Source: Sphingomonas cavernae
GTDB taxonomy: Bacteria; Pseudomonadota; Alphaproteobacteria; Sphingomonadales; Sphingomonadaceae
DNA length: 64,000 nucleotides
Direction of reading: 5' to 3'
Assembly (NCBI RefSeq): GCF_003590775.1
Contig: NZ_QYUM01000003.1
Coordinates: forward strand, 1,118,501 to 1,182,500
The notes under the pieces are model-generated. The model did not search any database. It saw only the letters and a program-made list of their open reading frames with translations, and had not been told where the DNA came from. Positions 1 through 64,000 of this stretch are shown here, piece after piece. Position 1 is the first letter of the stretch. Each line of letters opens with the position of its first letter. The position numbers and the translations under genes were made by a program.

Positions 1-227
1 CCATCCTCGAGCTGAATCAGCGGCAGGCCGCCAGCAAACGCGTCGGGTGCTTCGGCCGGGTCGGAAATGCGTGTGACCGGCCCGTCCCACACCGCCGAGA
101 TGGAACGCCCGTCACCGACCGCGAAGAACGGCGCAAGTCCGTCCTCGACGCGCCGTTCCCAGGCTTTTGCAGTGATCTCCGGACCGATACCCGCCGGATC
201 CCCCAGCGATACGGCAATGGGGTTCAC
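1..227 (-). CDS. pdxA: 4-hydroxythreonine-4-phosphate dehydrogenase PdxA (5' part, runs off the window)
   Basis: The first 75 codons of PdxA, the NAD-dependent enzyme that oxidises 4-phosphohydroxy-L-threonine in the DXP-dependent pyridoxal phosphate pathway (cytoplasm). The visible N-terminus contains SLGDPAGIGPEI, the hallmark opening of this family. The start is GTG at 227 because an AGGGAGG Shine-Dalgarno sequence lies about 7 nt upstream, in the 15-nt gap after surA. It follows surA and lptD in the same direction, so the three are probably one operon; pdxA commonly follows surA in proteobacteria. The remainder lies beyond position 1, so completeness cannot be judged. Identity is confident from the motif. 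Confidence 0.93.
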   Translation of the reverse strand, partial: MNPIAVSLGDPAGIGPEITAKAWERRVEDGLAPFFAVGDGRSISAVWDGPVTRISDPAEAPDAFAGGLPLIQLED

Positions 228-242
228 GCGCGGCCCTCCCTG

Positions 243-1598
243 TTATTGATAATCGACCACCGCATCGCGTCGCAGGTCGCGCAGATAGCGCTGGGCGCGC
301 CGGTTGATCCGCTCGTCCTCGAGTTGCGCCATGATCCGGTCGAACGACGGGCCGTTGGCCGATTCGGGATCGTCGCGGCCGCACAGGACGAGCACGCGCA
401 CGCCCTCTTCGAGCGATCCGAATGGCTGCGTCGTCTGGCCGACCTGCAGGTTGAGCAGGATGTCCTGAAGCTGCGGGGGCAGGTCACGCACGCGGACCTG
501 GTCATTGTCGACAATCTCGGCGCTCAGCGAATCGGCGATCGGCTTGGCGGTGCCGCATCCCGTGATCTTCCTGGTTTCCTCGGCAAACTTCGCGACCTGC
601 GGCCCCGCCTGCGTCTGGGTCATGCCCTTGGGGAAGCTGATCGCGAGCTGCTTCAGGCTGAGCACTGCGTCACGCGGATCGGCGGTGAGCACCTGGCGCT
701 CGTCGATCAGCAACAGGATCGAAACGCCGCCGGGAACCGGGATCGGGCCGGCGACCTGGCCGACGCGCATCGTCGGCGCGACCTCGGCAAGGGCATCGGG
801 CAACTGACCCGCACGGATCCAGCCCAGATCGCCGCCGACTGCGGCGGTCGAAGCCTCGGAGAACTGGCGCGCATAGGCCTGGAAGGAACCGCCCTGCTGG
901 AGCTGCTGCAGGATGCGCTGCCCGTTCTGCATCGTTTCCTGCATCGTCTCGGGCGTGCCCGACAGGAAGATCTCACCCAGGCGAAATTCCTTCGCGCCCT
1001 TGGATGCGTTGAGCCGGTCTATGATCGACTGCACCTCTTCCTGGCCGACATTGACGAATGGCGTGATCTTGCGGCCGAGCACGCGCTGCCAGGCAAGTTC
1101 ACCTTCGATCTGGCGCTTGATCGAGCGCGCCGACGAGCCCTGATCGCGCAGATAGGCGTCCATCTGCTGCGGGGTGCGCTTGAAGTTTTGCGCCACCGCG
1201 GCATAGCGCTGGTTGACCTCTTCGGGCTTCACCTCGACCTCGGCCGCCTTGGCTTCCTGGATCTGGAGCGTTTCGTCGATCAGGTTGCGCAGCACCTGCA
1301 GCCGCAGCCGCTGGCGTTCCTCGTCGCTGACGCGACCCTGATTGGCCAGCAGGACGAGCGCCAGGCGATGATCAACATCGGTTGAGGTGATGATCTCGCC
1401 GTTGACGATCGCGGTCGCCTTGTAGACGTTGGGATCGCTCTTGCCGAAAACCGTCATATTTTGAGGCAGGTTCAGCTTGGTTGCAGGAGCGTCCGCAGCA
1501 TCCCCCACGGTCTGCTGCGCTACGGCGGCGCCGGCGATCAACGCCCCCGCCAGAAACAGGCCGGCACGCATCTTTTTGCCGGAAATTCGTGCCATCAT
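243..1598 (-). CDS. surA: peptidylprolyl isomerase / periplasmic OMP chaperone SurA
   Basis: Periplasmic chaperone and parvulin-type prolyl isomerase that escorts unfolded outer-membrane proteins to the BAM complex. A signal peptide (MRAGLFLAGALIAGAAVAQ) opens the protein. A SurA N-terminal chaperone domain follows (about residues 55-170). Next comes a clear parvulin rotamase domain (about 200-305, with GSFQAYARQFSEASTAAVGG and DLGWIRAGQLP) and a second, degenerate rotamase region up to about 440. Length is about 450 aa, normal for the family. The start is ambiguous: ATG at 1598 is chosen, with GGAG 11 nt upstream; GTG at 1610 is possible. It lies 63 nt after lptD and 15 nt before pdxA, all minus strand, suggesting cotranscription. 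LptD is a known SurA client in E. coli, which fits the pairing. Confidence 0.95.
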   Translation of the reverse strand: MMARISGKKMRAGLFLAGALIAGAAVAQQTVGDAADAPATKLNLPQNMTVFGKSDPNVYKATAIVNGEIITSTDVDHRLALVLLANQGRVSDEERQRLRLQVLRNLIDETLQIQEAKAAEVEVKPEEVNQRYAAVAQNFKRTPQQMDAYLRDQGSSARSIKRQIEGELAWQRVLGRKITPFVNVGQEEVQSIIDRLNASKGAKEFRLGEIFLSGTPETMQETMQNGQRILQQLQQGGSFQAYARQFSEASTAAVGGDLGWIRAGQLPDALAEVAPTMRVGQVAGPIPVPGGVSILLLIDERQVLTADPRDAVLSLKQLAISFPKGMTQTQAGPQVAKFAEETRKITGCGTAKPIADSLSAEIVDNDQVRVRDLPPQLQDILLNLQVGQTTQPFGSLEEGVRVLVLCGRDDPESANGPSFDRIMAQLEDERINRRAQRYLRDLRRDAVVDYQ

Positions 1599-1661
1599 CC
1601 TGTGGCTCACTCCAATATCTGATCTTGCGCCGTATATGCTACGCCGCGACTGAACGAAGGC

Positions 1662-3941
1662 TTACAGGCCCAGTTGCTTGAAAGCTACCCGGAACAGATA
1701 GGTGTTCCCTCGTCGCACGTCACCCGTCGACTCATAGTCACGCCGCCAGGTCACGCCAAGCTCGAGGCATTCGTCCTCATAGGCCAGCCCGAGCCGGTGG
1801 CGCACGGGTTCATAGCCATCGGCCAGCGACAGCGGATCCTCCTGCTTGTTCGTCAGGTCGATCGTCGCCGACCCGAAAACCGACCAATAGCGTGCGAACG
1901 CCACGCGGCCGCCGAGGCGGATTTCCTCGCGGTCGCGCAGATCTTCCAGCGTGTCGTCGACGTCGCGGTTGAGCCGCAGATAGCCGATCATCGCATAGGT
2001 CTTGTCGCTGCCGACCGTCGCGTCGATCTCGTTGCGGCGCACCGCCAGGCTGTCCTTGTCGAGGCGGAAACGGTGGGTGAAGCTGACAAATCGCTCGAAC
2101 TTCACGGTCGTGCGTCCGACAATGTCCGAGGTCCGGTTGGTCAGCCCCGTCCCGTCGGGGAACAGGCTGGGCTTGGCGGTCAGGCGATAGCTTTGGCCGA
2201 CGATGGTGCTGATGCTGAGCCCCGGGCGCTCAAGCGCCCATTCGAGGCCATAGGTGATGCGCGTTCCGTCCTCATAACGGTCGTAGCCGGGGAAGCGGTT
2301 GAGCGCGAAGAGGTTGCTGTCTTCCAGGTCGACTGCGCGCGCATCCTCATTGGGGACGTCGAGATTGCCTGTGACGGGCGAGGCGACGATCTGGACGCGC
2401 GGGGTCAGGCGCTGCGTGCCGCCGAAAGCCTCACCGACAAAGGGCCAGCGGACGTCGACGGCGAAAGATGCGATCGAGCGGAAGTTCCAGCCCGGGTCGC
2501 CGCGATAGGCAGGCGTTACCGTGCTCAGGATTTCGTCGGTGTGATAGGCGTCGCTGCGCGCATAGGCGGTGAAAGTCACCTCCTGACCAAGCGGGGTCAG
2601 CTTGCGCAGGTCCCAGCGCACGCCGGCGAAGGCGCGTTGCGTGTCCTGACCCGAGGTCCGCGTCAGCGCCAGCGTGTTCCCCTGGACCTCGATGGTGCCG
2701 CCGAGCAGCGGTTCGCGCGTGCGCTGGCGATAATCGAAAACGGGAAGCGCGATCGGCTGGAGCCCCTGCGGCACGCCCATGCGCAGCGTTTGCACTGCCC
2801 AGCCCGCAAGCGACAGATAGCTGTCGCTGTCGATCCGCTCGACATTGACCACCGAGCGCAGCCGGTCGTCGCGTGAAATGTCGTAGCGGCGCAGGAAGGT
2901 GTCATCGCTGGTCAGGCGCAGCGATCCGGTGACGCTCCAATAGGGATCGAACTGCAGCTTGCCACTGGCGTCGAGATAGCCGCGAAAATCCTTCTCGCCT
3001 GACGTCGTCTCGCCGATCAGGGGCTGGCGGCGGCCATAGGTGCCATAGCCGGTGATCTGGAATGCACCCAGATCGGTCAGCGCACGAAACTGGCCCTGCA
3101 GCAGTGGTAGCGCGTCGGTGAAGACGTGCGGCGTGATCGTCATGTCGCGATCGGGCGCGATACGGAAATAATAGGGAACCGCGACCTCGAAGCCATTTTC
3201 GCGGTCGTAGCGGATGTCGGGAACGAGCAGCCCGGACCCTGCCTCACTACCCGTCGGATGCGCCAGTCCCGGCAGCGGGATCAGCGGCAGGCCGAACAGC
3301 TCCATCCGGGCACCGGTATAGTACACACGCTTGCGGCCTGCATCATAGACGACGCGCTCGGCGGTGATTTTCCAGCTCGGCGCCTTGGGACAGCCATTGT
3401 CGTCGACCACCCGGCACGGCGAATAGGCCGCGCGTTCGAGCTGGAAGATGTCTCCGCTCCGCGTGCCCTTCGCCGCAGCCATGCGGCCGCCTTCCTCAAG
3501 CACGACGAGAAGATCCTGCACCACGCCGTCGCGCAGCGTGTCGGTGAGCTGCACCGAATCGCCATAGGCGGTGTCGCCGCCCGGATTGACGACCGCGACA
3601 TTGCCCTCGGCGCGGACCTCGCCGGTCTTGCGGTTCCAGATCACCTTGTCGGCGCGCAGGCGGTTGCCTTCGCGGAACATGCGGACGTCGCCCGATGCGG
3701 TCACCATATCGGCGTCGCTGTCATATTCGAGATTGGCGGCGCTGAAGGTGATCTCTTCGTCATGCGCGGGGGCCTGTGCGGCCTCTGGGGGCGGGGGAGG
3801 GGGCGACGCGGGTTGCTGCAGATTTTGCGCCAGCGCCGGCCCGCCCGAAAGCAATGCAAGGGGGAGCGTCGCCGAAAGGAAAAGGTGTAAACGCGTCAAA
3901 CTGAGCCCCACGAAACGGCATCGCCCTGATAGCGCCCGCAT
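1662..3941 (-). CDS. lptD: LPS-assembly protein LptD (OstA/Imp)
   Basis: Outer-membrane beta-barrel that, with LptE, inserts lipopolysaccharide or an equivalent glycolipid into the outer leaflet. A signal sequence ends near GGPALAQ. An OstA-type periplasmic domain follows (about residues 60-170, with EITFSAANLEYDSDADMVTA and ASGDVRMFREGN). A long LptD C-terminal barrel continues to the end, closing with alternating aromatic strands (TYLFRVAFKQLGL). The proposed start is ATG at 3941, just before the signal peptide; the frame stays open to a GTG at 4004, which would add 21 unlikely residues. It is divergent from pepA and heads a probable lptD-surA-pdxA operon. Sphingomonads typically make glycosphingolipids instead of LPS, so the real cargo is an open question. 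Confidence 0.93.
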   Translation of the reverse strand: MRALSGRCRFVGLSLTRLHLFLSATLPLALLSGGPALAQNLQQPASPPPPPPEAAQAPAHDEEITFSAANLEYDSDADMVTASGDVRMFREGNRLRADKVIWNRKTGEVRAEGNVAVVNPGGDTAYGDSVQLTDTLRDGVVQDLLVVLEEGGRMAAAKGTRSGDIFQLERAAYSPCRVVDDNGCPKAPSWKITAERVVYDAGRKRVYYTGARMELFGLPLIPLPGLAHPTGSEAGSGLLVPDIRYDRENGFEVAVPYYFRIAPDRDMTITPHVFTDALPLLQGQFRALTDLGAFQITGYGTYGRRQPLIGETTSGEKDFRGYLDASGKLQFDPYWSVTGSLRLTSDDTFLRRYDISRDDRLRSVVNVERIDSDSYLSLAGWAVQTLRMGVPQGLQPIALPVFDYRQRTREPLLGGTIEVQGNTLALTRTSGQDTQRAFAGVRWDLRKLTPLGQEVTFTAYARSDAYHTDEILSTVTPAYRGDPGWNFRSIASFAVDVRWPFVGEAFGGTQRLTPRVQIVASPVTGNLDVPNEDARAVDLEDSNLFALNRFPGYDRYEDGTRITYGLEWALERPGLSISTIVGQSYRLTAKPSLFPDGTGLTNRTSDIVGRTTVKFERFVSFTHRFRLDKDSLAVRRNEIDATVGSDKTYAMIGYLRLNRDVDDTLEDLRDREEIRLGGRVAFARYWSVFGSATIDLTNKQEDPLSLADGYEPVRHRLGLAYEDECLELGVTWRRDYESTGDVRRGNTYLFRVAFKQLGL

Positions 3942-4072
3942 ATCGCACCGTAATCGCGCCGCTGCAACGGCTGGAGAGTCCGGCTCCCATTCCGGTTTTG
4001 CCACGGGCGCTGCTCTGGCCTAGTAAGCCTTCAAACTAGTCCGCTTGCCGAATTGAAAGGTCAGGTTCCCCG

Positions 4073-5548
4073 ATGCGTATCCTCTTTGCCGATGTTCAGC
4101 CCCAGGGTGAATTCGCGCTGGCCCTGCCGGTCCGCAAAGGCGTCGAATTCCCCGCAACGCTTCCAGGCCTCGACGCGGGCGCAGTCGCGCTCACCAGGGG
4201 TGCGGCGGCGGCAGCGCGGTTCGACGGCGAGATCGCCGCGACGGTCGAGCTGGTTGTTGCGCACGGCGCGCGCACGCGTCGCGTCATACTGTTCGGCGCG
4301 GGCGACAAGGCCGATGAGGCGGCCTGGGAACGTGCGGGGGGTGCGCTTGCGGCACGCTTGCTGACCTCGGGCGAAAAGCGCCTGGTCGTCGACCTCTCCT
4401 CGGGCGCACCCGGCGCGGAAAAGGTCGCTCGTTTGGCGTTCGGTGCGGTCCTGCGGGGCTGGCGTCATGACGTCTACCGCACGCGTTTGCCCGAAAAGCA
4501 GCGTCCGACGCTGGAAGAGATCGTGATCGTCGGCGCCGGCGCGGATGCTGCAAAGGCGTGGGAGCGCTGGTCCGCTCTTGCCGAAGGCGTGATGTTCACG
4601 CGTACGCTCGTCACCGAGCCCGCCAACATCATCTACCCCGAGAGCTTCGTCGAACGCTGCCAGCATCTGAAGCAACTGGGCATCGAGATCGAGGTGCTCG
4701 ACTGGGATGCGATGGAGGAGCTGGGCATGGGTTCGCTGCTCGGCGTTTCGCTGGGCTCTGCGCGTCCGCCGCGTCTGCTGGCGCTGCGCTGGGACGGTAC
4801 GGGCGGGTCCGAGAAGACGCCCGTCGCCTTTGTCGGCAAGGGCGTCACCTTCGATACCGGCGGCATCTCGATCAAGCCCGCCGCGGGCATGGAAGACATG
4901 AAATGGGACATGGGCGGCGCGGCCGCCGTCGCCGGCGCGATGAAGTCGCTCGCGCTGCGCAAGGCGAAGGCGCATGTCATCGGCATTTGCGGGCTCGTCG
5001 AGAATATGCCCGGCGGAAAGGCGCAGCGACCGGGCGATGTCGTCACTTCGATGTCGGGCCAGACGATCGAGGTGATCAATACCGATGCCGAAGGGCGACT
5101 GGTGCTGTGCGATGCGATGACCTGGGTCCAGCGCAAGTACGCGCCCAAGGTCATGATTGACCTTGCGACGCTGACCGGCGCGATGATCATCTCGCTCGGC
5201 AACGAGCATGGCGGCATGTTCTCGAACGACGACGGCCTTGCTGACCAGCTCCTCGCGGCGGGCAAGGGCTCAGGCGACCCGCTTTGGCGCTTCCCGCTGT
5301 CCGACGCTTATAACAAGCTGATCGACTCGCCGATTGCCGACATGAAGAATGTCGGCCCCCGCGGCGCCGGCTCGATCACTGCGGCGCAGTTCCTCCAGCG
5401 CTTCGTCGACGACGGCGTCAAATGGGCGCATCTCGACATCGCGGGCATGGTGTGGGCCGACAAGGCCGGGCCGGTGTGGGACAAGGGCGCGACCGGATAC
5501 GGCGTCCGCTTGCTCGACCGCTTCATCGCCGAGAATTTCGAGAAGTAG
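4073..5548 (+). CDS. pepA: leucyl aminopeptidase PepA (M17 family)
   Basis: Cytosolic dinuclear-metal leucyl aminopeptidase that removes N-terminal residues from peptides; the E. coli enzyme is also a DNA-binding accessory factor in plasmid multimer resolution. The N-terminal macro-like domain covers about residues 1-165 and the M17 catalytic domain the rest. Visible signature: NTDAEGRL at 336-343, which provides metal ligands (D338, E340) and the catalytic Arg (R342). Upstream is the catalytic/metal-binding Lys in VGKGVTFDTGG (K256). Length 491 aa matches the family. The start ATG follows an AGG-rich leader. It is divergent from lptD across a roughly 130-bp gap and is followed by holC after a palindromic repeat; pepA-holC adjacency is common in proteobacteria. 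Confidence 0.97.
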   Translation: MRILFADVQPQGEFALALPVRKGVEFPATLPGLDAGAVALTRGAAAAARFDGEIAATVELVVAHGARTRRVILFGAGDKADEAAWERAGGALAARLLTSGEKRLVVDLSSGAPGAEKVARLAFGAVLRGWRHDVYRTRLPEKQRPTLEEIVIVGAGADAAKAWERWSALAEGVMFTRTLVTEPANIIYPESFVERCQHLKQLGIEIEVLDWDAMEELGMGSLLGVSLGSARPPRLLALRWDGTGGSEKTPVAFVGKGVTFDTGGISIKPAAGMEDMKWDMGGAAAVAGAMKSLALRKAKAHVIGICGLVENMPGGKAQRPGDVVTSMSGQTIEVINTDAEGRLVLCDAMTWVQRKYAPKVMIDLATLTGAMIISLGNEHGGMFSNDDGLADQLLAAGKGSGDPLWRFPLSDAYNKLIDSPIADMKNVGPRGAGSITAAQFLQRFVDDGVKWAHLDIAGMVWADKAGPVWDKGATGYGVRLLDRFIAENFEK

Positions 5549-5568
5549 GCGCGCGATTCTTTATTTTG

Positions 5569-5658
5569 CGTCACCCCAGCGAAAGCTGGGGTCCAGACGA
5601 TGTTTACGCCAGTGCGAGTGACGGGATCGCTTGGATGCCAGCCTTCGCTGGCATGACG
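5569..5658. repeat. paired palindromic intergenic repeat (arm-linker-arm)
   Basis: Two hairpin-forming arms in opposite orientation fill the pepA-holC gap. The left arm (5569-5596) has core CCCCAGCGAAAGCTGGGG. The right arm (5632-5658) has core TGCCAGCCTTCGCTGGCA. The linker is 35 nt. It has the same layout as the elements at 9181, 21632, 22278 and 61881. It could fold in the pepA-holC transcript; no coding function is seen. Confidence 0.8.
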
Positions 5659-5669
5659 GCTAAGGGCGG

Positions 5670-6113
5670 ATGATGCAGGTCGATTTCTACCAGCTTGAGG
5701 CGCGCCCGGTGGAGCAGGTGCTGCCGCGTATCGCGGAACGCCTGTTCGAATCGGGCGCGCGTCTGCTCGTCGTCGCCGATGAGGAGAACGTGCTCGAACG
5801 GCTCGACGCAGCGCTATGGGCGTATCGCGACGACGCTTTCCTGCCGCACGCCATCGCCGGGCGCGATGCCGACGCCGCGCAGCCGGTGCTGCTGTCGAAG
5901 CTGACCGATGCCACTAACGGCGCGCGCAATATTGCTCTGGCGGACGGGCTCTGGCGTGACGAGGCGCTTGAGTTCGATCGCACCTTCTTTCTGTTCGACG
6001 GTGAAACCGTCGACGGCGCGCGCGCCGCATGGCGTGCGTTGGGCGGCCGGGAAGGGCTCGAACGCCGTTTCTGGAAGCAGGACGAGCGCGGCAAATGGAG
6101 CCAGGTCGCCTGA
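5670..6113 (+). CDS. holC: DNA polymerase III subunit chi (HolC)
   Basis: Chi subunit of the replicative DNA polymerase III holoenzyme, which links the clamp-loader to single-strand binding protein. The protein (147 aa) begins MMQVDFYQLEARPVEQVLPR and ends with LERRFWKQDERGKWSQ, the pattern of alphaproteobacterial HolC. The middle section (LPHAIAGRDADAAQPVLLS) matches the nucleotide-binding-like fold of the family. It follows pepA, a typical neighbour, with one palindromic repeat between. ATG at 5670 is used; a second ATG directly follows at 5673. Confidence 0.88.
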   Translation: MMQVDFYQLEARPVEQVLPRIAERLFESGARLLVVADEENVLERLDAALWAYRDDAFLPHAIAGRDADAAQPVLLSKLTDATNGARNIALADGLWRDEALEFDRTFFLFDGETVDGARAAWRALGGREGLERRFWKQDERGKWSQVA

Positions 6114-6205
6114 AGCCCACGCGCAACAATCTTGCGGCGCAGCAAAAGCACAGCTAAGGCGCGCGGGAATTTTCCCGACACTCAATCCAATGGAGATGAA
6201 CGGCT

Positions 6206-6628
6206 ATGGCCGCCAATCGCACTTTCTCGATCATCAAGCCCGATGCCACCCGCCGCAACCTGACCGGCGCGGTCACCAGGATGCTTGAAGAGGCCGGCCT
6301 GCGCGTCGTCGCCTCGAAGCGCATCCAGATGACCAAAGAGCAGGCCGAGGGCTTCTACGCGGTCCACAGCGAGCGTCCCTTCTTCAACGATCTGGTCAGC
6401 TTCATGATCTCGGGCCCCGTCGTCGTGCAGGTGCTCGAGGGCGAGAACGCCGTGCAGCGCAACCGCGACATCATGGGCGCCACCAACCCCGAAAACGCCG
6501 ATGCGGGCACGATCCGCAAGGAACTCGCCGAATCGATCGAGGCGAACTCGGTCCACGGTTCGGACAGCGACGAGAACGCGGCGATCGAGATCGCCTATTT
6601 CTTCAAGCCCGAAGAGATCGTCGGCTAA
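6206..6628 (+). CDS. ndk: nucleoside diphosphate kinase
   Basis: Transfers the gamma-phosphate of ATP to nucleoside diphosphates through a phosphohistidine intermediate, balancing cytosolic NTP and dNTP pools. The 140-aa protein opens with [19 protein letters not shown] and ends with the active-site strand around [20 protein letters not shown]; the catalytic His is residue 117. Length is normal. A GGAG Shine-Dalgarno lies about 10 nt before the ATG. A strong hairpin terminator follows at 6776. Probably its own transcription unit or read through from holC. Confidence 0.97.
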
Positions 6629-6657
6629 CGCAGAGCGCGTTAAATCTGACGCACATC

Positions 6658-6738
6658 AGTGCTCCGGGCTTGACCCGGAGCCCATGTCGAAAGCGCTTGT
6701 GCGCCCGGACAAATGGACTCCTGCTTTCGCAGGAGTAC
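6658..6738. repeat. paired palindromic repeat downstream of ndk
   Basis: An 81-bp arm-linker-arm unit. The left arm has core GCTCCGGGCTTGACCCGGAG and the right arm core ACTCCTGCTTTCGCAGGAGT. The left arm has the same GGGCTTGACCC loop as the arms flanking the GIY-YIG gene at 7854, whereas the right arm has the GCTTTCGC loop of the 80-bp elements. It therefore mixes both arm types. Confidence 0.72.
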
Positions 6739-6775
6739 GGGTGCGGATTTAGGGCAGTCGGCTGATCGACTTCAG

Positions 6776-6808
6776 AACGGCCCGGCAGCAATGCCGGGCC
6801 GTTCTTCC
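6776..6808 (+). terminator. rho-independent-type hairpin after ndk
   Basis: A perfect 12-bp stem AACGGCCCGGCA / TGCCGGGCCGTT with a 4-nt GCAA loop, followed by a short T/C-rich run (CTTCC). The stem is strong but the U-tract is poor. It lies 150 nt after ndk and just ahead of the acetyltransferase gene. Confidence 0.65.
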
Positions 6809-6840
6809 ATGCGCCGCCCGATGCGGATAAGGGCTGCGCC

Positions 6841-7365
6841 ATGTCCGACACCATTTCCATCCGCCTCTGCGGTGCCGAAGACGCCGCTGCGCTGTCGCTC
6901 ATCGGCAGCGCCACCTTTCTCGAGACCTTCGCCGATTCAATCGAAGGTCCCGACATCATCGCCCATTGCCGCGGGCCGCATGGCGCCGCGACCTATGCGA
7001 AATATCTCGCCGATCCCGAGAGCCGCTGCTGGCTCGCGGAAGTCGCGGATACCGGCTCCCCAATCGGCTATCAGTTGCTCACCGCGCCCGACCTGCCGAT
7101 TGAGATTCGGCCCGGCGATATCGAGCTCAAGCGCATCTACATCTTCTCCAACTATCACGGCGGCGGGCTTGCCCGGCGGCTGATGGAAACCGCGATCAAG
7201 GAAGCGCGGGCGATGGGCCGCAAGCGGCTGCTGCTCGGCGTCTATGCCGAAAACCCGCGCGCGATCGCCTTCTACACCAAGATGGGCTTCGAGGTCGTGG
7301 GTGACCGCTGGTTCACCGTCGGCAGCCGCGACTTCTACGACAAGGTCATGGCGCGGGCGCTTTAG
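6841..7365 (+). CDS. GNAT family N-acetyltransferase
   Basis: A 174-aa single-domain acetyltransferase using acetyl-CoA; the substrate is unknown. The GNAT fold is visible as the motif-A region ELKRIYIFSNYHGGGLARRL (about residues 97-118), which forms the pyrophosphate-binding loop. It is followed by motif B, GVYAENPRAIAFYTKMGFEV, the usual strand-helix-strand ending. The C-terminus (FTVGSRDFYDKVMARAL) completes the fold. It is alone in its orientation segment, downstream of the ndk terminator, with no obvious partner. Confidence 0.88.
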   Translation: MSDTISIRLCGAEDAAALSLIGSATFLETFADSIEGPDIIAHCRGPHGAATYAKYLADPESRCWLAEVADTGSPIGYQLLTAPDLPIEIRPGDIELKRIYIFSNYHGGGLARRLMETAIKEARAMGRKRLLLGVYAENPRAIAFYTKMGFEVVGDRWFTVGSRDFYDKVMARAL

Positions 7366-7439
7366 GCTGGGGGCGTAAATTTCGGCGTCCGCTCGCGACG
7401 ACATTGCGAACATTCCATATCCATGGTCAAACTCGATTC

Positions 7440-7706
7440 ATGGACCAATTGGCACGTCGATTTGGAACGATCTTCCCTTGGCTCCTTGTATATTTATGGT
7501 CCATCCCGTTGGCGTTGCTCCTGAGCGATGTGCTGAACTGGCAATATGACGGCGATCTTGGTTGGTGGGTGGTGATAGCCTACACCGCACCGGTCCTTTT
7601 TCTAGCCGAACCATTCGGCAACACCATCCCACTAAACGTCTTGGCTATCGGATACTTGCTGGCACTGTGCGTAGTGTCTTGGTTGTTCGTGCGTTCTAGA
7701 GTTTAA
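7440..7706 (+). CDS. small hypothetical membrane protein
   Basis: An 88-aa hydrophobic protein starting MDQLARRFGTIFPWLLVYLW. It has about three predicted membrane stretches: FPWLLVYLWSIPLALLLSDV, WWVVIAYTAPVLFLAEPF and VLAIGYLLALCVVSWLFV. No family is recognised. The DNA is clearly more A/T-rich than its neighbours and uses codons rare in this genome, such as TTA, ATA and CTA, suggesting recent acquisition or a non-coding stretch that happens to stay open. An upstream in-frame TTG at 7404 is less likely as the start. No convincing Shine-Dalgarno sequence is seen. It sits beside the repeat-flanked GIY-YIG gene in a small accessory patch. Confidence 0.45.
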   Translation: MDQLARRFGTIFPWLLVYLWSIPLALLLSDVLNWQYDGDLGWWVVIAYTAPVLFLAEPFGNTIPLNVLAIGYLLALCVVSWLFVRSRV

Positions 7707-7816
7707 CGATCGCATAAGGCGAACGACCGCTTTCTTCGACAAATTGGTCAGTGGAGCGGCGGGCAGTTGATTCCGGACCGTCCGGACACGCCCGCAAAGG
7801 AGATGCTTCCTTTGTC

Positions 7817-7849
7817 GTCACCCCGGGCTTGACCCGGGGTCCCGCTTTT
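7817..7849. repeat. 33-bp inverted repeat, left copy flanking the GIY-YIG gene
   Basis: Perfect 33-bp inverted match to 8168-8200. The arm is itself palindromic (CCCCGGGCTTGACCCGGGG) and can form a hairpin. It ends 4 nt from the stop codon of the GIY-YIG gene, so as transcribed it could act as a terminator for that gene. Confidence 0.9.
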
Positions 7850-7853
7850 TGGG

Positions 7854-8153
7854 TCAGACCAGTAAGGCGAACATATCCTGCCAGTCGGGATTGCCGCGTT
7901 CGATCAGGTCGAACTTCCATTGGCGATGCCAACGCTTGAGACGTTTTTCGTGCGCGATGCAATCGGCGATATCGTTGCCGCGTTCGGCCCAGACGAGCCG
8001 GCTCAGCCCATAGCGTGCGCAAAAGTCCGAACCATCGCCGCTCCGATGCTGGTAAATACGCGCCGCGAGATGCGCCGTGACGCCGACATACATCGTGCCG
8101 CGATAGCGATCGGCCATGATATAGACCCAGCCGCCTTGTCTCGCGCGCTCCAT
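7854..8153 (-). CDS. GIY-YIG nuclease family protein
   Basis: A compact 99-aa single-domain GIY-YIG endonuclease. The signature strands are WVYIMADRYRGTMYVGVT, with VYI and YVG in place of GIY and YIG. They are followed by the conserved Arg in AARIYQHR and the metal-binding Glu in HEKRLKRW. The C-terminal RGNPDWQDMF is typical of this small clade. Such proteins are abundant in alphaproteobacteria but their role is unknown. The gene is bracketed by perfect 33-bp inverted repeats 4 nt and 14 nt away. ATG at 8153 is preceded by an in-frame GTG at 8156; no Shine-Dalgarno sequence is seen. It may be a selfish or repeat-associated nuclease rather than a host gene. Confidence 0.9.
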   Translation of the reverse strand: MERARQGGWVYIMADRYRGTMYVGVTAHLAARIYQHRSGDGSDFCARYGLSRLVWAERGNDIADCIAHEKRLKRWHRQWKFDLIERGNPDWQDMFALLV

Positions 8154-8167
8154 CACCGATGGATGTG

Positions 8168-8200
8168 AAAAGCGGGACCCCGGGTCAAGCCCGGGGTGAC
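8168..8200. repeat. 33-bp inverted repeat, right copy flanking the GIY-YIG gene
   Basis: Exact reverse complement of 7817-7849. Together with the left copy it bounds a 384-bp unit whose only content is the GIY-YIG gene. Confidence 0.9.
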
Positions 8201-8231
8201 GAGGTCGCGAAACGTCCGCTTCCGTCGCGTG

Positions 8232-9167
8232 TCAGAACAACATAGCCAGCTTCTTCGGCGCCACCATCCGCCAGCTTGCGGCCAGCTTTTCCTCGACGCG
8301 CTCCCAGTCGACGTCGTCGCCGTCGAGGCGGATGCCGATCCAGCCCGAGGGGCCGAGATAGGGCGGCTTGTAATAGATATCGGGATCGGCCTCGATCAGC
8401 ATCATCTGCTCCTCGGGGCCGCCGGTTTTCACGAGCACCGAGGTGATGCCGTCGCCATGATGGTCATGGCTGAAATAGGCGAAGAACTTGCCGCCCTCGA
8501 TCAGGAAGCCCGGCGAACCGTGAGAGCTTTTCTCGGTGGTTTTGGGCAGCGCCAGCGCGCGTTCGCGCACTTGATCGAGGAGCCAGTCGGGGCTGGTCTC
8601 GCGGCTCACCAGCTCGGCGAGCACGCGGGGATAGAGCTGATGCTCGGCGATCAGGATACGCGCTGCGAGCGTCTCGGGCGTGTCGCCGGGCAGGATCGCG
8701 ACCTCGGTCTGGCCCAGCACGGGGCCGTCGTCGAGCTCGGCGGTGACGATATGGACCGAGCAGCCGCCGACCGTGTCGCCGGCGTCGAGCGCGCGCTCGT
8801 GCGTGTCGAGACCCTTGTATTTGGGGAGCAGGGAAGGGTGGATATTGACCATCCGCCCCGCCCAGCCATCGACAAACCCGGGCGAGAGCAGGCGCATATA
8901 ACCCGCGAGCGCGACATAGTGCGCGCCAGCCTTCCGTAGCTCGGCGTCGATGATCGCGTCGAATTCCTCGCGCTTCAGCCCCTTGTGGCTCTGCCCGAAA
9001 GTCGCGACGCCCTCGGCCGCGGCAAGCTTGAGCCCCGCCGCATCGGGGTCGTTGGCCGCGACGAGCACGATCTCATAGGGGCAGTCGGACCGCTTCGACG
9101 CATAGAGCAGCGCCGCCATGTTCGACCCGCGTCCGGAAATCAGGACGCCGACCTTCGCCTTGGTCAT
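8232..9167 (-). CDS. purN: phosphoribosylglycinamide formyltransferase PurN with C-terminal MmcQ/YjbR domain
   Basis: Transfers a formyl group from 10-formyl-THF to GAR in de novo purine synthesis. Residues 1 to about 195 are a full PurN domain, with VGVLISGRGSNMAALL, the catalytic region MVNIHPSLLPKYKG and the Asp in ELDDGPVLGQ. Residues about 205-311 are an additional domain resembling MmcQ/YjbR (DUF419) proteins: SHGSPGFLIEGGKFFAYFS, then PPYLGPSGWIGIRLDG and WRMVAPKKLAM. At 311 aa it is about 100 residues longer than standalone PurN. The gene is downstream of purM in the same orientation, separated by an 80-bp repeat, consistent with a purMN operon. The role of the extra domain is unknown. 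Confidence 0.93.
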   Translation of the reverse strand: MTKAKVGVLISGRGSNMAALLYASKRSDCPYEIVLVAANDPDAAGLKLAAAEGVATFGQSHKGLKREEFDAIIDAELRKAGAHYVALAGYMRLLSPGFVDGWAGRMVNIHPSLLPKYKGLDTHERALDAGDTVGGCSVHIVTAELDDGPVLGQTEVAILPGDTPETLAARILIAEHQLYPRVLAELVSRETSPDWLLDQVRERALALPKTTEKSSHGSPGFLIEGGKFFAYFSHDHHGDGITSVLVKTGGPEEQMMLIEADPDIYYKPPYLGPSGWIGIRLDGDDVDWERVEEKLAASWRMVAPKKLAMLF

Positions 9168-9180
9168 GACCGTTGCTCCA

Positions 9181-9260
9181 AGTACCCCGGCGAAAGCCGG
9201 GGTCCAGCATGACGAGCCCGATGCGTGCGACTCCTGGACCCCGGCCTTTGCCGGGGTACT
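9181..9260. repeat. 80-bp paired palindromic element (copy 1)
   Basis: 27-bp left arm (9181-9207, core CCCCGGCGAAAGCCGGGG), 26-nt linker, 27-bp right arm (9234-9260) in inverted orientation with a small mismatch in the loop. It has the same length and spacing as the copies at 21632 and 61881, and its linker is related to theirs when reversed. It lies between purM and purN, so it is probably transcribed within the operon. Confidence 0.88.
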
Positions 9261-9269
9261 TGATGGATG

Positions 9270-10376
9270 TCAGCCATTATGCGTTGCCGACCATGCGTCG
9301 CGCGCGCTCCAGGTTTCGGCATCGCCCGTCACGGTGCAGCCCTTTTCGCCGGCCTCGATGCGGCCGATGCGGAACACCGTCTCGCCCGCGGCTTCGAGCG
9401 CCTGCGTCACCCCGGCCGCATCGCCTTCGTCGACCACCAGCGCCATGCCGATGCCGCAGTTGAAGGTGCGCGCCATTTCCTCGGGTTCGATATTGCCCTG
9501 CGCCTGCAGGAACGCCATCAGCCGCGGCTGCGGCCAGAGGCTGGCGTCGACATTTGCGTGGAGGCCGTCGGGAAGCACGCGCGGGATATTCTCGAGCAGC
9601 CCGCCGCCCGTGATGTGTGCCAGCGCCTTGATCTTCCCCGACCGGATCTCGGGGAGCAGCGACTTCACATAAATTCGCGTCGGCGCCATCAGCGCGTCGA
9701 TCAGCTTCACTTCCTGATCGAACAGCGCGGGGCGATCGAGCTTCCAGCCCTTGTCCGCGGCGAGGCGGCGGACGAGCGAGAAGCCGTTCGAATGCACGCC
9801 CGAGGAGGCGAGGCCGAGAATCACCTGTCCTGCCGCGACGCGATTTCCGGTGAGCGCCTGTTCGCGCTCGACCGCGCCGACGCAGAAGCCCGCCAGATCA
9901 TAGTCGCCATCGGCATACATGCCCGGCATTTCAGCGGTTTCGCCGCCGATCAGCGCACAGCCCGCCTGACGGCAACCCTCGGCAATCGAGGCGATGACGC
10001 GCTCGGCCACGCCCGATTCGAGCTTCCCCGTTGCGTAATAGTCGAGGAAGAACAGCGGTTCGGCGCCCTGCACGATCAGATCGTTGGCGCACATCGCGAC
10101 GAGGTCGATTCCCACGCCGTCATGATGGTCATGGTCGATCGCGAGCTTGAGCTTGGTGCCGACGCCGTCATTGGCGGCGACCAGCAGCGGATCGTTGTAA
10201 CCAGCGGCCTTCAGGTCGAAAAATCCGCCAAAGCCGCCGAGTTCGGCGTCGGCGCCCGGCCGGCGCGTGGCCTTGGCGAGCGGCGCGATGGCCTTGACGA
10301 GCGCGTTGCCCGCGGCGATCGAGACGCCAGCCTTGGCATAGCTGTAGGATTCGGTTTGACTGTCTTTTGAGCTCAT
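9270..10376 (-). CDS. purM: phosphoribosylformylglycinamidine cyclo-ligase (AIR synthetase) PurM
   Basis: ATP-dependent ring closure of FGAM to aminoimidazole ribonucleotide in purine synthesis; cytosolic homodimer. The 368-aa protein shows [18 protein letters not shown] at the N-terminus and the glycine-rich ATP site [18 protein letters not shown]. It also has [20 protein letters not shown] and [20 protein letters not shown], all diagnostic of PurM. ATG at 10376 lies 59 nt from the start of the divergent secreted-protein gene. It is followed by purN; purM-purN pairing is usual in bacteria. Confidence 0.97.
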
Positions 10377-10435
10377 ATGACGCGCCTACTCATATCGGGC
10401 TTGGATTTCCACGCCCAACTCGCCAAAAGAGCGCC

Positions 10436-11713
10436 GTGACCCTCGCCAAACGTCTTTTCCGTCCGCTTCCCGTCCTGTCCGCGCTCCTTTTGGTGGGTGG
10501 CGCGAGCGTCGCCGTGCTTGCGCAGATCGAGGGCAGCGACCGCGGCGTGGTCCCGATCGACACCTCGGGAAGCCTCGAGGTGACAGGGGTCAAGGTCGAC
10601 GTCTACGGCAAAACCGCCGACGCTGCACGCTATGGCGGATGGCGGCTTGCGCAGCGCAAGGCGTGGAAGGCGCTGTGGACCAAGCATCACCCGGGTAGTA
10701 GCGCTCCGGGCCTGCCGGACAGCACGCTCGATTCGATCGTCGGCGGCATCGTCGTCGAGGACGAGCAGATCGGCCCCAACCGCTACGTAGCGCGCCTCGG
10801 CGTGCTTTTCGACCGCGCGCGCGCCGGCCAGATCCTCGGCGTCGGCGGCGTGGCGACGCGTTCTGCGCCCTATCTCATCATTCCCGTCCAGTGGTCGGGC
10901 GGACGACCCGAGAGCTTCGAGCACCGCACCGAATGGCAGCAGGCCTGGGCGCGCTTCCGCACGGGATCGAGCCCGATCGACTATGTCCGTCCCAGCGGCA
11001 CGGGCTCCGACCCGCTGCTCCTCAACGCAGCCCAGGCCGAACGGCGCAACCGCGTCTGGTGGCGCGTGATTCTCGACCAGTTCGGCGCCGCCGACGTCCT
11101 CATCCCCAAGGTCCGGCTTGAGCGGCTTTATCCCGGCGGTCCCGTGACCGGTCATTTCACCGCGGGCTACGGCCCCGACAGCAAAATCCTGACGCAGTTC
11201 TCCTTGCGCGTGCGCAATGCCGGCGCGCTCGGCCAGATGCTCGACGAAGGCGTGCGCCGGATCGACGCCGCCTATTCACTCGCGTTGAACGATGGCCGTC
11301 TCCGGCCCGATCCGTCGTTGATCATCGAGGAGCCGGTCGATCCCGACGCGCTCGAAGACGTGCTCGAAATTCCGCTGGAGAGCGCGGACGCGCTCAGCAA
11401 TGCCACGGCGGCGGCGAGCAGCACCATCACGATCCAGTTCGACACGCCCGATGCGGGCGCGCTCTCGCGCGGCGAATCGGCAATCCGGTCGGTGCCGGGG
11501 ATCAGCGGGGCAACCACCACCAGCCTCGCGATCGGCGGCGTCTCGGTGATGCGCGTCAGCTATGCCGGCGACATTGCGACGCTGCGCGCATCGCTCGCAG
11601 CGCGTGGCTGGCAGGTGCAGGAAGGGGCGGGCGTGCTGCGCATCCGTCGCGGCGGCGCACAGCCGACGCCGCCCCCCGCGCAACCCGCCAATGGCAACGT
11701 CTCAGGCGGCTGA
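10436..11713 (+). CDS. secreted DUF2066-like protein of unknown function
   Basis: A 425-aa exported protein. An N-terminal signal sequence (LFRPLPVLSALLLVGGASVA, cleaved near VLAQ) is followed by a region resembling DUF2066 (VTGVKVDVYGKTADAARYGG, then RKAWKALWTKHHPG). The C-terminal segment (about residues 345-415) reads like a small ferredoxin-like alpha/beta domain (ITIQFDTPDAGALSRGESAI, VSYAGDIATLRASLAARGW). GTG at 10436 is preferred because it begins the signal peptide and has AAGAG upstream; a TTG at 10367 would overlap purM. It lies 7 nt before hdaA and probably shares its transcript. Function is not known; the DUF2066 assignment is by resemblance only. Confidence 0.72.
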   Translation: MTLAKRLFRPLPVLSALLLVGGASVAVLAQIEGSDRGVVPIDTSGSLEVTGVKVDVYGKTADAARYGGWRLAQRKAWKALWTKHHPGSSAPGLPDSTLDSIVGGIVVEDEQIGPNRYVARLGVLFDRARAGQILGVGGVATRSAPYLIIPVQWSGGRPESFEHRTEWQQAWARFRTGSSPIDYVRPSGTGSDPLLLNAAQAERRNRVWWRVILDQFGAADVLIPKVRLERLYPGGPVTGHFTAGYGPDSKILTQFSLRVRNAGALGQMLDEGVRRIDAAYSLALNDGRLRPDPSLIIEEPVDPDALEDVLEIPLESADALSNATAAASSTITIQFDTPDAGALSRGESAIRSVPGISGATTTSLAIGGVSVMRVSYAGDIATLRASLAARGWQVQEGAGVLRIRRGGAQPTPPPAQPANGNVSGG

Positions 11714-11720
11714 TCCGCGC

Positions 11721-12344
11721 ATGAGTCAGATCGCGCTGCCACTCGACTGGCCCGCGGACGAAACCGATGCGGACTTCATCGTCAGCCCGTGCAACGCGGT
11801 GGCGGTGCGCCATCTGGAGCATGTCGGCACCTGGCCCGTCTGGGCGACATTGCTCGTGGGCCCGCGCAAGTCGGGACGCAGCCTGCTCGGCCGCATCTTC
11901 GCGCTCAAATCGCACGGAACGCTGATCGACAATGCCGAAGAGCAGGGCGAAGACCGCATCTTCCACGCGTGGAACATGGCGCAGGAGGCGCGCCGCCCGC
12001 TGCTGATCATCGCCGATCGCGCGCCGCCCGAATGGAAGCCGCGGCTGGCCGACCTTCGCTCGCGCCTTGCGGCCACACCGCTGGTTCGCATCGATCAGCC
12101 CGACGACGCATTGATCGACGCGCTCATCGAAAGGCTCCTGGCCCAGCGCGGCATCCTGACTCGCCCCGATTTCCGTGCCTATGCCACCGCGCGGATTGAG
12201 CGCAGCTATATCGCGGTAATGCGCTTCGTGGACATGGTCGATCATCTCGCGCTCGAAAAACGCGGCACGAAGATCGCGATTCCGCTGGCAAAACGGGTTC
12301 TTGCCGAGATGGGTGTAATCGACGAGTCACCAGTTTTGTTCTAA
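11721..12344 (+). CDS. hdaA: DnaA regulatory inactivator HdaA-like (DnaA/Hda AAA+ family)
   Basis: A 207-aa protein related to the AAA+ region of DnaA but lacking the DNA-binding domain, as in Hda/HdaA. It starts MSQIALPLDWP, matching the QL-x-LPL-type clamp-binding motif by which Hda docks on the DNA polymerase sliding clamp and stimulates hydrolysis of DnaA-bound ATP. The Walker A region is degraded (LVGPRKSGRSLLGRIF, retaining GPRKSGRS). The C-terminal lid has RSYIAVMRFVDMVDHLAL. Length and order (before ppk1) match alphaproteobacterial HdaA. Function is inferred from family. Confidence 0.85.
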   Translation: MSQIALPLDWPADETDADFIVSPCNAVAVRHLEHVGTWPVWATLLVGPRKSGRSLLGRIFALKSHGTLIDNAEEQGEDRIFHAWNMAQEARRPLLIIADRAPPEWKPRLADLRSRLAATPLVRIDQPDDALIDALIERLLAQRGILTRPDFRAYATARIERSYIAVMRFVDMVDHLALEKRGTKIAIPLAKRVLAEMGVIDESPVLF

Positions 12345-12353
12345 AAGAGTGGG

Positions 12354-14519
12354 ATGAGTAGCAAGCCAGCACCCATTGCTTTCGGCAATGACGACGACGC
12401 CGAAAGCGTCACCATCGCCAGAACACGCTATTTCAACCGGGAACTGAGCTGGCTCGCCTTCAACCGCCGCGTGCTCGAAGAAGCCAGCAACCGCGCGCAT
12501 CCGCTGCTCGAACGGCTGCGCTTTCTCTCGATCTCGGGGAACAATCTCGACGAATTCTTCATGGTCCGTGTCGCAGGCCTCAAGGGCCAGCAGCTTCAGG
12601 ATGTCGAGCAGCGATCGGCCGATGGGATGACGGTGAGCCAGCAGCTCGCTGCGATCGCGGATCAGGCGGACCGGCTGATGGGCGACCAGCAGCGCATCTG
12701 GATCGAGATCAGGCGTGAACTCCACGTTGCTGGCATCCACGTGCTCGGGGTCGGCGATATCGAAGGCACTACGGCCGAATGGGCCGAAACGCATTTCCGC
12801 GAGCAGATCTTCCCGATTCTGACCCCGCAGGCGCTTGATCCCGCGCACCCGTTCCCCTTCATTCCGAACAAGGGGCTGAGCGTCGTCTTCGACCTCAAGC
12901 GGCAGTCCGATGGCGAGCCGATTCGCGAATTGCTGATGGTTCCCTCCACCCTTCCGCGCTTTGTGCGCATTCCGGGCAAGGAAGCCGCTTGCTACATCTC
13001 GATGGAAACGATGCTGCGGCGGTTTTCGGGACTGCTCTTTCCCGGCTATGACGTCATCGGATCGGGCGCATTCAGGATCATCCGCGACAGCGATATCGAA
13101 ATCGAGGAAGAGGCCGAGGATCTGGTCCGATACTTCCGCAGCGCGATCAAGCGCCGTCGCCGAGGCCGCGTTATCCGGCTCAAGCTCGAAAACGGAATGA
13201 CGCTCGATGTCGAGAATCTGGTCAAGGACGAACTTGGCGGCGAGGATGCGCTGATCACCGAAACCGTCGGATTCCTCGGCATTGGCGAGCTCGAGCAGCT
13301 TGTCGACGAGGATCGTCCCGATCTGAAGTTCACGCCCTATTCGCCGCGCTTTCCCGAGCGCATCCGCGAGCATGGCGGCGATTGCTTCGCTGCGATCCGG
13401 ACCAAGGACATAGTCGTCCATCACCCCTATGAGACCTTCGACGTCGTGCTCGCATTCCTCAATCAGGCCGCGGCGGATCCCGATGTCGTCGCGATCAAGC
13501 AGACGCTTTACCGTGCGGGCAAGCAGTCGGCGGTCATCCGTGCGCTGATCGATGCTGCGGAGGCGGGCAAGTCGGTCACAGCGGTGGTCGAACTCAAGGC
13601 GCGTTTCGACGAGGAGCAGAACCTGCTCTGGGCCTCCGCGCTTGAACGTGCGGGCGTTCAGGTCGTCTACGGCTTCATCGACTGGAAGACGCACGCCAAG
13701 ATCTCGATGGTCGTGCGCCGCGAAGGCAGCGCCTTTCGCACCTATTGCCACTTCGGCACGGGCAATTACCACCCGATCACAGCGCGCATCTATACCGATC
13801 TCAGCTTCTTCACCGCCGATCCGCGCCTCGGCCGCGATGCCGCGCAGATCTTCAATTACATCACCGGCTATGTCGATCCGAGCCTTGAGGTGGTGACGAT
13901 GAGCCCCAAGAATCTCCGTCCGCGGCTCTGCGAACTGATCGACGGTGAAATCGCCAATGCCCGCAGTGGAAAGCCGGGCGCGATCTGGGCGAAGATGAAC
14001 TCGCTCGTCGATCCCGACATCATCGAAAAGCTCTATGAGGCGAGCGGCGCGGGCGTGGAGATCGACCTGATCATCCGCGGCATCTGCTGCCTGCGCCCCG
14101 GCGTTCCCGGCATGTCGGACAATATCCGCGTGAAGTCGGTCGTCGGCCGCTTCCTCGAGCACAGCCGGATCTGGGCGTTCGGCAACGGCAAGGAACTGCC
14201 CAATGACGGCGCGCTGGTCTTCATCTCGTCGGCCGACTGGATGCCGCGCAACTTCGATCGCCGCGTCGAATATATGCTGAAGATCGAGAACAAGACCGTC
14301 CACGATCAGGTGCTTGATCAGGTGATGCTCGCCAATCTGCTCGACAATGAGCAGAGCTGGGAACTCGATGCCGACGGCGAATATCATCGCGTGGAGCCGG
14401 GCGAGCGGCCTTTCAACCTGCACCGCTATTTCATGACCAACCCCTCGCTGTCGGGGCGCGGAGCTTCGCTGCGCAACAGCGATGCCGTGCCCAAATTGAG
14501 CCTCAGGCGACGGACCTGA
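12354..14519 (+). CDS. ppk1: polyphosphate kinase 1
   Basis: Reversibly polymerises the gamma-phosphate of ATP into inorganic polyphosphate through a phosphohistidine. It is 721 aa with the usual N, H, C1 and C2 domains. [19 protein letters not shown] opens the N domain. HFGTGNYHP contains the autophosphorylated His (H466, equivalent to E. coli H435), and [14 protein letters not shown] lies in the C2 domain. The gene starts 10 nt after hdaA, so cotranscription is likely, and ppx follows after a 200-bp repeat. Together with ppk2 at 20007 this gives both polyphosphate kinase families in one neighbourhood. Confidence 0.97.
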
Positions 14520-14527
14520 CAAATAGT

Positions 14528-14689
14528 CCGCTCATCCTGAGGAGCCGTTGAGCCCTTCGACGCCGCTGGCGGAGTCGCTCAGGATAAACTTCGCCCATGG
14601 CGAAGTCGAAACGGCATCTCGAAGGACGGAAGAATTTGGTCCTTCGAGACAAGGCTTCGCCAAGCTCAGCCTTTCCTCAGGATGAGCGG
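14528..14689. repeat. long inverted repeat with CGCTCATCCTGA-type arms (copy 1)
   Basis: A 162-bp element between ppk1 and ppx, bounded by CCGCTCATCCTGAGG (14528) and CCTCAGGATGAGCGG (ending 14689), which are exact reverse complements. Inside are further short inverted blocks (TCGAAGGAC / GTCCTTCGA; TTCGCCCATGGCGAA). The same termini bound a shorter copy at 29211-29312. Confidence 0.82.
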
Positions 14690-14725
14690 TTCCATGTGAG
14701 ACTATACTGGACTAGGGAAGGGCGC

Positions 14726-16237
14726 ATGGCCTCCGTCTCGCCAATCGCGCGTACGCGCGCACTGTCCCGTGCCGAGCAGAGCGGACGCCGCGCGATCATC
14801 GACATCGGCTCCAATTCGATCCGCCTTGTGGTCTTCGACGGGCCCGAGCGGCTGCCCGCGATCCTGTTCAACGAAAAGGTGATGGCCGGCCTCGGGCGCA
14901 ACCTTTCACGCGACGGATTGATCGACGCCGCGTCGGTCGAGACGAGCGTCCGTGCGCTGCGCCGTTTCCGCCAGCTCGCGCTCGAAATGGGCGTCTCCAG
15001 CATGCGCACCGTCGCTACTGCCGCGGTGCGTGAGGCGAGGAATGCGTCCGAATTGCTCGCGCGCATCGCCGAACTCGGGATCGAGACCGAGCTGCTTTCG
15101 GGGCAGCAGGAGGCCGAGGCCGCGGGGCTCGGCGTGATCTCGGCCATCCCCGACGCAGACGGCATCGTCGGCGATCTCGGGGGTGGTAGTCTGGAGCTGA
15201 TCCGCGTGCGCGACGGGGAGACGCTGGGCTCGGTCTCGCTGCCACTCGGCGTGCTGCGGCTCGCCGCAATCCGGCAAAAGGGCAAGAGCGCGCTCAAGGC
15301 GACGCTCGCCAAGATGCTCAAGAAACAGGGCTGGCTCAGTGAGGCGAAGGGGCTGCCCTTCTACATGGTTGGCGGGTCATGGCGTGCGCTCGCGCGGCTC
15401 GACATGCATCTCGCCGATTATCCGCTGCCCATTATCCATCAATATCGGATGGAGCCCGACCGGGCGCAGCACCTTGTCCGCTCGCTGGCCAAGGTCGATC
15501 GCAAGAAGCTGCAGGCGTTGCCCACGCTCAGCGCCTCGCGCATTCCGACGCTGGGCAACGCCGGCATCCTGCTCTCGGCGCTTGTGCGCGAGCTGGACAG
15601 CAATGAGCTGATCGTCTCGGCCGCGGGCTTGCGCGAAGGACTGTTGTTTCAGATGCTGGACGCCGAGCAGCGTCGCGCCGACCCGCTGATCGTCGCCGCC
15701 CGCGCCGAGGGCGTGCGCGAAGGCCGTTTTCCTGAACATGGCGACCTGCTCGAAACCTGGATCGCGCCGCTCTTTGCCGATGAAACGCCCGAGTCGGCGC
15801 GGCTGCGTCACGCCGCCTGTCTGCTCGCCGACGTCGCCTGGCGCGCCAACCCCGAATTCCGCGCCGAACGCGGACTCGAAACCGCGCTGCACGGCAATTG
15901 GGTCGGGATCGACGCCACCGGTCGCGCGATGATTGGCCAGGCGCTGGCGACAAGCTTCGGCGTTGGCGCGACGCCGCTGCAGCAACTCGCCCCGCTCGCC
16001 TCGCAGGACGCGCTCTATGAGGCGGTGATCTGGGGTCTTGCGATGCGGCTGGGCCAACGCTTCAGCGGCGGCGTCGCTGCACCCTTGCTCGCCAGTTCGA
16101 TCGGGATTGAAGGCAATGCGCTCGAACTCGCGATCGATCGCAGCGAAACGAGCCTCTATGGCGAGGCGGTCGAGCGCCGCCACCGTCAGCTCGCCAATGC
16201 GCTCGGCATTTCCTATCGCATGGTCCTGAAGGACTGA
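14726..16237 (+). CDS. ppx: Ppx/GppA family exopolyphosphatase
   Basis: Removes terminal phosphate from polyphosphate, or hydrolyses pppGpp; the two activities cannot be separated by sequence alone. The 503-aa protein has the actin-fold phosphate loop RAIIDIGSNSIRLVVFDG (about residues 22-39). The second nucleotide-binding motif is GIVGDLGGGSLELIRV, with TVATAAVREARN between. A C-terminal HD-like helical region follows. ATG at 14726 is preferred over an upstream open stretch because AGGGAAGG lies just before it and the Ppx fold starts right after. It is downstream of ppk1, the usual pairing, with one repeat element between. Confidence 0.93.
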   Translation: MASVSPIARTRALSRAEQSGRRAIIDIGSNSIRLVVFDGPERLPAILFNEKVMAGLGRNLSRDGLIDAASVETSVRALRRFRQLALEMGVSSMRTVATAAVREARNASELLARIAELGIETELLSGQQEAEAAGLGVISAIPDADGIVGDLGGGSLELIRVRDGETLGSVSLPLGVLRLAAIRQKGKSALKATLAKMLKKQGWLSEAKGLPFYMVGGSWRALARLDMHLADYPLPIIHQYRMEPDRAQHLVRSLAKVDRKKLQALPTLSASRIPTLGNAGILLSALVRELDSNELIVSAAGLREGLLFQMLDAEQRRADPLIVAARAEGVREGRFPEHGDLLETWIAPLFADETPESARLRHAACLLADVAWRANPEFRAERGLETALHGNWVGIDATGRAMIGQALATSFGVGATPLQQLAPLASQDALYEAVIWGLAMRLGQRFSGGVAAPLLASSIGIEGNALELAIDRSETSLYGEAVERRHRQLANALGISYRMVLKD

Positions 16238-16264
16238 GCGCGACGGGCCTTGCCCCATCCATTG

Positions 16265-16443
16265 CCGTCATTCCAGAAGCCGATTTTCTCCAAATCTCTG
16301 ATTTGGTTAGAAAATCGAGCTATGTGGAATCCATGAACACCGAGCTCAACGGCACAGTCGCCGTGTTCATGGATTCCGGGTTCCAAGTCGAACCAGCGAA
16401 AAACCTCCGGTTTTTCGGGTTCGGCTAGGCCCCGGAATGACGG
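16265..16443. repeat. 179-bp element foldable as a four-way junction
   Basis: The outer stem is CCGTCATTCC (16265-16274) with GGAATGACGG (16434-16443). Inside it are three further stems. Hairpin L is 16281-16317 (CGATTTTCT / AGAAAATCG with inner CCAAATC / GATTTGG). The middle stem is 16326-16340 with 16363-16377 (GGAATCCATGAACAC / GTGTTCATGGATTCC). Hairpin R is 16389-16423 (CGAACC / GGTTCG). Located between the convergent ppx and I78 genes. Confidence 0.82.
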
Positions 16444-16475
16444 CGATTGGGCAATCGTTCACGCGCATAGACGCA

Positions 16476-16784
16476 TCAACCGCAGCTAATCTGCGTCACC
16501 TTCTGATCGTCGTCATAGACGATCGTCAGCCGGTCGGTGCGATAGTCCATCGTCATCGCCGAACGCGGCGGCCCCCAGCGCAGCGTGCGTGCGCCGCTCG
16601 CCTTGAGTGCGGTGGCGCCAAGCTCTGCAGACACGGTCTGACCCACGAACTGCTGAAGCGCATCGCCCTTGCATGCAGCGGGCACTTCACCCACCTCACC
16701 GCCGCCGCCGTTGTCGCCGCCACTGGCGGTGGTCGTCGCGCAGCCGGCGAGCAGGGCGGGCAGGATCATCAGGGGCAGGCGCAT
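16476..16784 (-). CDS. I78-family peptidase inhibitor, putative lipoprotein
   Basis: A 102-aa exported protein with a lipoprotein signal (MRLPLMILPALLAGCA, lipobox LAGC with Cys15 as the lipidated residue). A low-complexity Gly/Thr linker follows, then a small domain. The mature part, ACKGDALQQFVGQTVSAEL through MTMDYRTDRLTIVYDD to ISCG, matches the pattern of peptidase inhibitor I78 proteins. The conserved Cys pair, the FVGQ motif and the terminal Cys are all present. It begins 2 nt after rnd in the same direction, so it is translationally linked to it, although no functional connection is evident. Periplasmic protease inhibition is the family inference. Confidence 0.78.
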   Translation of the reverse strand: MRLPLMILPALLAGCATTTASGGDNGGGGEVGEVPAACKGDALQQFVGQTVSAELGATALKASGARTLRWGPPRSAMTMDYRTDRLTIVYDDDQKVTQISCG

Positions 16785-16786
16785 GG

Positions 16787-17983
16787 TCAGCTCTCCTCGT
16801 CGTTCTCGACGCGGTCATTCTCGGCGCGGGTCATCACCAGTTTGCCGTGGCGCACGGCGAAGGCAAGCCTGCCCTCGACCAGCGCGAGCGCGTCGCTGCC
16901 GAACTGCTCGAAGCGCCAGCCCTCGAGTATCTGGAGGTTCTTGCGGTTGCCTGCCGCGAGCATTTCGAGCTCTTCGGTCCTGGCAAGCAGCCGGGGTGCC
17001 ACATTGGCATCGCGCGCGCGAATCTTGAGCAGCAGCTTGAGCAGGTCGGCCACCAGCGCGCCTTCGCGGCCAAGGCCGGGCTTGCGGTCGTCGCGCGACG
17101 GCATTTCAGCCGCCGGCAACGGCTTCGCCGCTTCCAGCGCCGCCATCATTCGCGATCCGATATCATTGCCCGCCCAGCTTCCCGAAAGCCCGCGCACACG
17201 CGCCAGATCGGACTGCACCTTGGGCGGGTGCGCGGCGAGGTCGGCCAGCGTTTCGTCCTTGACGATGCGGCCGCGCGGCAGGTTCTTGTTCTGCGCCTCG
17301 CGCTCGCGCCACGCCGCCAGCGCCTTCAGTCGTCCGAGCACCTCGGGCTTGCGGCTCGGCATCTTGACGCGTTGCCACACCTCTTCGGGCTCGTTCACAT
17401 AGTTGGATGGCTCGGCGATCCGTTCCATCTCCTGATCGAGCCATTCGCCGCGCCCGGTCTTGCGCAGCTTTTCGAGCATGCGCGGGAAAATCTTTGAAAG
17501 ATGCGTCACGTCGCCGATCGCATATTCGATCTGGCGCTTGTCGAGCGGGCGGCGGCTCCAGTCGGTGAAGCGTGCGCCCTTGTCGAGCGTGATCCCCAGC
17601 CAGCTATCGACAAGGTTCGAATAGCCCACCTGATCGCCCTGGCCCAGCGCCATCGCCGCGATCTGCGTGTCGAACAGCGGGTGCGGCGTCTTGCCCGTCA
17701 GATTGTGGACGATCTCGATATCCTGCCCGCCCGCGTGGAAGACCTTGAGCACGTCCTCATTGTTGACGAGCAGGTTGAGCAGCGGCGTCAGGTCCATGCC
17801 GTCGGCCTTGGGGTCGATCGCAGCCGCCTCGGCTTCGTCGGCGATCTGGATCAGGCAGAGATCGGGCCAATAGCTGTTCTCGCGCATGAACTCGGTGTCG
17901 ACCGCAATAAAGGGCGACCGGGACAGGCGTTCGCAGAGTTGGGCAAGCGTCTCGGAATCGGTAATCAGTGGATGGATATGCAT
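16787..17983 (-). CDS. rnd: ribonuclease D
   Basis: 3'-5' exoribonuclease that trims tRNA and other stable RNA precursors. The DEDD exonuclease domain occupies about residues 1-195. Exo I is PFIAVDTEFMRENSYWPDLC, Exo II lies around FHAGGQDIEIVHNL, and Exo III is YAIGDVTHL. One or two HRDC domains follow (about 200-290, WREREAQNKNLPRG, and the C-terminal part). At 398 aa it has typical RNase D length. The start is ATG at 17983, with AAGGGG 7 nt upstream; an in-frame TTG at 17986 is less likely. It is divergent from aspS, a conserved arrangement in sphingomonads as far as I recall. Confidence 0.95.
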   Translation of the reverse strand: MHIHPLITDSETLAQLCERLSRSPFIAVDTEFMRENSYWPDLCLIQIADEAEAAAIDPKADGMDLTPLLNLLVNNEDVLKVFHAGGQDIEIVHNLTGKTPHPLFDTQIAAMALGQGDQVGYSNLVDSWLGITLDKGARFTDWSRRPLDKRQIEYAIGDVTHLSKIFPRMLEKLRKTGRGEWLDQEMERIAEPSNYVNEPEEVWQRVKMPSRKPEVLGRLKALAAWREREAQNKNLPRGRIVKDETLADLAAHPPKVQSDLARVRGLSGSWAGNDIGSRMMAALEAAKPLPAAEMPSRDDRKPGLGREGALVADLLKLLLKIRARDANVAPRLLARTEELEMLAAGNRKNLQILEGWRFEQFGSDALALVEGRLAFAVRHGKLVMTRAENDRVENDEES

Positions 17984-18010
17984 CAAAGCCCCTTAGCGCC
18001 GACTCGCGGC

Positions 18011-18039
18011 TTGACAAAGCGGCTTTGCCCCTGTGTTAC
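18011..18039 (+). promoter_or_regulatory. candidate sigma-70-type promoter for aspS
   Basis: A consensus -35 hexamer TTGACA at 18011-18016 is followed 17 nt later by TGTTAC at 18034-18039 as a weak -10. It lies in the 104-bp divergent rnd-aspS gap, about 50 nt before the aspS start. The -35 match is perfect but the -10 is poor. Confidence 0.45.
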
Positions 18040-18087
18040 GCGGCCTTTGCTGGTCCGCACCACATATAATCGGAAAAGAAGAGCTTC

Positions 18088-19869
18088 ATGCACGCCTATC
18101 GCACGCACAACTGCGCCGAATTGCGCGCTTCCCATGTCGGGGAAACCGTCCGTCTCTCCGGCTGGATTCACCGCAAACGCGATCATGGCGGGCTGCTCTT
18201 TGTCGATTTGCGCGATCATTACGGCATCACCCAGATCGTCACCGACATCGATTCGGAGGCGTTCAAGGCGATCGACGGCGCGCGCGCCGAGTCAGTCATC
18301 ACGATCACGGGTGACGTGGTCGCCCGCTCGGCGGAGACGAAGAATTCCAACCTGCCGACAGGCGAGATCGAGCTGCGCGCGCGAGAGGTGACCGTCCAGT
18401 CGCAGGCGCAGGAACTGCCGCTTCCGGTCTTCGGCGATCAGGAATATCCCGAGGATATCCGCCTGAAATACCGTTTCCTCGATCTTCGCCGCGAGCGCAT
18501 CCACAACAATATCGTGCTGCGTTCGAAGGTGATCGCGTCGATCCGCAAACGCATGATCGGTCAGGGCTTCACCGAGTTCCAGACGCCGATCCTGACCGCG
18601 TCCTCGCCCGAAGGAGCGCGCGACTATCTCGTGCCCAGCCGCGTCCACCCCGGCAAATTCTACGCGCTCCCGCAGGCGCCGCAGATGTTCAAGCAGCTCC
18701 TGATGGTCGCGGGCTTCGATCGCTATTTCCAGATCGCGCCCTGCTTCCGCGACGAGGATGCGCGCGCCGACCGATCGCCCGGCGAGTTCTACCAGCTCGA
18801 TTTCGAGATGAGCTTCGTCACGCAGGACGACGTCTTCAACGCGATCGAGCCCGTGCTCCACGGCGTGTTCGAGGAATTCGCCAACGGCCGCAGCGTTACC
18901 CCGGCGCCGTTCCCGCGCATCCCGTACCGCGAATCGATGCTGAAATACGGCAACGACAAGCCCGATCTGCGCAACCCGATCATCATCAAGGATGTCTCCG
19001 ACCATTTCGTGGGCTCGGGCTTCGGCATCTTTGCCAACATCGTCGCAGGCGGCGGTGTGATCCGCGCGATCCCGGCACCCAAGGCGGGCGAAAAGAGCCG
19101 CAAATTCTTCGACGAGATGAACGACTGGTCGCGCCAGGAGGGCTTCTCCGGGCTCGGCTATATCAACATCAAGGGCGGCGAGGCGGGCGGCCCGATCGCC
19201 AAGAATCACGGCCCCGAAGCCACCGCAAAGCTGGTCGCGGCGCTCGGCCTCGGCCCCGATGACGGCGTGTTCTTCGCCGCCGGCAAGGAAGCCGACGCCG
19301 CGAAGCTCGCGGGACTTGCGCGCACGCGCGTCGGCGAGCAGCTCGAGCTCATCGACCCCAACACATTCGAATTCTGCTGGATCGTCGATTTCCCGATGTT
19401 CGAATGGGACGAGGACAACAAGAAGGTTGATTTCAGCCACAACCCCTTCTCGATGCCGCAGGGCGAGCTCGCCGCGCTGGAGACCAAGGATCCGCTCGAT
19501 ATCCTCGCCTATCAGTACGACATCGTCTGCAACGGCGTCGAGCTGTCGTCGGGCGCGATCCGGAACCACAAGCCCGAGATCATGTACAAGGCGTTCGAGA
19601 TCGCCGGGTACAGCAAGGAAGAGGTCGACACCAATTTCGCGGGCATGATCAACGCGTTCAAGTTCGGCGCGCCGCCGCATGGCGGCTCGGCGCCGGGCAT
19701 CGACCGCATCGTCATGCTGCTCGCCGACGAGCCCAATATCCGCGAGGTCATCGTCTTCCCGATGAACCAGAAGGCCGAGGATCTGATGATGGGCGCGCCG
19801 AGCGAGGTCAGCCCCAAGCAGCTCCGCGAACTTCATATCCGCCTCGTCGAGCCGCAGCAAAAGAGCTGA
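18088..19869 (+). CDS. aspS: aspartyl-tRNA synthetase (probably non-discriminating)
   Basis: Class II synthetase charging tRNA with aspartate. The 593-aa bacterial-type enzyme has an N-terminal OB-fold anticodon domain (about 1-110), a class II core split by a GAD insertion (about 290-400), and the ATP site in the final motif ([19 protein letters not shown]). Motif 2 is visible around [19 protein letters not shown]. In the OB fold the sequence [10 protein letters not shown] has His33 where E. coli AspRS has Leu30; His at this site marks non-discriminating enzymes that also aspartylate tRNA-Asn. ATG at 18088 follows AAGAAGAG. Confidence 0.97.
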
Positions 19870-19892
19870 CCGACTGTCTCGAAACCGCACAA

Positions 19893-19990
19893 CCGTCATG
19901 CTGAACTTGTTTCAGCATCCATGAACACGGTATCGAACGAATAGGATCAACACCGTGTTCATGGACCCTGAAACGAGTTCAGGGTGACGG
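19893..19990. repeat. inverted repeat with CCATGAACAC inner stem (copy 2)
   Basis: A 98-bp hairpin-capable element between aspS and ppk2, bounded by CCGTCATGCTGAAC and GTTCAGGGTGACGG. The inner stem CCATGAACACGGT / ACCGTGTTCATGG is the same block found inside the 16265-16443 element and, partly, at 22879-23002. Confidence 0.8.
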
Positions 19991-20006
19991 AAGGAGCGCT
20001 TCGATC

Positions 20007-20789
20007 ATGCCCATCGATCTGGCCGATTACGAAAAAGGCGAAAAGTTCGACGGCGACTATGACGAGGCGCTGAAAGCCGCGCAGGAACGGCTTTCGCAGA
20101 TCCAGGCGGCCTACATCTATCGCGGTGCCCGTGCGATGCTCGTCTTCGAAGGATGGGACGCGGCGGGGAAGGGCGGTGTCATCAGCCGGCTGACCGGCGA
20201 ACTCGATCCGCGCTATTTCGAGGTGTGGCCAATCCAGGCGCCGACCGTTGAGGAGAAAGAACGCCATTTCCTCTGGCGCTTCTGGCAGAGATTACCCGGC
20301 GCCTCGGACATCAACATCTTCGACCGGAGCTGGTACGGTCGCGTGCTCGTCGAGCGCGTCGAGGGCTTCGCGAGCGAGGCGGAATGGCGCCGCGGCTATG
20401 ACGAGATCAACGAGTTCGAGGCGCAGCAGAAGGATTGCGGCACGACAATCGTCAAGCTGTTCCTCCACATCACCCAGGAGGAGCAGGACGATCGTATCCG
20501 CAAGCGGCTCGATCATCCGTGGAAGCGGTGGAAAACGGGGGCCGAGGATTTCCGCAACCGCGCACGGCGCGCCGACTATCTCGTCGCGATGCAGGACATG
20601 TTCGCGCGTACCGATACGCGCTGGGCGCCCTGGACGGTGTTCGACGCCAACAATAAAAAGGCCGCGCGTATCGCGATCCTCAATCATGTTGCGGACAGGC
20701 TCGCCGCGAACGTCAGCATGGATCCGCCGGCACTCGATCCGGAGGTGCTCAAGATCGCTGCGAAACAGATCGGCTATCGCGCCGACTGA
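20007..20789 (+). CDS. ppk2: polyphosphate kinase 2 family protein
   Basis: PPK2-type enzymes use polyphosphate to phosphorylate nucleoside di- or monophosphates, running mainly in the direction opposite to PPK1. The 260-aa single-domain protein has Walker A EGWDAAGKGG (Lys55) and the Walker B-like FDRSWYGRVLVERVEG. The lid region HPWKRWKTGAEDFRNRARR is typical of class I (NDP-phosphorylating) enzymes. It is a single-gene unit downstream of aspS, separated by a repeat and with GGAAGGAG before the ATG. The substrate class is inferred from overall layout and has not been resolved. Confidence 0.93.
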   Translation: MPIDLADYEKGEKFDGDYDEALKAAQERLSQIQAAYIYRGARAMLVFEGWDAAGKGGVISRLTGELDPRYFEVWPIQAPTVEEKERHFLWRFWQRLPGASDINIFDRSWYGRVLVERVEGFASEAEWRRGYDEINEFEAQQKDCGTTIVKLFLHITQEEQDDRIRKRLDHPWKRWKTGAEDFRNRARRADYLVAMQDMFARTDTRWAPWTVFDANNKKAARIAILNHVADRLAANVSMDPPALDPEVLKIAAKQIGYRAD

Positions 20790-20799
20790 CCTTCCGTTT

Positions 20800-20816
20800 G
20801 ATCGATGCACTCGATC
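20800..20816. promoter_or_regulatory. candidate operator: GATCGA-N5-TCGATC inverted repeat
   Basis: A perfect 6-bp inverted repeat with a 5-nt spacer in the 208-bp gap upstream of the peroxiredoxin gene. A further imperfect palindrome lies at about 20927-20952 (GGTTT...AAACC). Either could bind a redox regulator, but neither matches a consensus I can assign. The rest of the gap shows nothing else recognisable except the AAGGAG ribosome site. Confidence 0.25.
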
Positions 20817-20997
20817 ATAGCGCGCTGAATAATCGATTGGATGATCTGCTGCGTTCGCGTTATGTGCATCTCCGTCGGGCGGTTCCGCTCGGCAAACAGC
20901 TAAAGAAAAAGATTTCAGGAGAGTGGTTTGGTCCGAACCGGTCCTAAACCGCCCTCCATGTTGCGATGCAGCCAGTTTTGAACAAGGAGAATACGAA

Positions 20998-21543
20998 ATG
21001 GCACTTACCGTTGGCGACAAGTTCCCCGCCCTCACCGTTCCCGTCCAGCAGGGCACCTCGGCGCTTCCCGCCGGCGAGACGATCGATCTCGGCAAGACCG
21101 ACGGCAAGTGGAAGGTCGTGTTCTACTGGCCCAAGGACTTCACCTTCATCTGTCCGACCGAAATCATCGGCTATGGCGAGCTGGTCAAGGATCTCGCGGA
21201 TCGCGACGCCGTCCTGATCGGCGCGTCGACCGACACCGATTTCGTCCACTTCGCGTGGCGCAAGTCGGACGAACGTCTGGCGAACTGCGATTTCCCCTGG
21301 ATCGCGGACAACAAGAAGGAACTGGCTGAGGCTCTGGGCATCGTCGCGAAGGAAGAGGGCGTTGCCTACCGCGCCACCTTCATCGTCGATCCGCACAATG
21401 TGATCCAGCACGTGACGGTGAACGGCCTCAACCAGGGCCGCAACCCGTCCGAGGCGATCCGCGTTCTCGACGCGCTGCAGACCGACGAGCTCTGCCCCTG
21501 CAACTGGCAGGCGGGCGAAGAGGTCCTCAAGCCGGCCGCCTGA
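20998..21543 (+). CDS. ahpC: AhpC-type peroxiredoxin
   Basis: Thiol peroxidase that reduces hydrogen peroxide, organic peroxides or peroxynitrite in the cytosol. The 181-aa protein has the peroxidatic motif DFTFICPTEI (Cys52) and resolving-region cysteines Cys166 and Cys168 in DELCPCNW. It most resembles the AhpC that works with AhpD, and an AhpD gene follows at 21741. Start ATG 20998 has AAGGAG 8 nt upstream. A terminator (21564) and an 80-bp repeat separate it from ahpD, so the two could be expressed unequally. Confidence 0.95.
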   Translation: MALTVGDKFPALTVPVQQGTSALPAGETIDLGKTDGKWKVVFYWPKDFTFICPTEIIGYGELVKDLADRDAVLIGASTDTDFVHFAWRKSDERLANCDFPWIADNKKELAEALGIVAKEEGVAYRATFIVDPHNVIQHVTVNGLNQGRNPSEAIRVLDALQTDELCPCNWQAGEEVLKPAA

Positions 21544-21563
21544 TCACGGTTCTGACCTGATCG

Positions 21564-21603
21564 AAAGGGGCGCGGGGTTCACACAATTCCGCGCCCTTTT
21601 TTT
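21564..21603 (+). terminator. rho-independent terminator after ahpC
   Basis: Stem GGGCGCGG (21568-21575) / CCGCGCCC (21589-21596) with flanking AAAG...CTTT extending the stem, followed by a run of seven Ts. A textbook intrinsic terminator directly after the peroxiredoxin gene. Confidence 0.85.
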
Positions 21604-21631
21604 ATGCCGGCGCTGCCGGCCAGACGCTCGG

Positions 21632-21711
21632 AGTACCCCGGCGAAAGCCGGGGTCCAGGAGTCACTTGCACCGAGCCCGTCACACTGGACCCCGGCTTTC
21701 GCCGGGGTACT
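21632..21711. repeat. 80-bp paired palindromic element (copy 2)
   Basis: 27-bp arms 21632-21658 and 21685-21711 are perfect reverse complements (core CCCCGGCGAAAGCCGGGG) around a 26-nt linker. This is the cleanest copy of the family. It lies between the ahpC terminator and the ahpD ribosome site, ending 29 nt before the ahpD start. Confidence 0.92.
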
Positions 21712-21740
21712 TCAAATCAGTCTTTCAAGGAGAACACCCC

Positions 21741-22262
21741 ATGTCGCTCAAGGAATTTGCGGAAACGCTTCCCGATTTCGCCAAGGATATCCGCCTCAAC
21801 GTCGGTTCGCTGCTCAACGACGCCGCACTTGGCGACCAGCGCAAATATGGCCTGCTGCTCGCGACCGCGCACGGCACGGGCTACAAGCCGCTCGTCGACG
21901 CCGCCGAGGCCGAAGTTGAGGGCAAACTGTCGCCCGAAGCCGCCAACGCCGCGCGCGCGGCCGCCGCGATCATGGCGATGAACAACGTCTATTACCGCTT
22001 CGTCCACCTCGCTTCGAACAAGGAATATGCGACCTTGCCGGCAAAGCTGCGCATGAACGTGATCGGCAATCCGGGCATCGAGAAGGCCGATTTCGAACTC
22101 TTCAGCCTTGCCGTGTCGGCGCAGAATGGCTGCGGCATGTGCATCGACAGCCATGAAAAGGTGCTCCAGCAGCACGGCGTCAACGCGGAGACGATCCAGA
22201 GCGCCGCGCGTATCGGCGCGGTGATGACCGCGGTTGCCACGATCCATTCGGCGGTGGCCTGA
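21741..22262 (+). CDS. ahpD: alkyl hydroperoxide reductase AhpD
   Basis: A 173-aa all-helical CMD-family protein that, in mycobacteria, reduces AhpC using lipoylated dihydrolipoamide succinyltransferase as electron source. The active-site CxxC is Cys131/Cys134 with His138 in NGCGMCIDSHEKVLQQHG; the spacing and numbering almost coincide with mycobacterial AhpD. Length is also typical. AAGGAGAA lies just before ATG 21741. It follows ahpC, which supports the pairing and makes an independent CMD function unlikely. Confidence 0.94.
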   Translation: MSLKEFAETLPDFAKDIRLNVGSLLNDAALGDQRKYGLLLATAHGTGYKPLVDAAEAEVEGKLSPEAANAARAAAAIMAMNNVYYRFVHLASNKEYATLPAKLRMNVIGNPGIEKADFELFSLAVSAQNGCGMCIDSHEKVLQQHGVNAETIQSAARIGAVMTAVATIHSAVA

Positions 22263-22277
22263 TCCAAACCCCTCCCG

Positions 22278-22372
22278 GTGTCATCCCCGCGAAAGCGGGG
22301 ATCCAAGCGGTGCTTCAGCCATCGCCGCGCTTGCCAGCATTGTATGGATTCCCGCTTTCGCGGGAATGACAC
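22278..22372. repeat. paired palindromic repeat between ahpD and greB
   Basis: A 95-bp arm-linker-arm element: left arm 22278-22305 (GTGTCATCCCCGCGAAAGCG...), right arm 22345-22372 in inverted orientation. It has the GCGAAAGC / GCTTTCGC loop of the 80-bp family but GTGTCAT termini and a 39-nt linker. It lies between convergent genes, so it may terminate both. Confidence 0.85.
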
Positions 22373-22380
22373 TGAGGGAA

Positions 22381-22866
22381 TCAATTGGTCGGATAGCTGA
22401 TCGTCAGTATCTCATATTCGCGCGGGCCTGCGGGCAGTTCCACCCGTCGGACATCGCCCACGCCCGCACCCCGCAGCGCGCGAGCGATCGGCGCATTCCA
22501 GCCGACCAGGCCCTTGCCCGCATCGGCTTCGTCATCGCCAACCAGCGTCAATATCTTTTCGCGGTCGTCCTCGTCGACGATCGTGATCGTTGCGCCGAAA
22601 AACACGCGCCCGCGATCCTCCTGCCGCGCGGGGTCGACCACCTTGGCGGCCTTCATCTTCTTCGATAGCCGGTTCAATGTCCGGTCGATCTCGCGCAGCC
22701 GCTTGCGGCCATAGATATAGTCGCCATTCTCCGAACGGTCGCCATTGCCCGCCGCCCAACTGATCGTCTCGACCAGCCTGGGTCGCTCGACCGCGAACAG
22801 TGCGTCATATTCGGCGCGCAGCCGCGCATAGCCCTGCGGCGTGATGTAATTGGGACGGTCGTTCAT
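22381..22866 (-). CDS. greB: transcription elongation factor GreB
   Basis: Stimulates the intrinsic RNA cleavage of backtracked RNA polymerase through a coiled-coil inserted in the secondary channel. The 161-aa protein has the N-terminal coiled coil (PNYITPQGYARLRAEYDALF to MKAAKVVDP), with the GreB-like middle DRSENGDYIYGRKRLREIDR. The C-terminal FKBP-like domain has VFFGATITIVDEDD and GWNAPIARALRGAGVGD. The basic patch favours GreB over GreA. ATG at 22866; its upstream side is a long repeat, so a promoter was not identified. Confidence 0.92.
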   Translation of the reverse strand: MNDRPNYITPQGYARLRAEYDALFAVERPRLVETISWAAGNGDRSENGDYIYGRKRLREIDRTLNRLSKKMKAAKVVDPARQEDRGRVFFGATITIVDEDDREKILTLVGDDEADAGKGLVGWNAPIARALRGAGVGDVRRVELPAGPREYEILTISYPTN

Positions 22867-22878
22867 GAGAGCCTCATA

Positions 22879-23002
22879 CCGTCATGCTGAACTTGTTTCA
22901 GCATCCATGAACACCACCCTTCGAGAATAATCTCCGCGGCTCGCGTTGATGGACCCTGAAACAAGCCTGTCCTGAGCTTGCCGAAGGGTTCAGGGTGACG
23001 GC
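22879..23002. repeat. inverted repeat with CCATGAACAC arm (copy 3, interrupted)
   Basis: Starts CCGTCATGCTGAAC and ends GTTCAGGGTGACGG, like the 19893-19990 element. The right arm contains a roughly 20-nt insertion (CCTGAGCTTGCCGAAGGG region) and the inner stem is degraded. It lies between the slt and greB genes, both on the minus strand. Confidence 0.75.
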
Positions 23003-23011
23003 GATGTTGAC

Positions 23012-25024
23012 TTAACCCGGCGAACGCTTGCCGAGATACCATGACAGCGGCATCCGCGACCCGCGCGAACGCGCGCGATCGGGGTGCATCGCGTCGTAAA
23101 CCACCGCATTCTCGAGAACGCGCTGCACATAGTTGCGCGTCTCGAACAGCGGAATCGCCTCGACCCAGTCGATGATGTCCACACTTCCCGTGCGCGGGTC
23201 GCCATTGGCGGCCAGCCATTTGTTCACATTGCCCGGCCCCGCGTTATACGCCGCAACCGCAAGCGGATAGCTGCCGCCATAATAGCTGAGCATCCGTCCG
23301 AAATAGGTCGAACCGAGCCGGATATTGTAGCTCGGATCGCGTGTCAGCGCGCCCAGATCGTAGCTCATGCCCAGCTTGCCCGCGGTCTCGCGCGCGGTGC
23401 CCGGCATCAACTGCATCAGCCCGCGCGCGCCCGCATGGCTCACGGCCTCGCGGTCGAACTGGCTTTCCTGCCGCGTGATGGCGTGGATCATCGTGAACTG
23501 CGTCTCATGCCCCGAAGGCACGCTCACCACCGGAAAGCCTGCCCTTACATAGTCATTATGGCCGTTCAGGCCGGCGCTGCGCCCGATCATCACCGCCAGA
23601 TCGGGACGTCGAATCTGCGTCGCCAGTTCGGTGGCGAAATGATGATCGAGGTCGCTTTTGGCGTCGCTGGAAATGGTGCGCAGGAACAATGTCTGGTCGC
23701 GCCAGTCGTCGATCTCGCCGAGCAGCCTGGCGGCCTTGACCACGCTGCGGTTGAAGAAGGCCGAGCGTTCGGCGGCCGAGGGGGTGATCGATGCGGTCGG
23801 CGTCGGCGCGGGGATTGGACGGCCGAGCCGTTCGAGCGCGAGCTGGCCGTAAAACTGATCGGGAAAGCCCGCCGCCTGTCCGAAAAAGCCGTTGGCTTCC
23901 GCGCCGCGCCCTGCGGCCAGCGCCGCGCGTGCCGCCCAGTAATAGCCCTTGGACTGCGTCTGGGGGGAACGCGCGGCGGTTGCGTAGCGGCGGAACATCC
24001 CGATCGCGTCCGCAGGCCGACCCAGCCGCTGCATCGCGACCGTGCCCGCCAGCCAGACAAGACTGGTATAGTCGTCGCGCTCGCCGAGCGGGCGGTCGCG
24101 CACGTCGATGCCGGGCGCATAGGCGTCGTCGACGCGCGAGGCGATGCTGTAGGCGAGCTGGTATTGCCGATCGTTCGCCGCGCCGCGCGCGTTGGTCAGC
24201 AGCGTCTCGTACCATTCTTCGGCATCGAGTGGCTGTTTCGTCAGGTTTCGCGGAGAGGAGAGCAACGCGCGCGCCGATGCCACCTGGCTGGTGTTGCGCA
24301 GCCAGCCAGCGCGGTCGACGATATAGCCCGGGTCGTTGCGGTATTGCGCGTCGATCGCGCTCGCCTTTGCCGCTGCGTCGGGAGCGCGCGTCTGCATTGC
24401 GATGCGCGCGTCGAAAAACTGCCGCTTGGCCCCTGACACAAGGCTTAGCTGGCGCACCGCGCTGCTGGTGCTGCCTTCCCAGAGCAGCTTTTCCATGCGC
24501 TGGTCATGATCGGTCTGGGTGAGCGCGGACGAAAACATGCCGAGAATGCGCGCTTCGTCCTCGGGAGGCAGCGCGCCGCCCAGCCAGGCGCGGCGTGCGG
24601 CAGCGCGCGCCTCTTCCTGTTGGCCAAGCGCGGCCAGCGCCACTGCGTGGCGCGCGTTGCCCGTCGCCGTCAGCGCTGGCTGGCGCGCGAAATAGGCGTT
24701 TACCTGCTGTGGGGAATCGCGATTGGGATCGATCCGGCCCTCGGTGGTCTTGCGCATCGCGCTTTCGCCAGGCCAGCCCGGATTGGCGATGAGGAAGCTG
24801 GCGTAGGAGGAAAAGGGGAAGCTGTCGCTCTGGCGCAGCCGGTTCCACTGCACCACCGATTCGCCTACCGGATCCATCCGCGACGGCGGCTGCAGACTTG
24901 CCGCGCCCCCGCTGATCTGCGCGCGATACCAGCTCCGCTGGTCGGCGGTCAGGTTCTGGGCGATTGCGGCGCTGGAAGAAAAGAGCAGCCCTGCGGCGAT
25001 CAATCGTACAACCATGCTGGACAT
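23012..25024 (-). CDS. slt: soluble lytic murein transglycosylase
   Basis: Periplasmic enzyme cleaving the MurNAc-GlcNAc bond of peptidoglycan with 1,6-anhydro product formation. A signal peptide (VVRLIAAGLLFSSSAAIAQ) is followed by a long alpha-helical superhelix (about 30-480). The C-terminal SLT domain has catalytic Glu520 in AITRQESQFDREAVSHAGAR, then GLMQLMPGTARETAGKLG and VAAYNAGPGNVNKWL. It is 670 aa from ATG 25024, which starts just before the signal peptide; the frame is open further upstream to 25102. It is divergent from dapA, another cell-wall precursor gene, across a 98-bp gap with no recognisable operator. Confidence 0.93.
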   Translation of the reverse strand: MSSMVVRLIAAGLLFSSSAAIAQNLTADQRSWYRAQISGGAASLQPPSRMDPVGESVVQWNRLRQSDSFPFSSYASFLIANPGWPGESAMRKTTEGRIDPNRDSPQQVNAYFARQPALTATGNARHAVALAALGQQEEARAAARRAWLGGALPPEDEARILGMFSSALTQTDHDQRMEKLLWEGSTSSAVRQLSLVSGAKRQFFDARIAMQTRAPDAAAKASAIDAQYRNDPGYIVDRAGWLRNTSQVASARALLSSPRNLTKQPLDAEEWYETLLTNARGAANDRQYQLAYSIASRVDDAYAPGIDVRDRPLGERDDYTSLVWLAGTVAMQRLGRPADAIGMFRRYATAARSPQTQSKGYYWAARAALAAGRGAEANGFFGQAAGFPDQFYGQLALERLGRPIPAPTPTASITPSAAERSAFFNRSVVKAARLLGEIDDWRDQTLFLRTISSDAKSDLDHHFATELATQIRRPDLAVMIGRSAGLNGHNDYVRAGFPVVSVPSGHETQFTMIHAITRQESQFDREAVSHAGARGLMQLMPGTARETAGKLGMSYDLGALTRDPSYNIRLGSTYFGRMLSYYGGSYPLAVAAYNAGPGNVNKWLAANGDPRTGSVDIIDWVEAIPLFETRNYVQRVLENAVVYDAMHPDRARSRGSRMPLSWYLGKRSPG

Positions 25025-25122
25025 GTTGGTGGTGCGGTCCTTATCAGGCGCGGAACATGGGGACATCCGTGACATAGCCGTATCTATGACGCGGAATGCC
25101 ATCGAAATGAAGGAGTAAAGGC

Positions 25123-25998
25123 ATGTTTTCCGGGTCGATACCGGCTCTGGCGACGCCGTTTCGCGGCGGAACGTTCGATGAGGAGAGTTTCCGCACCTTC
25201 ATAGACTGGCAGATTTCCGAGGGTTCCAGGGGACTCGTCCCCTGCGGCACCACGGGCGAATCCGCGACCATGTCGATCGAGGAGCACAATCGTGTCGTCG
25301 CGGTTTGCATCGAGCATGCCGATGGGCGCGTTCCGGTGATCGCGGGCTGCGGGTCGAACGACACGATCGCAGCGCTCGAGCATATGAAGTCCGCGCAGGC
25401 CGCGGGCGCGACCGCCGCGCTCGTCGTCGCCCCCTATTACAACAAGCCCAACGCGCAAGGCGTGTACGCGCATTTCGCGTATCTCGCCGAGCGCTGCGAT
25501 CTGCCGATGGTGCTCTATAACGTACCCTCACGCACGATCACCGATATCGACGTCGAGACGATGGGGCGCCTCTCCGAGATACCCAGCATCATCGGCGTGA
25601 AGGACGCCAGCGGCAATGTCGCGCGCGTCACCGCGCAGCGGCTCGCCTGCGGAACCGACTTTGTCCAGCTTTCGGGCAATGATGACATGGTGCTGGGCTT
25701 CATGGCGATGGGCGGGGCGGGCTGCATCTCGGTCACCGCAAACGTCGCGCCGCGCCTGTGTGCCGAGTTTCAGGCCGCCTGTGCATCCGGCGACTGGGAC
25801 GTCGCGCTGGAACTTCAGGATCGGCTTTTTCCGCTCCATGTCGCTTTGTTCACCGATGCTTCACCGGGCCCGGTGAAATACGCGATCAATCGCCTACATA
25901 AGGATTTCACGACCGAAGTTCGCCTGCCGATGACGCCGCCCTCCGCGGCGAGCCGCGCGGCGGTGGACAAGGCCATGGAGCAACTTGGACTGATCTGA
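25123..25998 (+). CDS. dapA: 4-hydroxy-tetrahydrodipicolinate synthase
   Basis: Condenses pyruvate and aspartate semialdehyde, the first committed step to diaminopimelate and lysine. The 291-aa TIM-barrel has the Schiff-base lysine K160 in [11 protein letters not shown], the catalytic Tyr in VLYNVPSRT, and the N-terminal [14 protein letters not shown] loop. Length is exact for the family. The stop overlaps the smpB start by one base (TGATG), indicating translational coupling. Diaminopimelate made here feeds peptidoglycan, fitting the divergent slt neighbour. Confidence 0.97.
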
Positions 25999-26480
25999 TG
26001 GCCCGCCCGCGTCCCGCCAGTTTCGAGAAAGTGAAGACCGTCGCCGAGAACCGGCGCGCGCGTTACGAATATTTTCTCGAGGAATTCTTCGAGGCGGGGA
26101 TCGCGCTCACCGGAACCGAGGTCAAGTCGCTGCGCTTCGGTGAGGGCTCGATCGCCGAAAGCTATGCCGAGGTGAAGGACAACGAGGTCTGGCTGGTCAA
26201 CGCCAACGTCCCCGAGTTCAGCCACGGCAACCGCCACAATCACGAACCCAAGCGGCCCCGCAAGCTGCTGCTCCATGAGCGCGAGATCAACAAGCTGCGC
26301 GTCGGCGTGCAGCGCGAGGGGATGACGCTGATCCCGCTCTCGATCTTCTTCAACGGCCGCGGCCGGGCCAAAGTCGAACTCGCGCTCGCCAAGGGCAAGA
26401 AGATGCACGACAAGCGCGACACCGAGAAAGCGCGCGACTGGAAGCGCGAGCAGGGCCGCATCCTGAGGCAAAATGGCTAG
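25998..26480 (+). CDS. smpB: SsrA-binding protein SmpB
   Basis: Small basic OB-fold protein that binds tmRNA and carries it to stalled ribosomes in trans-translation. The 160-aa sequence shows [20 protein letters not shown], then [20 protein letters not shown] and the C-terminal basic tail [20 protein letters not shown], all diagnostic. It overlaps dapA by 1 nt and the next gene by 8 nt, an operon-like arrangement. No ssrA (tmRNA) gene was seen within the window. Confidence 0.97.
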
Positions 26481-27054
26481 GCACGAGCACGGGCTGCTCG
26501 CCTGGATCCGCAAACACACGCCGCATCGTGACGAAATGCTGAAGAGTCGGTGGCTTCGGCCGTTCGCGCACAGGATCGCGCATTCCGAACTCTGGCGCTT
26601 CACCCGGCGTTCGGTGCCGCGTGGCGTGGCGCTCGGGCTGATCGTCGGGATCTTCCTGCTGATACCGGGTGTCCAGATCATTGGCGTCGCGCTGCTGGCG
26701 CTTCCGTTTCGGGCCAACATCCCGATCGGTGTGGCGATGACCTTTCTCAGCAACCCGGCAACGACGCCCTTTCTGCTGGGCAGCTCGATCATCGTCGGCA
26801 ACCGCGCCTTCGGGCTTCACGCCGACGTTGCGACCTTCATGCAACTGATCTCCGAAGGCGCTGGCATCAGCCAATGGACCGCGTGGTTTCTGTCCGACGC
26901 GGCCCCGGCGCTGCTCGCGGGGCTTTTCATCATCTCGGTGATCGCCGCCGCGGTCGGCTATGTGCTGGCGATATTCCTCTGGCGATTGTGGATCGGCGCG
27001 AAATGGCGCCGCCGCGGACACAAGCCGATCGAGCTGTCGACCAACGGCCAATAG
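26473..27054 (+). CDS. DUF2062 domain-containing membrane protein
   Basis: A 193-aa inner-membrane protein of unknown function. A basic cytoplasmic N-terminus (about 1-48) is followed by hydrophobic segments: [39 protein letters not shown] and [20 protein letters not shown]. The central [20 protein letters not shown] with following TPFLLGS is the DUF2062 signature. It overlaps smpB by 8 nt, so it is probably translated from the dapA-smpB message. The role is unknown; the conserved neighbourhood is the only clue. Confidence 0.88.
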
Positions 27055-27133
27055 GCTTCGACGGGCGTCGATTTGATTCCCGCGCTTCGGCGGCTAAAAC
27101 TTTTGGTTTCAGTTGAAACAAGGGGAATCCTCG

Positions 27134-29176
27134 ATGAAATCCGCGCTCTTCCTGTTGTTGGCGTCGACCACGCTCGCGGGGGCTACCGTTGCGCTCGCCG
27201 AAACCGCCGACACTGCGCCGGCCGCCGCCACCGCGGCCAAGCCTGAACTCGGCGCTTTCGGCTTCGACGAGGCGGGGATGAACCGTGCGGCAAAGCCGGG
27301 CGACGATTTCTACGAATATGCCAATGGCGCCTGGGCCAAGGCGACCCCGATCCCCTCCGACCGCTCGAATTACGGCATGTTCACGCGGCTCGACGATGTG
27401 TCGCGCGCTCGCACGCGCGAGATCCTCGACGCGGTGAAGGATGATCGGACGAGCAAGATCGGCAACGCCTATGCGGGCTTCCTCGACGAAGCCGCGATCG
27501 AGGCGAAAGGGCTCGGCCCCATCAAGCCCTGGCTCGACCAGATCAAGGGCGTGAAGACCAGGGCCGAATATGCCAGGCTCGCCGGACAGGCCGACCGCAA
27601 CGGCGTCGGCGGGCCCGTTGGCGCCTTTATCGGGCAGGATGACAAGAGCCCCGAAAACTATGCGCTCACCATGTTCCAGTCGGGGCTGGGCATGCCCGAC
27701 CGCGATTACTATCTGAGCACCGACAAGAAGCTCGCCGACACGCGCGCGGCCTATCTCGCGCACCTCCAAAAGGTGCTGACGCTTGCCGGAGAGCCCAACG
27801 CCGCTGCGCGCGCGCAGGCGCTGCTCGCCTTCGAGACCGAGATCGCGAAGGTCCACTGGACCAAGATCGACAGCCGCGACGCGACCAAGACCTACAACAA
27901 GATGACCGTCGCCGAGCTCGTCAGGGACGCGCCGGGCTTCGACTTTGCGGCCTATTTTCACGCCATCGGCGCGCACGTCGATTCGCTGATTGTCGCGCAG
28001 CCGAGCGCGATCAAGGGAACCGCGGCGATCGTCGCGAACGCCGACCTCGCGGTGCTCAAGGATGCGATGCTCGTTCGCACGCTCGACGGCTATTCGGACT
28101 ATCTGCCCAAGGCGTTCAGCGATGAAGCCTTTGCGTTCTATGGCACCACGCTTTCGGGCACGCCGCAGATCGAGCCGCGCTGGAAGCGTGGCGTCAGCTT
28201 CGTCACCCGCGCGCTCAGCGACGAGGTCAGTCAGCTCTACGTCCAGCGCTATTTCCCGCCCGAAACCAAGGCCGCGGCCGATACTCTCGTCAAGAATGTC
28301 ATCGCCGCGATGGACAAGCGCATCCAGGGGCTCGTCTGGATGGCGCCCGAGACCAAGGTCAAGGCGCGCGCCAAGCTTGCCGCCTTCAAGCCCAAGATCG
28401 GCTATCCCGACAAGTGGCGCGATTTCGCGGGGCTGGAGATCAAGCGCGACGACGCGTTGGGCAACGCCATCCGCTCGGCCAATTTCGAGCATGACTATAA
28501 TGTCGGAAAGCTCGGCAAGCCGATCTATCGCTGGGAATGGGGCATGACGCCGATGGAGGTGAATGCCTATGCCAATTTCTCGATGAACGAGATCGTCTTC
28601 CCCGCCGCGATCCTTCAGCCGCCCTTCTTCGATCCGCATGCCGACCCCGCGGTCAATTATGGCGGCATCGGCGCGGTGATCGGGCACGAGATCAGCCATC
28701 ATTTCGACGATCAGGGCAGCAAGTACGATGCCACCGGCACGCTCACCGACTGGTGGACCGCCGACGACGTCAAGAAGTTCAACGCGCTGACCGCGCAGCT
28801 TGTGGCGCAATATGACGCTTATGAGCCGCTTCCCGGCGAGCATGTGAAGGGCCAGCTCACCCTGGGCGAGAATATCGCCGACCTCGCCGGCCTTACCGTG
28901 GCGCATGAAGCCTATAAGGCGTCGCTTGGCGGCAAGCCGGCGCCCGTGATCGACGGCTTCACCGGCGATCAGCGCTTCTATCTGGGCTGGGCGCAGGTCT
29001 GGCGTCGCAACTACCGCGAGGCCAATCTGCGCCAGCGGCTGCTGACCGATCCGCATTCGCCCTCCGCGCAGCGCGCCTGGGTCGTGCGCAATCTCGATCC
29101 CTGGTACGGCGCATATAATCCCGATGCGTCGGCGAAGCTGTATCTGTCGCAGGATAAGCGCGTCCGCATCTGGTGA
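27134..29176 (+). CDS. M13 family zinc metallopeptidase (neprilysin/PepO-like)
   Basis: Exported peptidase of the M13 family; in bacteria these degrade oligopeptides in the periplasm. It is 680 aa with a signal peptide MKSALFLLLASTTLAGATVALA, an M13 N-terminal domain (about 40-430), and the catalytic domain. The zinc site is HEISHHF (His518, Glu519, His522), with third ligand Glu579 and Asp583 in GENIADLAG. The substrate-binding ANFSMNEIVFPAAILQPPFF is also present. ATG 27134, just before the signal peptide, has AAGGGG upstream. Free-standing between the smpB operon and cckA. Confidence 0.95.
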   Translation: MKSALFLLLASTTLAGATVALAETADTAPAAATAAKPELGAFGFDEAGMNRAAKPGDDFYEYANGAWAKATPIPSDRSNYGMFTRLDDVSRARTREILDAVKDDRTSKIGNAYAGFLDEAAIEAKGLGPIKPWLDQIKGVKTRAEYARLAGQADRNGVGGPVGAFIGQDDKSPENYALTMFQSGLGMPDRDYYLSTDKKLADTRAAYLAHLQKVLTLAGEPNAAARAQALLAFETEIAKVHWTKIDSRDATKTYNKMTVAELVRDAPGFDFAAYFHAIGAHVDSLIVAQPSAIKGTAAIVANADLAVLKDAMLVRTLDGYSDYLPKAFSDEAFAFYGTTLSGTPQIEPRWKRGVSFVTRALSDEVSQLYVQRYFPPETKAAADTLVKNVIAAMDKRIQGLVWMAPETKVKARAKLAAFKPKIGYPDKWRDFAGLEIKRDDALGNAIRSANFEHDYNVGKLGKPIYRWEWGMTPMEVNAYANFSMNEIVFPAAILQPPFFDPHADPAVNYGGIGAVIGHEISHHFDDQGSKYDATGTLTDWWTADDVKKFNALTAQLVAQYDAYEPLPGEHVKGQLTLGENIADLAGLTVAHEAYKASLGGKPAPVIDGFTGDQRFYLGWAQVWRRNYREANLRQRLLTDPHSPSAQRAWVVRNLDPWYGAYNPDASAKLYLSQDKRVRIW

Positions 29177-29210
29177 AGCCCTCAATGTGATCTTGGCGAC
29201 CCAATATTTC

Positions 29211-29312
29211 CCGCTCATCCTGAGTAGGGGCTGAGCTTGGCGAAGACCCGTATCGAAGGAGGTCCTTCGAGATGCCATTTCGCCAAGCTCAATGGCTCCT
29301 CAGGATGAGCGG
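29211..29312. repeat. inverted repeat with CGCTCATCCTGA-type arms (copy 2)
   Basis: A 102-bp element between the M13 peptidase and cckA, bounded by CCGCTCATCCTGA and TCAGGATGAGCGG. Inside, GCTGAGCTTGGCGAA and TTCGCCAAGCTCA are reverse-complementary, and TCGAAGGA / TCCTTCGA form the tip. It shares termini and inner blocks with 14528-14689. Confidence 0.82.
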
Positions 29313-29388
29313 TCGTGGTTTGACGCCGCATTTGCCGAACGCCAGTGCTTGACGGCAATCGGAGCGGCGGCGAAGAGGGCAATTGCCC

Positions 29389-31809
29389 ATGAACGCACCG
29401 CCGCTCCAAGCCCTCACCGAAGACGCTGCGCCGCGCCCGACGCCGCTTGCTCCTCATGCCGGTGACCGCTGGCTTGTGCTGATCGTCGGCGCGGCGGCGC
29501 TGTTCTCGGGGCTGCTGATCCTCTGGGCGAGCCAGAACCTCGCCATCGCTGCGGGTTTCGTGGCGACGCTCGTGCTCATTGCCACGCTGATGCTCGTCTT
29601 TCGTCGGCTGTATCCGCCGCAACAGACGGTCGTTGGGACGATCGACTGGTCGCTCACGCGCGAGGCGGCTGACAATGACAACGCTGCGGTCGCGATCACC
29701 GACAGGGCCGGGCGGCTGGTATGCGCCAACGACCTGTTCGGCGCGTGGTTTCAGGGCTTTCCGACCCCGCCCAGCCTCGCCGTCGGGCAGGCGGGCATAA
29801 CGCAGCTCACCGCCGCCGGGCGCGATGCGTGGCGCGACGGCCAGGCCGATGTCGATCTCATCGAGTTCAACGGCATGCGCTTTTCCGCGCGGCTTCTTCG
29901 CTCGGGGCAGTCGGACGATCACCTGCTGTGGCGCTTCCGTCGTCACCGTACGCTCGATCTGCGCGCAGAGGCGCGGCGGCTGATCGAAGGCGAGGGTGGG
30001 GATCGCCTCGGCGAAGCCGGCATCATGATCGCGCTGGTCGGCGGCGAGGGACGCATCCGTGCGGCCAATCGTGCGTTCGTCGCCCGCGCTGCGGGCCGCG
30101 CGGACGCGCCGATCGAGGGGCGCGATTTCGTGACCCAGCTCGTCTCCGATCGCGAGGGCGTGATTCGCTTCGCCGAGGAGGGCGCAAAGGGCACCGCGCT
30201 GCGGCTGCTGCAAATGCCGCTCGAAGCCGGCGTCATCGACAGTCCGACGCTGCTCTTTCTGATCGACGATGAATATGCGGTGTCGGGGCGCATCGGTGGA
30301 CCGGGTGGCACGGGCAGCCATCTCCAGACCCTGCTCTCGATGCTTCCGCTCGGCCTCGCGCTCACCGATCGCGACGGCCGGTTCCTGTTCGTCAACGACG
30401 CCTTTGCGCGCGCGGCCGGAATCGATGAAGGGACGATGCCTGTCTATCCCGGCGATCTCGTCGTCCGCGAGGACAAGGCGGCCGTCGCCGATACCGTGCG
30501 CCGCTTCGGTGCGGGGCAGCAGGCGCTTTCGGGCGATATCGCAGTCCGCCTGCGCAACAATCCGGAGGAGCCCGTCGCGCTCACCATCGCGGGCGCGCGC
30601 GGGCTTGGCGAGGCGGCGGTGCTGCTCTCGCTCAAGGACTCGAGCGAGGAATCAAAGCTCAAGCGTCAGGCCGAACAGGCAACCAAGATGCAGGCGGTCG
30701 GTCAGCTTGCGGGCGGCGTTGCGCACGACTTCAACAATATCCTGACCGCGATCATCGGGCATAGCGACCTGATGCTGATGCGCCATGCTCCCGGCGACAG
30801 CGACTATGACGACATCCAGCAGATCAAGAGCAACTCCAACCGCGCCGCGGCCCTGACGCGCCAGCTCCTCGCCTTTTCGCGCCAGCAGACATTGCGCCCG
30901 CAGGTACTCCAGCTTCCCGACGTCATTTCGGAGGTGTCGAACCTCCTCAAGCGCCTGCTTGGCGAAACCGTGATCCTCAACGTCAGCCACGGCCGCAATC
31001 TGGGTGCGGTGCGCGCCGATCCGGGCCAGCTCGAACAGGTGATCGTCAACCTCGTGGTCAACGCGCGCGATGCAATGCCCAAGGGCGGCAGCGTCACCAT
31101 TCAGACTTATGCCGTCCCGGCGCGCGACGTGCGTCAGATGGGCAGCGAAATCCTGCCCATCGTCGATTATACCGCGCTCAAGATCAGCGACACCGGCACG
31201 GGGATCGCGTCCGAACTGCTCCCCAAGATTTTCGAGCCATTCTTCACCACCAAGGAAGTGGGCAAGGGAACGGGACTCGGTCTCTCGACCGTTTACGGCA
31301 TCGTCAAACAGTCGGGCGGCTTCATCTTCGCCGATTCAAGGCTGGGGGAGGGGACAAGTTTCATCATCTACCTGCCCGTCCATGACGCGGAGGAAGCGGT
31401 GGAGACGGGGCCGGCGCCCAAGGTCAAGCAGGGCGAACTATGGGGCAGCGGCACCATCCTCCTCGTCGAGGATGAGGACATGGTTCGCGCGGTCGCCGAG
31501 CGTGCGCTAACGCGCCATGGCTACACCGTGCTTACAGCCAGCAATGGCGAAGATGCGCTGGAGATGTTGGCGCAGGGCGTCGAGATCGACCTGCTCATTT
31601 CCGACGTGGTGATGCCCACCATGGATGGGCCGACGATGGTGCGTCAGGCGCGCAAGACATGGCCCGATCTCAAGATCCTGTTCATGTCGGGCTATGCCGA
31701 GGAGCAGTTGCGCAAGTCGATCGACCTCGATCGCGTCGCCTTTCTTCCCAAGCCCTTTTCGGTTCATCAACTCGCCGAGGCGACGCGCGCTGCGATCGGG
31801 GCCAAATAA
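29389..31809 (+). CDS. cckA: hybrid sensor histidine kinase, CckA-like
   Basis: Membrane hybrid kinase resembling CckA, which in Caulobacter phosphorylates or dephosphorylates CtrA and CpdR through ChpT. The 806-aa protein has two N-terminal membrane helices ([18 protein letters not shown] and [20 protein letters not shown]). PAS-like sensor regions follow (one at about 305-420, [20 protein letters not shown]). The HisKA domain has phospho-acceptor His446 in [20 protein letters not shown]. An HATPase_c ([33 protein letters not shown]) and a C-terminal receiver with Asp739 in [12 protein letters not shown] complete it. The [16 protein letters not shown] block is characteristic of CckA. ATG 29389 is preferred to TTG 29383. 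Confidence 0.9.
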
Positions 31810-31885
31810 TGCTGGCGCACGGCGAAACGATTTCCGCATCGAATAATTCGCTTTCGACGACCGCCGTCGCTGCTATTGAGGCGCC

Positions 31886-32242
31886 ATGATAACACCCCTG
31901 CGCATTCTGATCGTCGAGGACGAGCCGCTCATCGCGATGATGCTGGAGGATTTCATAGAGGCGCTGGGGCATAAGCGCGCGGGGACCGCGGATTCGGTCG
32001 CGACTGCTCTGCCTCTCGTCGAGCGGGGCAGCTTCGATGCCGTCATTCTCGACGTAAATTTACGTGGCGGCGAGCTGTGCTGGCCCGTGGCGGACAGGCT
32101 GGTCGAAGACGGCAAGCCATATCTGCTCGCCAGCGGCGGGCAGGCCGAGGCGCTGCCCGGCGCGCACGCAACCGCGCCCGTACTCGCCAAGCCCTTCACC
32201 ATGGACGGCGTCCGTGTCGCGTTGGACAGACTGGCGGGCTGA
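31886..32242 (+). CDS. single-domain response regulator
   Basis: A 118-aa receiver-only protein. It has the acidic pocket VEDEPLIAMMLEDF, the phospho-acceptor Asp in FDAVILDVNLRGGE, and the conserved Lys-Pro in LAKPFTMDGV. With no output domain it should act by protein-protein interaction or as a phosphate sink. It follows cckA by 76 nt in the same direction, with GAGG before the ATG, so it may be a partner of CckA or of another kinase. It lacks the PFxFATGY ending of the general-stress SdrG type and does not obviously match CpdR, so no name is given. Confidence 0.88.
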   Translation: MITPLRILIVEDEPLIAMMLEDFIEALGHKRAGTADSVATALPLVERGSFDAVILDVNLRGGELCWPVADRLVEDGKPYLLASGGQAEALPGAHATAPVLAKPFTMDGVRVALDRLAG

Positions 32243-32258
32243 TTCCGTCCCCTCTCAT

Positions 32259-32285
32259 TGTCATTCCCGCGAAAGCGGAAATCCC
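32259..32285. repeat. solitary half-element (TGTCATTCCCGCGAAAGCGG...)
   Basis: Single arm similar to the right or left arms of 22278-22372, without a partner nearby. It is probably a decayed or half copy. Located in the response regulator-recA gap, upstream of the SOS box. Confidence 0.6.
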
Positions 32286-32346
32286 GACGATTTTGGACTC
32301 CTTGTTTCTCAAAAAATGACCCGGCAGGGGCGCCGGAACATTTTTT

Positions 32347-32361
32347 GTTCCACTCTTGTTC
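32347..32361 (+). promoter_or_regulatory. LexA/SOS box of recA
   Basis: GTTCCACTCTTGTTC is a perfect GTTC-N7-GTTC, the direct-repeat LexA operator of alphaproteobacteria. It lies 75 nt before the recA start. The second half-site also forms GTTC-CAATA-GAAC (32358-32370) with the following bases. Confidence 0.88.
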
Positions 32362-32435
32362 CAATAGAACAAATGCTGTACGAAGCTCTCACGCGTTGAA
32401 CCGGACGGGTGTTCGATCTACGAGAGGAAGCGGCC

Positions 32436-33515
32436 ATGTCGGCACAATTGAAGCTCATCGATTCCGATAAGAAGACGGGGAATATGGACAGGCAAAAGGC
32501 TCTCGAAGCGGCACTCGCGCAAATCGACCGCGCGTTCGGAAAAGGCTCGGCAATGAAGCTGGGTTCGCGCGAGGCGATGGAGATCGAAGCGATTTCGACG
32601 GGCTCGCTCGGGCTCGACATCGCGCTCGGCATCGGCGGTTTGCCGCGCGGCCGCGTGGTCGAGGTTTACGGGCCTGAAAGCTCGGGCAAGACGACGCTTG
32701 CGCTCCATGTCATTGCAGAGGCCCAGAAAATGGGCGGCACCGCGGCTTTCGTCGATGCCGAACATGCGCTCGATCCGGTTTATGCCAAGAAGCTCGGGGT
32801 CGATATCGACGAACTGATCGTGTCGCAGCCCGATACGGGGGAACAGGCGCTCGAAATCGTCGATACGCTCGTCCGCTCCAACGCGATCGACGTGCTCGTC
32901 GTCGATTCGGTCGCCGCACTGGTGCCGCGTGCCGAGATCGAGGGCGAGATGGGCGACAGCCATGTCGGCCTGCAGGCGCGCCTGATGTCGCAATCACTGC
33001 GCAAGCTGACGGGCTCGATCAGCCGTTCGCGCTGCATCGTGATCTTCATCAACCAGCTCCGCATGAAGATCGGCGTGATGTACGGCAATCCGGAAACCAC
33101 GACCGGCGGCAACGCGCTCAAATTCTACGCTTCGGTCCGTCTCGACATTCGTCGTACCGGCCAGATCAAGGACCGCGACGACATCGTCGGCAACGCGACG
33201 CGCGTGAAGGTCGTCAAGAACAAGGTCGCGCCGCCCTTCAAGCAGGTCGAATTCGACATCATGTACGGCGCGGGCATTTCCAAGGTCGGCGAGATTCTCG
33301 ACCTTGGCGTCAAGGCCGGGCTCGTCGAGAAGTCGGGCGCCTGGTTCTCCTATGATTCGATCCGGATCGGGCAAGGCCGCGAGAACGCCAAGACCTATCT
33401 CAAGGAGAATGCCGAGGTGATGAACCGCCTCGAAAACGCGATCCGCGCGCGCACCGACGCGGTCGCCGAAGAGATGATGACCGGACCCGATGCGGAGGAT
33501 GACGGCGAACTCTGA
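32436..33515 (+). CDS. recA: recombinase RecA
   Basis: Forms ATP-dependent filaments on single-stranded DNA, catalyses strand exchange and triggers LexA self-cleavage. The 359-aa protein has Walker [10 protein letters not shown] (Lys85). The [15 protein letters not shown] segment, the L1/L2 loops ([35 protein letters not shown]) and an acidic C-terminal tail ([13 protein letters not shown]) follow. ATG 32436 has GAGAGGAAG upstream. Expression should be DNA-damage inducible through the SOS box at 32347. A terminator follows at 33595. Confidence 0.98.
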
Positions 33516-33516
33516 T

Positions 33517-33563
33517 CGTACTTCCCGGAAAAGTGGGTACCGGTTTTCCGGCCAGGAAGTACG
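33517..33563. repeat. single hairpin of the ACTTCCCG...CGGGAAGT family
   Basis: A 47-nt hairpin starting 2 nt after the recA stop codon. The outer stem is CGTACTTCC / GGAAGTACG and the inner stem CCGGAAAA / TTTTCCGG. It is the same fold as hairpin 1 at 37020 and 44197 but with paired base changes (C-G to T-A in the outer stem, A-T to G-C in the inner stem). Confidence 0.85.
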
Positions 33564-33594
33564 CATAGGCGCCGCACTTTCGCATCAAGCACCC

Positions 33595-33630
33595 AAAAGG
33601 CCCGTCGCGCGTCGGCGGGCCTTTTCCGTT
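33595..33630 (+). terminator. rho-independent terminator downstream of recA
   Basis: A perfect 10-bp stem AAAAGGCCCG (33595-33604) / CGGGCCTTTT (33616-33625) with an 11-nt loop and T/C-rich tail. Because the stem ends in A/T runs on both sides it could work in both directions. Confidence 0.82.
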
Positions 33631-33706
33631 TCAGGCGCGTGCAATTTTCTTTCACGATTCAAGGGAAAAGTGCGAACATAAGCGCGGACAGCCATGGAGA
33701 GTGCTT

Positions 33707-34333
33707 GTGACCATCATCGTCCACCACCTCGAAAATTCGCGATCGCAGCGCGTGCTCTGGATGCTCGAGGAGGTCGGGCTCCCTTATGAGGTCAAGCGCT
33801 ACGAGCGCGACAAGAAGACGATGCTGGCGCCGCCCGAGCTCAGGAAAGTGCACCCGCTCGGCAAGTCCCCTGCCATAGAGGATGGCGATCGCATCATCGT
33901 CGAGACGGGCGCTGTCATCGAGTATCTGGTCGAGCGCGCCGACGGCAAGCTCGGTCCTCCGCCGCACCGCGACGACATTCTGCGCTACCGCCATTTTCTT
34001 CATTATGCCGAGGGTTCGCTGATGCCGCCCTTGCTCGTCATGCTCGTGATCAATCGCATGGGTATCCTCGGAAAACCGGTGCGCCCGCGCATTCAGACAA
34101 TGATCGACACGCATCTCGACTGGCTCGAATCCGAGCTTTCGACGCGCGAATGGTTTGCGGGCGATGTCTTCACCGCGGCCGACGTCATGATGAGCTTTCC
34201 GCTCGAGGCAGCGCGGCAGCGCGCGGGACTTTCGAAATCGCGCCCGCATCTGACCGCCTGGCTCGACCGCATCCACGCGCGCCCGGCCTACAAGGCCGCA
34301 CTCAAAAAGGGCGGGCCCTATGCATTTGCCTGA
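33707..34333 (+). CDS. glutathione S-transferase family protein
   Basis: A 208-aa GST: thioredoxin-fold N-terminal domain (about 1-78; VHHLENSRSQRVLWMLEE with the catalytic-region Ser/Arg, HPLGKSPAIEDGD, ETGAVIEYLVE glutathione site) and an all-helical C-terminal domain. The pattern HHLENSRSQRVLWLLEE is typical of a bacterial GST clade also found in fungi. The substrate is unknown. Start GTG 33707 is chosen because GGAG lies 7 nt upstream; GTG 33701 is possible. It is separated from recA by the terminator, so it is probably expressed independently. Confidence 0.92.
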   Translation: MTIIVHHLENSRSQRVLWMLEEVGLPYEVKRYERDKKTMLAPPELRKVHPLGKSPAIEDGDRIIVETGAVIEYLVERADGKLGPPPHRDDILRYRHFLHYAEGSLMPPLLVMLVINRMGILGKPVRPRIQTMIDTHLDWLESELSTREWFAGDVFTAADVMMSFPLEAARQRAGLSKSRPHLTAWLDRIHARPAYKAALKKGGPYAFA

Positions 34334-34387
34334 GACAAGCGGGGAACACCGCACCTAATCAACACGTTAGTCGCGGGAGGAGTATCC

Positions 34388-35653
34388 ATGTCCCTCCAGT
34401 TGAAGATGCTGATCGGCTTCGTGATTGGCCTGACGGGCGGGCTCATCGTCCATATGGTCGCGCCCGGCGCGCCCTGGCTTGAGACATTCACTACTTACAT
34501 CACCCAGCCGATCGGCCAGATCTTCCTCAGGCTGCTCTTCATGCTCGTCATACCGCTGCTCTTCTCAGCGCTGGTGATGGGCATTGCCGAGATGGGCGAC
34601 ATCGGCGCGCTCAAGCGGATCGGCGTCAAGACGCTCGCGATCACCGTGGTCGTGTCGACAATCGCGGTGCTTCTGGCGCTGACCGTCGTCAACCTGCTCA
34701 AGCCCGGATCGGGCGTGGACCCCGCGCTGGCGCAGATATTGCTCGCCGACGCGCGCGACGGCGCGCAGGCGATCGTCGCGGGCGGAAAGGAAGCGCCGAC
34801 GGGGATCGACGCGCTGGTCAACATCATCCCCAGCAATGTCGTCACCGCGATGTCGAGCAACGACATCCTGGCAGTGATGTTCTTCGCGCTGATGTTCGGC
34901 ATCGGCCTGCTGCTCGTCGAGACCCCGGCGGCGCAGCAGCTTCAGCGCGCGATCGAGGGTATTTTCGACGTGACGATGCGGCTGATCGGCATCGTCATCC
35001 GCCTCGCGCCGATCGCGGTCGCCTGTTTCATGTTCAATCTGGCCGCGATCTTCGGCTGGGACCTGCTTGCCCGGCTCGGCGCCTATGTCGGGGTCGTGTT
35101 GCTCGCGCTCGGGCTGCAGATGTTCGTCGTCTATCCGCTGATGATCAGGCTAGCCGCGGGGATGTCACCCGTCTCTTTCTTCCGCGGTATCCAGGAAGCG
35201 ATGGTGATGGCCTTTTCCACCGCGTCGTCCAACGCCACGCTGCCCACCGCGCTGCGTGTCGCCGAGAACAATCTGCACCTGCCGCCACGCGTCTCGCGGT
35301 TCGTCCTCACAATCGGCGCGACCGCCAACCAGAACGGCACCGCGATGTTCGAGGGCATCACCGTCCTCTTCCTCGCGCAGTTCTTCGGGGTCGACCTGAC
35401 GCTTGCGCAGCAGGCGATGGTGCTCCTCATCTGCATTCTCGGCGGGATAGGCACCGCGGGTGTTCCCGCAGGCTCGCTCCCCGTTATCGCGCTCATCCTC
35501 GGCATGGTCGGCGTACCGCCCGAAGGGATCGGGCTGGTGCTGGGCGTCGATCGTTTCCTCGACATGTGCCGCACCACGCTCAACGTCACCGGCGACCTCA
35601 CGATTGCCGCGGTCGTCGCGCGCGGCGAGACGACCGAACAGCAACTTGCCTGA
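34388..35653 (+). CDS. dicarboxylate/amino acid:cation symporter (DAACS family)
   Basis: A 421-aa secondary transporter of the glutamate/dicarboxylate symporter fold, importing C4-dicarboxylates or acidic amino acids with H+ or Na+. Eight hydrophobic segments plus two re-entrant loops are visible. Family motifs are MLVIPLLFSALVMGIAEMGD, AFSTASSNATLPTALRV (HP1 Ser-rich loop), TIGATANQNGTAMFEG (TM7 NQNGT) and GGIGTAGVPAGSLPVIALIL (HP2). GGGAGGAG precedes the ATG. It ends exactly where the convergent paralogue ends (TGA|TCA). Substrate not assigned. Confidence 0.93.
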   Translation: MSLQLKMLIGFVIGLTGGLIVHMVAPGAPWLETFTTYITQPIGQIFLRLLFMLVIPLLFSALVMGIAEMGDIGALKRIGVKTLAITVVVSTIAVLLALTVVNLLKPGSGVDPALAQILLADARDGAQAIVAGGKEAPTGIDALVNIIPSNVVTAMSSNDILAVMFFALMFGIGLLLVETPAAQQLQRAIEGIFDVTMRLIGIVIRLAPIAVACFMFNLAAIFGWDLLARLGAYVGVVLLALGLQMFVVYPLMIRLAAGMSPVSFFRGIQEAMVMAFSTASSNATLPTALRVAENNLHLPPRVSRFVLTIGATANQNGTAMFEGITVLFLAQFFGVDLTLAQQAMVLLICILGGIGTAGVPAGSLPVIALILGMVGVPPEGIGLVLGVDRFLDMCRTTLNVTGDLTIAAVVARGETTEQQLA

Positions 35654-36997
35654 TCAGGCGCGGAAGGAGTCGGGGGCCCTGTCTTCGGCGGCTTCAGGCG
35701 TGTGCAGGATATGGTGCGTCGAGGGCGCGTGCGGTGGCTCGATCTCGGCGGGCTCGAGCGGGTCGAGCTTGCCTTCCCACTTCGCGACGACGACGCTCGC
35801 CACCGCGTTGCCCACCACATTGGTTGCCGAACGGCCCATGTCGAGAAAGTGGTCGACCGCCAGGATCAGCAGCAGCCCGGCCTCGGGAATGTCGAACAGC
35901 GCCAGCGTTGCCGAGATCACGACAAGGCTCGCACGCGGCACGCCCGCAATGCCCTTGGACGTGATCATCAGCACCAGGAGCATCGTGATCTCCTGACCCA
36001 AAGTCAGGTCGATGCCATAGGCCTGCGCGATGAAGATCGTCGCGAAGGTCATGTAGATCATCGAGCCGTCGAGGTTGAACGAATAGCCGAGCGGGAGCAC
36101 GAAACTCGCGATCTTGGGCGGCACGCCGAACCGGTCGAGCGCCTCGAGCGTACGCGGATAAGCGGCCTCGGACGAGGCGGTGGAAAAGGCGAGGATGATC
36201 GGCTCGCGGATATAGCGCAGCAGCAACCCGGTGCGCTTGCCGACGATCACGAAGGCCGCGCCGATCAGCACGATCCAGAGCACGATCATGCCGATGTAGA
36301 AGCTGCCCATGAAAAAGGCGAGGTCGCCCAGCACCGCAGGACCGCGCTCGGTGAGCGTGCCAGCGACCGCGGCGAACACCGCGAAGGGGGCGAAGCGCAT
36401 CACATAGTCGGTGATCTGGAGCATGACCTGCACCAGCGCCTCGATCCCCTTGACCAGCGGCTGCCCCTTCTCGCCGACTGCGGTTAGCGCGACGCCCACG
36501 AACAGCGAAAAGACCACGATCTGCAGGATCTCGTTCTTCGCCATCGCGTCGATCATCGATGCGGGGAAGATGTGCGCCACGAACTCCTTGAGGTTGAAGC
36601 CCGCGCGCTCGACGCCGCTGGCGGCTTCGACCGGGGGGAGCGGGAAGTCGAGCCCCACGCCGGGCTGGAGGAAATTCACGAGAATGAGGCCAAGCGTCAG
36701 CGAGACGAGGCTCGCGCTCATGAACCACGCGAGCGACTTGAGGCCGACGCGGCCCAGCGCCGAAGTGTCGCCCATATGGACGATCCCGACGACCAGCGTG
36801 GAAAAGACGAGCGGCGCGATGATCATCTTGATCAGCCGCAGGAAGATGGTGGTGACGATCGAGAAATAGCCCGCGATCTCGGTCAGCCGCGCGCTGGCTT
36901 CGGGGGTGGCGTTGCCGATGGCTGCGTTGAGCCCCCAGCCACAGGCGATGCCGAGCACCAGTCCGGCAAGAATATAATAGGTCAGGCGCTTGGCCAC
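35654..36997 (-). CDS. dicarboxylate/amino acid:cation symporter (DAACS family), second paralogue
   Basis: A 447-aa paralogue of the neighbouring symporter with the same fold: FLRLIKMIIAPLVFSTLVVG, the AFSTASSEAAYPRTLEAL loop, LPLGYSFNLDGSMIYMTFAT (NLDG in place of NQNG) and ITSKGIAGVPRASLVVIS. The NLDGS motif and overall length are closer to DctA/GltP-type carriers. The C-terminal tail (about 415-447) is hydrophilic. Start GTG 36997 has a GGGGGG Shine-Dalgarno about 6 nt upstream. It is convergent with the first copy and the two stop codons abut. The differing TM7 motif suggests the two copies take different substrates. Confidence 0.93.
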   Translation of the reverse strand: MAKRLTYYILAGLVLGIACGWGLNAAIGNATPEASARLTEIAGYFSIVTTIFLRLIKMIIAPLVFSTLVVGIVHMGDTSALGRVGLKSLAWFMSASLVSLTLGLILVNFLQPGVGLDFPLPPVEAASGVERAGFNLKEFVAHIFPASMIDAMAKNEILQIVVFSLFVGVALTAVGEKGQPLVKGIEALVQVMLQITDYVMRFAPFAVFAAVAGTLTERGPAVLGDLAFFMGSFYIGMIVLWIVLIGAAFVIVGKRTGLLLRYIREPIILAFSTASSEAAYPRTLEALDRFGVPPKIASFVLPLGYSFNLDGSMIYMTFATIFIAQAYGIDLTLGQEITMLLVLMITSKGIAGVPRASLVVISATLALFDIPEAGLLLILAVDHFLDMGRSATNVVGNAVASVVVAKWEGKLDPLEPAEIEPPHAPSTHHILHTPEAAEDRAPDSFRA

Positions 36998-37019
36998 AGG
37001 TGTCCCCCCTTCATCACTA

Positions 37020-37131
37020 GAGCACTTCCCGAAAAAGTGGGAACCGGTTTTTCGGCCGGGAAGTGCTCAAAATCCTGAATCGAGAGCCTTTCTTGTCCGG
37101 CAAGGCGATTCCGCCTTGCCGGGAAAGGCTC
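37020..37131. repeat. double-hairpin element (copy 1)
   Basis: Hairpin 1 (37020-37068): outer stem GAGCACTTCC / GGAAGTGCTC and inner stem CCGAAAAA / TTTTTCGG. Hairpin 2 (37084-37131): GAGCCTTTC...GGGAAAGGCTC with tip CCGGCAAGGCG / CGCCTTGCCGG. Nearly identical to 44197-44308, with compensated differences. It lies upstream of the symporter gene on the minus strand. No gene is seen in the rest of this 225-bp gap. Confidence 0.9.
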
Positions 37132-37222
37132 GAAGCAGCCTACCAAGAGGATTGCCGCCGCCGGGTCAAGCCGATGCTTCAACCCGGCGGACGAACGGAT
37201 GGCTTGCCCGCGCAGCGCCGTG

Positions 37223-39256
37223 TCAGACGGCGGCGCTTGCCTTTGCGTGCTGGACGATGTGCTCGGCCAGCTTGCCGCCCAGTTCGGAGAGATGGTCGAA
37301 CCGCGCCTCAAAGCTCGCCAGGCCCTGGCTCAGCGAACGCAGCTCGGCATCGAGCCCGTGCAGCTCCGCTTCGGGCAGGAGCACGTCGATCCGGTCCCAG
37401 CGCGACCAGCCCTCGCGCGGGTTGATGCCGAGTACCTGACCGCGCCGGCTCGACACCGCCGAACTCACGCGCGACGTGGCGCTTCCCGGGGTCAGGATGG
37501 CCACCTGCCAGATCGGTTCGAGCAGATAGGGCACGCACCCCGGCAGCGCCTCCGACATCGCGATCCGTCCCGCAAGGCGAAAGGCAAGTTCGGAGCTGTC
37601 GACGCTGTGAAAGGACCCGTCGATCAGCGTCACGCCGACGTCGACCACCGGAAAACCCAGCGGTCCGTGCTCCATCGCGTCGCGGACTCCAAGCTCGACC
37701 GCGGGGATCCATTGCTTGGGAATCGCGCCCCCGGTGATCTTTTCGTTGAATACGAAGCCAGCGCCGCGTTCGAGCGGGTGCACTTCGATGATGACGTCGC
37801 CATATTGGCCGTGTCCGCCCGACTGCTTCTTGTGGCGTCCCCTTTGGGTCACCGATTTCCGGATCGATTCGCGGTAGGGCACGCTTGGCCTGCGCGTGTC
37901 GACCGCCACGCCATAGCGCCGCTTGAGCTTGGCGATCGTCGCCTGAAGATGCTCGTCGTTCACCCCGCGCAGCAGCATCTCGCGTGCGCTTTCATCATGT
38001 CCCCAGCGGAGCGAGGGGTCTTCCTCGACCAGCTTGTGGAGCGCGGCCGACAGCCGGACATCATCCTTGCGATCCTGCGTCGAGATCGCAACCGCGCTGT
38101 TCATTACCGGCGCGGACGCGGTGCGCGTGGGCGCGGTCACCTTGCGCCCGATGCCGAGAAGGTCGCCGCTGTGCACCGAATCGACCTTGGCGATCGCGAT
38201 CACGTCGCCGGGATCGGCGTTGCTCGTCTTGGCGGTGTTGGCGCCCTGGACAAAAAACAACCCGCCAATGCGGGTCGCTTCTCCGGCAGGGTCGATCAGT
38301 TCGCCGCCTTCGGCCAGCGGCGCGCCCCAGACCCTGGCATAGGCCAGCCTTCCCACCGGGCTGCCGTGGGAGATCTTGAGCACATAGCTGCTTGGATCGG
38401 TTGCGCCGATGCGCGCGGCGGCGGCTTCGGGCGCCGGGGCTTCGTGGCGAAGCATCTTGAGCAGCCGGCGAATCCCGAAGCCGTTCAGCGCCGATCCGAA
38501 GAGCACGGGTACCACCAGCCCTTCGCGCACCTCGCGCGCCAGATCGGCGCACACCATGTCCAGGCTGGGCGTCTGATCCGAAATGAGCTGCTCGAGCAGG
38601 TCGTCGTCATGGTCGGCGAGCTGTTCGAGCATATGGAAGCGATCTGCGGCCTCGCGGTCCGCCATGTCCGCCGGAATGTCGATGCGTTCGGATTCCTTGC
38701 CCGGCCGATAATGATAGGCGCGCTCGAGTGCGAGATCGACAAAGCCCTTCACTTTCTCGCCCTCGCGTATCGGAATCTGGCGCGCGAGCAGCGTTGCGCT
38801 GCTCATCGGCTCCAGTGCGGCGAGCAGTTCGTGGATCGAACCGCGCGCCTGGTCGATCTTGTTGACGAATATGGCGTGCGGAACGCCGAGTTCCTCGATC
38901 CGTCGCAGCACCGGTTCAACGAGCGATGCGCGTGCGGGGTCGGGGTCGATCACGATCAGCGCAAGGTCTGCGGCGCTGAGCGCGGCGTCGCCGTCGGCGG
39001 CGAAGCCGATCGACCCTGGCGTGTCGATCAGCGCAAAGCGATCTCCAAGATATTCGAGCCGGGCCAGGTTGATCTCTGTCGATCCGCCGCGCGCGCGCGC
39101 CTCCGGGCTCGCGTCGCCCGTGCTCGTACCGGCTTCCACCGCGCCTTGACGGCTGATCGCGCCGGCGGCGAACAGCAGCGCTTCCATGAGGCTTGTCTTG
39201 CCGGCTCCTGCCGGGCCGACAAGCGCCACAGCCCGGACTCCTTTCATGGTTTCCAT
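37223..39256 (-). CDS. elongation factor G-like translational GTPase (paralogue)
   Basis: A 677-aa protein with the five-domain EF-G layout. G1 is VGPAGAGKTSL (Lys20), G3 is DTPGSIGF (78-85) and G4 is NKID (132-135). Domain II starts near SSYVLKISHGSPVGRL. Domains III-V hold RYGVAVDTRRPSVPYRESI and GHGQYGDVIIEVHPL. It is not the housekeeping EF-G: in G3 the catalytic His of DTPGH is Ser82, and G2 is unusual (GGSTEINLARLEY). Similar EF-G-like proteins of unknown role exist in many bacteria. It is alone on its strand, divergent from alaS. Function in ribosome rescue, recycling or stress is possible but not shown. Confidence 0.88.
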   Translation of the reverse strand: METMKGVRAVALVGPAGAGKTSLMEALLFAAGAISRQGAVEAGTSTGDASPEARARGGSTEINLARLEYLGDRFALIDTPGSIGFAADGDAALSAADLALIVIDPDPARASLVEPVLRRIEELGVPHAIFVNKIDQARGSIHELLAALEPMSSATLLARQIPIREGEKVKGFVDLALERAYHYRPGKESERIDIPADMADREAADRFHMLEQLADHDDDLLEQLISDQTPSLDMVCADLAREVREGLVVPVLFGSALNGFGIRRLLKMLRHEAPAPEAAAARIGATDPSSYVLKISHGSPVGRLAYARVWGAPLAEGGELIDPAGEATRIGGLFFVQGANTAKTSNADPGDVIAIAKVDSVHSGDLLGIGRKVTAPTRTASAPVMNSAVAISTQDRKDDVRLSAALHKLVEEDPSLRWGHDESAREMLLRGVNDEHLQATIAKLKRRYGVAVDTRRPSVPYRESIRKSVTQRGRHKKQSGGHGQYGDVIIEVHPLERGAGFVFNEKITGGAIPKQWIPAVELGVRDAMEHGPLGFPVVDVGVTLIDGSFHSVDSSELAFRLAGRIAMSEALPGCVPYLLEPIWQVAILTPGSATSRVSSAVSSRRGQVLGINPREGWSRWDRIDVLLPEAELHGLDAELRSLSQGLASFEARFDHLSELGGKLAEHIVQHAKASAAV

Positions 39257-39475
39257 GATGGCTCTCCTTCAGGCCGCATCCTTCCAGCCCGCGGATCAAG
39301 GCAGGACGGGACGCGGCTCTCCCGTCCGGCGGGTATTGAGGCGCAGCTTCGCCTTTTCATACTCTGCGACGATGCGCTCCGCCAGCGCTCGAAATGGGCA
39401 GTCCATGCGCATTAATCGGCGGCGAACACCAATCACGGCCTTTTCACACCGCTTCGGCTCACCTAAGTGCGTCTC
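39257..39475. other. divergent intergenic region, EF-G paralogue / alaS
   Basis: 219 bp without a convincing gene. A minus-strand 38-codon reading frame (39296-39412) has no Shine-Dalgarno sequence and is not accepted. No repeat, terminator or clear promoter hexamers were recognised. Confidence 0.4.
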
Positions 39476-42130
39476 ATGACCTCGACCAACGACATTCGCC
39501 GCTCCTTCCTCGACTATTTCGAGGGGCAGGGCCATGCGCGCGTCCAGTCCGCGCCGCTCGTTCCGCACAACGATCCCACGCTCATGTTCGTGAACGCCGG
39601 CATGGTGCCCTTCAAGAATGTCTTCACGGGGCTGGAGAAGCGCGACTATTCGACCGCGACCTCGTCCCAGAAGTGCGTCCGCGCGGGCGGCAAGCACAAT
39701 GATCTCGACAATGTCGGCTATACCGCGCGGCATCACACCTTTTTCGAGATGCTCGGCAATTTCTCGTTCGGTGATTACTTCAAGGAACAGGCGATCACGC
39801 ATGCGTGGACGCTGCTGACCAAGGAATGGGGCCTTCCCGCCGACAAGCTCACCGCCACCGTCTATCACACCGATGACGAGGCGTTCGAGCTATGGAAGAA
39901 GATCGCGGGCCTGCCCGAAAGCCGGATCATCCGCATTCCGACCAAGGACAATTTCTGGGCGATGGGCGACAGCGGCCCGTGCGGTCCATGCTCCGAGATC
40001 TTCTACGATCACGGCGATCACATCTTCGGCGGCCCTCCGGGATCGCCCGATGAGGATGGCGATCGCTTCGTCGAGATCTGGAACCTCGTCTTCATGCAGT
40101 ATGAGCAGGAAGACAACGAGATCGTCCGCGATCTGCCGCGTCCCTCGATCGACACGGGCATGGGGCTCGAGCGTCTCGCCGCGGTACTCCAGGGCGTCCA
40201 CGACAACTACGACACCGATACCTTCAAGGCGCTGATCGCCGAGTCGGGCGAACTGACGAAGACCGCCACCACCGGCGACAATCAGGCGAGCCACCGCGTG
40301 ATCGCGGACCATCTGCGCGCCTCGGGTTTTCTCGTCGCTGACGGCGTGCTGCCTGCCAATGAGGGCAGGGGCTATGTGCTCCGCCGCATCATGCGCCGCG
40401 CGATGCGCCACGCGCACTTGCTCGGCGCGAAGGAGCCCCTGATGCACCGCCTTGTCCCCGCGCTCGTCGCGGAAATGGGCGGCGCCTATCCCGAGCTCGT
40501 CCGCGCCCAGCCGCTGATCGAGGCGACGCTCCAGCAGGAAGAGACGCGGTTCCGCCAGACGCTCGCCAATGGCCTGCGCCTGCTCGATGAGGCGACGGCG
40601 GGCTTCAAGGCCGGGGACACGCTTCCCGGCGAAACCGCGTTCAAGCTCTACGATACTTTCGGATTCCCCTATGATCTGACCGAGGACGCGCTGCGCGCCC
40701 AGTCGTTGCTCGTCGACCGTGCCGGCTTCGATTCTGCGATGGCGGAACAGAAGGCCGCCGCGCGCGCCGCCTGGAAGGGCTCGGGCGACAAGGCCTCGGA
40801 AGAGGTCTGGTTCGACATTGCCGAGGAGCATGGCGGCACCGAATTCACCGGCTACACCGCGGCTGAAGGTGAGGGCGAGGTCGTCGCGATCGTCAAGGAC
40901 GGCATCCGCGTCGACAAGGCCGAGCCGGGCGATGCGGTCGTGATTCTGACCAACCAGACCCCTTTCTATGGCGAGAGCGGCGGTCAGATGGGCGACGCTG
41001 GTATCATAAGCAGTGACAAAGGGTTGAAGGTCATTGTTGAAGATACGTCAAAACCGCTTGGCCGGCTTCACGCGCATCAGTCGAAGGTCGAAAGCGGCAG
41101 CATTGCGGTGGGCGACACCGTCCATCTCGCGATCGACGCCGAGCGCCGTACGCAGCTTCGTGCCAATCACTCGGCAACGCACCTGCTCCACGCGGCGCTG
41201 CGCGAATGCCTTGGCGGCCATGTGACGCAGAAGGGCAGCCTTGTCGCGCCCGATCGGCTGCGCTTCGACTTCTCGCATCCGAGTGCGCTCACCACGGTCG
41301 AGATCGCCACGATCGAGGCTGATGTGAACGCGCAGATCCGCGGCAATGAAAGCGTCTCGACGCGCCTCATGACCCCCGACGACGCGGTCGCTGCGGGCGC
41401 GCTCGCGCTGTTCGGCGAGAAATATGGCGACGAGGTGCGTGTGCTTTCGATGGGCGCCGATGCGGGCAAGACCTATTCGGTCGAGCTTTGCGGCGGCACG
41501 CACGTTCGTGCGCTCGGCGACATCGCGATCTTCAAGATCATTTCCGAGAGCGCGGTTTCGAGCGGTGTTCGCCGTATCGAGGCGCTGACCGGCGAAGGCG
41601 CACGCACCTGGCTCGTGGCGCGCGATGAACGCCTGAAGGAAGCCGCCGCTGCGCTGAAGACCGCGCCCGACGACGTGCCCGCGCGCGTCGCCGCGCTGAT
41701 GGAAGAGCGCAAGCGTCTCGAACGCGAACTCGCCGATGCGAAGAAGGCGCTTGCCATGGGCGGCGGCGGTACGGCGGAAGCGGCGGGGCCCGAGCAGGTC
41801 GGCGGTTACGCGTTCCTCGGCCAGGTCGTAGAGGGCCTCGATCCCAAGGGACTGCGCGGCACGGTCGACGACATGAAGACGCGCGTTGATTCAGGGATCG
41901 CGGCGCTCGTCGCGGTCAATGACGGCCGCGCCTCGGTCGCGGTCGGCGTCACCGACGATCTGGTGGGCAGCGTGAGCGCGGTCGATCTCGTCAAAGCCGC
42001 GGTCGCGGCGCTCGGCGGGCAGGGCGGCGGCGGTCGCCCCGACATGGCGCAGGGCGGTGGTCCCGATGGGGACAAGGGCGATGAGGCGCTGGCGGCGATC
42101 CGCGACGCGCTTCAGAGCGTTCCCGCCTGA
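39476..42130 (+). CDS. alaS: alanyl-tRNA synthetase
   Basis: Class II synthetase for alanine with editing activity. The 884-aa protein starts [20 protein letters not shown] and has the aminoacylation core (about 1-250; [53 protein letters not shown]). The editing domain has the HxxxH zinc motif [14 protein letters not shown] and [11 protein letters not shown]. The C-Ala domain ends with a Gly-rich segment [15 protein letters not shown], as in other AlaRS. ATG 39476 is preferred; the frame is open to GTG 39467. Confidence 0.98.
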
Positions 42131-42182
42131 TCGACACGGCGTTTTGCCGGCATCCCGGTGTAAGGCACGGAATGCACATCAC

Positions 42183-42212
42183 GTGTCATTCCCGCGAAAG
42201 CAGGAATGACAC
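42183..42212. repeat. collapsed palindrome (single hairpin)
   Basis: A 30-bp near-perfect palindrome, GTGTCATTCC...GGAATGACAC around GCGAAAGC. It looks like the outer ends of a 22278-type element joined without the linker. Otherwise the 253-bp gap between alaS and the antiporter gene shows no gene or clear signal. Confidence 0.7.
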
Positions 42213-42383
42213 CGGGTTCGACCCAGCCAGCGCGGCGCTACGCCAGTGCCGCCCGCATCGCGCTGTCCTACACACTTCGTTCCTGTCATTTTCCTCGCGG
42301 GCGCGATCGGTTCGGGTCCGTGGGCAGGACGAATCAACATGCGCGTTTGCGGGAAAAATGCGAAGCTAAGTGAAGTTAAGGGG

Positions 42384-44162
42384 CTACCCCTCGACCTCGC
42401 CCAATCGCGTCCGCCGCAGTCGCGGCTCGCGGTCCAACTCGCCCGCCTCCTTGATTTCCTTGCGGAATTCGTCGCGCTTTTCGTGGATCGATGCGATCAC
42501 CGGTCCCATCGCGACGCCCATGTCGACCAGCACGGCCTCGGAGAGCTGGAGCGAGCTTTCGAGCGTTTCCGGCACCGCGTCGGTGGCACCCGCGCGGTAG
42601 AGCTCCGCGGCGTGATCGGTGTCGCGCGCACGCGCCACGATCGTCAGATCGGGGAAGCGCTTGCGAACCTGCGCTGTGATCCGCACGGTCTGGACGGGGT
42701 CGTCCATCGTAAGGATCAGCGCGCCGGCATTGCCGAGGTCGAGGCGATCGATCATGCCGGGGCGCGCAATATCGCCAAAAACGACAGGAAATCCTTCGCG
42801 TCGCGCCAACGCCACCGCGTCGATATCAGCCTCGATCGCAACCATTGGCTTGCCATGCACCTTGAGCATCTGCGCGACCAGCGAACCGACGCGTCCGAAC
42901 CCGACGATGATCGCGCGGGGGCCCGCGCCTTCGGTCGCGCCGGCGACGCTCTCCTCGGTCTCTTGCAGCTCGACGCGACGCGAAACATCGCGTCCGATCC
43001 GCGCGAGCAGCGGCGTGATCGTCAGGCCCAGAGCGGTCACGATCTGCCAGAAGGCTGCGGTCGAAGGCAGGATGAGCTGCGCCTGCGCTGCAGCGGCGAG
43101 CACGATCAGCGTGGTTTCGGACGGCGAGGCCATGAGCAGTCCGGTCTCGGCGGCGACGGCGGCGCGTGCGCCCGTGAAACGCAGCAGCAACGCGGTGATG
43201 ATTGTCTTCAGGAGTACGACGCCAACCACCGCGCCGGTCAGCGCCATCCAGTTGGCGGCGATAACGCGCAGATCGAGGCTCATCCCCACCGTGATCAGGA
43301 ACACGCCGAGCGCCAGCCCCTTGAATGGCGCGGTCATAACCTCGACCTCGGTGTGATATTCGGTCTCTGCGATCAACAGACCCGCGAGCAGCGCACCGAC
43401 GATCGGCGAAAGCCCTGCCGCCGCGGTCGCGATACTGGCGAGAATGACCACGATCATGCTGGCGGCGAGGAAGAGTTCGGGGCTCTTGGTCCGTGCTGCC
43501 TGCGCAAAAAGCCGCGGCAGCGCCAGCCGCCCGAGCACCATCATCGCGGCGATGGTGAGCCCGCCGACCCAAAGCGTACGCGCCATACCTTCAAGGCCGG
43601 CCGATTGGGCATAGGGCGCAAGCGCGCCCAGTGCGAAGATGATCGGGACCAGCGCGACGTCCTCGAACAGAAGCATCGCGAAGGCCGCGCGCCCGACGGG
43701 CGACTGGGTGCCAGTCATCGGCAACACCAGCGCAGTGGAAGAAAGCGCGAGCGCGATGCCCAGCCCCAATGCCCCAGCCCAGCTTTGCCCCATCAGGAAG
43801 AGCACGAAGCCCAGTGCGAGGCCAGAGAGCAGCAGCTCGGCCGCCCCGAGCCCGAAGACGAGCCGCCGCATCGTCCACAGCCGCTTGAACGACAGTTCCA
43901 AGCCGATCGAGAAAAGCAGCAGGATGATGCCAAGTTCCGCGAAGGGTTTGATCGACTCCGGGTTGGTGATCGTGATGTGGAACAGCCAGGGGGCACGGTC
44001 GACGAACGATCCGAGTCCGGCGGGACCGACGAGCACACCCACGAGGATGAACCCGATCACGGGGTTTACGCGGAAACGGGCAAAGGCGGGGATGACCACG
44101 CCCGCCGCGCCGAGGACCACAAGCGAATCACTGAAGGCGGGGGAGTCGATCTCAAATGCCAT
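42384..44162 (-). CDS. monovalent cation:proton antiporter-2 (CPA2/Kef-type) with TrkA-N domain
   Basis: A 592-aa inner-membrane K+/H+ antiporter-type protein. About 12 hydrophobic segments (roughly 12-400) include NPVIGFILVGVLVGPAGLGS, FAELGIILLLFSIGLELSF and ALALSSTALVLPMTGTQSP. A cytosolic Rossmann TrkA-N (RCK) domain follows (about 430-545; AIIVGFGRVGSLVAQMLKVH, VVFGDIARPGMIDRLDLGNA), which gates by NAD(H) or similar ligands. The C-terminal tail is charged. It is divergent from a second CPA2 gene at 44405, with a double hairpin between. Ion specificity is inferred from family only. Confidence 0.92.
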   Translation of the reverse strand: MAFEIDSPAFSDSLVVLGAAGVVIPAFARFRVNPVIGFILVGVLVGPAGLGSFVDRAPWLFHITITNPESIKPFAELGIILLLFSIGLELSFKRLWTMRRLVFGLGAAELLLSGLALGFVLFLMGQSWAGALGLGIALALSSTALVLPMTGTQSPVGRAAFAMLLFEDVALVPIIFALGALAPYAQSAGLEGMARTLWVGGLTIAAMMVLGRLALPRLFAQAARTKSPELFLAASMIVVILASIATAAAGLSPIVGALLAGLLIAETEYHTEVEVMTAPFKGLALGVFLITVGMSLDLRVIAANWMALTGAVVGVVLLKTIITALLLRFTGARAAVAAETGLLMASPSETTLIVLAAAAQAQLILPSTAAFWQIVTALGLTITPLLARIGRDVSRRVELQETEESVAGATEGAGPRAIIVGFGRVGSLVAQMLKVHGKPMVAIEADIDAVALARREGFPVVFGDIARPGMIDRLDLGNAGALILTMDDPVQTVRITAQVRKRFPDLTIVARARDTDHAAELYRAGATDAVPETLESSLQLSEAVLVDMGVAMGPVIASIHEKRDEFRKEIKEAGELDREPRLRRTRLGEVEG

Positions 44163-44196
44163 GCGCCATCATTGCGGCGATGCAGCATGATTTCTA

Positions 44197-44308
44197 GAGC
44201 ACTTCCCGAAAAAGTGGGAACCGGTTTTTCGGCCTGGAAGTGCTCAAGGTATTGGGTTGAGAGCCTTTCTTATCCGGAAAGGCGATTCCGCCTTTCCGGG
44301 AAAGGCTC
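44197..44308. repeat. double-hairpin element (copy 2)
   Basis: Hairpin 1 (44197-44245) and hairpin 2 (44261-44308) match 37020-37131. The tip of hairpin 2 is CCGGAAAGGCG / CGCCTTTCCGG, a compensated C-G to A-T change relative to copy 1. Lies between the two divergent antiporter genes; no other signal was recognised in this 242-bp gap. Confidence 0.9.
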
Positions 44309-44404
44309 TGGCGCTCAGGTCATAAAAACTGCGGTTCAGGGTCGCAATATTCGCGCCTCGGCCCTAGATCATGGCGGAACTGAAAAAGGGGAGCGCAATA
44401 ACGC

Positions 44405-46015
44405 ATGCCGCATGCCACACCGCTAATCGCAATCATCGTTGGCGGGCTTGTGCTTGCGTTCATCTTCGGCGCACTTGCCTTTCGCCTGCGCCTTTCGCCG
44501 CTGGTCGGATATTTGCTGGCGGGCGTCGTAGTCGGACCATTCACGCCTGGCTATGTGGCCGATCAGCACCTGGCGAACGAACTTGCGGAACTTGGCGTGA
44601 TCCTGCTGATGTTCGGCGTCGGGCTCCATTTTTCGGTCAAGGATTTGATGGCGGTCCGCAAGATCGCCATTCCCGGCGCGCTTGGGCAAATCGCGCTTGC
44701 CGTGCTGCTGGGGATGGGGCTCGCGCATCTGCTCGGCTGGTCGCTGGCAGGCGGTTTCGTCTTCGGCCTCGCGCTGTCGGTCGCAAGCACCGTTGTGCTG
44801 CTCCGCGCGCTGCAGGAGCGCCGCATCCTCGACACCGAGCGCGGGCGGATCGCGGTCGGCTGGTTGATCGTCGAGGACCTCGTCATGGTGCTGGCGCTCG
44901 TGCTTCTGCCGGCGCTGGCCAGCAATGCGGGTGGCGCGGATCTTGCCATGACGCTGCTCGTCACGATCGGCAAGGTTGTGGCGTTTGTCGCTTTCATGCT
45001 GATCGTCGGGCGACGCCTGATCCCGTGGGTGCTGCACTCCATAGCGCATGGCGGCTCGCGCGAGCTGTTCAGGCTGGCGGTGCTCGCGATCGCGCTCGGC
45101 GTGGCGTTCGGAGCTGCGATGCTGTTCGGGGTTTCCTTTGCTCTCGGAGCCTTCTTCGCGGGCATGATCCTCGCCGAATCCCCGCTCAGCCAACGCGCCG
45201 CCGAAGAAACGCTTCCGCTGCGTGATGCATTCGCGGTGCTCTTCTTCGTGTCGGTGGGCATGTTGTTCAATCCGAGCATCCTGCTCACCGACACGCTGCC
45301 GCTCGTTGCGACGGTCGCGATCATCATCTTCGGTAAGTCGATTGCGGCCTATGCGATCGTCCGCGCCTTTGGACGATCGTCGAAAACCGCGCTGACCATT
45401 GCGGCCAGCCTTGCGCAGATCGGCGAGTTTTCCTTCATTCTGGCGACGCTTGGTGCAAGCCTGGAGTTGATCCCGGCCGACGCCCGCAATCTCATCCTCG
45501 CGGGCGCGATCATCTCGATCATGCTCAATCCCTTCCTGTTCAAGCTGATTGATCGTTTGGTGGGCAAGACGGAGCCGATAGCTGAAGCCACGCTGAAAGC
45601 TCCCTCCAAGGGGCATGTGGTGCTCGTGGGCTATGGGCGCGTGGGGCGCATCGTCGGCGAAAGCCTTATGGGTTCGGGCGAGCGTTTCACCGTGATCGAG
45701 GCCGAGGATGATGTCATCGACCTTCCCGACGAGGACAAGGCGCTCGTCATCACGGGCAATGCCGCCAGCGTCGACATTCTGGAAACCGCCAAGATCGCTG
45801 ATGCGCGCATGCTCTTTGTCGCCATCCCCGAAAGCTTTGAGGCGGGGCAGATCATCGAACAGGCGCGACGGCTCAACCCCGGCATCCGCATCGTGGCACG
45901 CGCGCATTCCGAGGACGAGGTTGCGCATCTCGAGAAGATGGGGGCAGATCTCGCCATCATGGGTGAAAGGGAGATCGCGCGACGTATGGTCGAGCAGGCG
46001 CGCGCGGCGGCCTGA
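44405..46015 (+). CDS. ybaL: CPA2 family cation:proton antiporter, YbaL/KefB-like
   Basis: A 536-aa antiporter with a YbaL-like layout. Membrane helices span about 1-380 (LSPLVGYLLAGVVVGPFTPG, AELGVILLMFGVGLHFSVKD, SVASTVVLLRALQERRILDT). A TrkA-N Rossmann domain follows (about 400-515; HVVLVGYGRVGRIVGESLMG, VITGNAASVDILETAKIADA). It is shorter than the divergent neighbour and lacks its long C-tail. Probably a K+/H+ exchange or efflux system; the substrate is not determined. Having two CPA2 antiporters back to back suggests a potassium or pH homeostasis locus. Confidence 0.92.
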   Translation: MPHATPLIAIIVGGLVLAFIFGALAFRLRLSPLVGYLLAGVVVGPFTPGYVADQHLANELAELGVILLMFGVGLHFSVKDLMAVRKIAIPGALGQIALAVLLGMGLAHLLGWSLAGGFVFGLALSVASTVVLLRALQERRILDTERGRIAVGWLIVEDLVMVLALVLLPALASNAGGADLAMTLLVTIGKVVAFVAFMLIVGRRLIPWVLHSIAHGGSRELFRLAVLAIALGVAFGAAMLFGVSFALGAFFAGMILAESPLSQRAAEETLPLRDAFAVLFFVSVGMLFNPSILLTDTLPLVATVAIIIFGKSIAAYAIVRAFGRSSKTALTIAASLAQIGEFSFILATLGASLELIPADARNLILAGAIISIMLNPFLFKLIDRLVGKTEPIAEATLKAPSKGHVVLVGYGRVGRIVGESLMGSGERFTVIEAEDDVIDLPDEDKALVITGNAASVDILETAKIADARMLFVAIPESFEAGQIIEQARRLNPGIRIVARAHSEDEVAHLEKMGADLAIMGEREIARRMVEQARAAA

Positions 46016-46018
46016 CGA

Positions 46019-47629
46019 TCAGCCGCCCCCGGCGCCGTGCGAACCCGAGGTGGGCGGGCTGGTCGGGATGTTTCCGCCATGGCCGTGCCCGGCATCCCAT
46101 TCGATATGATAGAGGTCGAAGCGCCGGTCGTTAAGATTGCGCACCGTGCCCTCGGCGCGCGCCCATGTGAGGTCAGCCAGGTTAACGTCGGAGATGGTCA
46201 GCGTTTCGACATTTTCGGTCGCCTCGGCGGCAATACCGTCGCGCGCGAAGGGGAAGTCGCAGGGCGTCAGGATGCAACTCTGCGCATACTGGATGTCCAT
46301 ATTGTCGACATTGGGCAGATTGCCGACATTGCCCGAGAGTACCATGAAGCACTGGTTCTCGATCGCGCGGGCCTGTGAGCAATAGCGCACGCGGAGATAG
46401 CCCTGGCGGCTGTCGGTGCAGAAGGGGACGAAGATGATCCGCGCGCCCTGATCGACGAGCCGGCGCGCAAGTTCCGGAAACTCGCTGTCGTAGCAGATGA
46501 GGACGCCGATCGGCCCGCAATCGGTCTGGATGACATCGATCGCGTCGCCACCCTTGATGTTCCACCAGTAGCGCTCGTTGGGCGTCGGGTGGATCTTCTC
46601 CTGCGCATGGGTGGAGCCGTCGCGAAGCGCGACATAGGCAACGTTCTGGATATCTCCATCGTCGGTGCGCGTGGGGTGCGAGCCGCCGATGATGTTGATG
46701 TTGTACTCGAGCGCCATGCGCGCGAGTTCCTTCTCGATCCGCGGCGTATAGGCCGTGAGGGCGTCGATCGCCTCGGCAGGCGACAGCTTTCGCGTTTCGA
46801 AGGACAGCAGGGGCAGGGTGAACAGTTCAGGAAAGACTATGAAGTCCGAGCGATAATCGGCTGCTACATCAACGAAATATTCGACGTTCCTGACGAATTC
46901 ATCGAAATCGGCAACCGCGCGCGCCTGGAGCTGGCACGTGGCAAGGCGGACGCTTTCGACGTCGCGGGGGACGCGGAATTCGGGCGCTGACGTCTCATCG
47001 ACATAGGGATTTCGCCACACCATGTGCGCCGCATTGCCGAGCGACTTTTTGTCCTCGGGCAGATAATTCTTCAGTACGCCGATCGGCTCGTAGCCATTGC
47101 TGAGCTGAAAGCCGATGACGGGATCACGCAGCTTTCCCTCGACGACCTTCTTCAGATAGTCCTCGGGGCCCTCGACCTTGCGACGGACGCGGGAATAACC
47201 CGGCATCCGACCGCCGAAGACTATGCCCGAAAGGTCCAGGCGCTCGGCAAGCGCCTTGCGGGCGTCGTAAAGCCGCTGGCCGATGCGAAGCCCGCGCTGC
47301 TTCGGATCGACGCACATTTCATAGCCGTAGAGCCAATTGCCGGTGGGATCGTGACGCGAGCCGAAGCCCTTGCCCGTTATCTCGTCCCAGTCATGCGGCT
47401 TGAGCGCGATCGCGCCCGATATCCGCATCGAGGCGCAATAACCGACCATCTTGCTGTTGAAGGTGGCGACGAACTGGCCTTCGGGAAAATTATTGAGCTG
47501 GCCGCGGACGACCCCGGCCGTATAGCCGGGGAGTTCGGGGTAGGCACGCGCGATGAGGCGTTGGATCGCTGGCACATCGGCCAGCTTCGCCTGCCTTACT
47601 TCAAGTCGCGTGCCGCCCGTCCGCGCCAC
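46019..47629 (-). CDS. bifunctional GNAT acetyltransferase / carbon-nitrogen hydrolase
   Basis: A 536-aa two-domain protein. The N-terminal GNAT domain (about 1-200) has VDPKQRGLRIGQRLYDARKA, the acetyl-CoA loop. The C-terminal nitrilase-superfamily domain (about 228-510) has the triad Glu268 (FPELF), Lys345 (EKIHPTPNE) and Cys379 (LICYDSEFPE). The tail is Gly/His-rich (HGHGGNIPTSPPTSGSHG). This fusion architecture is known in bacteria but has no established substrate. Start GTG 47629 has GGAAG 6 nt upstream inside the icd end; the icd stop lies 4 nt away, so the two are translationally coupled. Confidence 0.92.
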   Translation of the reverse strand: MARTGGTRLEVRQAKLADVPAIQRLIARAYPELPGYTAGVVRGQLNNFPEGQFVATFNSKMVGYCASMRISGAIALKPHDWDEITGKGFGSRHDPTGNWLYGYEMCVDPKQRGLRIGQRLYDARKALAERLDLSGIVFGGRMPGYSRVRRKVEGPEDYLKKVVEGKLRDPVIGFQLSNGYEPIGVLKNYLPEDKKSLGNAAHMVWRNPYVDETSAPEFRVPRDVESVRLATCQLQARAVADFDEFVRNVEYFVDVAADYRSDFIVFPELFTLPLLSFETRKLSPAEAIDALTAYTPRIEKELARMALEYNINIIGGSHPTRTDDGDIQNVAYVALRDGSTHAQEKIHPTPNERYWWNIKGGDAIDVIQTDCGPIGVLICYDSEFPELARRLVDQGARIIFVPFCTDSRQGYLRVRYCSQARAIENQCFMVLSGNVGNLPNVDNMDIQYAQSCILTPCDFPFARDGIAAEATENVETLTISDVNLADLTWARAEGTVRNLNDRRFDLYHIEWDAGHGHGGNIPTSPPTSGSHGAGGG

Positions 47630-47632
47630 TGA

Positions 47633-48853
47633 TTACTTCCAGTCGCTCATCGCCTTTTCGAGGTTCAACCGGATTGCCTCGAAGAACTGTTCTGTGGTCA
47701 TCCACGCCTGATCGGGGCCGATCAGGATCGCGAGGTCCTTGGTCATCGCGCCCTGCTCGACGGTCTCGACGCAGACGCGCTCGAGCGTTTCGGCAAAGCG
47801 TGTCACGTCGGGCGTGCCGTCAAACTTGCCGCGGTATTTGAGGCCACCGGTCCATGCGAAAATAGACGCGATCGGGTTGGTCGAGGTTGCCTTGCCCTGC
47901 TCGTGCATGCGGAAATGGCGGGTGACCGTGCCGTGCGCTGCCTCGGCCTCGACGCACTTGCCGTCGGGCGTCATCAGCACGGAGGTCATCAGGCCCAGCG
48001 AACCGAAGCCCTGCGCGACCTGGTCCGACTGGACGTCGCCGTCATAATTCTTGCAGGCCCAGACGAACTTGCCGCTCCACTTGAGCGCGGAAGCGACCAT
48101 GTCGTCGATCAGACGGTGCTCGTAGACGATGCCGGCTTCCTTGAACTTGTCCTGGAATTCGGCCTCAAAGACTTCCTGGAAAAGGTCCTTGAAGCGGCCG
48201 TCATAGGCCTTGAGGATCGTGTTCTTGGTCGACAGATAGACGGGCCAGCCGAGGCCGAGGCCGTAGTTCATGCTGGCGCGCGCGAAGTCGCGGATCGAAT
48301 CATCGAGGTTATACATCGCAAGCGCGACGCCCGACGACGGGAACTGGAAAACCTCCTCGTCGATCACCGTGCCGTCATCGCCCTCGAAGACGAGGCGGAG
48401 CTTGCCGGGGCCGGGGACGCGATAATCGGTGGCGCGATACTGGTCGCCAAAGGCGTGACGGCCGACGACGATGGGATCGGTCCAGCCCGGGATCAGGCGG
48501 GGAACGTTCTTGATGACGATCGGCTCGCGGAAGACAACGCCGCCGAGGATATTGCGGATCGTGCCGTTGGGCGACTTCCACATCTTCTTGAGGTTGAACT
48601 CCTCGACGCGAGCCTCGTCGGGCGTGATCGTCGCGCATTTGACGCCGACGCCGTATTTCTTGATGGCCTTGGCGGAATCGACGGTGATCTTGTCGTCGGT
48701 CTCGTCGCGCTTCTCGATAGAGAGGTCGTAATATTCGAGATCAATGTCCAGATAGGGAAGGATCAGGCGCTCCCGAATCCACTGCCAGATGATGCGGGTC
48801 ATTTCGTCGCCGTCGATCTCGACGACGGGGGTCTTCACCTTGATCTTCGCCAT
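47633..48853 (-). CDS. icd: NADP-dependent isocitrate dehydrogenase
   Basis: Oxidative decarboxylation of isocitrate to 2-oxoglutarate in the TCA cycle. At 406 aa it belongs to the eukaryote-like, dimeric NADP-IDH subfamily common in alphaproteobacteria: [56 protein letters not shown] and [20 protein letters not shown] are its signature segments. ATG 48853; followed closely by the GNAT-nitrilase gene. Divergent from psd across a 111-bp gap. Confidence 0.97.
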
Positions 48854-48964
48854 GGACGCACTCTTTCTCCCGGGGATGGTTCGCGGGTGGCCTTAGGACC
48901 AGTTTGCCGGCTTATCAACCGCGCCGCCGTTGTAACTGTCGAGATCGCCGCCTAATAGGGGCGC

Positions 48965-49699
48965 ATGACAGATCTGACAAAAGCGGAGAGCACAGCGGTC
49001 GGCGTGAAATGGCGCTGGCCGGCGGTGCATCCCGAGGGCCGCAAATTCATCCTCATCGCGGGCGCGATCACGCTGTTCCTTGCCTGGATGGCATGGGAGA
49101 CGCTCGCCTGGCCGATGGCTGGCATCACCCTGTGGGTCGCGGCCTTCTTTCGCGATCCCGTGCGTTCGGTTCCGCAGGGCGAGGGGCTGATCGTCGCGCC
49201 CGCCGATGGCATGATCACCTTGATTCAGAACGTCTTGCCGCCACGCGAGATGGCCGGGCCCGACGGGCTGGGCGACGTGCCGATGACGCGCGTCTCGATT
49301 TTCATGAGCGTCTTCGACGTGCACATCAATCGCTCGCCGATCGGCGGGACCGTCAAGAACGTCGTCTATATCTCGGGCAAGTTCCTCAACGCCGATCTCG
49401 ACAAGGCCAGCGAGGACAATGAGCGTCAGCACATTCTGGTCGAGGATCGCAACGGCCTGCGCATCGGCTTCACCCAGATCGCGGGGCTCGTCGCGCGGCG
49501 CATCGTACCCTTCGTCAAGCCTGGCGATATCGTCGCCGCGGGCCAGCGCATCGGCCTTATCCGTTTCGGCAGTCGCGTTGACGTGTATCTGCCCGCGGGC
49601 ACTGCCCCCAGGGTAGCGCTCGGCCAGCGCATCGTGGCGGGTGAGACGATTCTCGCGGTCGTGGGCGAGGGGCAGGCGCTGGGCGCTATCCCGCAATGA
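48965..49699 (+). CDS. psd: phosphatidylserine decarboxylase (small, archaeal-like type)
   Basis: Converts phosphatidylserine to phosphatidylethanolamine at the inner membrane; the proenzyme self-cleaves to form a pyruvoyl group. The 244-aa protein has two N-terminal hydrophobic stretches, the substrate region [16 protein letters not shown], and the self-cleavage site at Gly202-Ser203 in [11 protein letters not shown]. Its size fits the short Psd subfamily. The stop overlaps the pssA start by 4 nt, so the two consecutive phosphatidylethanolamine-pathway enzymes are coupled. Confidence 0.95.
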
Positions 49700-50475
49700 A
49701 CGATCCCGCCCATAGCCGCCCGCGCCGCGGCATTCCGCTGCGCGCGTTGATTCCCAATGCGGTGACCGCACTTGCGCTGTGCTGCGGCTTGACGGGAATC
49801 CGCTTCGGTATTGCGGGCGAATGGGAAAAGGCAGCAGCGGCGATCATCGTTGCGGGCTGCCTTGACGGCATCGACGGGCGGATTGCACGGCTTCTGAAAG
49901 GCGAGAGCCGCTTTGGGGCCGAACTTGATTCGCTGTCGGACGTGATTGCCTTCGGGGTTTCGCCGGCGATCATCATCTATCTCTGGTCGTTGCAGTTCCT
50001 GCCGCAGTTCGGCTGGGTTTTCGCGCTGTCGCTCGCGGTATGCTGCGCGCTCCGGCTTGCCCGCTTCAACGCCAATATCGACGTGAAAGATCAACCGCAC
50101 AAATCGGCAGGTTTCCTGACCGGAGTGCCGGCGCCCGCCGGCGCCGGCCTCGCCATGCTGCCACTCTATTTCTGGCTTTGGACGGGCGAGCTGGTTTTTC
50201 GCGAAGTCTATATTGTCGCGCCCTGGCTAGCCTTTGTCGCTTTCCTGATGATTTCCAACCTTGCAACGTTCAGTTGGTCTTCGCTCCGGCTGCGGCGACA
50301 CATCCGGCTTGAGGTGCTCGCGCTCGTGGGCATATTGGGTGCGGCATTGCTCTCGGCGCCATGGGCGACGCTTTCCGTCATCAGCGTGCTGTATCTGCTG
50401 GCGATCCCGTTCGGGATCCGCAGCTATGCTCGTGTCAGGCGGCAACGCGCAGCGGCGCAGGGCGCCGGGGCATAG
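49696..50475 (+). CDS. pssA: CDP-diacylglycerol-serine O-phosphatidyltransferase
   Basis: Membrane enzyme making phosphatidylserine from CDP-diacylglycerol and serine. It is 259 aa with the CDP-alcohol phosphotransferase motif [20 protein letters not shown] followed by LDSLSDV, containing the metal-binding aspartates. About seven hydrophobic segments follow. It overlaps psd by 4 nt, giving a psd-pssA operon; its CDP-DAG substrate is made by the cdsA product at 54978. The last 41 nt overlap the 3' end of a convergent small gene at 50435. Confidence 0.95.
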
Positions 50476-50680
50476 TCACGTTGCGGATGCGCCGCGGCGC
50501 GACGCTGACGAAGTTTACCGCTCCCAGAGCATAATTTTCTTCGAGCGCAGCGGCCTTGAGCGAGCGGCCTGCCAGCGCGTGAAGGATTGCATCCGCATGA
50601 CCGCGGAGCATCGCGGCGATCGTCGCGAGCGCAGCGATCAGCGTCGCCAGAAAGAGCGCGGTCGAAAGAAACTGGGCCAT
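50435..50680 (-). CDS. small hypothetical membrane protein
   Basis: An 81-aa protein with one strongly hydrophobic N-terminal segment (FLSTALFLATLIAALATIAAM) and a hydrophilic, Arg/Pro-rich tail ([20 protein letters not shown]). ATG 50680 has a good GGAGG site about 6 nt upstream, which supports real translation. It converges on pssA with a 41-nt overlap of the 3' ends. No family is recognised. It may be a small inner-membrane protein specific to sphingomonads. Confidence 0.62.
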   Translation of the reverse strand: MAQFLSTALFLATLIAALATIAAMLRGHADAILHALAGRSLKAAALEENYALGAVNFVSVAPRRIRNVTMPRRPAPLRVAA

Positions 50681-50974
50681 CGCAACCTCCAATAACTTTG
50701 CCGTGGTTATCTGCCCGCGGCTTACGCAACGCGCCGCGGGCAGATCCCGTTGGGGCTTGGGTGGATAGTAATGTTCATGTTGTGTTCTGTTGTCAAGGGT
50801 CGCGTTCCACCGACCCTGTACGTCGCAAAACGTCGACCTTGCCGAGCCTGACTTGATTTCCCCGCCCGATCCGGCTAAGCGCGCCGCCATCCCACATGGG
50901 AAGCGCACATACCGGTGCTGCGGGCTCGCCTGCGGTTCATGCTTCCCAGCGGATTAACCGGAAGGAGAAAGACT
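50681..50974. other. intergenic region upstream of rpsB
   Basis: 294 bp between the small membrane-protein gene and rpsB. It should hold the promoter of the ribosomal operon and any S2 autoregulatory leader. A TTGATT hexamer near 50853 with a weak -10 17 nt on is the best plus-strand candidate. GGAAGGAG at 50960-50967 is the rpsB ribosome site. No repeat or gene is recognised. Confidence 0.35.
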
Positions 50975-51790
50975 ATGGCGGCACCTGTCGTCACCATGCA
51001 CCAATTGCTTGAGGCCGGCGCGCATTTCGGCCACCAGACCCACCGCTGGAACCCGAAGATGAAGCCTTACATCTTCGGCGATCGCAACGGGATCCACATC
51101 ATCGACCTGTCGCAGACCGTGCCGCTCTTTGCGCGCGCGCTCGATTTCGTCGACCAGACCGTCGCGCGCGGCGGCAAGGTGCTCTTCGTCGGCACCAAGC
51201 GTCAGGCGCAGGAGCCGATCGCGGAAGCAGCGCGCAAGTCGGGCCAGCATTTCGTCAATCATCGCTGGCTGGGCGGCATGCTCACCAACTGGAAGACCAT
51301 CTCGCAGTCAATCAAACGCTTCAAGGCGCTCGAGGAGCAGCTTTCGGGCGATACGCACGGCCTCACCAAGAAGGAAGTGCTCCAGCTTACCCGCGAACGT
51401 GACAAGTTCGAGCTGTCGCTCGGCGGCATCCGCGACATGGGTGGCATCCCCGACGTGATGTTCGTCATCGACGCCAACAAGGAAGAGCTGGCGATCAAGG
51501 AAGCCAACACGCTTGGCATCCCCGTCGTCGCGATCCTCGATTCGAATGTTTCGCCCGACGGCATCGCCTTCCCGGTTCCCGCGAACGACGATGCGAGCCG
51601 TGCGATCCGTCTCTACTGCGACGCCATCGCGATCGCCGCCACCCGCGGCAGCCAGGGCGCGCAACAGGCCCGCGGCGTCGACATCGGTGCGCTTGAAGAG
51701 GCTCCGGTCGAGCCTGCACTCGCCGTGACCGAGGACGAGCAGGTTCCGGCCGAGGCGGCTGCCGAGGCCGAGCGCCAGACCGACGCCTGA
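50975..51790 (+). CDS. rpsB: 30S ribosomal protein S2
   Basis: Small-subunit protein S2. The 271-aa sequence begins [20 protein letters not shown] and shows [40 protein letters not shown] and [20 protein letters not shown], all diagnostic. The C-terminal acidic extension (about 240-271, [20 protein letters not shown]) is typical of alphaproteobacteria. ATG 50975 with GGAAGGAG upstream. First gene of the rpsB-tsf unit. Confidence 0.98.
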
Positions 51791-51879
51791 GCATTTCGCG
51801 AAACTGCAATGCGGGCGGGGTAGGGCGCGGTCACGCGCTTGCCTCGCCCGTTTTACCATTGAACTGAAAGGAACATCTC

Positions 51880-52806
51880 ATGGCGGAGATCACAGCCGCA
51901 CTCGTGAAGGAACTGCGTGAGCGCAGCGGCGCGGGCATGATGGATTGCAAGAAGGCGCTGGCCGAAACCAATGGCGATCTGGAAGCCGCGGTTGACTGGC
52001 TGCGCACCAAGGGTCTCGCCGCCGCTGCGAAGAAGGCCGGCCGTACTGCCGCCGAAGGTCTGGTCGGCGTCGCTGTCGCCGGCACCAAGGGCGCGGCGGT
52101 TGAGGTCAACTCGGAAACCGACTTCGTCGCCAAGAACGACCAGTTCCAGGATTTCGTCCGCACCGTCGCCGGCATCGCGCTCGAAACCGGCAACGACATC
52201 GATGCGCTTGTCAATGCCGCACACCCTGCAGGCGGCACCGTCGGCGAGAAGCTGACCAGCAATATCGCCACCATCGGCGAGAACCAGAATCTGCGTCGCG
52301 CCAAGGCCGTTTCGGTCGATAAGGGTGCCGTGGTTTCCTACGTCCACAACGCTGCGGCCCCTGGCCTCGGCAAGATCGGCGTGCTCGTCGCGCTCGAGAG
52401 CGAGGCGGCTGCCGACAAGCTCGAGGCGATTGGCAAGCAGATCGCGATGCACATCGCCGCTGCCTTCCCGCTGGCGCTGAACGAGGAAGGCCTTGACGCC
52501 GATCTCGTCGAGCGTGAGCGCGCGATCGCCGCCGAAAAGGCCGCGGAATCGGGCAAGCCCGCCGAGATCGTCGCCAAGATGGTCGATGGCGCCATCGCGA
52601 AGTTCCGCAAGGAAAACGCGCTGCTCAGCCAGCTCTTCGTGATGGACAACAAGACGAAGATCGCTGACGTCGTTGCCGCTGCTGGCAAGGAAGCCGGCAG
52701 CCCGATCGTGCTGAAGGACTATGTCCGCTTCCAGCTCGGCGAGGGCATCGAGAAGAAGGAATCGGACTTCGCTGCCGAAGTCGCGGCTGCAGCCGGCGTC
52801 GCCTGA
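51880..52806 (+). CDS. tsf: elongation factor Ts
   Basis: Guanine nucleotide exchange factor for EF-Tu. The 308-aa protein has the N-terminal UBA-like [20 protein letters not shown] followed by [19 protein letters not shown], and the core [17 protein letters not shown]. Subsequent dimerisation segments complete it. It follows rpsB by 89 nt in the classic order and is ended by the terminator at 52827. Confidence 0.98.
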
Positions 52807-52826
52807 TTTCTTGATCCGGAAAGAAT

Positions 52827-52865
52827 GGCCGTCGCGATCACATCGATCGCGGCGGCCTCTTTTTT
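52827..52865 (+). terminator. rho-independent terminator after tsf
   Basis: A 12-bp stem GGCCGTCGCGAT (52827-52838) / ATCGCGGCGGCC (52846-52857) with one G-T wobble and a 7-nt loop, followed by TCTTTTTT. It separates rpsB-tsf from pyrH-frr. Confidence 0.88.
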
Positions 52866-52953
52866 GAAGAATCGTCCCTGACGCTTGGCAGAGCCGCACG
52901 GCCTGACTAAGGTCCGCGCCACCTCCTCAACTGATATCGGATTTCTCTCGCTG

Positions 52954-53679
52954 ATGACACGGCCGCGCTTCAATCGCATCCTCCTGAAGCTTTCCGGCGA
53001 AGTGTTGATGGGCAACAGCCAGTTCGGCATCGATCCGGACACGGTCGCGCGCGTTGCTGGCGAGATCGCGGCAGCCAAGCAGGCGGGGCACGAGCTGTGT
53101 GTGGTCGTGGGCGGAGGCAACATCTTCCGCGGACTTGCGGCCGCTGCCAAGGGCTTCGAGCGCACCAGCGCCGACTATATGGGCATGCTCGCGACCGTGA
53201 TGAACGCGCTTGCCGTCCAGAATGCGCTCGAGCAGATCGGCGTCGACACGCGCGTTCAATCCGCCATCCCGATGAGCACTGTGTGCGAACCCTTCATTCG
53301 GCGGCGCGCCGAGCGGCACATGGAGAAGGGGCGGATCGTCATCTTCGCCGCGGGGACGGGCAATCCTTATTTCACGACCGACAGCGCGGCAGCGCTTCGG
53401 GCGGCCGAAATGAACTGCGACGCGTTGTTCAAGGGTACCTCCGTCGACGGCGTCTATGATGCCGATCCCAAGAAGATCAAGACAGCAAAGCGTTATGAAA
53501 CAGTCACTTTCAACCGAGTTCTCTCGGATGATCTGAAGGTGATGGATGCCAGCGCAGTGGCGCTTTGCCGCGACAACAACATACCGATCGTGGTCTTCAA
53601 CATCCGCGAGCAGGGCAATCTGGCCCGCGTGCTCGCCGGCGAAGGCACAGCTACGATCGTTCAGAACGAGGAAGGATGA
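52954..53679 (+). CDS. pyrH: uridylate kinase
   Basis: Phosphorylates UMP to UDP; hexameric bacterial amino-acid-kinase-fold enzyme regulated by GTP and UTP. It is 241 aa: [20 protein letters not shown], the glycine-rich [31 protein letters not shown] and [23 protein letters not shown] 52954 is chosen because the family starts immediately before the RILLKLSGE strand, although the frame is open further upstream. frr follows within 5 nt. Confidence 0.97.
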
Positions 53680-53683
53680 AACC

Positions 53684-54241
53684 ATGCCCGCTTATGACAA
53701 GGCTGATCTTGAACGCCGATTCCACGGCGCGGTGGAATCGCTGAAGCACGACCTGGGCGGTCTGCGCACGGGGCGCGCATCGACCACGTTGCTCGATCCC
53801 GTGACCGTCGAGGTCTATGGTGCGATGATGCCAATCAATCAGGTTGCTACGGTTTCGGCGCCGGAGCCGCGCATGCTGTCGGTGCAGGTATGGGACAAGA
53901 GCAACGTCGGCCCGGTCGACAAGGCGATTCGCTCGGCCGGGTTGGGACTAAACCCGATCATGGACGGCCAGACGCTGCGCCTGCCGATCCCGGACCTGAC
54001 CGAGGAACGTCGCAAGGAACTCGCCAAGCTCGCAGGTCAATATGCGGAGAAGGCTCGGATTGCGGCGCGCAACGTGCGGCGTGACGGCATGGATACGCTC
54101 AAGACCGACGAGAAGAAGCACGAGATCAGCGAGGACGAGCGCAAGCGGCTCGAAACCGAAGTGCAGAAGCTGACCGACAGCACCATCGCCGAGATCGACG
54201 CGGCCGCGAGCCACAAGGAAAAGGAAATTCTCGGCCAGTGA
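53684..54241 (+). CDS. frr: ribosome-recycling factor
   Basis: Splits post-termination ribosomes together with EF-G. The 185-aa protein begins with the coiled-coil helix [20 protein letters not shown] and contains [39 protein letters not shown] and the C-terminal helices up to [16 protein letters not shown] lies before ATG 53684. The last codon region overlaps the uppS start (GTGA), so uppS is coupled to it. Confidence 0.98.
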
Positions 54242-54981
54242 CGAAGGCCGCAACAGCGCAGCAGCCCGTGCCCGCGGGCGAGGGCCGCGCACCGCGCCAT
54301 GTCGCCATTATCATGGACGGCAATGGCCGCTGGGCGAAGAAGCGGCTGCTGCCGCGCGCTGCCGGTCACCGGCAGGGCGTGGAGGCGGCGCGTCGCGTCG
54401 TCCGCGCTGCGGGCGATCTGGGGCTCGAGGTGCTGACGCTCTATGCCTTTTCCTCGGAGAATTGGCGGCGTCCGGCGACCGAGATCAGCGATCTGATGGG
54501 GCTGCTGCGCCGCTTCATCCTCAATGATATCGATGAACTGGCCGAAGCTGGCGTGCGGCTGCGCATAATCGGTGACTATCAGGCGCTCGAGCCCGACGTC
54601 GTGGCGATGATCGACAGCGCGATCGCGCGTACCGCCGCGAACACCAGGACGACGCTCGTCATCGCGCTCAACTATGGCGCGCAGCAGGAGCTTGTCCGCG
54701 CGGCGCGGAGTCTTGCTGCCGACGCGGCTGCCGGCAAGCTCGATCCTGGTGCTATCGACATCACCGATATCGACGCGCGCCTCGACACCAGCGATCTCCC
54801 GCCTCTCGACCTGCTCATCCGCACATCAGGGGAAAAACGGCTCTCCAATTTTCTTCTGTGGCAGGCGGCCTATGCCGAACTGCTGTTCGTCGACACACTC
54901 TGGCCCGATTTCGACCGCGACGCGCTTGCCGAGGCGATCGCGCATTTCGGTCAGCGTGAGCGGCGTTTCGGGGGGCTATGA
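54238..54981 (+). CDS. uppS: isoprenyl transferase (undecaprenyl diphosphate synthase)
   Basis: cis-Prenyltransferase that condenses isopentenyl units onto farnesyl diphosphate to give the C55 carrier for peptidoglycan and surface glycans. The 247-aa protein has [16 protein letters not shown] (catalytic Asp), [34 protein letters not shown] and [23 protein letters not shown] start within a GTGA overlap with frr; ATGA overlap with cdsA. Confidence 0.97.
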
Positions 54982-55769
54982 GCGAACCCCCAAAGTCGGG
55001 CTGGGCCGCCGATCTTCCCCGCAGGGCACTGGTAGGCATCATTCTCGTCGCGGTGGCCGTGTTCGCGCTCGTCCAGGGCGGGATCGCGCTATGGGTGCTG
55101 ACCAGCGTCATGGCGCTGCTGATGATGATGGAATGGGCGGAACTGGCCAAGGTCGACCCGAAGCTCAAGCAGCTTTCGATGTTCGCGCTCTCGGTGCCGC
55201 TGGCAATTCTTTCACCGCTCGCGGCAGGGCCCGATTTCTTCGCACTGGGACTGATCGCGGGTGCCGCCTTTTTCGTGACGATGGCGGCGCGTTCGCAGCA
55301 ACTTGGGATCGGCGTTGTCTATGCGGGAATTCCGGCAGCGTCACTGCTGTTTCTGCGCGATCAGGACAACGGGCTGGTCCTCGCCTTCTGGACGCTCGCG
55401 ATCGTCTGGGCGACCGACATCGGCGCCTATTTCGCGGGTCGGCTGATCGGTGGCCCCAAGCTCTGGCCCGCCGTGAGCCCGAGCAAGACCTGGGCGGGCC
55501 TTGGCGGCGGCATGGCCGCGGCGTTGCTGACGGGGCTGGCGTTTCATCACTGGGGCGCGTTGCCGCTGGGGCTCGCGCTGTCGAGCGCGGTGCTCGCGGT
55601 CGTCGCGCAAGGCGGGGACTTGTACGAGAGCGCTTTGAAGCGCAAGGCAGGCGTGAAGGACAGCGGCACCATCCTGCCCGGACATGGCGGCGTGCTCGAC
55701 CGGCTTGACGGCGTTGTTCCTGTCGCGCCGATGGTTGCGGTGCTGGTGTTAACGGAAACATTGCTGTGA
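54978..55769 (+). CDS. cdsA: phosphatidate cytidylyltransferase
   Basis: Integral membrane enzyme producing CDP-diacylglycerol from phosphatidate and CTP. It is 263 aa with about seven hydrophobic segments. The signature near the C-terminus includes SPSKTWAGLGGGMAAALLTG, GDLYESALKRKAGVKDSGTI and LPGHGGVLDRLDG. The product is used by PssA (49696). Both ends overlap their neighbours by 4 nt. Confidence 0.96.
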   Translation: MSEPPKSGWAADLPRRALVGIILVAVAVFALVQGGIALWVLTSVMALLMMMEWAELAKVDPKLKQLSMFALSVPLAILSPLAAGPDFFALGLIAGAAFFVTMAARSQQLGIGVVYAGIPAASLLFLRDQDNGLVLAFWTLAIVWATDIGAYFAGRLIGGPKLWPAVSPSKTWAGLGGGMAAALLTGLAFHHWGALPLGLALSSAVLAVVAQGGDLYESALKRKAGVKDSGTILPGHGGVLDRLDGVVPVAPMVAVLVLTETLL

Positions 55770-56923
55770 AGCATGTCACGATATTGGGCGCTACGGGATC
55801 GGTGGGCCGATCGACGCTCGACCTTGTCGAGCGTGCGCCTGACGAATTCCACGTTGAAGCGCTGACCGCCAATAGCGATGTCGCGGGTCTGGCTGCGGCC
55901 GCACGACGTACGCGCGCCCGGATAGCAGTGATCGCCGACGATGCGCGCTATGAAGCGCTCAAGGAGGCGCTTGCGGGCAGCGGGGTCGAGGCTGCGGCGG
56001 GCGCCAGTGCGGTCGCCGATGCAGCGGCGCGCCCTGCCGACTGGACGATGGCCGCGATCGTCGGCTGCGCAGGACTCGCGCCCGTGATGGCGGTGGTCGA
56101 GCGCGGCGGCACGGTTGCGCTCGCCAACAAGGAAGCGCTGGTTTCTGCAGGCGCGTTGATGACAAGCGCGGTCGCGGCGCACGGCGCGACGCTGCTGCCC
56201 GTTGATTCCGAGCATAATGCGATCTTCCAATGCCTGGAAGCGCACGCACTCGAGCGTGTCCGTCGGATCATCCTGACCGCGAGCGGCGGACCATTCCGCA
56301 CCTGGTCGCGCGAGGCGATGGCCGTGGTCACGCCCGAGCAGGCGGTGAAGCATCCCAATTGGTCCATGGGCGCCAAGATCTCGATCGATTCGGCGACGAT
56401 GATGAACAAGGGTCTCGAATTGATCGAGGCGCATCACCTCTTCCCCGTCGGCACCGACAGGCTGGAAATCGTCGTCCATCCGCAATCGGTGATCCATTCG
56501 ATGGTGGAATATGTGGACGGCTCGGTGCTCGCCCAGCTTGGCACGCCCGACATGCGTACGCCGATCGCGCACAGTCTCGCCTGGCCGGAGAGGATGAAGA
56601 CGCCTTGCGAAAGCCTTGATTTTGCGAAGATCGCAAGGCTCGATTTCGAGGCGCCCGATCTCGAGCGCTTCCCCGCGCTGGCGGTGGCGCGTCGCGTCGT
56701 CGACGCCAATCCTGCCAAATCGGCAATACTGAATGCCGCGAACGAAATCGCTGTCGGCGCGTTCCTGGAACGGCGGATCGGCTTTCTGGAGATCGTGCCG
56801 GTTGTCGAGGCGACGCTGGAACGGTATGACCCGCCGGTTCCGGCTGCGCTCGAGGAAGTGTTCACGATCGACCGGGAAGCGCGCATCTTCGCGCAGGAAT
56901 GGATCGAGGCCAGAGCTTTTTGA
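55766..56923 (+). CDS. dxr: 1-deoxy-D-xylulose-5-phosphate reductoisomerase
   Basis: Second enzyme of the MEP isoprenoid pathway, the target of fosmidomycin. It is 385 aa: NADPH-binding KHVTILGATGSVGRSTLDLV, the metal/substrate loop LPVDSEHNAIFQCLE, ILTASGGPFR, HPNWSMGAKISIDSATMMNKGLE (read in two parts: HPNWSMGAKISIDSAT and MMNKGLE) and VVHPQSVIHSMVEYVDGSV. GTG start in a GTGA overlap with cdsA. Its isoprenoid product line feeds UppS encoded two genes upstream. Confidence 0.97.
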   Translation: MKHVTILGATGSVGRSTLDLVERAPDEFHVEALTANSDVAGLAAAARRTRARIAVIADDARYEALKEALAGSGVEAAAGASAVADAAARPADWTMAAIVGCAGLAPVMAVVERGGTVALANKEALVSAGALMTSAVAAHGATLLPVDSEHNAIFQCLEAHALERVRRIILTASGGPFRTWSREAMAVVTPEQAVKHPNWSMGAKISIDSATMMNKGLELIEAHHLFPVGTDRLEIVVHPQSVIHSMVEYVDGSVLAQLGTPDMRTPIAHSLAWPERMKTPCESLDFAKIARLDFEAPDLERFPALAVARRVVDANPAKSAILNAANEIAVGAFLERRIGFLEIVPVVEATLERYDPPVPAALEEVFTIDREARIFAQEWIEARAF

Positions 56924-58053
56924 CGGAAAATCCCGGTATCTTGCTGACTATATTGGCGTTCGTGCTCGTCATCGGGCCGCTCGTCTTCATTCACGAACTC
57001 GGTCACTATTTCGTGGGGCGCTGGTTCGGCGTCCACGCCGAGGCATTCTCGATCGGATTCGGCCGCGAAATCTTCGGCTGGACCGACAGGCGCGGGACAC
57101 GCTGGAAGGTGGGCTGGATGCCGCTGGGCGGCTATGTCCGCTTTGCCGGCGATATGAGCCCTGCCAGCGAGCCGACGGAGGAATGGAAGGCGCTTCCGCT
57201 TGGGGAGCGTTCGCGCACCTTCCAGGCCAAGCCCGTCTGGCAGCGCGCCCTGATCGTGCTTGCAGGACCCGTGACCAATTTCCTGTTCGCGCTCATCGTG
57301 CTTGCGGGCTTCGCCATGGCCTATGGGCAAAGTCAGACCCCTCCCGTGGTCGAGCGGCTCGTGGCAGGTTCTGCCGCTGAGAAAGGCGGGCTCAGGATCG
57401 GCGACAGGATTGCGGCGATCAACGGTCGCGGCATGGAGACTTTCGACGACATCGCCGGGTTCGTCCTCTATCGCCCTGATGAGCTTGTCCAAGTGGACAT
57501 TGTGCGCGGTGGCGTGGCGCAGCGCGTCGCTATCGAGACCGGCGTCAGGATCGAAAAGGACCGGTTTGGCAACGCATATCGTCTTGGTGTGCTCGGCATC
57601 TACTCGCCGCAAATGGTGATCCTGCCGGTAAGCGTTCTGGAGGCGCCGGGCGTGGCGGTCGAACGGACGGGCAAAATCCTGACGACAATGGTCGACACGC
57701 TCGGCCAGGTGATCACGGGCCGTCGCTCCGCCAAAGAGCTGGGGGGCCCACTCAAGATCGCGCAGGTTTCGGGTGAACAGGCGAACCGCGGCATCGAGGA
57801 CTTCATCTTCTTCGTCGCGCTGATTTCGATTAATCTGGGATTCATCAATTTGTTGCCAGTTCCCATGCTGGATGGCGGACATCTGCTCTTCTACGCGATC
57901 GAAGCGATCCGCCGGAAACCGGTGGGCGCGGCGGCGCAGGAATGGGCGTTCCGCTCGGGCCTGCTGGTGCTTCTGACGCTTATGATCTTCGTGACATTCA
58001 ACGATTTGTCGTCTTTCAAGGTCTGGGAAAGGCTGTCCGGCTTGATCGGCTGA
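56920..58053 (+). CDS. rseP: site-2 intramembrane protease RseP (RIP metalloprotease, M50)
   Basis: Inner-membrane zinc protease cutting transmembrane substrates such as anti-sigma factors. About 377 aa. HELGH zinc motif at residues 25-29 in FIHELGHYFVGRWFGVH, a central PDZ domain (about 120-215; VERLVAGSAAEKGGLRIGD), and the second active-site motif LLPVPMLDGGHLLFY in a later membrane helix. The start is uncertain. TTG 56920 would give the same 4-nt overlap seen at every upstream junction and has GAGG 9 nt before it. ATG 56899 would add seven residues and overlap dxr by 25 nt. Confidence 0.93.
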   Translation: MTENPGILLTILAFVLVIGPLVFIHELGHYFVGRWFGVHAEAFSIGFGREIFGWTDRRGTRWKVGWMPLGGYVRFAGDMSPASEPTEEWKALPLGERSRTFQAKPVWQRALIVLAGPVTNFLFALIVLAGFAMAYGQSQTPPVVERLVAGSAAEKGGLRIGDRIAAINGRGMETFDDIAGFVLYRPDELVQVDIVRGGVAQRVAIETGVRIEKDRFGNAYRLGVLGIYSPQMVILPVSVLEAPGVAVERTGKILTTMVDTLGQVITGRRSAKELGGPLKIAQVSGEQANRGIEDFIFFVALISINLGFINLLPVPMLDGGHLLFYAIEAIRRKPVGAAAQEWAFRSGLLVLLTLMIFVTFNDLSSFKVWERLSGLIG

Positions 58054-58127
58054 GGCTGATCGGGCAGGGCATGCTGCTATTCTGCCGCCTGAGGGGGCGG
58101 CGTGTAACTTTTTTAGGGTGGGAACGC

Positions 58128-60779
58128 GTGAAAGCGAATAACAAGACCAGCTTCGGCAAGCGCACCTCGGCCGCCCTGCTCGTGGGGACAGTGCTGGCGG
58201 GCCAGGCAGCGGTGGCGCAGGCGCAGCAGGCCGCGCCACAGACTGTGACGCCTCCTCGGGCGGTGCCGACAACAGGCCAACCCGCGCCGGCGCAGCCCGT
58301 GTCGCGCACGATCCGATCGATCAACGTGGTCGGCGCCCAGCGCCTCGAACCCGATACCGTCCGGTCGTATACCGCGCTGCGCGTCGGCGCGCCCTACACC
58401 AGCGAGACGATCGACCAGGCGCTCAAGGATCTGTTCGCGACCGAACTGTTCGCGGATGTCCAGATCCTCGATCCGGGCGGCAATGGCGAGCTGACCATCC
58501 AGGTTCGCGAGAACCCGGTGATCAACCGCATCATCCTCGAAGGCAACAAGCGCCTCAAGGAAGACAAGATCCGTCCCGAGATCCGGCTTGCCCCGCGCCA
58601 GATCTTCACGCGCACCAAGGCGCGCGCGGACGTTGCGCGCATCATCGAACTCTATCGCCGCCAGGGGCGCTTCGCCGCCACGGTCGAGCCCAAGATGGTC
58701 CAGCTCGACCAGAACCGCGTCGACATCGTCTTCGAGATCAACGAGGGCCCCAAGTCCAAGGTCCGCCAGATCAACATCCTCGGCAACGAGAAATTTGCCG
58801 ACGGCGACCTGCGCGGCCAGATGGCGACCAAACAGTCGCGCTTTTACCGTTTCTTCAGCTCAAGCGACAGCTATGACCCAGATCGTCTGGCCTATGACCA
58901 GCAAAAGCTCCGCCAGTTCTATCTGACCGAAGGCTATGCCGATTTCCGCGTGATATCGGCGGTGGCCGAGCTGACCCCCGACAAGCGCGACTTCATCATC
59001 ACCTATGTGGTGGAGGAAGGCGAACGCTACAAATTCGGCGATATCAACGTCGAGAGCGAGCTGCGCGACTTCAACTCCGATACCGTCAAGAGCCTGATCA
59101 AGATCAAGAAGGGCGACTGGTATAACGCCAAGGCGGTCGAGGACACGGTTGACGGCATTACCGAGACCGCGGGTCTGTTCGGTTACGCGTTTGCGGATGT
59201 CAGCCCCCAGTTCGACCGCGACAAAGACGCCAGGACCATGTCGCTGAACCTGAAGGTCGCGAATGCCCCGCGCGTTTATGTGGAGCGGATCGACATCAAC
59301 GGGAACACGCAGACACAGGACAAGGTGGTCCGCCGAGAATTCCGCCTTGCGGAAGGCGACGCCTTCAACAGCTTCCAGGTCAAGCGCTCGCAGGACCGCA
59401 TCAACTCGCTGGGCTTCTTCCAGGAAAATCTGGAGATCGAGCAAAAGCAGGGATCGGCGCCCGACCGCATCATCCTCGAAACCAATGTCGAGGAAAAATC
59501 GACCGGCGAGCTTCAGCTCTCGGCAGGTTTCTCAAGCCTTGAGCGTTTCATCATCAATGCCTCGATCACGCAGCGCAATTTCCGCGGCAAGGGCCAGTTG
59601 CTGCGCGCTGCGGTCAATTATTCGAGCTATTCCAAGTCGATCGAGCTGGGCTTCACCGAACCCTATTTCATGGACAAGAACATCGCGCTCGGCGGCGACA
59701 TCTTCCGGCGCGATTACAACTCGTTCCAATATGTCGGCAACAATGACCGCAATACGACCTATGAACAGGTCTCGACGGGATTAGGCGTTCGTCTTGGCGT
59801 GCCGATCACCGAGTTCTGGCAGGGGCAGTTGCGCTACGGTCTGACGTTCGACGATGTTACGCTCGACAAGGATCTGTTCTATCGGGACACCGATAACGAC
59901 GGTGATATCGAATGCGATCCCTTGCTCGCGGGCCGCTATCTGTGCGACGCGATCGGCAAGCGCACGACGTCGGCTGTGGGTTACACGCTCGCTTTCGACA
60001 ATACCAACAATCGCCTGCGCCCCTCGGCGGGCCACAGACTTAGCCTGACCCAGGACTTCGCGGGTCTGGGCGGGGACGTCAAATATCTGCGGACCATCGC
60101 GCGTGGGTCCAAATATTGGAACGTGCTGGGCGGCTTCATCTTCTCGCTCAGCGCCGAGGGCGGTTATATTCATTCGCTGGAAGGGCCGCGGACCGACGAT
60201 TCGGGCAATCCGATCGACCGTATCCGTTTGACCGACCGCTTCTTCCTGGGCGAGCCGCAGATCCGTGGCTTTGACATTCGCGGCGTCGGCCCGCGCATCA
60301 TTCGTCGTCCGCTCGTGAAGGATGATAGTGGCAACTATGTCCCGTCGGACGACAGCAACCAACGGACCGACGACGCGTTGGGTGGCCGGGCTTACTATCT
60401 GGCGCGCGCTGAGCTCGAGATTCCGCTTGGTTCGGGCGCTCGTGAACTTGGCTTGCGGCCGTCGATCTTTGTGGACGCCGGCGCAGTGTTTGGGCTGCTC
60501 GATCCCATTCCAACCGACTTTGCGGGTAGCTGCTCGTCAACGACCCAAACGGTGGACACTGCGACCCCGGGTGTTTGCCCAACCGGATTTACATATAATG
60601 AGAACGGCTTCGACGAGGAATATTTGGGCGATACGCCCAAGCCGCGCCTTTCGGTTGGTTTCGGTGTAAACTGGAATTCGCCGTTCGGTCCCTTCCGTAT
60701 CGACATCGCGAAGGCACTGCTCAAAGAACCAGGGGATGACACCAAATTGTTCACTTTCAACGTAGGGACTCAATTCTAA
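58128..60779 (+). CDS. bamA: outer-membrane protein assembly factor BamA
   Basis: Core barrel of the BAM complex that folds outer-membrane proteins. It is 883 aa: a signal peptide (SAALLVGTVLAGQAAVAQAQ), five POTRA repeats (about 55-460, starting IRSINVVGAQRLEPDTVRSY), and a 16-strand Omp85 barrel. The lid-lock motif region DRFFLGEPQIRGFDIRGVGP contains the RGF signature, and the C-terminus ends in Phe (LFTFNVGTQF). GTG 58128 is chosen because it begins the signal peptide and has AGGGTGGGA upstream; ATG 58071 would add 19 residues. The stop overlaps the ompH start by 1 nt. A SurA client-delivery partner is encoded at 243. Confidence 0.97.
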   Translation: MKANNKTSFGKRTSAALLVGTVLAGQAAVAQAQQAAPQTVTPPRAVPTTGQPAPAQPVSRTIRSINVVGAQRLEPDTVRSYTALRVGAPYTSETIDQALKDLFATELFADVQILDPGGNGELTIQVRENPVINRIILEGNKRLKEDKIRPEIRLAPRQIFTRTKARADVARIIELYRRQGRFAATVEPKMVQLDQNRVDIVFEINEGPKSKVRQINILGNEKFADGDLRGQMATKQSRFYRFFSSSDSYDPDRLAYDQQKLRQFYLTEGYADFRVISAVAELTPDKRDFIITYVVEEGERYKFGDINVESELRDFNSDTVKSLIKIKKGDWYNAKAVEDTVDGITETAGLFGYAFADVSPQFDRDKDARTMSLNLKVANAPRVYVERIDINGNTQTQDKVVRREFRLAEGDAFNSFQVKRSQDRINSLGFFQENLEIEQKQGSAPDRIILETNVEEKSTGELQLSAGFSSLERFIINASITQRNFRGKGQLLRAAVNYSSYSKSIELGFTEPYFMDKNIALGGDIFRRDYNSFQYVGNNDRNTTYEQVSTGLGVRLGVPITEFWQGQLRYGLTFDDVTLDKDLFYRDTDNDGDIECDPLLAGRYLCDAIGKRTTSAVGYTLAFDNTNNRLRPSAGHRLSLTQDFAGLGGDVKYLRTIARGSKYWNVLGGFIFSLSAEGGYIHSLEGPRTDDSGNPIDRIRLTDRFFLGEPQIRGFDIRGVGPRIIRRPLVKDDSGNYVPSDDSNQRTDDALGGRAYYLARAELEIPLGSGARELGLRPSIFVDAGAVFGLLDPIPTDFAGSCSSTTQTVDTATPGVCPTGFTYNENGFDEEYLGDTPKPRLSVGFGVNWNSPFGPFRIDIAKALLKEPGDDTKLFTFNVGTQF

Positions 60780-61378
60780 TGACCAAGATTATCGTTACTG
60801 CAGCGCTCTCGGCGCTCGCAATCGCAACCCCGTTCGCCGCGCAGGCGCAGAAGCTCAACCCCGCGGTGATCGCGGTGGTCAACAACGAACGCGTGTTCAC
60901 CGAATGCACCGCCTGCAAGGCCGCGCAAGCGCAGTTGCAGACGCAGCTCCAGCAGATCGAGCAACGCGCGCAGCAGCTCGGCCAGCCGCTCCAGACCGAG
61001 GCGCAGTCGCTTGAGGCCGCCGTCAAGGCGCTGAACGGCAAGCAGCCCGACGCGGCGATGCAGCAGCGCGCGACCGCCTTCCAGCAGAAGCAGGGTGCCG
61101 CGCAGAAGGAAATCTCGGATCGTCAGCAGACCTTTCAGCGCAACCGCGCGTTTGTCGCGCAGCAGATCCAGGCCAAGCTCAATCCGATCGTCCAGCAGGT
61201 GATGACCGCACGCGGCGCGACTGTTGCGCTCGACACGCAGGCGACGCTGGCGAGCGCGGCGTCGATCGACGTGACCAACGACGTGCTGGCGCAGCTCAAC
61301 CAGCAGCTCCCCAGCGTCAGCACGACGGCGCCGGCGCCTGCGGCACAGCCCGCGCAGCCGCAGCCTCAGGGCCGCTGA
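60779..61378 (+). CDS. skp: OmpH/Skp family periplasmic chaperone
   Basis: Trimeric periplasmic chaperone holding unfolded outer-membrane proteins. The 199-aa protein has a signal peptide (IIVTAALSALAIATPFAAQA). A Gln/Ala-rich coiled-coil follows (about 45-150; AQAQLQTQLQQIEQRAQQLG, QQKQGAAQKEISDRQQTFQR), which forms the tentacles, and then a Pro/Ala tail. The very high Gln content is unusual but consistent with the coiled-coil. It overlaps the bamA stop by one base, so the two are coupled. Skp is normally followed by lpxD; here fabZ comes next. Confidence 0.9.
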   Translation: MTKIIVTAALSALAIATPFAAQAQKLNPAVIAVVNNERVFTECTACKAAQAQLQTQLQQIEQRAQQLGQPLQTEAQSLEAAVKALNGKQPDAAMQQRATAFQQKQGAAQKEISDRQQTFQRNRAFVAQQIQAKLNPIVQQVMTARGATVALDTQATLASAASIDVTNDVLAQLNQQLPSVSTTAPAPAAQPAQPQPQGR

Positions 61379-61387
61379 TCTGCGCGT

Positions 61388-61867
61388 ATGAGCGAAGAAA
61401 CGACCGAAAAGGCCGCGATCGGCCCGCTTGATATCAAGCGGGTCCTCGCGGCCTTGCCGCACCGTTATCCGATGCTGCTGGTCGACCGTGTCGAGGAGAT
61501 TATCCCCGATCGGTCGATCTCCGCAATCAAGGCGGTGTCGTTCAACGAGGGCTTTTTCCAGGGGCATTTCCCCGGCCGCCCGATCATGCCCGGCGTACTG
61601 ATCGTCGAGGCGCTGGCGCAGGCGGCGGGAATTCTGGCGGTCGAATCGCTCGGCCTCGCGGGTTCGGGCAAGCTCGTTTATTTCATGGCAATCGAGGGCG
61701 CGAAGTTCCGCACCCCCGTTGAGCCGGGCGTGCTGCTGCGGCTCGAGGTCGAATTCGTTCAGAAGCGCGCAAGCGTCTGCAAGTTCGCTGGACGCGCTCT
61801 GATCGACGGCAAGGTTGCCGCTGAGGCAAACTTCACCGCGATGATCGCGGACCCGCCGGCGGCATGA
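61388..61867 (+). CDS. fabZ: 3-hydroxyacyl-ACP dehydratase FabZ
   Basis: Hot-dog fold dehydratase of fatty acid elongation. It is 159 aa with the catalytic His60 in [20 protein letters not shown] and Glu74 in VEALAQ, plus [16 protein letters not shown]. It lies 9 nt after ompH. In E. coli lpxD sits between skp and fabZ and lpxA/lpxB follow; none of these is present here, as rpmE is the next gene. fabZ therefore ends the cluster. Confidence 0.97.
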
Positions 61868-61880
61868 TGTCCGCACTCGA

Positions 61881-61960
61881 AGTGCTCCGGCGAATGCCGG
61901 AGCCCAGTGTGACAGACCCGGTGCCTGTGACTTCTGGACCCCGGCTTTCGCCGGGGTACT
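61881..61960. repeat. 80-bp paired palindromic element (copy 3)
   Basis: Arms 61881-61907 (core GCTCCGGCGAATGCCGGAGC) and 61934-61960 (core CCCCGGCTTTCGCCGGGG) around a 26-nt linker. It has the same total length and arm spacing as 9181-9260 and 21632-21711. It lies 14 nt after fabZ; the two arms have diverged from each other but each keeps its own palindrome. Confidence 0.88.
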
Positions 61961-62059
61961 CCGATGCTTCCTGCCTTGTAATTCGGCGGCCAACCGTCTA
62001 GAGCGCCGCCTTCGCATCCCCAGGCTGGTCGGAAACCAGCCAAATTCGGAGCATATGAC

Positions 62060-62290
62060 GTGAAAAAAGGCATTCATCCCGACTACCACATGATCAAGGT
62101 CCAGATGACCGACGGCACCGTCTACGAGACGCGCTCCACCTGGGGCTCGGAAGGCGAGACGATGGCGCTCGAGATCGACCCGCTGGCACACCCGGCCTGG
62201 ACCGGCGGCAACCAGCGCCTGCTCGATGCAGGTGGCCAGGTGGCGCGCTTCAACAAGCGCTTTGGCGGCCTTACGCTCGGCAAGAAGTAA
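62060..62290 (+). CDS. rpmE: 50S ribosomal protein L31 (zinc-free type)
   Basis: The 76-aa L31 begins [20 protein letters not shown] and contains [20 protein letters not shown] and HPAWTGG. It has no cysteine at all, so it is the C-minus form that does not bind zinc. GTG start at 62060 with GGAG about 10 nt upstream. Single gene downstream of the fabZ repeat. Confidence 0.95.
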
Positions 62291-62315
62291 GTCGGTGCGG
62301 CAGAAGCGCGGAACG

Positions 62316-63626
62316 ATGCCCGCAAGGGTGGTCTCCGCGCTTCGCCCGTTGATCCTGTTGGCGCTGGCCGCGGCGACTCCCGTCGCGGCTGCGCCTGCTC
62401 GTGCGCCCGAAGATCGGACGATCGCGTCGATCCGCGCGCTGCCTGCATACAGGAAGGCGGCGCAGACGCTCTCAGCGCAGCATGACCGCTTTGTCGGCGA
62501 AATCATCGCGCTCACCGAAATTCCTTCGCCACCCTTTGGTGAAGCGAAGCGCGCCGCGGCGTATCGTGAAATGCTCGCCCGCCACGGCCTGACCGACATC
62601 GAGACCGATGCCGAGGGCAATGTCATGGGGCTCAGGCGCGGCACCGCGCCCGCAGGCGGCAAAGTGATCGTGGTGTCCGCGCATCTCGATACCGTCTTTC
62701 CCGCAGGCACCGATGTGAAGGTGCGCCGCGAAGGCACCAAGCTCCACGCGCCGGGCATCGGCGACGATTCGCGCGGGCTTGCGACGATGCTCGCCTGGAT
62801 CCGCGCGCTTGATGCCGCGAAGATACGAACAAGGCATGACGTTCTTTTCGTCGGCACTGTCGGTGAAGAGGGGCAGGGCGACCTGCGCGGCGTCCGCCAT
62901 TTCTTCACCCAGGGCAAATACAAGGACCGCGTCGCCGCCTTCTATTCGGTTGATGGCATCGATCCCGCGCAACTGACCCACGCAGCCGTGGGCTCGAAGC
63001 GCTACCGCGTCACTTTCAAAGGCCCGGGTGGTCATAGCTTCAGCGCTTTCGGAATCGTCAATCCGATGGCGGCTGCGGCGCGCGCGATCACCGATCTCTA
63101 CGAAATTGTGCCCCCCGCGCAGCCTAAGACGACCTATGCCGCGGCTGTGGTAGGTGGGGGCACCTCGGTCAATTCGATCCCCGATTCGGTGTTTGTCGAA
63201 TTCGACATGCGCTCCGAAAGCGCAGCGGAACTCGACGGTCTCGAAAAGCGCTTCCTTGCGACCGTCGATCGGGCGGTGGCTGCGGAGAACGCGGCGCGCT
63301 CGACGCGCGAGGGCGCGATAACCGCAGAGAAGAAGAAGATCGGGGACCGTCCTGCGGGTGTTACGTCACGCACCGCGCCGATCGTTACGTTCACCGCGGC
63401 CGCGGCGCGTGCGCAGGGCTTTTCGCCCGAATATGAAGCCTCGTCGACCGACGCCAATGTACCGATAAGCCTCGGCGTGCCGGCGATTACGATCGGCTCG
63501 GGCGGTACGGGCGAGCGCGCTCACTCGACGGATGAATATATCGACGTCGAGGCGACCGAGAGCCTGCGCGGCCTGCAGGTCGGGCTCCTCTCGCTGCTCG
63601 CTGTCGCAGGGATGGAGCGCCGCTGA
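62316..63626 (+). CDS. M20/M25/M40 family peptidase, exported
   Basis: A 436-aa co-catalytic zinc peptidase. The signal peptide is LRPLILLALAAATPVAAAPA. The catalytic domain has VVSAHLDTVFPAG (first His), HAPGIGDDSRGLATML (bridging Asp) and the general-base Glu pair in VGTVGEEGQGDLRG. The dimerisation domain lies about 220-320 (GPGGHSFSAFGIVNP). The final zinc His is probably in GERAHSTDEYIDV. Probably periplasmic; di- or tripeptide cleavage is the family inference. ATG 62316 is close to the signal peptide; GTG 62295 is an alternative. Confidence 0.88.
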   Translation: MPARVVSALRPLILLALAAATPVAAAPARAPEDRTIASIRALPAYRKAAQTLSAQHDRFVGEIIALTEIPSPPFGEAKRAAAYREMLARHGLTDIETDAEGNVMGLRRGTAPAGGKVIVVSAHLDTVFPAGTDVKVRREGTKLHAPGIGDDSRGLATMLAWIRALDAAKIRTRHDVLFVGTVGEEGQGDLRGVRHFFTQGKYKDRVAAFYSVDGIDPAQLTHAAVGSKRYRVTFKGPGGHSFSAFGIVNPMAAAARAITDLYEIVPPAQPKTTYAAAVVGGGTSVNSIPDSVFVEFDMRSESAAELDGLEKRFLATVDRAVAAENAARSTREGAITAEKKKIGDRPAGVTSRTAPIVTFTAAAARAQGFSPEYEASSTDANVPISLGVPAITIGSGGTGERAHSTDEYIDVEATESLRGLQVGLLSLLAVAGMERR

Positions 63627-63777
63627 AGCAACGACCGACGGTTGGCGTGATACGGATTCATGTGGGGCCGCGGCTCGCGCATCCATATATTCATCGGCCA
63701 CAGTGCGGGATTTTCCCGATCTACAGAACGCCCCGCCGGGTTCATTGATAGGTGAAACGGCGACAGGGTGATGTCCG

Positions 63778-64000
63778 ATGGAATTGATCAAGCAATTTGT
63801 CCCGATCCTGCTGACCGGCAGTCTTGCATTGCTGGTAGTCTCGATCGGTCTCGGATCGAAGCACGGTGAACTGCTCTATGTATTTCAGCGACCGGGCCTG
63901 CTGGCACGCGGCATTCTTGCGGTAAGCATCATACCGCTCGTTGCTGCGATCCTCATCGTCACGATCTTTCCGATTTCGCTTCCCGCCAAGGCGGGGATTA
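63778..64000 (+). CDS. N-terminal part of a multi-pass membrane protein, possibly a bile acid:sodium symporter-like (BASS) transporter
   Basis: The frame from ATG 63778 stays open to the window edge (74 codons). It encodes two or three hydrophobic segments (FVPILLTGSLALLVVSIGLG; GILAVSIIPLVAAILIVTIF) with a short polar loop. The spacing and the GL...RPGLLARGILAV...P...A pattern resemble the first helices of BASS-type carriers, but the match is too short to be sure. AGGG lies about 10 nt before the ATG. The 3' part is outside the window. Confidence 0.55.
   Translation, partial: MELIKQFVPILLTGSLALLVVSIGLGSKHGELLYVFQRPGLLARGILAVSIIPLVAAILIVTIFPISLPAKAGI

Follow-up and report, generated by a model that had tools for sequence, protein, structure and literature searches.

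In the genome of Sphingomonas cavernae (GCF_003590775.1, 4.24 Mb; G000 in the following), a small GIY-YIG nuclease gene lies between two inverted hairpin arms of the CGTC-REP type. We consider it probable that gene and arms form an autonomous mobile element, made of two tag-outward CGTC-REP hairpins and a nuclease specific to that hairpin family, and that this nuclease is the missing CGTC-REP mobiliser. CGTC-REPs are one of the two great bacterial REP superfamilies and their mobiliser has so far been an open question, for which the GIY-YIG nuclease is the best candidate; as a cognate nuclease, picked by its position and by its co-evolution with the arms, it makes the question directly testable. 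On a balance only slightly in favour, such units may also be regarded as a new class of prokaryotic mobile element, hairpin-ended and GIY-YIG-driven (non-HUH, non-DDE and non-recombinase), which generates and maintains the proteobacterial CGTC-REPs, including neisserial dRS3.

The GIY-YIG gene and its arms

The unit was analysed within a stretch of 64,000 nt of contig NZ_QYUM01000003.1, called the window here. The arm on the 3′ side of the gene (7815-7849, forward strand) is a CGTC-tagged palindrome, TCGTCACCCCGGGCTTGACCCGGGGTCCCGCTTTT, and the arm on the 5′ side (8168-8202, reverse strand) is its perfect inverted copy, both having the tag outward. Together they make a perfect 35-bp inverted repeat with a spacing of 318 nt; the sequence-only reading was right about perfect inverted arms around a GIY-YIG gene but had given their length as 33 bp (7817-7849 and 8168-8200). 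Each arm is built as CGTC-ACCCCGGG-CTTGA-CCCGGGGT-CC, and a single arm folds by itself into an 8-bp stem with a 5-nt loop (-10.9 kcal/mol, z -3.2). A pyrimidine-rich tract (7804-7814, forward strand), which is a general feature of such elements, lies directly outside the tag. Exact matches to the arm family, ACCCCGGGCTTGACCCGGGG, were found at only two loci of G000, one in the window and one at C3:1375.4k, where the copy is internally deleted.

The gene (7854-8156, reverse strand) codes for a GIY-YIG endonuclease of 100 aa belonging to the clade that we call B. Its ORF has a GTG start with an in-frame ATG adjoining, and is separated from the arms by 4 nt on one side and 11 nt on the other. The only domain matched is PF01541 (GIY-YIG; 41.2 bits against a cut-off of 22.6), with no Y1 HUH domain, and the AlphaFold model has the GIY-YIG fold (mean pLDDT 93), the nearest solved structures being UPF0213 1zg2 and SLX1. 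From its likeness to SLX1, the protein may prefer branched or hairpin DNA. The catalytic-type residues are conserved, and dN/dS against relatives is 0.06-0.19; the protein is under purifying selection. A search of Rfam gave zero matches and PADLOC matched nothing real, hence there is no sign of a known defence system. It may be noted that the neighbouring gene at 8232-9167 codes for PurN with a YjbR domain fused at its C-terminus, and the match in the genus mate G001 spans the PurN part only. Also, the window holds a 115-nt direct repeat of 90% identity (37017-37131 and 44194-44308).

Short arm-linker-arm loci, supposed earlier to share the design of the unit, do exist in the window, and their tags point outward like those at the gene; their arms, however, come from a number of different families. 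The dimer at 5569-5657 has arms of the families of the G000 GIY-YIG genes L008 and L011, and the same junction is empty in three genus mates; in that at 6658-6739, missing in G004, one arm is of the family of gene L007. Three dimers are of the family of gene L005, at 9176-9262 (missing in three genus mates), 21628-21713 (the closest relative, G003, has an empty site) and 61876-61964, and one at 22278-22372 is of the family of gene L010. All six are tag-outward, as is, without exception, every isolated dimer closely matching the arm of a GIY-YIG gene. Comparison with the few empty sites of short dimers revealed no constant target duplication. At 19893-19990 and 22878-22914 lie repeats of CCGTCATGCTGAACTTGTTTCAGCATCCAT, arm type T3, an orphan REP family; no GIY-YIG gene matching the T3 dimers was found in G000, and one is present in G001 (L054) and in many Erythrobacteraceae.

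Framed genes and REPs within and beyond the source genome

Twelve genes of G000 match PF01541. One of them is UvrC, which has no arms; the small GIY-YIG genes all lie between inverted arms (11 of 11), mostly with a separate palindrome family for each gene. As a control on spacing, inverted-repeat pairs with a score of at least 18 were collected from 464 kb (400 kb elsewhere on the contig plus the window). Only four pairs are spaced 150-450 nt apart, each of them around a small GIY-YIG gene, the other inverted pairs being mostly short dimers. A second clade of small GIY-YIG genes, A, carries the motif RCxDGSYYTGHTDDLE, and its loci in G000 (L001-L004) are framed in 4 of 4 cases by larger palindromes that have no CGTC tag (CCGCTCATCCTGAGGAG..., CTTCGACAGGCTCAG...). 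Dimers of one A-type palindrome family are seen in the window at 14528-14690 and 29211-29313, and A-type genes of other sphingomonads are framed in some cases only.

Most small GIY-YIG genes of the genus mates are likewise framed. At E ≤1e-10, 83 of 299 proteobacterial genomes gave a match to the window-type clade (B; alignment A1), and in a few of these only the other clade is matched. The position of the B-clade gene in foreign loci was set with an HMM, and 57 of 89 loci (64%) were found to have a cognate inverted pair at a score of at least 16, or 64 of 89 (72%) at a score of at least 14. When left and right flanks were taken from different B-clade loci as a mismatch control, the values were 5.5% and 7.9%, respectively. 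About a third of the sampled B-clade genes have no strict inverted pair; in many of the unframed loci, as judged by eye, CGTC palindromes are present but have ceased to match one another. Tagged palindromes pointing outward flank the gene on either side in 41 of 89 B-clade loci as against none of 29 UvrC and YhbQ/YazA-type genes. Armed examples include Neisseria gonorrhoeae (dRS3-type arms), Azospirillum lipoferum (between sufB and sufC), Sinorhizobium meliloti, Novosphingobium aromaticivorans and Sphingobium, and the gene copies of Photobacterium and Rhizobium tumorigenes have no arms. The N. gonorrhoeae gene (L198) lies inside a longer inverted repeat and is a candidate mobiliser of dRS3; its record is labelled as a plasmid, yet is chromosome-sized (2.17 Mb). 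In Rhizobium sp. CIAT894 (L367) and in Shinella (L369 and L370), a GIY-YIG unit is enclosed by another inverted pair, which is larger and of the same REP family.

The expectation that homologues should be flanked consistently by arms of the same family was borne out among the near homologues of the window gene (at least 66% identity, mostly sphingomonads): arms frame 34 of the 36 and are nearly always of the window family; homology of the flanks was found in 48 of the 630 pairs of these loci and is mostly weak. The pairing of gene and arm extends across the deep protein tree. Mapped onto a tree of 109 proteins, arm type changes 15 times against a mean of 55.4 for shuffled types, and none of 200 shuffles was as low. 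Protein and arm distances are correlated (Mantel rho 0.44, p 0.001; earlier set, n=47), and where a genome has several such genes, the closer arm is that of the nearest protein from another genome 16 times out of 22. A cognate nuclease would account for the abundance of small GIY-YIG genes in alphaproteobacteria.

REP copies were counted in the same 299 genomes with the pattern GTCATNCCNGCGNANGCNGGNATCCA, one mismatch allowed. Of the 75 genomes having a B-clade gene, 41 contain at least three copies, as compared to 31 of the 224 that lack it (p 1e-11), and as had been anticipated, the abundance of REPs goes with the gene within families also (odds ratio on stratifying by family 8.5, p 2e-6). 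The reversed control pattern gave zero matches in the 299 genomes. Arms in genomes that had never carried the gene had been named earlier as evidence that would speak against mobilisation by the nuclease, and this is borne out in part, as some genomes have CGTC-REPs and, at present, no small GIY-YIG gene: G188 has 181 CGTC-REP copies with UvrC as its sole GIY-YIG gene, and some other genomes are similar. Therefore, REPs can outlive the gene or exist without it.

Copies of the unit at different loci

The unit is found at different loci of sister species and thus moves. In G003, the sister species closest to S. cavernae, a 93%-identical unit lies at a different place from that of the window, and the purN locus, which is the site of the window unit, does not have it. 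Of the six copies in G003, one is intact and five are internally deleted, while the second copy of G000 has a deletion of 149 nt within the ORF, so that arm-bounded, internally deleted derivatives are present in both genomes. G001 has three copies, two of which, at different loci, are 99.8% identical over 458 nt. The sequence common to copies at different loci extends 12-46 nt beyond the arms, which shows that whole units are copied. The intact copy of G003 (L287, same contig as G003:C16) is on a contig whose label is that of a plasmid, which might serve for transfer; G003 includes a contig of Sphingomonas sp. LaA6.9, a plasmid contig of 21,290 bases.

Across species, the similarity stops at the tag. 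Outside it, the 11-nt tract (positions -2 to -12) is 66% pyrimidine as compared to 43% further out (101 loci), and the opposite end has the mirror of this tract (65% against 46% further out, 101 loci). As regards the empty site and target duplication asked for in the sequence-only reading, the purN locus of G003 is without the unit, and no clean strain-level empty site for the whole gene-bearing unit and no constant duplication was found. Rhizobium and Shinella plasmids compared as strain pairs gave no empty site. The deleted copy at G003:C66 was also tried as an empty site and proved uninformative, because both genomes have different repeats there.

Known systems and competing explanations

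Di Nocera et al. (2013, PMC3733652) described CGTC-REPs, including dRS3 of Neisseria, as apparently having no dedicated transposase; they looked between CGTC repeats for genes of RAYT or other transposases and found none. Tyrosine and other transposases are considered in that paper, and GIY-YIG is absent from its text. The window arms fit their definition (a CGTC/TGTC tag, a stem of 8-9 bp, a loop of 4-5 nt, mostly a CC(A) tail, and tag-outward, i.e. head-to-head, dimers), except that the window stem starts with AC instead of the usual AT. What differs from the repeats as described is the cognate GIY-YIG gene between the arms, also in N. gonorrhoeae, S. meliloti and A. lipoferum. No paper linking GIY-YIG with REPs was found among the open-access papers searched.

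The likeness to REP/RAYT systems (REPtron, TnpA-REP) proposed earlier is supported by the framed homologues, the mobility, the deleted copies and the association of REPs with the gene. In both systems a nuclease gene is flanked by inverted short palindromes, the repeats are mostly dimers and clades of the gene are matched to types of repeat; also, the repeats flanking the gene are of types spread in the genome, though the window's own family has few dispersed copies. Unlike RAYT, the enzyme here is GIY-YIG and not Y1 HUH (IS200/IS605-like), and the tag is CGTC and not GTAG. Both of these features, which define a REPtron, were looked for and are absent; the unit resembles a REPtron in the way it works without being one. 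A cognate nuclease of the CGTC-REPs would suggest that selfish hairpin repeats have recruited a mobiliser twice, from unrelated nuclease folds. The UPF0213/YhbQ-YazA proteins are of comparable size and have the closest solved fold (1zg2), but the YhbQ-type genes examined have no arms and the B clade has an extra LIExxNPxWxDL motif.

We infer that the GIY-YIG protein is a dedicated mobiliser of CGTC-REPs and a functional analogue of RAYT with an unrelated fold. It would recognise its cognate arms as hairpins, formed either at the fork in single-stranded DNA or by extrusion of a cruciform, and would nick them at the tag or close to it. The DNA lying between two arms with outward tags might then be set free or copied, and its joining into intergenic DNA might take place at pyrimidine/purine tracts. 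Short dimers would arise through deletion of the interior, and the same protein could move these in trans.

Some observations count against such a dedicated mobiliser, namely the REP-rich genomes of the G188 type, the third of sampled B-clade genes without a strict inverted pair, the T3 dimers of G000, for which no matching gene was found there, and the lack of a clean empty site and of a constant duplication; also, no joining activity is known for a GIY-YIG nuclease alone. Of the other explanations, the independent landing of palindromes beside a resident gene, where they are kept as bidirectional terminators, is hardly credible. The palindromes are intergenic and could act in termination, but no other gene in the 464 kb is bracketed at a spacing of 150-450 nt, the arm pairs are cognate and their copies lie at different loci; this alternative of the sequence-only reading is refuted by the spacing control, the mismatch-pairing control and the arm-tree statistics. 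It is quite unlikely that another enzyme (a RAYT, another transposase or replication slippage) mobilises the unit in trans, with the GIY-YIG protein as a cargo that resolves or polices the cruciforms of repeats, for example. Such an arrangement would fit the persistence of REPs in genomes without the gene, the resolution of branched DNA by GIY-YIG folds near SLX1, and the purifying selection, which is like that of a host gene; yet an arm type that tracks the GIY-YIG tree is not expected from a trans mobiliser, and no transposase gene flanked by CGTC repeats was found in the survey cited above (PMC3733652).

The strongest rival is that the gene is of the homing type: it would cut and invade the linkers of existing REP dimers, doing no more than targeting the arms cognate to it, and the dimers would be spread by another enzyme. 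GIY-YIG proteins are known classically as homing endonucleases, free-standing or intron-encoded; these share with the unit the catalytic domain and probably a selfish spread by the cutting of DNA. Homing would likewise produce cognate pairing of arm and gene. It is kept alive by the alternation of unit and dimer between relatives, as the intergenic slot between mdh and sucD holds a gene-bearing unit in G000 and G048 and short dimers in genus mates, and that between sucB and lpd a unit in G000 and a dimer in G003. We consider homing unlikely, however, since it is weakened by the finding that no gene-free dimers of the window family occur among the copies read: both loci of G000 and the six copies of G003 carry gene sequence. 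The copying of whole units, with sequence outside the arms, also argues against it, and the dimers of the genus mates at mdh-sucD are from other arm families than the unit of G000. Moreover, unlike homing genes, the gene here is bounded by its own hairpin arms with no intron, and has non-coding, arm-bounded derivatives and unrelated insertion loci. As regards the slots themselves (L182 for both mdh-sucD and sucB-lpd; L192-L197), the place taken by a GIY-YIG unit in two genera is occupied by short dimers of other families in genus mates, a pattern that looks as if slots are reused or units decay to dimers in place.
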